DNA of 10,840 nucleotides. Origin: Flavobacterium sp. GTDB lineage: Bacteria > Bacteroidota > Bacteroidia > Flavobacteriales > Flavobacteriaceae. The notes below the pieces were generated by a model. It worked only from the letters and a program-made list of their open reading frames with translations. It had not been told where the DNA came from and did not search any database. The translations under genes and the position numbers were made by a program. Positions within the stretch are counted from its first letter, which is position 1. The number at the start of each line of letters is the position of its first letter. This document shows, piece after piece, positions 1-10,840 of the stretch. Where the stretch lies: the NCBI GenBank assembly GCA_003449615.1, contig DMHA01000211.1, positions 1 through 10,840 of the forward strand, read 5' to 3'.

Positions 1-117
1 ATTGATTAAACTCAAAGATTTAAGTTCTTTGCCCCAGTTAAAGTACTTTGGAAAGACAATGTGAACCAATGCCAAAGCCATTAATAAAACCCCAATAATT
101 TTAAAGTGTATTTCCAT
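1..117 (-). CDS. small membrane protein, N-terminal part only (runs off the left edge)
   Basis: Thirty-nine codons are visible from an ATG at 117 down to base 1, with no stop inside the window. The peptide starts MEIHFKIIGVLLMALALVHIV, a short polar start followed by a hydrophobic segment at about residues 6-22. It continues FPKYFNWGKELKSLSLIN. The shape fits the first transmembrane helix and first loop of a small membrane protein. The FPKYFNW...LKSLSLIN block resembles an uncharacterised small membrane protein that I recall from Flavobacteriaceae, but I cannot check this here. The ATG lies 6 bases after the stop codon of the 164-residue membrane protein upstream, on the same strand, so the two are probably co-transcribed. 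No Shine-Dalgarno is seen, which is normal for Bacteroidota. Function unknown. Confidence 0.7.
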   Translation of the reverse strand, partial: MEIHFKIIGVLLMALALVHIVFPKYFNWGKELKSLSLIN

Positions 118-123
118 AATTAG

Positions 124-618
124 TTAGCTGAAGCCAATTCTCTTTCTATCAAGTTTGTTCTTTAGAAAAGTTGAAAGTTTCTTTATAATGTAGGCAGCAA
201 CAATTCCAATAATAAGACCGCTAATAAGCCCAATACTACTTCCTAAAATTATTGATTTCATTTGCGACCACCAATGAACAATTCTATTCAAAATCCAGAA
301 TGATAATGCACCAATTACTGCCATTGCAAACGTGGAGAAAAAAATCACAAATGTTCTGAAACCTGTCGTTATTGATTTTTTGTTTAAGCCAACAAGTACT
401 GAAGCGGATAATGCTCCAATAGTAATAAATCCAAATACAATCAACAGCAAAATAATTACAACAAGTATTGCAATTACTAGACTAATGCAAATAAAAATCA
501 GCCCTGATATTAGCATACTGAACAAGAAAAGATTGAACTCTTCGTCCTCTACATTATTCGTTTGTAGTAATAATGGAATAAACTTTAATAAAATTATTGT
601 CATTTGGAATATGTACAT
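124..618 (-). CDS. hypothetical polytopic membrane protein, 164 aa
   Basis: I do not recognise this family. The protein is very hydrophobic. A hydrophobic start at about residues 7-19 is followed by a short acidic stretch (NNVEDEEF, 21-28). Long hydrophobic blocks then sit at about 29-60, 62-77, 88-110 and 121-145, so four or more membrane helices are likely. The tail at 146-164 is basic (KK...KNKLDRKR), which suggests a cytoplasmic C-terminus. An in-frame ATG at residue 6 (base 603) is an alternative start. Codon use and hydrophobicity pattern make it a credible gene, and the opposite-strand reading frame over it is a shadow. It is followed 6 bases later by another small membrane-protein gene. 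A -7-like box at 720-727 could drive both. Function cannot be inferred from the sequence. Confidence 0.72.
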   Translation of the reverse strand: MYIFQMTIILLKFIPLLLQTNNVEDEEFNLFLFSMLISGLIFICISLVIAILVVIILLLIVFGFITIGALSASVLVGLNKKSITTGFRTFVIFFSTFAMAVIGALSFWILNRIVHWWSQMKSIILGSSIGLISGLIIGIVAAYIIKKLSTFLKNKLDRKRIGFS

Positions 619-719
619 TGTGTTCTTTCTGCAGTTTGGTTTTGGGTTTCAGCTAACACGCCTATTTCTAATTTATTCAGTTAGACTATCTAAGGCTTTA
701 TCTTCTTTTTATAGTTTTT

Positions 720-727
720 CAAATATA
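720..727 (-). promoter_or_regulatory. candidate -7 promoter box for the membrane-protein pair
   Basis: The minus strand reads TATATTTG, an exact match to the Bacteroidota -7 consensus TAnnTTTG. A TTTG lies upstream but only 12 bases away, shorter than usual for the -33 box. The start site would be near 713, giving a leader of about 95 nt before the ATG at 618. The region is AT-rich, so chance matches are likely. Confidence 0.3.
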
Positions 728-765
728 TTGTTTTTCTTTCAAAAAAAGGAATTTTTGTGGATTTT

Positions 766-898
766 GCGTGAGGGATAGCAGTGGAAATCCTTTTTCTTTT
801 TTCTTTAAAAATATAAAGATTACTTCACTATTTTTAAATTTTATGTTGTGTTCAGTGAACTCCGTTTGCAACGGATAGCCCGACCCTTGTGGTCACGC
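766..898. repeat. 133-bp intergenic element with inverted ends
   Basis: The left end GCGTGAGGG (766-774) can pair with CCC (884-886) plus TCACGC (893-898), with a 6-base bulge TTGTGG. Near the right end is a perfect hairpin TCCGTT-TGC-AACGGA (861-875), then GACC-CTTGT-GGTC (882-894). The word GGATAGC occurs near both ends (773-779 and 873-879) in the same orientation. From memory, similar GCGT..AGGGATAGCAG... and ...GGATAGCCCGACCC... phrases recur between genes in Flavobacteriaceae. I cannot confirm a copy number from one copy. It sits between the aminotransferase terminator and the membrane-protein operon and has no coding potential. Confidence 0.5.
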
Positions 899-899
899 C

Positions 900-926
900 A
901 AAAAAAAACCCCAAGTTTCCTTGAGG
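900..926 (-). terminator. intrinsic terminator of the aminotransferase gene
   Basis: On the minus strand a 7-bp stem CCTCAAG / CTTGGGG (one G-U pair) closes a GAAA tetraloop and is followed directly by nine T residues (908-900). It starts 24 bases after the aminotransferase stop. This is a classic Rho-independent terminator in the right place and orientation. Confidence 0.88.
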
Positions 927-949
927 CTATACTATAAAATGATATAAAA

Positions 950-2140
950 TTATCCCGCCAAAGCGTCTTTAATTCTTTTTAAAGCTTCGATTAATTGGTC
1001 TTCGCTAGTGGCGTAAGAAAAACGAATACAATCTGGATTTCCGAAAGCGTCTCCTGTTACGGTTGCTACACAAGCTTCGGCCAAAAGATACATCGAAACA
1101 TCATTGGCATCTTTGATTTCAGTTCCTTTCAATGTTTTTCCGAAGAAAGAGGAAACGTCTGGAAACACATAAAACGCACCTTCAGGAACGTTTATTTTGA
1201 TTCCGGGAATTTCCTTCAACAATCCGACCACTAAATCTCTACGGCTTTTGAAAGCAGCGACCATTTCGTGAAGTACACTTGGATCTGCATCAACAGCGGT
1301 AATTGCGGCACGTTGTGCCACAGAATTTGCTCCTGAAGTTACTTGACCTTGAATTTTGGTACAGGCTTTTGCAATAAATTCAGGTCCGCCAATGTAACCT
1401 ATTCTGTAACCCGTCATTGCGAAAGCTTTGGCTAATCCGTTTACGGTTACTGTTTTTTCTAACATTCCCGGAATAGAACCAATGCTGCAAAAAGTTCCAG
1501 AGAAATTGATGTGCTCATAGATTTCGTCTGCTACTACTATTATATTTGGGTATTTTTCTAATACTTTGGACAAAGCGGTCAATTCTTCTCTGTTGTAAAC
1601 CGATCCTGAAGGATTACAAGGAGAACTGAACCACATCATTTTTGTTTTTGGTGTGATAGCAGCTTCCAATTGTGCTGGCGTGATTTTGAAATCAGTTTCT
1701 ACAGAAGTAGGTACTTCTACAGGAACTCCACCTGATAATTTTACGATTTCAAAGTAAGAAACCCAATATGGTGCTGGCAAAATCACTTCGTCGCCGTCGT
1801 TTAGCATTACTTGTGCAATGTTATACAAGGACTGTTTTGCTCCTGTTGAAACTACGATTTGTGATGGTTTGTAATCCAATCCGTTGTCTCTTTTGAATTT
1901 TCTGCAAATGGCTTCTTTTAAGTCTTGGTAACCATCTACAGGAGAATAAGTGCTGTAATTTTCGTCGATAGCTTTTTTAGCAGCTTCTTTGATGAAATCT
2001 GGCGTGTTAAAATCGGGTTCGCCCAAACTCAAACTGATAATATCTTTTCCTTGTGCTTTTAATTCTCTTGCCAATGCCGCCATTGCCAATGTTTGTGAAG
2101 TGGCTAAATTGTTGATTCTGTCTGAAAGCAAATTGTTCAT
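950..2140 (-). CDS. PLP-dependent class I/II aminotransferase, aspartate aminotransferase type
   Basis: A 396-residue protein, the normal length for bacterial I-gamma-type aspartate aminotransferases. It should transfer the amino group between aspartate (or related amino acids) and 2-oxoglutarate in the cytosol. Visible fold-type I landmarks are: the N-terminal SLGEPDF motif (38-44); STGAKQSLYN for cofactor phosphate binding (98-107); PAPYW with the ring-stacking aromatic (122-126); CNPSG with Asn176; VADEIYEH with Asp205 and Tyr208; the Schiff-base lysine Lys238 in NGLAKAFAMTGYRIGY, with Arg246; and Arg373 in CIRFSYA for the substrate carboxylate. All key residues are present. The usual SxxK before the lysine reads NGLAK here. 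Exact substrate preference (aspartate, prephenate or another amino acid) cannot be settled. It lies 45 bp downstream of the desaturase gene and ends in a strong terminator, so it is probably the last gene of that transcript. Confidence 0.93.
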   Translation of the reverse strand: MNNLLSDRINNLATSQTLAMAALARELKAQGKDIISLSLGEPDFNTPDFIKEAAKKAIDENYSTYSPVDGYQDLKEAICRKFKRDNGLDYKPSQIVVSTGAKQSLYNIAQVMLNDGDEVILPAPYWVSYFEIVKLSGGVPVEVPTSVETDFKITPAQLEAAITPKTKMMWFSSPCNPSGSVYNREELTALSKVLEKYPNIIVVADEIYEHINFSGTFCSIGSIPGMLEKTVTVNGLAKAFAMTGYRIGYIGGPEFIAKACTKIQGQVTSGANSVAQRAAITAVDADPSVLHEMVAAFKSRRDLVVGLLKEIPGIKINVPEGAFYVFPDVSSFFGKTLKGTEIKDANDVSMYLLAEACVATVTGDAFGNPDCIRFSYATSEDQLIEALKRIKDALAG

Positions 2141-2185
2141 TAATTGTAATTTTTGGTTTATAAAGTTGGTTGTGATTTGTATATT

Positions 2186-3280
2186 TTAATTCAAAGCGGG
2201 TTTCATTCCCAATTCTTTTAAATGTTTGAAATGGGCAATTACAGCACTTCTGAAAGTTTTATATTCATAGTAAGGCAATGAACATTCCTTAGCTGTTTCT
2301 TTTACGATTTTGGCAATTTTATTGTAGTGAACGTGACTAATATGCGGGAAAATATGATGTTCGATTTGGTGGTTTAAACCTCCTGTGTACCAGTTGACGA
2401 TTTTGTTTTTTGGCGCAAAATTAACGGTAGTAAACAATTGATGAACCGCCCAGGTGTTTTCCATTTCGCCTTCTTCGTTTGGAACTGGATTTGCAGCTTC
2501 GTCAACTACATGTGCCAATTGAAACACAATACTTAATATTAATCCAGCAGTGTAATGCATCAAGAAAAATCCAACCAATACTTTCCACCAAGTGATTCCA
2601 AGTAGTATTGGCAAAACAATCCAAATGGCTATATAAATAAGTTTGGTAATGATTAAAGTCGTCCAAAGAATTTTAGGGCTTTTAGGTTCGCCATAAGACA
2701 ATTTTCTTTTCAGGTAATTTCTCATTTGCTTGAAATCGGTGGTGATTGCCCAATTGAAAGTCAATAAACCATAAAGAAAAACGGCATAATATTGTTGGAA
2801 TTTATGGAATTTTTGCCATTGCGCTTCTTTGGAGAAACGCATAATTCTTCCTGCTTCCAAATCTTCGTCGTGACCAATAATATTCGTGTAAGTATGGTGT
2901 AAAACGTTGTGTTGTACTTGCCAATTGTGAACATTTCCTGCCAAAACATAAATAGTTCCTCCCATAAAATTATTGACCCAGCTTTTAGTAGAGTACGAAC
3001 CGTGATTGGCGTCGTGCATTACGTTCATTCCGATTCCTGCCATTCCAATTCCCATAACAATGGTCAAAAGCAAATGTGCCCAAAATGGCATTGGTAAAGT
3101 GAGTATCAAAAAATAGGGAACCAGAAAAACAGTAAAAAGGATTACCGTTTTCAAATGGATTTTCCAGTTGCCTGTTTTTGGTATGTTGTTTTCTTTGAAG
3201 TAGCTGTTCACCCGAGAGTTAAGCGTTCTAAAGAATTTTAAATTGTCTTGTTTTGCGAATGTTGGAGCGGCGTTATTCAT
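2186..3280 (-). CDS. membrane fatty-acid desaturase (acyl-lipid/acyl-CoA type)
   Basis: A 364-residue integral membrane di-iron enzyme that should introduce a double bond into the acyl chain of a membrane lipid or acyl-CoA. All three histidine boxes are present: HDANH (89-93), HNVLHH (124-129) and HQIEHH (304-309). Hydrophobic helices lie at about 45-62, 67-88, 208-228 and 233-255, before and between the boxes. Gln in the third box (QIEHH) is typical of front-end Delta-5/Delta-6-like desaturases. No cytochrome b5 domain is fused, so electrons must come from a separate donor. Regiospecificity cannot be read from sequence. The ATG at 3280 follows MITE-like element copy A by 13 bases. A good promoter match lies beyond that element at 3508-3515. 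The aminotransferase follows 45 bp downstream. Confidence 0.93.
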   Translation of the reverse strand: MNNAAPTFAKQDNLKFFRTLNSRVNSYFKENNIPKTGNWKIHLKTVILFTVFLVPYFLILTLPMPFWAHLLLTIVMGIGMAGIGMNVMHDANHGSYSTKSWVNNFMGGTIYVLAGNVHNWQVQHNVLHHTYTNIIGHDEDLEAGRIMRFSKEAQWQKFHKFQQYYAVFLYGLLTFNWAITTDFKQMRNYLKRKLSYGEPKSPKILWTTLIITKLIYIAIWIVLPILLGITWWKVLVGFFLMHYTAGLILSIVFQLAHVVDEAANPVPNEEGEMENTWAVHQLFTTVNFAPKNKIVNWYTGGLNHQIEHHIFPHISHVHYNKIAKIVKETAKECSLPYYEYKTFRSAVIAHFKHLKELGMKPALN

Positions 3281-3285
3281 CTTTT

Positions 3286-3500
3286 ATTTTTAAGGTACTA
3301 TCCTCAACTGTGTGGGTGTTTTTTGCCACGAATTTCACGAATTTACAATAATAAAATTATTCTAAAATTAAATTACACCAATTTTATAACAATTTGTGCA
3401 ATTTTCGAGTTAAACAAATTTCTGTAAATTAGTCTAATTTGTGGCTAACTTTTTTTAATAAGTACAAAACCCACACAATTCGGGTTTGAATAATTTTTAA
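3286..3500. mobile_element. MITE-like element, copy A (199 bp plus 8-bp target duplication)
   Basis: The element body is 3294-3492. Its left 24 bases (3294-3317) and right 24 bases (3469-3492) match as inverted repeats at 16/24 positions, with the inner TGTGTGGGT / ACCCACACA perfect. The identical octamer ATTTTTAA abuts both sides (3286-3293 and 3493-3500), as expected for a target-site duplication. An inner hairpin (AATTACACCAATT with an 11/13 partner around TTATAAC) sits in the middle. A and copy B (8273-8499) align along their whole length. Ends are 22/24 (left) and 20/24 (right) identical between the copies. No transposase is encoded, so movement would need an enzyme supplied in trans. 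Copy A looks older and more decayed than B. Confidence 0.82.
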
Positions 3501-3507
3501 TATGGTG

Positions 3508-3533
3508 CAAAGGTAATTATTAAAAATTTTCAA
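3508..3533 (-). promoter_or_regulatory. predicted promoter of the desaturase-aminotransferase transcript
   Basis: The minus strand reads TACCTTTGCACC from 3515, an exact TAnnTTTG -7 box at 3515-3508. A TTG lies upstream at 3533-3531, but the 15-base spacer is shorter than usual. Transcription would start near 3501, so element copy A would form most of a leader of about 220 nt before the ATG at 3280. Confidence 0.5.
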
Positions 3534-3571
3534 TCTGTAAAATTGAGTTAAATATTCAAAACTAAAAACTG

Positions 3572-3579
3572 TACTTTTG
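3572..3579 (+). promoter_or_regulatory. predicted -7 box of rsmG
   Basis: TACTTTTG is an exact match to TAnnTTTG and ends 15 bases before the rsmG ATG at 3595, giving a leader of only about 10 nt. A TTG exists upstream, but 26 bases away, so the -33 element is weak or absent. Confidence 0.45.
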
Positions 3580-3594
3580 TTAAAATTTTAAAAG

Positions 3595-4224
3595 ATGGAA
3601 GAGATTCTAAAGCATTTCCCGAATTTAACTGAACTTCAGAAAGAGCAATTCGCAAAACTGGATTTTTTGTACCACGATTGGAATGCCAAAATCAATGTCA
3701 TTTCCCGAAAAGATATTGACGAATTATATACCAAACACGTTTTACATTCATTAGGAATTGCCAAAATCATACAATTCGAACCTGGAACTTTTGTCTTGGA
3801 CGTGGGAACTGGCGGAGGATTTCCTGGAATTCCGTTGGCGATTCTTTTCCCAGAAACTCGGTTTTATTTGATTGACGTTATTGCTAAAAAAATAAAAGTG
3901 GTTCAGGCTGTCGCCGAAGCTTTGGGACTCAAAAACGTGAAAGCGGAACAATTGCGTGCCGAATTGGTAAAAGGCGATTTCGATTTTATCGTTAGTCGTG
4001 CCGTGACCAATATGCCTGATTTTGTGTCTTGGATAAAAGACAAAATCAAAAAGAAAAGCAAACACGAACTCAGGAACGGAATTCTTTATCTCAAAGGTGG
4101 CGATTTAACCGAGGAATTGGAGAGTTTCCCAAAAGCAACAGAATACAATTTATCTGATTATTTTAAGGGAGAGTTTTTTGAAACGAAGAAAGTGGTGCAT
4201 TTGCCGTTGAAGTTTACGAGTTAG
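3595..4224 (+). CDS. rsmG: 16S rRNA (guanine527-N7)-methyltransferase RsmG (GidB)
   Basis: A 209-residue cytosolic SAM-dependent methyltransferase that methylates N7 of G527 in 16S rRNA, within the 530 loop of the small subunit. The length is normal for the family. Visible features are: the family N-terminal block WNAKINVISRKDIDELYTKH (29-48); the SAM-binding glycine loop VLDVGTGGGFPGIPLAI (67-83); an acidic residue ending the second strand (Asp94 in YLIDVIAKK); and the SRAV motif (134-137). In other bacteria, loss of this enzyme gives low-level streptomycin resistance. The gene is divergent from the desaturase, with a strong -7 match just before the ATG. Its GC content is clearly higher than that of the following HNH gene: hand counts of three 60-base rows give 35-55%, against 20-30%. 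Confidence 0.95.
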   Translation: MEEILKHFPNLTELQKEQFAKLDFLYHDWNAKINVISRKDIDELYTKHVLHSLGIAKIIQFEPGTFVLDVGTGGGFPGIPLAILFPETRFYLIDVIAKKIKVVQAVAEALGLKNVKAEQLRAELVKGDFDFIVSRAVTNMPDFVSWIKDKIKKKSKHELRNGILYLKGGDLTEELESFPKATEYNLSDYFKGEFFETKKVVHLPLKFTS

Positions 4225-4226
4225 GA

Positions 4227-4256
4227 TTGATAAATATAAAACTCATGTATTTTTTG
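4227..4256 (+). promoter_or_regulatory. candidate promoter of the HNH nuclease gene
   Basis: TTG (4227-4229), an 18-base spacer, then TATTTTTTG (4248-4256), one base longer than the TAnnTTTG consensus. It lies in the 58-bp gap after rsmG and 26 bases before the ATG at 4283, so the nuclease may be transcribed independently. Confidence 0.3.
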
Positions 4257-4282
4257 TTGCTCTTAGTATTAAAAATCCATAT

Positions 4283-5182
4283 ATGCATAATTATAAAGAA
4301 ATAATTAAAACTTGGACAAGTAGAAAACCTGCATTGAAATCAATTGAAGGAGATATTTGTGACATTTTTAAGGTTGCAATTGATAATACAATGTTGCCTG
4401 AAAAAAGTTGGTTTGGTTTTCCAACTTCTAGAAATAGTCTAAATATATTATTTGGAAATGTTTATCTGATTGGAATTTTTGGTGATACAATTGAAATAAT
4501 TGTTGACGCTGATTTAGAAAATGAAACTGGCTTTAAAACAAGAGTTGTGAAAAGTTCTATTTCATCAGGAAATTTGTTGTATTGGATTACAACTGACCTA
4601 AAGGATATAAAAGCATTAACAAATAATGAAATAATTTGGGAACATTATAAAATGGCTTCAATTAAGGTTTTAAATTCAATTACTATTAAAAATGTAAGAA
4701 AAGACTGGACAGTTGGAAAAGTGTTATTAAGTGATTTAGATCAAAATAAAACGGCTAAATTAGATTTAAAAATTTATGAAAATATTTTTGATAGAGAAGT
4801 TAAAATCTCAATGAAAGATAGTCGAACTAATAGGATTAAAAGATTAAGCCTTGCAAATAAAAAACCAATTATTACAAATACTACAGTTAAGACTTTCATA
4901 AGAAATCCAGACGTTGTTGCTGAAGTTTTGTACAGAGCAAATGAAGTTTGTGAATATTGTAACACAAAAGCCCCATTTAAAAAAGATAGTGATGGGAAAG
5001 GTTTTTTAGAAGTTCATCACATAATTCCACTTGCTGAAAAAGGAGAAGATACGGTAAAAAATGCAGTAGGTTTGTGTCCAAATTGTCATAGAAAAGCACA
5101 TTTTGGAAAAAAAGATTTTAACATCGAAATACTAAAGAAAATATGTCAAGCAGAATCTAATTTTGCGCTAACCGAAAAATGA
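4283..5182 (+). CDS. HNH endonuclease with McrA-like C-terminal domain
   Basis: A 299-residue protein with a clear zinc-stabilised HNH nuclease domain at about 207-275. RNPDVVAEVLYRA leads into CEYC (Cys223, Cys226), followed by the EVHHI block (His245, His246), Asn260, and CPNCH (Cys265, Cys268, His269). This arrangement matches the HNH domain common in McrA-like 5-methylcytosine-specific restriction proteins and in many uncharacterised nucleases. The first 200 residues show no motif that I recognise. They look like a mixed alpha/beta domain (strands around 54-78) and may sense DNA or another trigger. All metal and catalytic residues are present, so it is probably active. The gene is much more AT-rich than rsmG, which hints at transfer. 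Function in restriction of modified or foreign DNA is inference. Confidence 0.85.
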   Translation: MHNYKEIIKTWTSRKPALKSIEGDICDIFKVAIDNTMLPEKSWFGFPTSRNSLNILFGNVYLIGIFGDTIEIIVDADLENETGFKTRVVKSSISSGNLLYWITTDLKDIKALTNNEIIWEHYKMASIKVLNSITIKNVRKDWTVGKVLLSDLDQNKTAKLDLKIYENIFDREVKISMKDSRTNRIKRLSLANKKPIITNTTVKTFIRNPDVVAEVLYRANEVCEYCNTKAPFKKDSDGKGFLEVHHIIPLAEKGEDTVKNAVGLCPNCHRKAHFGKKDFNIEILKKICQAESNFALTEK

Positions 5183-5289
5183 TAGCGATTTTAGACGAAA
5201 GATTGCTGGAAGATGGAAGTGATTATATTTCCGTTGAAGAGTCTATTCTTCTGCTAAAATCAAAACCCACAAAAACTCAAACTACTTGA
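5179..5289 (+). CDS. possible 36-aa ORF overlapping the HNH stop
   Basis: The HNH stop TGA overlaps an ATG in the arrangement ATGA (5179-5182), typical of translationally coupled genes. The ORF encodes 36 residues starting MIAILDERLLEDGSDYISVE and ending at 5289. A hydrophobic, helix-like stretch ESILLLKSK follows. It has no recognised family. It could be a tiny coupled partner, or a leftover fragment of an older gene disrupted when the HNH gene arrived. Its base composition appears less AT-rich than that of the HNH gene. Low confidence that it is expressed. Confidence 0.3.
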   Translation: MIAILDERLLEDGSDYISVEESILLLKSKPTKTQTT

Positions 5290-5305
5290 ATTCTTACGGG
5301 TTTTG
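5261..5305. terminator. possible shared terminator hairpin between convergent genes
   Basis: CAAAACCC (5261-5268) and GGGTTTTG (5298-5305) form a perfect 8-bp inverted repeat with a 29-base loop. It lies where the HNH gene (plus) and the toxin gene (minus, stop at 5308) converge. The loop is long and there is no clean T-run, so termination activity is uncertain. Confidence 0.3.
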
Positions 5306-5307
5306 TT

Positions 5308-5580
5308 CTAAAACAAATCGCTATGTGTTCCGGTTCTTACAAGGGTTATTAATTTTATGGTTTCGTTTTGTTCCCAAACAAGTAGCCAGTCAGGCTGAAT
5401 GTGGCATTCCCATAAACCCTTATAATTTCCTTTTAATAAATGTGGTTTGTTTATTGGTGGAAGTTTTCCTTCTAAAACAAGTGAAGTTACAACTGAATCT
5501 AGTAATTGCATATTCAAACCCCTCTTCTTTGCAAGTTTTACATCTTTTTTAAATCTCCCTGTTTGTTCTAAATGATACAT
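5308..5580 (-). CDS. type II toxin, YafQ family (RelE/ParE superfamily) mRNA interferase
   Basis: A 90-residue protein with the full YafQ pattern. It has an N-terminal RFKKDVKLAKKRG helix (about 9-21) and the central block LPPINKPHLLKGNYKGLWECHI. Catalytic-type residues are His47, His60, Asp64 (followed by Trp65), His86 and the terminal Phe90, matching the E. coli YafQ set one for one. YafQ toxins cut mRNA on the translating ribosome and are neutralised by a co-expressed antitoxin. I chose ATG at 5580 as the start. It overlaps the antitoxin stop by one base (TGATG), a coupled arrangement. A TTG at 5583 is possible but less likely. All key residues are intact, so the toxin should be active. 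It is convergent with the HNH gene. Confidence 0.9.
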   Translation of the reverse strand: MYHLEQTGRFKKDVKLAKKRGLNMQLLDSVVTSLVLEGKLPPINKPHLLKGNYKGLWECHIQPDWLLVWEQNETIKLITLVRTGTHSDLF

Positions 5581-5786
5581 CAAGAATAAAATTGTTTTCT
5601 TAATTCTTCTAAATTAGTAGGGTATGTATTTCCGGAACGAGCATCATTGATAGCTTTTTCTGTTTCTGTATTGTAACGCTTTTTACTGGACATATTTTCA
5701 ATTTCTACGAAGGGTAAATTTTTTAAATATTCAATTAACGCCTTTGCTTCTTTCTTGTGTTGGTCAATTTTTAGCACTATTTCCAT
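5580..5786 (-). CDS. cognate antitoxin of the YafQ-type toxin
   Basis: A 68-residue acidic/basic mixed protein directly upstream of, and coupled to, the toxin gene, as antitoxins usually are. The N-terminal half (MEIVLKIDQHKKEAKALIEY) could form a strand and a helix for dimerisation or DNA contact. The C-terminal half YNTETEKAINDARSG (38-52) resembles the AI.(E/D)AR.G segment common to Phd/RelB-like antitoxins, which wraps around the toxin. I cannot place it firmly in one family; RelB/DinJ-like or the DUF2683-type proteins of Bacteroidota are candidates. Role is assigned mainly from its partner, size and order. The ATG at 5786 is the only good start. Confidence 0.8.
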   Translation of the reverse strand: MEIVLKIDQHKKEAKALIEYLKNLPFVEIENMSSKKRYNTETEKAINDARSGNTYPTNLEELRKQFYS

Positions 5787-5800
5787 AAATTGCTATTTAT
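5785..5800. promoter_or_regulatory. possible operator palindrome over the antitoxin start
   Basis: ATAAAT-TGCT-ATTTAT is a 6-bp perfect inverted repeat covering the start codon. Type II antitoxins commonly autoregulate by binding such palindromes. The sequence is low complexity, so chance is a serious alternative. Confidence 0.22.
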
Positions 5801-5832
5801 TATTAAAGTTTCCATATAGGCTTATTTTTAAT

Positions 5833-5866
5833 CAAAATTACAAAATATATATTTTTGTTTATACAA
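5833..5866 (-). promoter_or_regulatory. candidate promoter of the toxin-antitoxin operon
   Basis: On the minus strand TTG (5866-5864) is followed after 23 bases by TAATTTTG (5840-5833), an exact -7 consensus. The start would be near 5826, about 40 nt before the antitoxin ATG at 5786. The spacer is at the long end of the usual range. Confidence 0.38.
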
Positions 5867-5953
5867 CTCTCTTGAAAGAACATATTCATTTTCAAAATCC
5901 AAACTTTTATTTTCGCTTCGTATTAGAAACGAATACAACACCAATTGAGAATT

Positions 5954-7993
5954 TTACTTCCTTTCTTCGATATATTTTAGAATTTCTTTGCTCACATTTT
6001 CGCTAGTGAAACCAAATTTTTGATCCAAAACTCCAGCTGGTGCTGAATATCCAAAATGCTCTAATCCAATCACTTTTCCGCTATCGCCAATCAATCCTTC
6101 GAGGTTTACAGGAAGTCCAGCGGTAAGACCAAAAACTAATTTTCCTTTTGGAATTACACTTTCTTGATAGGCTACAGATTGTTGTTTGAACAATCCTTCC
6201 GAAATAATAGAAGCTACATTCACTTTCAAATTATTTTCATTTTCTAAAAGCACTGCAGCATCCATAAGTGTCGAAACTTCCGAACCATTGGCAAATAAAG
6301 TAATATCAGGTTTTGCAACAGATTTTACCAAATAACCTCCTTTTTTAGCTTCGGTTGCCTCGTCATATCTTGAAGTTCCTGTTGCAGGAATATCTTTGAC
6401 GTTTTGTCTCGAAAGAATTAAAGCGGTTGGCGTAGTCGTATTTTTCAAAGCCATATCCCAAGCTACCGAAGTTTCGATAGCATCGGCAGGGCGAAGCGCC
6501 AATAAACTTTGGTGACCCGAATGGTTTTTGATTTTTTCCATCAAACGCATTTGAGCTTCTTGCTCGATGGGTTGGTGCGTGGGTCCGTCTTCCCCTACTC
6601 TAAATGAATCGTGAGTCAAGACATATTTTACGGGCAATTCTTGAATTGCAGCCAATCGAATCGCGGGTTTCATATAATCTGAAAACACAAAAAATGTTGC
6701 CACAACTGGAATTACTCCTCCGTGAAGAGCGATTCCGTTAGCAATTGCAGTCATCGTTAGTTCAGCAACACCCGCTTGTAAAAAAGCGCCACTGAAATTA
6801 TTTTTTTCTAAAACAGTCGTTTTTTTCAAGAAACCATCCGTTTTATCACTATTGGATAAATCGGCTGAGGAAACAATCATATTCTCCACATTTTCAGCCA
6901 AATAGCCTAACACTATCGAAGAAGCTTCTCTGGTAGCCACATTCGCTTTTTGAACTATTTGACTAAAATCCAAATCAGGAAGTTTGCCTGAAAGGAACAT
7001 TTCCATTTTTTGTGACAAGGCTGGATTTGCTTTTTTCCAAGTGGCTATAGTTGTTTTTTTAATAGCAGCTGAGGCAATTTTGTCGGCTCGAACTTCCGAA
7101 TAATAGGCTTGAACTTCCTCGAAAATATCAAAAGAATTGTCTGGATTGGCCCCAAGATTGATTAAGGTTTTTGTAAAATTGGCTTTAGTATCGCCAATAG
7201 GTTTTCCGTGCAATTCACATTCCCCTTCATACATATCCCCACTTTCAGTAACGCAACCTTTACCCATAATGGTTTTACCAATAATCAGAGTAGGTTTTTC
7301 AGTTTCGGCATTGGCATCATCTAATGCTTTTCGAATTTGTTCGTGGTTGTGACCGTCAATATTGATTACTTTCCAACCCCAAGCTTCATATTTCATAGCC
7401 GTATCTTCAGAAGATACCTCATCGGTCATAGATGAAAGTTGCACATCATTCGAATCGTAGAACATGATAAAATTATTCAATCCTAAATGACCTGCAATTC
7501 GACCAACACCTTGAGAAATTTCTTCTTGAACTCCACCATCGGTTATAAATCCGTAAATTTTGTGTGTAAATAAGCCTTCGAATCTTGCATCCAAAAACTT
7601 AGCTGCAATGGCAGCTCCCACTCCCATAGCGTGTCCTTGTCCTAGAGGTCCTGAGGTATTTTCGATTCCTCTCAAGACATCCACTTCTGGGTGTCCGGGT
7701 GTAACAGAACCCCATTGTCTGAAATTATGTAAATCGTCTTTAGAATAATTCCCCAACAAACTATATTGTGCATACATCAAGGCCGACAAATGCCCAGCAT
7801 CCATAAAGAAACGATCTCTGAAAGCCCAGTCCATTTCGGTGGGATCAAAATTCAAATATTCTGAATAAAGAATGTGCAAGAAATCTGCTCCACCCATTGC
7901 TCCTCCAGGATGACCTGATTTTGCCTTTTCTACCATTGAAATGGCTAAAGCTCTAATGTTATCTGCCGCTAAATTGTCGATTTTTTTGTTCAT
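5954..7993 (-). CDS. tkt: transketolase, full length
   Basis: A 679-residue cytosolic ThDP enzyme moving two-carbon ketol units between sugar phosphates in the non-oxidative pentose phosphate pathway. All three regions are present. The N-terminal ThDP domain has GHPGG (27-31), LGQGHAMGVG (117-126), TDGGVQEE (151-158) and the Mg-binding Asn182 in YDSND, with His262. The pyrimidine domain has the catalytic Glu411 in GVAELTM, THDSFRVGEDGPTHQP (460-475) with His461, Asp469 and His473, and the sugar-phosphate arginines Arg355 and Arg529. The C-terminal domain follows (about 545-679). The cofactor motif usually written GDG reads TDG here, with the metal-binding Asp kept. Some bacteria split this enzyme into two half-genes; here it is one ORF. 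A -7 match lies at 8124-8131. I saw no convincing terminator after the stop. Confidence 0.96.
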   Translation of the reverse strand: MNKKIDNLAADNIRALAISMVEKAKSGHPGGAMGGADFLHILYSEYLNFDPTEMDWAFRDRFFMDAGHLSALMYAQYSLLGNYSKDDLHNFRQWGSVTPGHPEVDVLRGIENTSGPLGQGHAMGVGAAIAAKFLDARFEGLFTHKIYGFITDGGVQEEISQGVGRIAGHLGLNNFIMFYDSNDVQLSSMTDEVSSEDTAMKYEAWGWKVINIDGHNHEQIRKALDDANAETEKPTLIIGKTIMGKGCVTESGDMYEGECELHGKPIGDTKANFTKTLINLGANPDNSFDIFEEVQAYYSEVRADKIASAAIKKTTIATWKKANPALSQKMEMFLSGKLPDLDFSQIVQKANVATREASSIVLGYLAENVENMIVSSADLSNSDKTDGFLKKTTVLEKNNFSGAFLQAGVAELTMTAIANGIALHGGVIPVVATFFVFSDYMKPAIRLAAIQELPVKYVLTHDSFRVGEDGPTHQPIEQEAQMRLMEKIKNHSGHQSLLALRPADAIETSVAWDMALKNTTTPTALILSRQNVKDIPATGTSRYDEATEAKKGGYLVKSVAKPDITLFANGSEVSTLMDAAVLLENENNLKVNVASIISEGLFKQQSVAYQESVIPKGKLVFGLTAGLPVNLEGLIGDSGKVIGLEHFGYSAPAGVLDQKFGFTSENVSKEILKYIEERK

Positions 7994-8123
7994 CTTGTTT
8001 GTATAAAGTGTTGTTTTTAGAGTCTATTTGATGTATTAAAATTTTAAAAAAATGATTTGATTCCAATCTAATTTATTATAAATCAAATCTTTCGGATAGT
8101 ATAAATTCATTTTTCAAACGGTG

Positions 8124-8131
8124 CAAAATTA
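8124..8131 (-). promoter_or_regulatory. predicted -7 box of the transketolase gene
   Basis: The minus strand reads TAATTTTGCACC from 8131. The first eight bases match TAnnTTTG exactly, and the TTTGCACC context is identical to that of the desaturase promoter. No TTG is seen at the -33 position. The start would be near 8117, leaving a leader of about 124 nt. Confidence 0.42.
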
Positions 8132-8248
8132 AGCAAATTACCCGTTATAAAAGTTTAAAAAAGAACAAATTTTGAGTTTATTTTTGTGAAAATAAATATT
8201 TTAGTATAGAAAATTATTCCTTTGGATTTGTTCAAAAAATATCCAGTT

Positions 8249-8268
8249 TTGATTGATGAAACAATCAA
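8249..8268. repeat. small hairpin next to element copy B
   Basis: TTGATTG-ATGAAA-CAATCAA is a perfect 7-bp stem with a 6-base loop, ending 4 bases before copy B. It has no T-run on either side. It may be chance in AT-rich DNA. Nothing else is seen between 8132 and 8248. Confidence 0.3.
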
Positions 8269-8507
8269 TAACGGTTCTACCCTCAACTGTGTGGGTATTT
8301 TTTTAGCCACGAATTACACGAATTAGCACTAATTAAATTATTTTGAAATTTAATCACACGAATTTTATAAGAATTCGTGTGATTTTTGAGTTAAACAAAT
8401 TTGTGTAAATTCGTGTAATTGCTTCGCCAGTTCACTTCGTTCGTGTCGTGGCTAACTTTTTTTAACAATTACAAAACCCACACAATTCGGGGTAGAACCT
8501 CAAAAAC
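8265..8507. mobile_element. MITE-like element, copy B (227 bp plus 8-bp target duplication)
   Basis: The element body is 8273-8499. The 24-bp ends (8273-8296 and 8476-8499) are inverted repeats matching at 21/24 positions and begin GGTTCTACCC. Flanking octamers TCAATAAC (8265-8272) and TCAAAAAC (8500-8507) match at 7/8, consistent with an 8-bp target duplication. Inside are a 20-bp inverted arm (8305-8324 with 8408-8419 plus 8446-8453) and a perfect 13-bp central hairpin (8352-8364 and 8372-8384, loop TTATAAG). The octamer CACGAATT occurs three times forward and twice inverted. The element is non-coding. It lies between the transketolase promoter and the ppiD-like terminator and interrupts neither gene. 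The 28-base length difference from copy A is a 26-base insertion plus 2 bases. Confidence 0.87.
8420..8445. repeat. 26-bp insertion inside element copy B
   Basis: Present in B and absent from A at the aligned site. It starts TGCTTCGCCAGTTCAC and is richer in GC than the rest of the element. Removing it restores a perfect 20-bp inverted arm, so it was gained by B rather than lost from A. The heptamer TTCGTGT occurs on both sides (8410-8416 and 8440-8446). Confidence 0.7.
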
Positions 8508-8533
8508 AAGGAATAGGTTGTGTAAATAAAAAC

Positions 8534-8569
8534 AAAAAATCCCGTTTAGATTTGCTCTAAACGGGATTT
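8534..8569 (-). terminator. intrinsic terminator of the ppiD-like gene
   Basis: A perfect 14-bp stem (8537-8550 with 8556-8569; core CCCGTTTAGA / TCTAAACGGG) closes a 5-base loop. On the minus strand it continues into T-rich sequence (TTTTTTG, then TTTTT). It begins 22 bases after the stop at 8591. Strong Rho-independent terminator. Confidence 0.92.
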
Positions 8570-8590
8570 GAATTTCAGCAAATTTTCAAT

Positions 8591-10687
8591 CTAATAATTG
8601 AAATCTTTTCGGTTGTCTTTAATCTCAGCTTTGTCTTTTAATGCTGGCAAAACTCGGTTTACATCTCCAGCACTTTGCGCTTTCAATTTGGCTACATAAG
8701 CGGTATGATCTTTTAAAACTGGTGCTTTTTGCGTGTTTATATTTTTTACAACATAAACTCCTGTATTCCCTTCGATTGGTGCAGAAAGCTTGCCCGCTGT
8801 TAATGCAAATGCATTTCCTATTACTTTTGGTTCTTGACCTACTCCATTGAGTACTGGATTTTCCATTGTAATATCTGTGGCTTGTTGCACTGTTGAACCA
8901 GTAGCTTTTGCAATCGCTTCTAATGAAGTTCCTGCCATTTTAGCTTTGATTAATTCGGCTTTTTTCTTGTTTTTAAGAATTGGCTCCACATAAGAACGAA
9001 CTAAGTCAACAGCCATTAATCCTTCTGGATTGATTTTTTTAACTTTTGCAATTACGTTCCCTAAATTGGCAACTTCAAATCTTTTTATTGCTCCTACTTT
9101 TGTTCCATCTTCAAAAGCCCAAATTACAATATTTCTTTGGTTACCCAATGGTCCAAATGATTCATCCATTGCTTTTACAGTAACTGGAGGTGCAACATTT
9201 AGTTTCATTGCGGTTGCAGTTTTTGCAAAATCTTTTTCATTGGCATCCATTTCGAACTGAGTGGATTGCTCAAAAATTTTGTTTGAAGTGGTTTCTGAAG
9301 CTTCAATTTTTTGGGCCACGGTTGCTAGTCTAATTCCGTCTTGTTTGTCGGTAACTTTGATGATGTGAAAACCAAATTGTGTTTCTACTAATCCAACTTT
9401 TCCGATTGGGCTACCGAAAACAAAATCATTGAAAGGTTTTACCATTCTGTTTGGCTCAAAATAACCTAAATCTCCACCTTGTTGTGAAGAAGAATCATCA
9501 GATGCTGTGAAAGCCAACATCAAGAAACTATCAGGATTTGCATTTACTTGAGCCAAAATTGATTCTGCTTTTGCTTTGGCTTCTTCTTTGGTTCTTTTCT
9601 CTTTTTTATTTGGAACTTGAGTACCTTCATAGCTAATCAAGATGTGACTTGCTTTTGCGTTTACGCCTACTTTTCTACCCATAGATTTTGAAAGGCAATA
9701 GTATTTTCCATTCATATAAGGACCGTAAATTTCGCCCGGAGCCAAATTGTATAATTTGTCAGCATCAACAGCTGGCAAATCATTTTTGGCAACATAAGTA
9801 GAATCATAAGGAATGTCTGAATTTGCTTTTACAAAATCAACAACATTTGTTGCAGATTTGAAACTTGGTAAAGTGTCATTTTTACCAGTTTGTGTGTTGA
9901 AAACAACACTTCCTGTCAATAATCCATTGACTTTAGCTTTCACTTCAGCTTCATCTTCTGGAGAGGCTTTGTCTTCTATTAATACATATTCGATTTCACG
10001 AGTTTCGTCGGCTTTGTATTTTTTTTCATTCTTGTTCATATAAGCTACTATCTCATCATCAGTAACTTTCACATCGCTGTCTTTGATAGTTGAATACAAA
10101 CCGCCAACATAGGCAAAACTTACTTTGTTAGCTTCCATTTCGTATTTCAATTTGCCTTCGCTTTCGGTAGTGTATGTTCCCGCTTTTATCATTGAAGCAT
10201 ACATTTGGTATTTTGCGTTCAACTCAGCATCTTTTTCTCTGTCCTTTACATATTGCGCAATTTGTGGATTTGTTTTGATGGCTTCTTTGAATTTAGCTTC
10301 GTCAAAAGCTCCTGAAGAATTCTGAAACATTGGGTTATTGCCAATATTTTGGTCAGATTTCAAAATTTCCATTATGTGCTTGGCTCCTACTCGCAAGCCT
10401 AATTTATCAAATTCTGAGGTTAGCAAAGCAATAGATACTTCCTGATCCCAAACCCTATTGGCTGCTGCTGTTGGAGTAACGCCTTGTTGGCTTTTTTCGA
10501 TATTGCTCACTTTAAGTCTAAAATCCTCAAATGGAATGTCTTTTCCGTTAACACTACCTACATCATTTGAACTTTTACCAAAGTTTCCTTTAGTAAAAAC
10601 ATCTCCTGCAATAAATGCAAATAAACAAAATCCAATAACTACTATCAATAATGCGGAACGTTGTCTAATTTTTTGTAAAACTGCCAT
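8591..10687 (-). CDS. SurA/PpiD-like membrane-anchored peptidyl-prolyl isomerase
   Basis: A 698-residue envelope folding factor. The short basic N-terminus (KIRQR) precedes one membrane helix at about 12-29, an uncleaved anchor like that of PpiD; the rest should be periplasmic. Residues about 35-230 form the SurA_N-like chaperone region, starting VGSVNGKDIPFEDF. A parvulin (PpiC) rotamase domain lies at about 344-448, with KASHIL (345-350), GGDLGYFEPNRMVKPFNDFVF (404-424) and ETQFGFHIIKV (435-445). A degenerate parvulin-like segment may sit at about 225-335 (YGPYMNGKYYCLSK). The long C-terminal part (460-698) is helical and less conserved. Length and order fit PpiD homologues of Bacteroidota, which are thought to help outer-membrane and secreted proteins fold. 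The gene ends in a strong terminator, and a promoter-like box lies at 10721-10728. Confidence 0.92.
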   Translation of the reverse strand: MAVLQKIRQRSALLIVVIGFCLFAFIAGDVFTKGNFGKSSNDVGSVNGKDIPFEDFRLKVSNIEKSQQGVTPTAAANRVWDQEVSIALLTSEFDKLGLRVGAKHIMEILKSDQNIGNNPMFQNSSGAFDEAKFKEAIKTNPQIAQYVKDREKDAELNAKYQMYASMIKAGTYTTESEGKLKYEMEANKVSFAYVGGLYSTIKDSDVKVTDDEIVAYMNKNEKKYKADETREIEYVLIEDKASPEDEAEVKAKVNGLLTGSVVFNTQTGKNDTLPSFKSATNVVDFVKANSDIPYDSTYVAKNDLPAVDADKLYNLAPGEIYGPYMNGKYYCLSKSMGRKVGVNAKASHILISYEGTQVPNKKEKRTKEEAKAKAESILAQVNANPDSFLMLAFTASDDSSSQQGGDLGYFEPNRMVKPFNDFVFGSPIGKVGLVETQFGFHIIKVTDKQDGIRLATVAQKIEASETTSNKIFEQSTQFEMDANEKDFAKTATAMKLNVAPPVTVKAMDESFGPLGNQRNIVIWAFEDGTKVGAIKRFEVANLGNVIAKVKKINPEGLMAVDLVRSYVEPILKNKKKAELIKAKMAGTSLEAIAKATGSTVQQATDITMENPVLNGVGQEPKVIGNAFALTAGKLSAPIEGNTGVYVVKNINTQKAPVLKDHTAYVAKLKAQSAGDVNRVLPALKDKAEIKDNRKDFNY

Positions 10688-10720
10688 TTCTATTTTTTAT
10701 TAATTTTTATATTCAGTCTG

Positions 10721-10728
10721 CGAAAATA
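10721..10728 (-). promoter_or_regulatory. candidate -7 box of the ppiD-like gene
   Basis: The minus strand reads TATTTTCGCA from 10728, one mismatch from TAnnTTTG. The start would be near 10714, giving a leader of about 27 nt. No -33 TTG at a standard distance is seen. Confidence 0.32.
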
Positions 10729-10840
10729 CAATTATCTTATTAATAATTATAATAGTCATACTATAATTTGCAAGAAAATTTGATTTCTTAAAAAATTTAT
10801 ACACTTATAGTCATTTTAACCAATTCTATTTTTTTGTTGG
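10729..10840. other. AT-rich upstream DNA, no gene seen
   Basis: All three minus-strand frames meet a stop within about 45 bases of the right edge, so at most the last 4-13 codons of an upstream gene could be here and cannot be identified. No plus-strand start, hairpin or repeat of note was found. Confidence 0.5.

Follow-up and report, generated by a model that had tools for sequence, protein, structure and literature searches.

Two short elements in a 10,840-nt stretch of a Flavobacterium sp. assembly (hereafter, the window) are very likely non-autonomous MITEs of an ISL3-family insertion sequence that would have been mobilised in trans. The evidence comes from their ends, from the octamers that flank them, from an empty site in relatives, and from an element of a related genus that carries both a transposase and nearly the same right end.

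Structure of the two elements

Copy A (3294..3492, + strand, 199 bp) and copy B (8273..8499, + strand, 227 bp) align at 76% identity over nearly their full length. The original prediction that the copies align end to end thus very nearly holds, and its coordinates for two copies with shared inverted ends and 8-bp duplications proved exact to the base, octamers included. Copy A has ATTTTTAA on both sides (3286..3293 and 3493..3500; 8/8 matching), and copy B has TCAATAAC on the left (8265..8272) and TCAAAAAC on the right (8500..8507; 7/8), these direct repeats being assigned to neither strand. The left terminal repeats occupy 3294..3317 (GGTACTATCCTCAACTGTGTGGGT, +) and 8273..8296 (GGTTCTACCCTCAACTGTGTGGGT, +), and the right ones 3469..3492 (−) and 8476..8499 (GGTTCTACCCCGAATTGTGTGGGT, −). 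The inverted ends of the two copies are alike, with GG at the start; left and right ends differ from each other, the left carrying CCCTCAACTGTGTGGGT and the right CCCCGAATTGTGTGGGT. Written with spacers, the end pattern is GGTTCTACC(N3)AA(N)TGTGTGGGT. Three of the four ends in the window match the motif GGTTCTACCNNNAANTGTGTGGGT at no more than 3 mismatches, and 200 dinucleotide shuffles of the window gave 0. The right end of copy A is the most worn of the four; it differs from the right-end consensus at 4 of 24 positions and fails the motif at that threshold.

Between the ends lies a palindrome, the alpha cassette (3325..3445 in copy A and 8306..8452 in copy B, both +, limits set by eye), and one long hairpin is predicted for each copy (z −5.1 for A, −10.0 for B). 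In a scan of the window, neither copy was overlapped by an ORF of at least 60 aa, in agreement with the earlier statement that the elements have none. No Rfam match was obtained in the window at gathering thresholds, plasmid DNA gave no match to the element, and viral contigs yielded no match to the ends and no confirmed transposase. A short GCTTCGCCAGTTCACTTCGTTCG stretch is present at window positions 8421-8447 and at many related loci, where its position within the palindromes varies, and looks like a smaller repeat nested inside them.

Empty site of copy A and its surroundings

The desaturase/rsmG intergenic region, which holds copy A, was searched for in 16 related genomes. All 15 same-genus loci recovered have an empty site, with the flanks contiguous around a single octamer position; five of these align over the 110-nt junction without an indel, and the remainder show 1–4 short indels. 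The sixteenth genome (G044) matched the element interior only. Because all 15 relatives lack the element and have a single octamer position, copy A represents a derived state, an insertion of 199 bp accompanied by an 8-bp duplication. The transposition signature that had been read from the octamers is backed by the orthologous empty sites that had been proposed as a check, and no relative at these loci showed a duplicated octamer without the element. Copy B is flanked by a transketolase gene and a gene for a PPIC-type peptidyl-prolyl isomerase, which in each of the three relatives that match best are found on separate contigs, so the empty-site evidence is for copy A.

Copy A is separated by 13 nt from the start codon of the fatty-acid desaturase gene, which starts at 3280 and is read to the left, and its insertion point is probably between this codon and the promoter. 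The octamer TACCTTTG (3508..3515, −) fits the Bacteroidota −7 box motif TAnnTTTG and may belong to the desaturase promoter. In the alignment, the TAnnTTTG form is kept at 15 of 15 empty-site loci (a script picked up 14 of 15) and the exact octamer at 6 of 15. If the box is used, transcripts would carry copy A as a hairpin leader of 199 nt; judged by this arrangement, the insertion probably adds a hairpin of ∼200 nt to the desaturase 5′ leader.

Elsewhere in the window, positions 5308-5583 (−) hold a YafQ-type toxin gene (Pfam YafQ_toxin, E 4.5e-31), overlapped and preceded upstream by a 68-aa ORF (5580-5786, −) that has no Pfam match and is placed as an antitoxin gene would be. Downstream of rsmG and near this pair, an ORF of 299 aa (4283-5182, +) whose C-terminal part matches an HNH endonuclease domain is possibly a small mobile or defence gene.

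Further copies and target duplications

With copy B as the query, the window's own genome, an assembly of 437 contigs estimated to be 76% complete, gave 69 matches, mostly partial. Further copies, whose absence would have spoken against a mobile element, were found: seven copies in this genome have two ends, namely A, B, and five more on contigs C210, C95, C307, C15, and C177. In all seven, the octamers differ at no more than one position, and in five they are identical; C210 was scored with its worn right end placed one base further in, and N runs interrupt the element at C210 and C307. When all 28 scored two-ended copies are considered, the octamers agree at no fewer than 7/8 positions in 18 and at 8/8 in 12, and random pairs of flank octamers reach at least 7/8 at a rate of 0.00116, the chance per copy. 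This total comprises 23 copies from six genomes (at least 7/8 in 17, 8/8 in 11) and five further copies, some with badly worn ends (at least 7/8 in one, 8/8 in one). Agreement is 6/8 or lower in 10 of the 28.

Among the matches listed, these ends are shared by F. succinicans, Flavobacterium sp. LE19-131.1C (G105), F. laiguense, and F. taihuense (G030), and they are also present in G056. A 15-mer contig scan located them outside the window's own genome at L034, L035, L049, L058, L075, L092, L126, L133, and L134; it returned at least 115 stretches, mostly from unrelated bacteria and archaea, which we took as chance matches. Its Flavobacterium rows and four other Bacteroidota rows were read, and at the latter four (L051, L110, L111, and L124) paired ends were absent. 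Strict end patterns identify 4 of 121 genomes of the genus and 4 of 397 of the family, with the own genome counted in both; these counts are lower bounds, as copies with more wear are present in G046 and G638.

Relationship to the ISL3 family

The link to a named insertion sequence family comes from a 1,268-bp element found in a different genus of the same bacterial family (L222, G141:C20; locus positions 257-1524). Its left end begins GGTTCTACCACGAATGTTGTGG and its right end, read inwards, GGTTCTACCACGATTTGTGTGGGT, and its 405-aa ORF matches DDE_Tnp_ISL3 (E 1.3e-67) and Zn_ribbon_ISL3. The right end has 2/24 mismatches to the right end of copy B (22/24 identical) and 1/24 to that of the F. 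taihuense copy (23/24); the left end is less similar to the MITE ends, with 5/24 mismatches to the right-end consensus. No octamer duplication is seen in the flanks of L222 itself. Two contigs of G260 begin within the 3′ end of a related transposase and then run into GGTTCTACCATTAATTGTGTGGGT.

Relatives of the L222 transposase at E ≤1e-20 are present in 3 of 398 Flavobacterium genomes. One of these, G681, contains sister ISL3 elements with ends GGTTCTACTGG...TTTTGTGTGA and exact 8-bp duplications at five of the six loci read, which directly documents how long the duplications of that ISL3 group are; these ends differ from the MITE ends at 8–9 of 24 positions and have little in common with them beyond GGTTCTAC and GTG. 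The first ISL3 elements found in Flavobacterium, L176 and L177, were rejected as partners, since their ends differ (GGATCAATCTCAAAAGTTGGGG).

Among the genomes that carry the MITE, G105 has seven fragments bearing the same 3′ end of an ISL3 transposase, all within a few bases of a contig edge (at the starts of C14, C40, C44, C57, and C67 and at the ends of C68 and C27); short-read assembly has probably merged the copies of a multi-copy insertion sequence. In the two of seven fragments that were read, the terminus is GGTTCTACTGGGTTTTGTGTGAAT, related to the MITE ends of this genome and not the same, so the G105 ISL3 is a related element and not the exact partner. Searches with PF01610 and with the L222 protein returned no ISL3 transposase from the window's own genome, and no pairs of ends at the spacing of an insertion sequence were found in six distinct carrier genomes. 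Because of the result in the own genome and the inexact fit of the G105 element, the direct parent is not among the elements found.

The original prediction had named ISL3 among its family guesses and had suggested a search for a full-length insertion sequence with the same ends. That search led to L222, in a relative and with a near-identical right end, and the ISL3 guess is borne out by the L222 ends together with the 8-bp duplications of the sister elements, the transposase searches having covered ISL3 and IS256. In keeping with an ISL3-derived MITE, the elements are short, ORF-less, and multi-copy, and they have the 8-bp target duplication. The best-supported mechanism is mobilisation in trans by an ISL3 transposase; because the incomplete own genome yielded no such gene, we infer the enzymatic step. 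The ∼24-bp ends would be recognized by the transposase acting in trans, which would cut out or copy the element and insert it elsewhere through an 8-bp staggered cut, the repair of which would produce the octamer duplication.

Ends and interiors

In different Flavobacterium, the same ISL3-type ends enclose three unrelated palindromic interiors (alpha, beta, and gamma). Because these ends carry unrelated palindromes in other species, the element is not defined by its interior, which reads as an imperfect palindrome.

Interiors of the alpha type were examined at 72 loci in seven genomes, both window copies included. ISL3 ends were recognized on both sides at 6 loci (the left end of the seventh own-genome copy falls outside the 130 nt scanned), CAGGG-type ends at 13 (one with 6 mismatches, the most allowed), and ATGACTG-type ends at 3 (two of them weak); a control with reversed motifs gave 0 two-ended loci for any class and 2–3 one-ended loci. 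On contig C398 of the own genome (L009), perfect 20-bp CAGGGCATTCGCTTTTAAAA ends and the 9-bp duplication CAAATTAAC surround an alpha interior that has 51 identical bases in common with copy B, in the right half of the B palindrome. The junction from this shared stretch to the right end is contiguous, and an N run lies in the left half. An alpha element in the single-contig genome G737 (L343) has the same kind of ends and the exact duplication ATGGCAATG, and another in G638 (L296) has CAGGTCAAACGCATTAAAAA ends and a duplication matching at 8/9. Because L009, L343, and L296 carry alpha with ends of the 9-bp type, a single hairpin is combined with two or more kinds of ends, which differ in the length of their duplications.

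The loci with alpha between CAGGGCATTCGC and CAGGTCAAACGC ends are L009 (G000:C398), L343 and L286 (both G737), and L296 (G638); two of their 9-bp duplications are exact and two have one mismatch, and no transposase was found for these ends. Alpha also lies between ATGACTGTCCG-like ends at L293 (G780:C11) and L361 (G638:C73), where the duplications are ∼8–10 bp.

We give about even weight to a broader proposal, in which alpha (CACGAATT...AATTCGTG) is an independent hairpin module exchanged among unrelated MITE families: those with ISL3 ends and 8-bp duplications, those with CAGGGCATTCGC/CAGGTCAAACGC ends and 9-bp duplications, and possibly those with ATGACTGTCCG ends. The ISL3 ends would in turn take up beta and gamma, such that MITEs would be assembled from exchangeable ends and hairpins instead of descending by deletion from one parent insertion sequence, and long hairpins may promote the exchange by template switching in repair or replication. 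Alpha loci without any of the ends tried may be worn copies, copies with other end types, or free-standing repeats, and the many such loci weaken any simple story on direction.

Discussion

Loci of this end-less kind, 11 of 22 in the own genome and 7 of 22 in G737, speak for reading A and B as non-mobile dispersed palindromes, REP-like and resembling transposons only in appearance. This reading is highly improbable in the face of precise 8-bp duplications, a copy A site that is empty with a single octamer position in relatives, and ends common to a transposase-bearing element. An 8-bp duplication does not by its length separate ISL3 from IS1595, IS66, or IS256, and the AATTGTGT stretch resembles IS256 ends, so that another family with this duplication length could be proposed as the mover. 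We consider this very unlikely: in searches covering ISL3 and IS256, the ends match an ISL3 element, and IS256, which was considered for the AATTGTGT stretch, was set aside since an IS256-type Transposase_mut occurs in just one of the six genomes searched, as a contig-edge fragment.

It is possible, and on balance doubtful, that the copies are old, immobile remnants that are now kept as leader or intergenic RNA hairpins, a reading compatible with a transposon origin. The modest identity between A and B, the wear of the A right end and the B octamer, and the strong fold predicted for both copies are consistent with it, whereas the variation of the interiors between species and the perfect octamers of five of the seven own-genome copies argue against it.

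The reading of A and B as ISL3-related MITEs has a published parallel, a 187-bp ISL3-matched MITE with 8-nt direct repeats in Microcystis aeruginosa PCC 7806 (PMC11448079), and as a kind such an element is therefore already known. Like A and B, it is small and forms a stem-loop, and its ends match ISL3; unlike them, it belongs to another phylum and has the ends GGCTCTTCG, and the accessible part of that report describes one element, with no interiors exchanged between end types (PMC11448079). ISL3 insertion sequences have inverted repeats of similar length and 8-bp duplications, as in ISPpu12a (IR 24/21, DR 8), and encode a transposase, whereas A and B encode none (PMC4133298). Within Bacteroidota, MITECca01 of Cardinium is likewise a short MITE with a parental insertion sequence, which is IS982 and thus of another family (PMC9769881). 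The closest likeness in modular structure is that of BrickBuilt and other Porphyromonas gingivalis MITEs, also from Bacteroidota, in which similar terminal repeats are found on unrelated cores; these have IS5-type ends and tandem-repeat cores, and the reverse case, one core under several unrelated ends, is absent from the portion of the description available (PMC4596501). A limited search of open-licence literature, in part-text form, found no bacterial description of that reverse case, and no prior description of the present Flavobacterium MITE was found in such literature, a scope that leaves most subscription journals outside. The unusual part of the present system is the apparent two-way exchange of ends and interiors.

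These results link a class of hairpins that recurs between Flavobacterium genes with a named family of transposons. Here ends and interior have separate histories, so the usual view, in which a MITE arises from a single parent by internal deletion, would not be enough. Copy A, in turn, is a defined site at which an effect of this sort of insertion on a membrane-lipid desaturase gene could be looked for.
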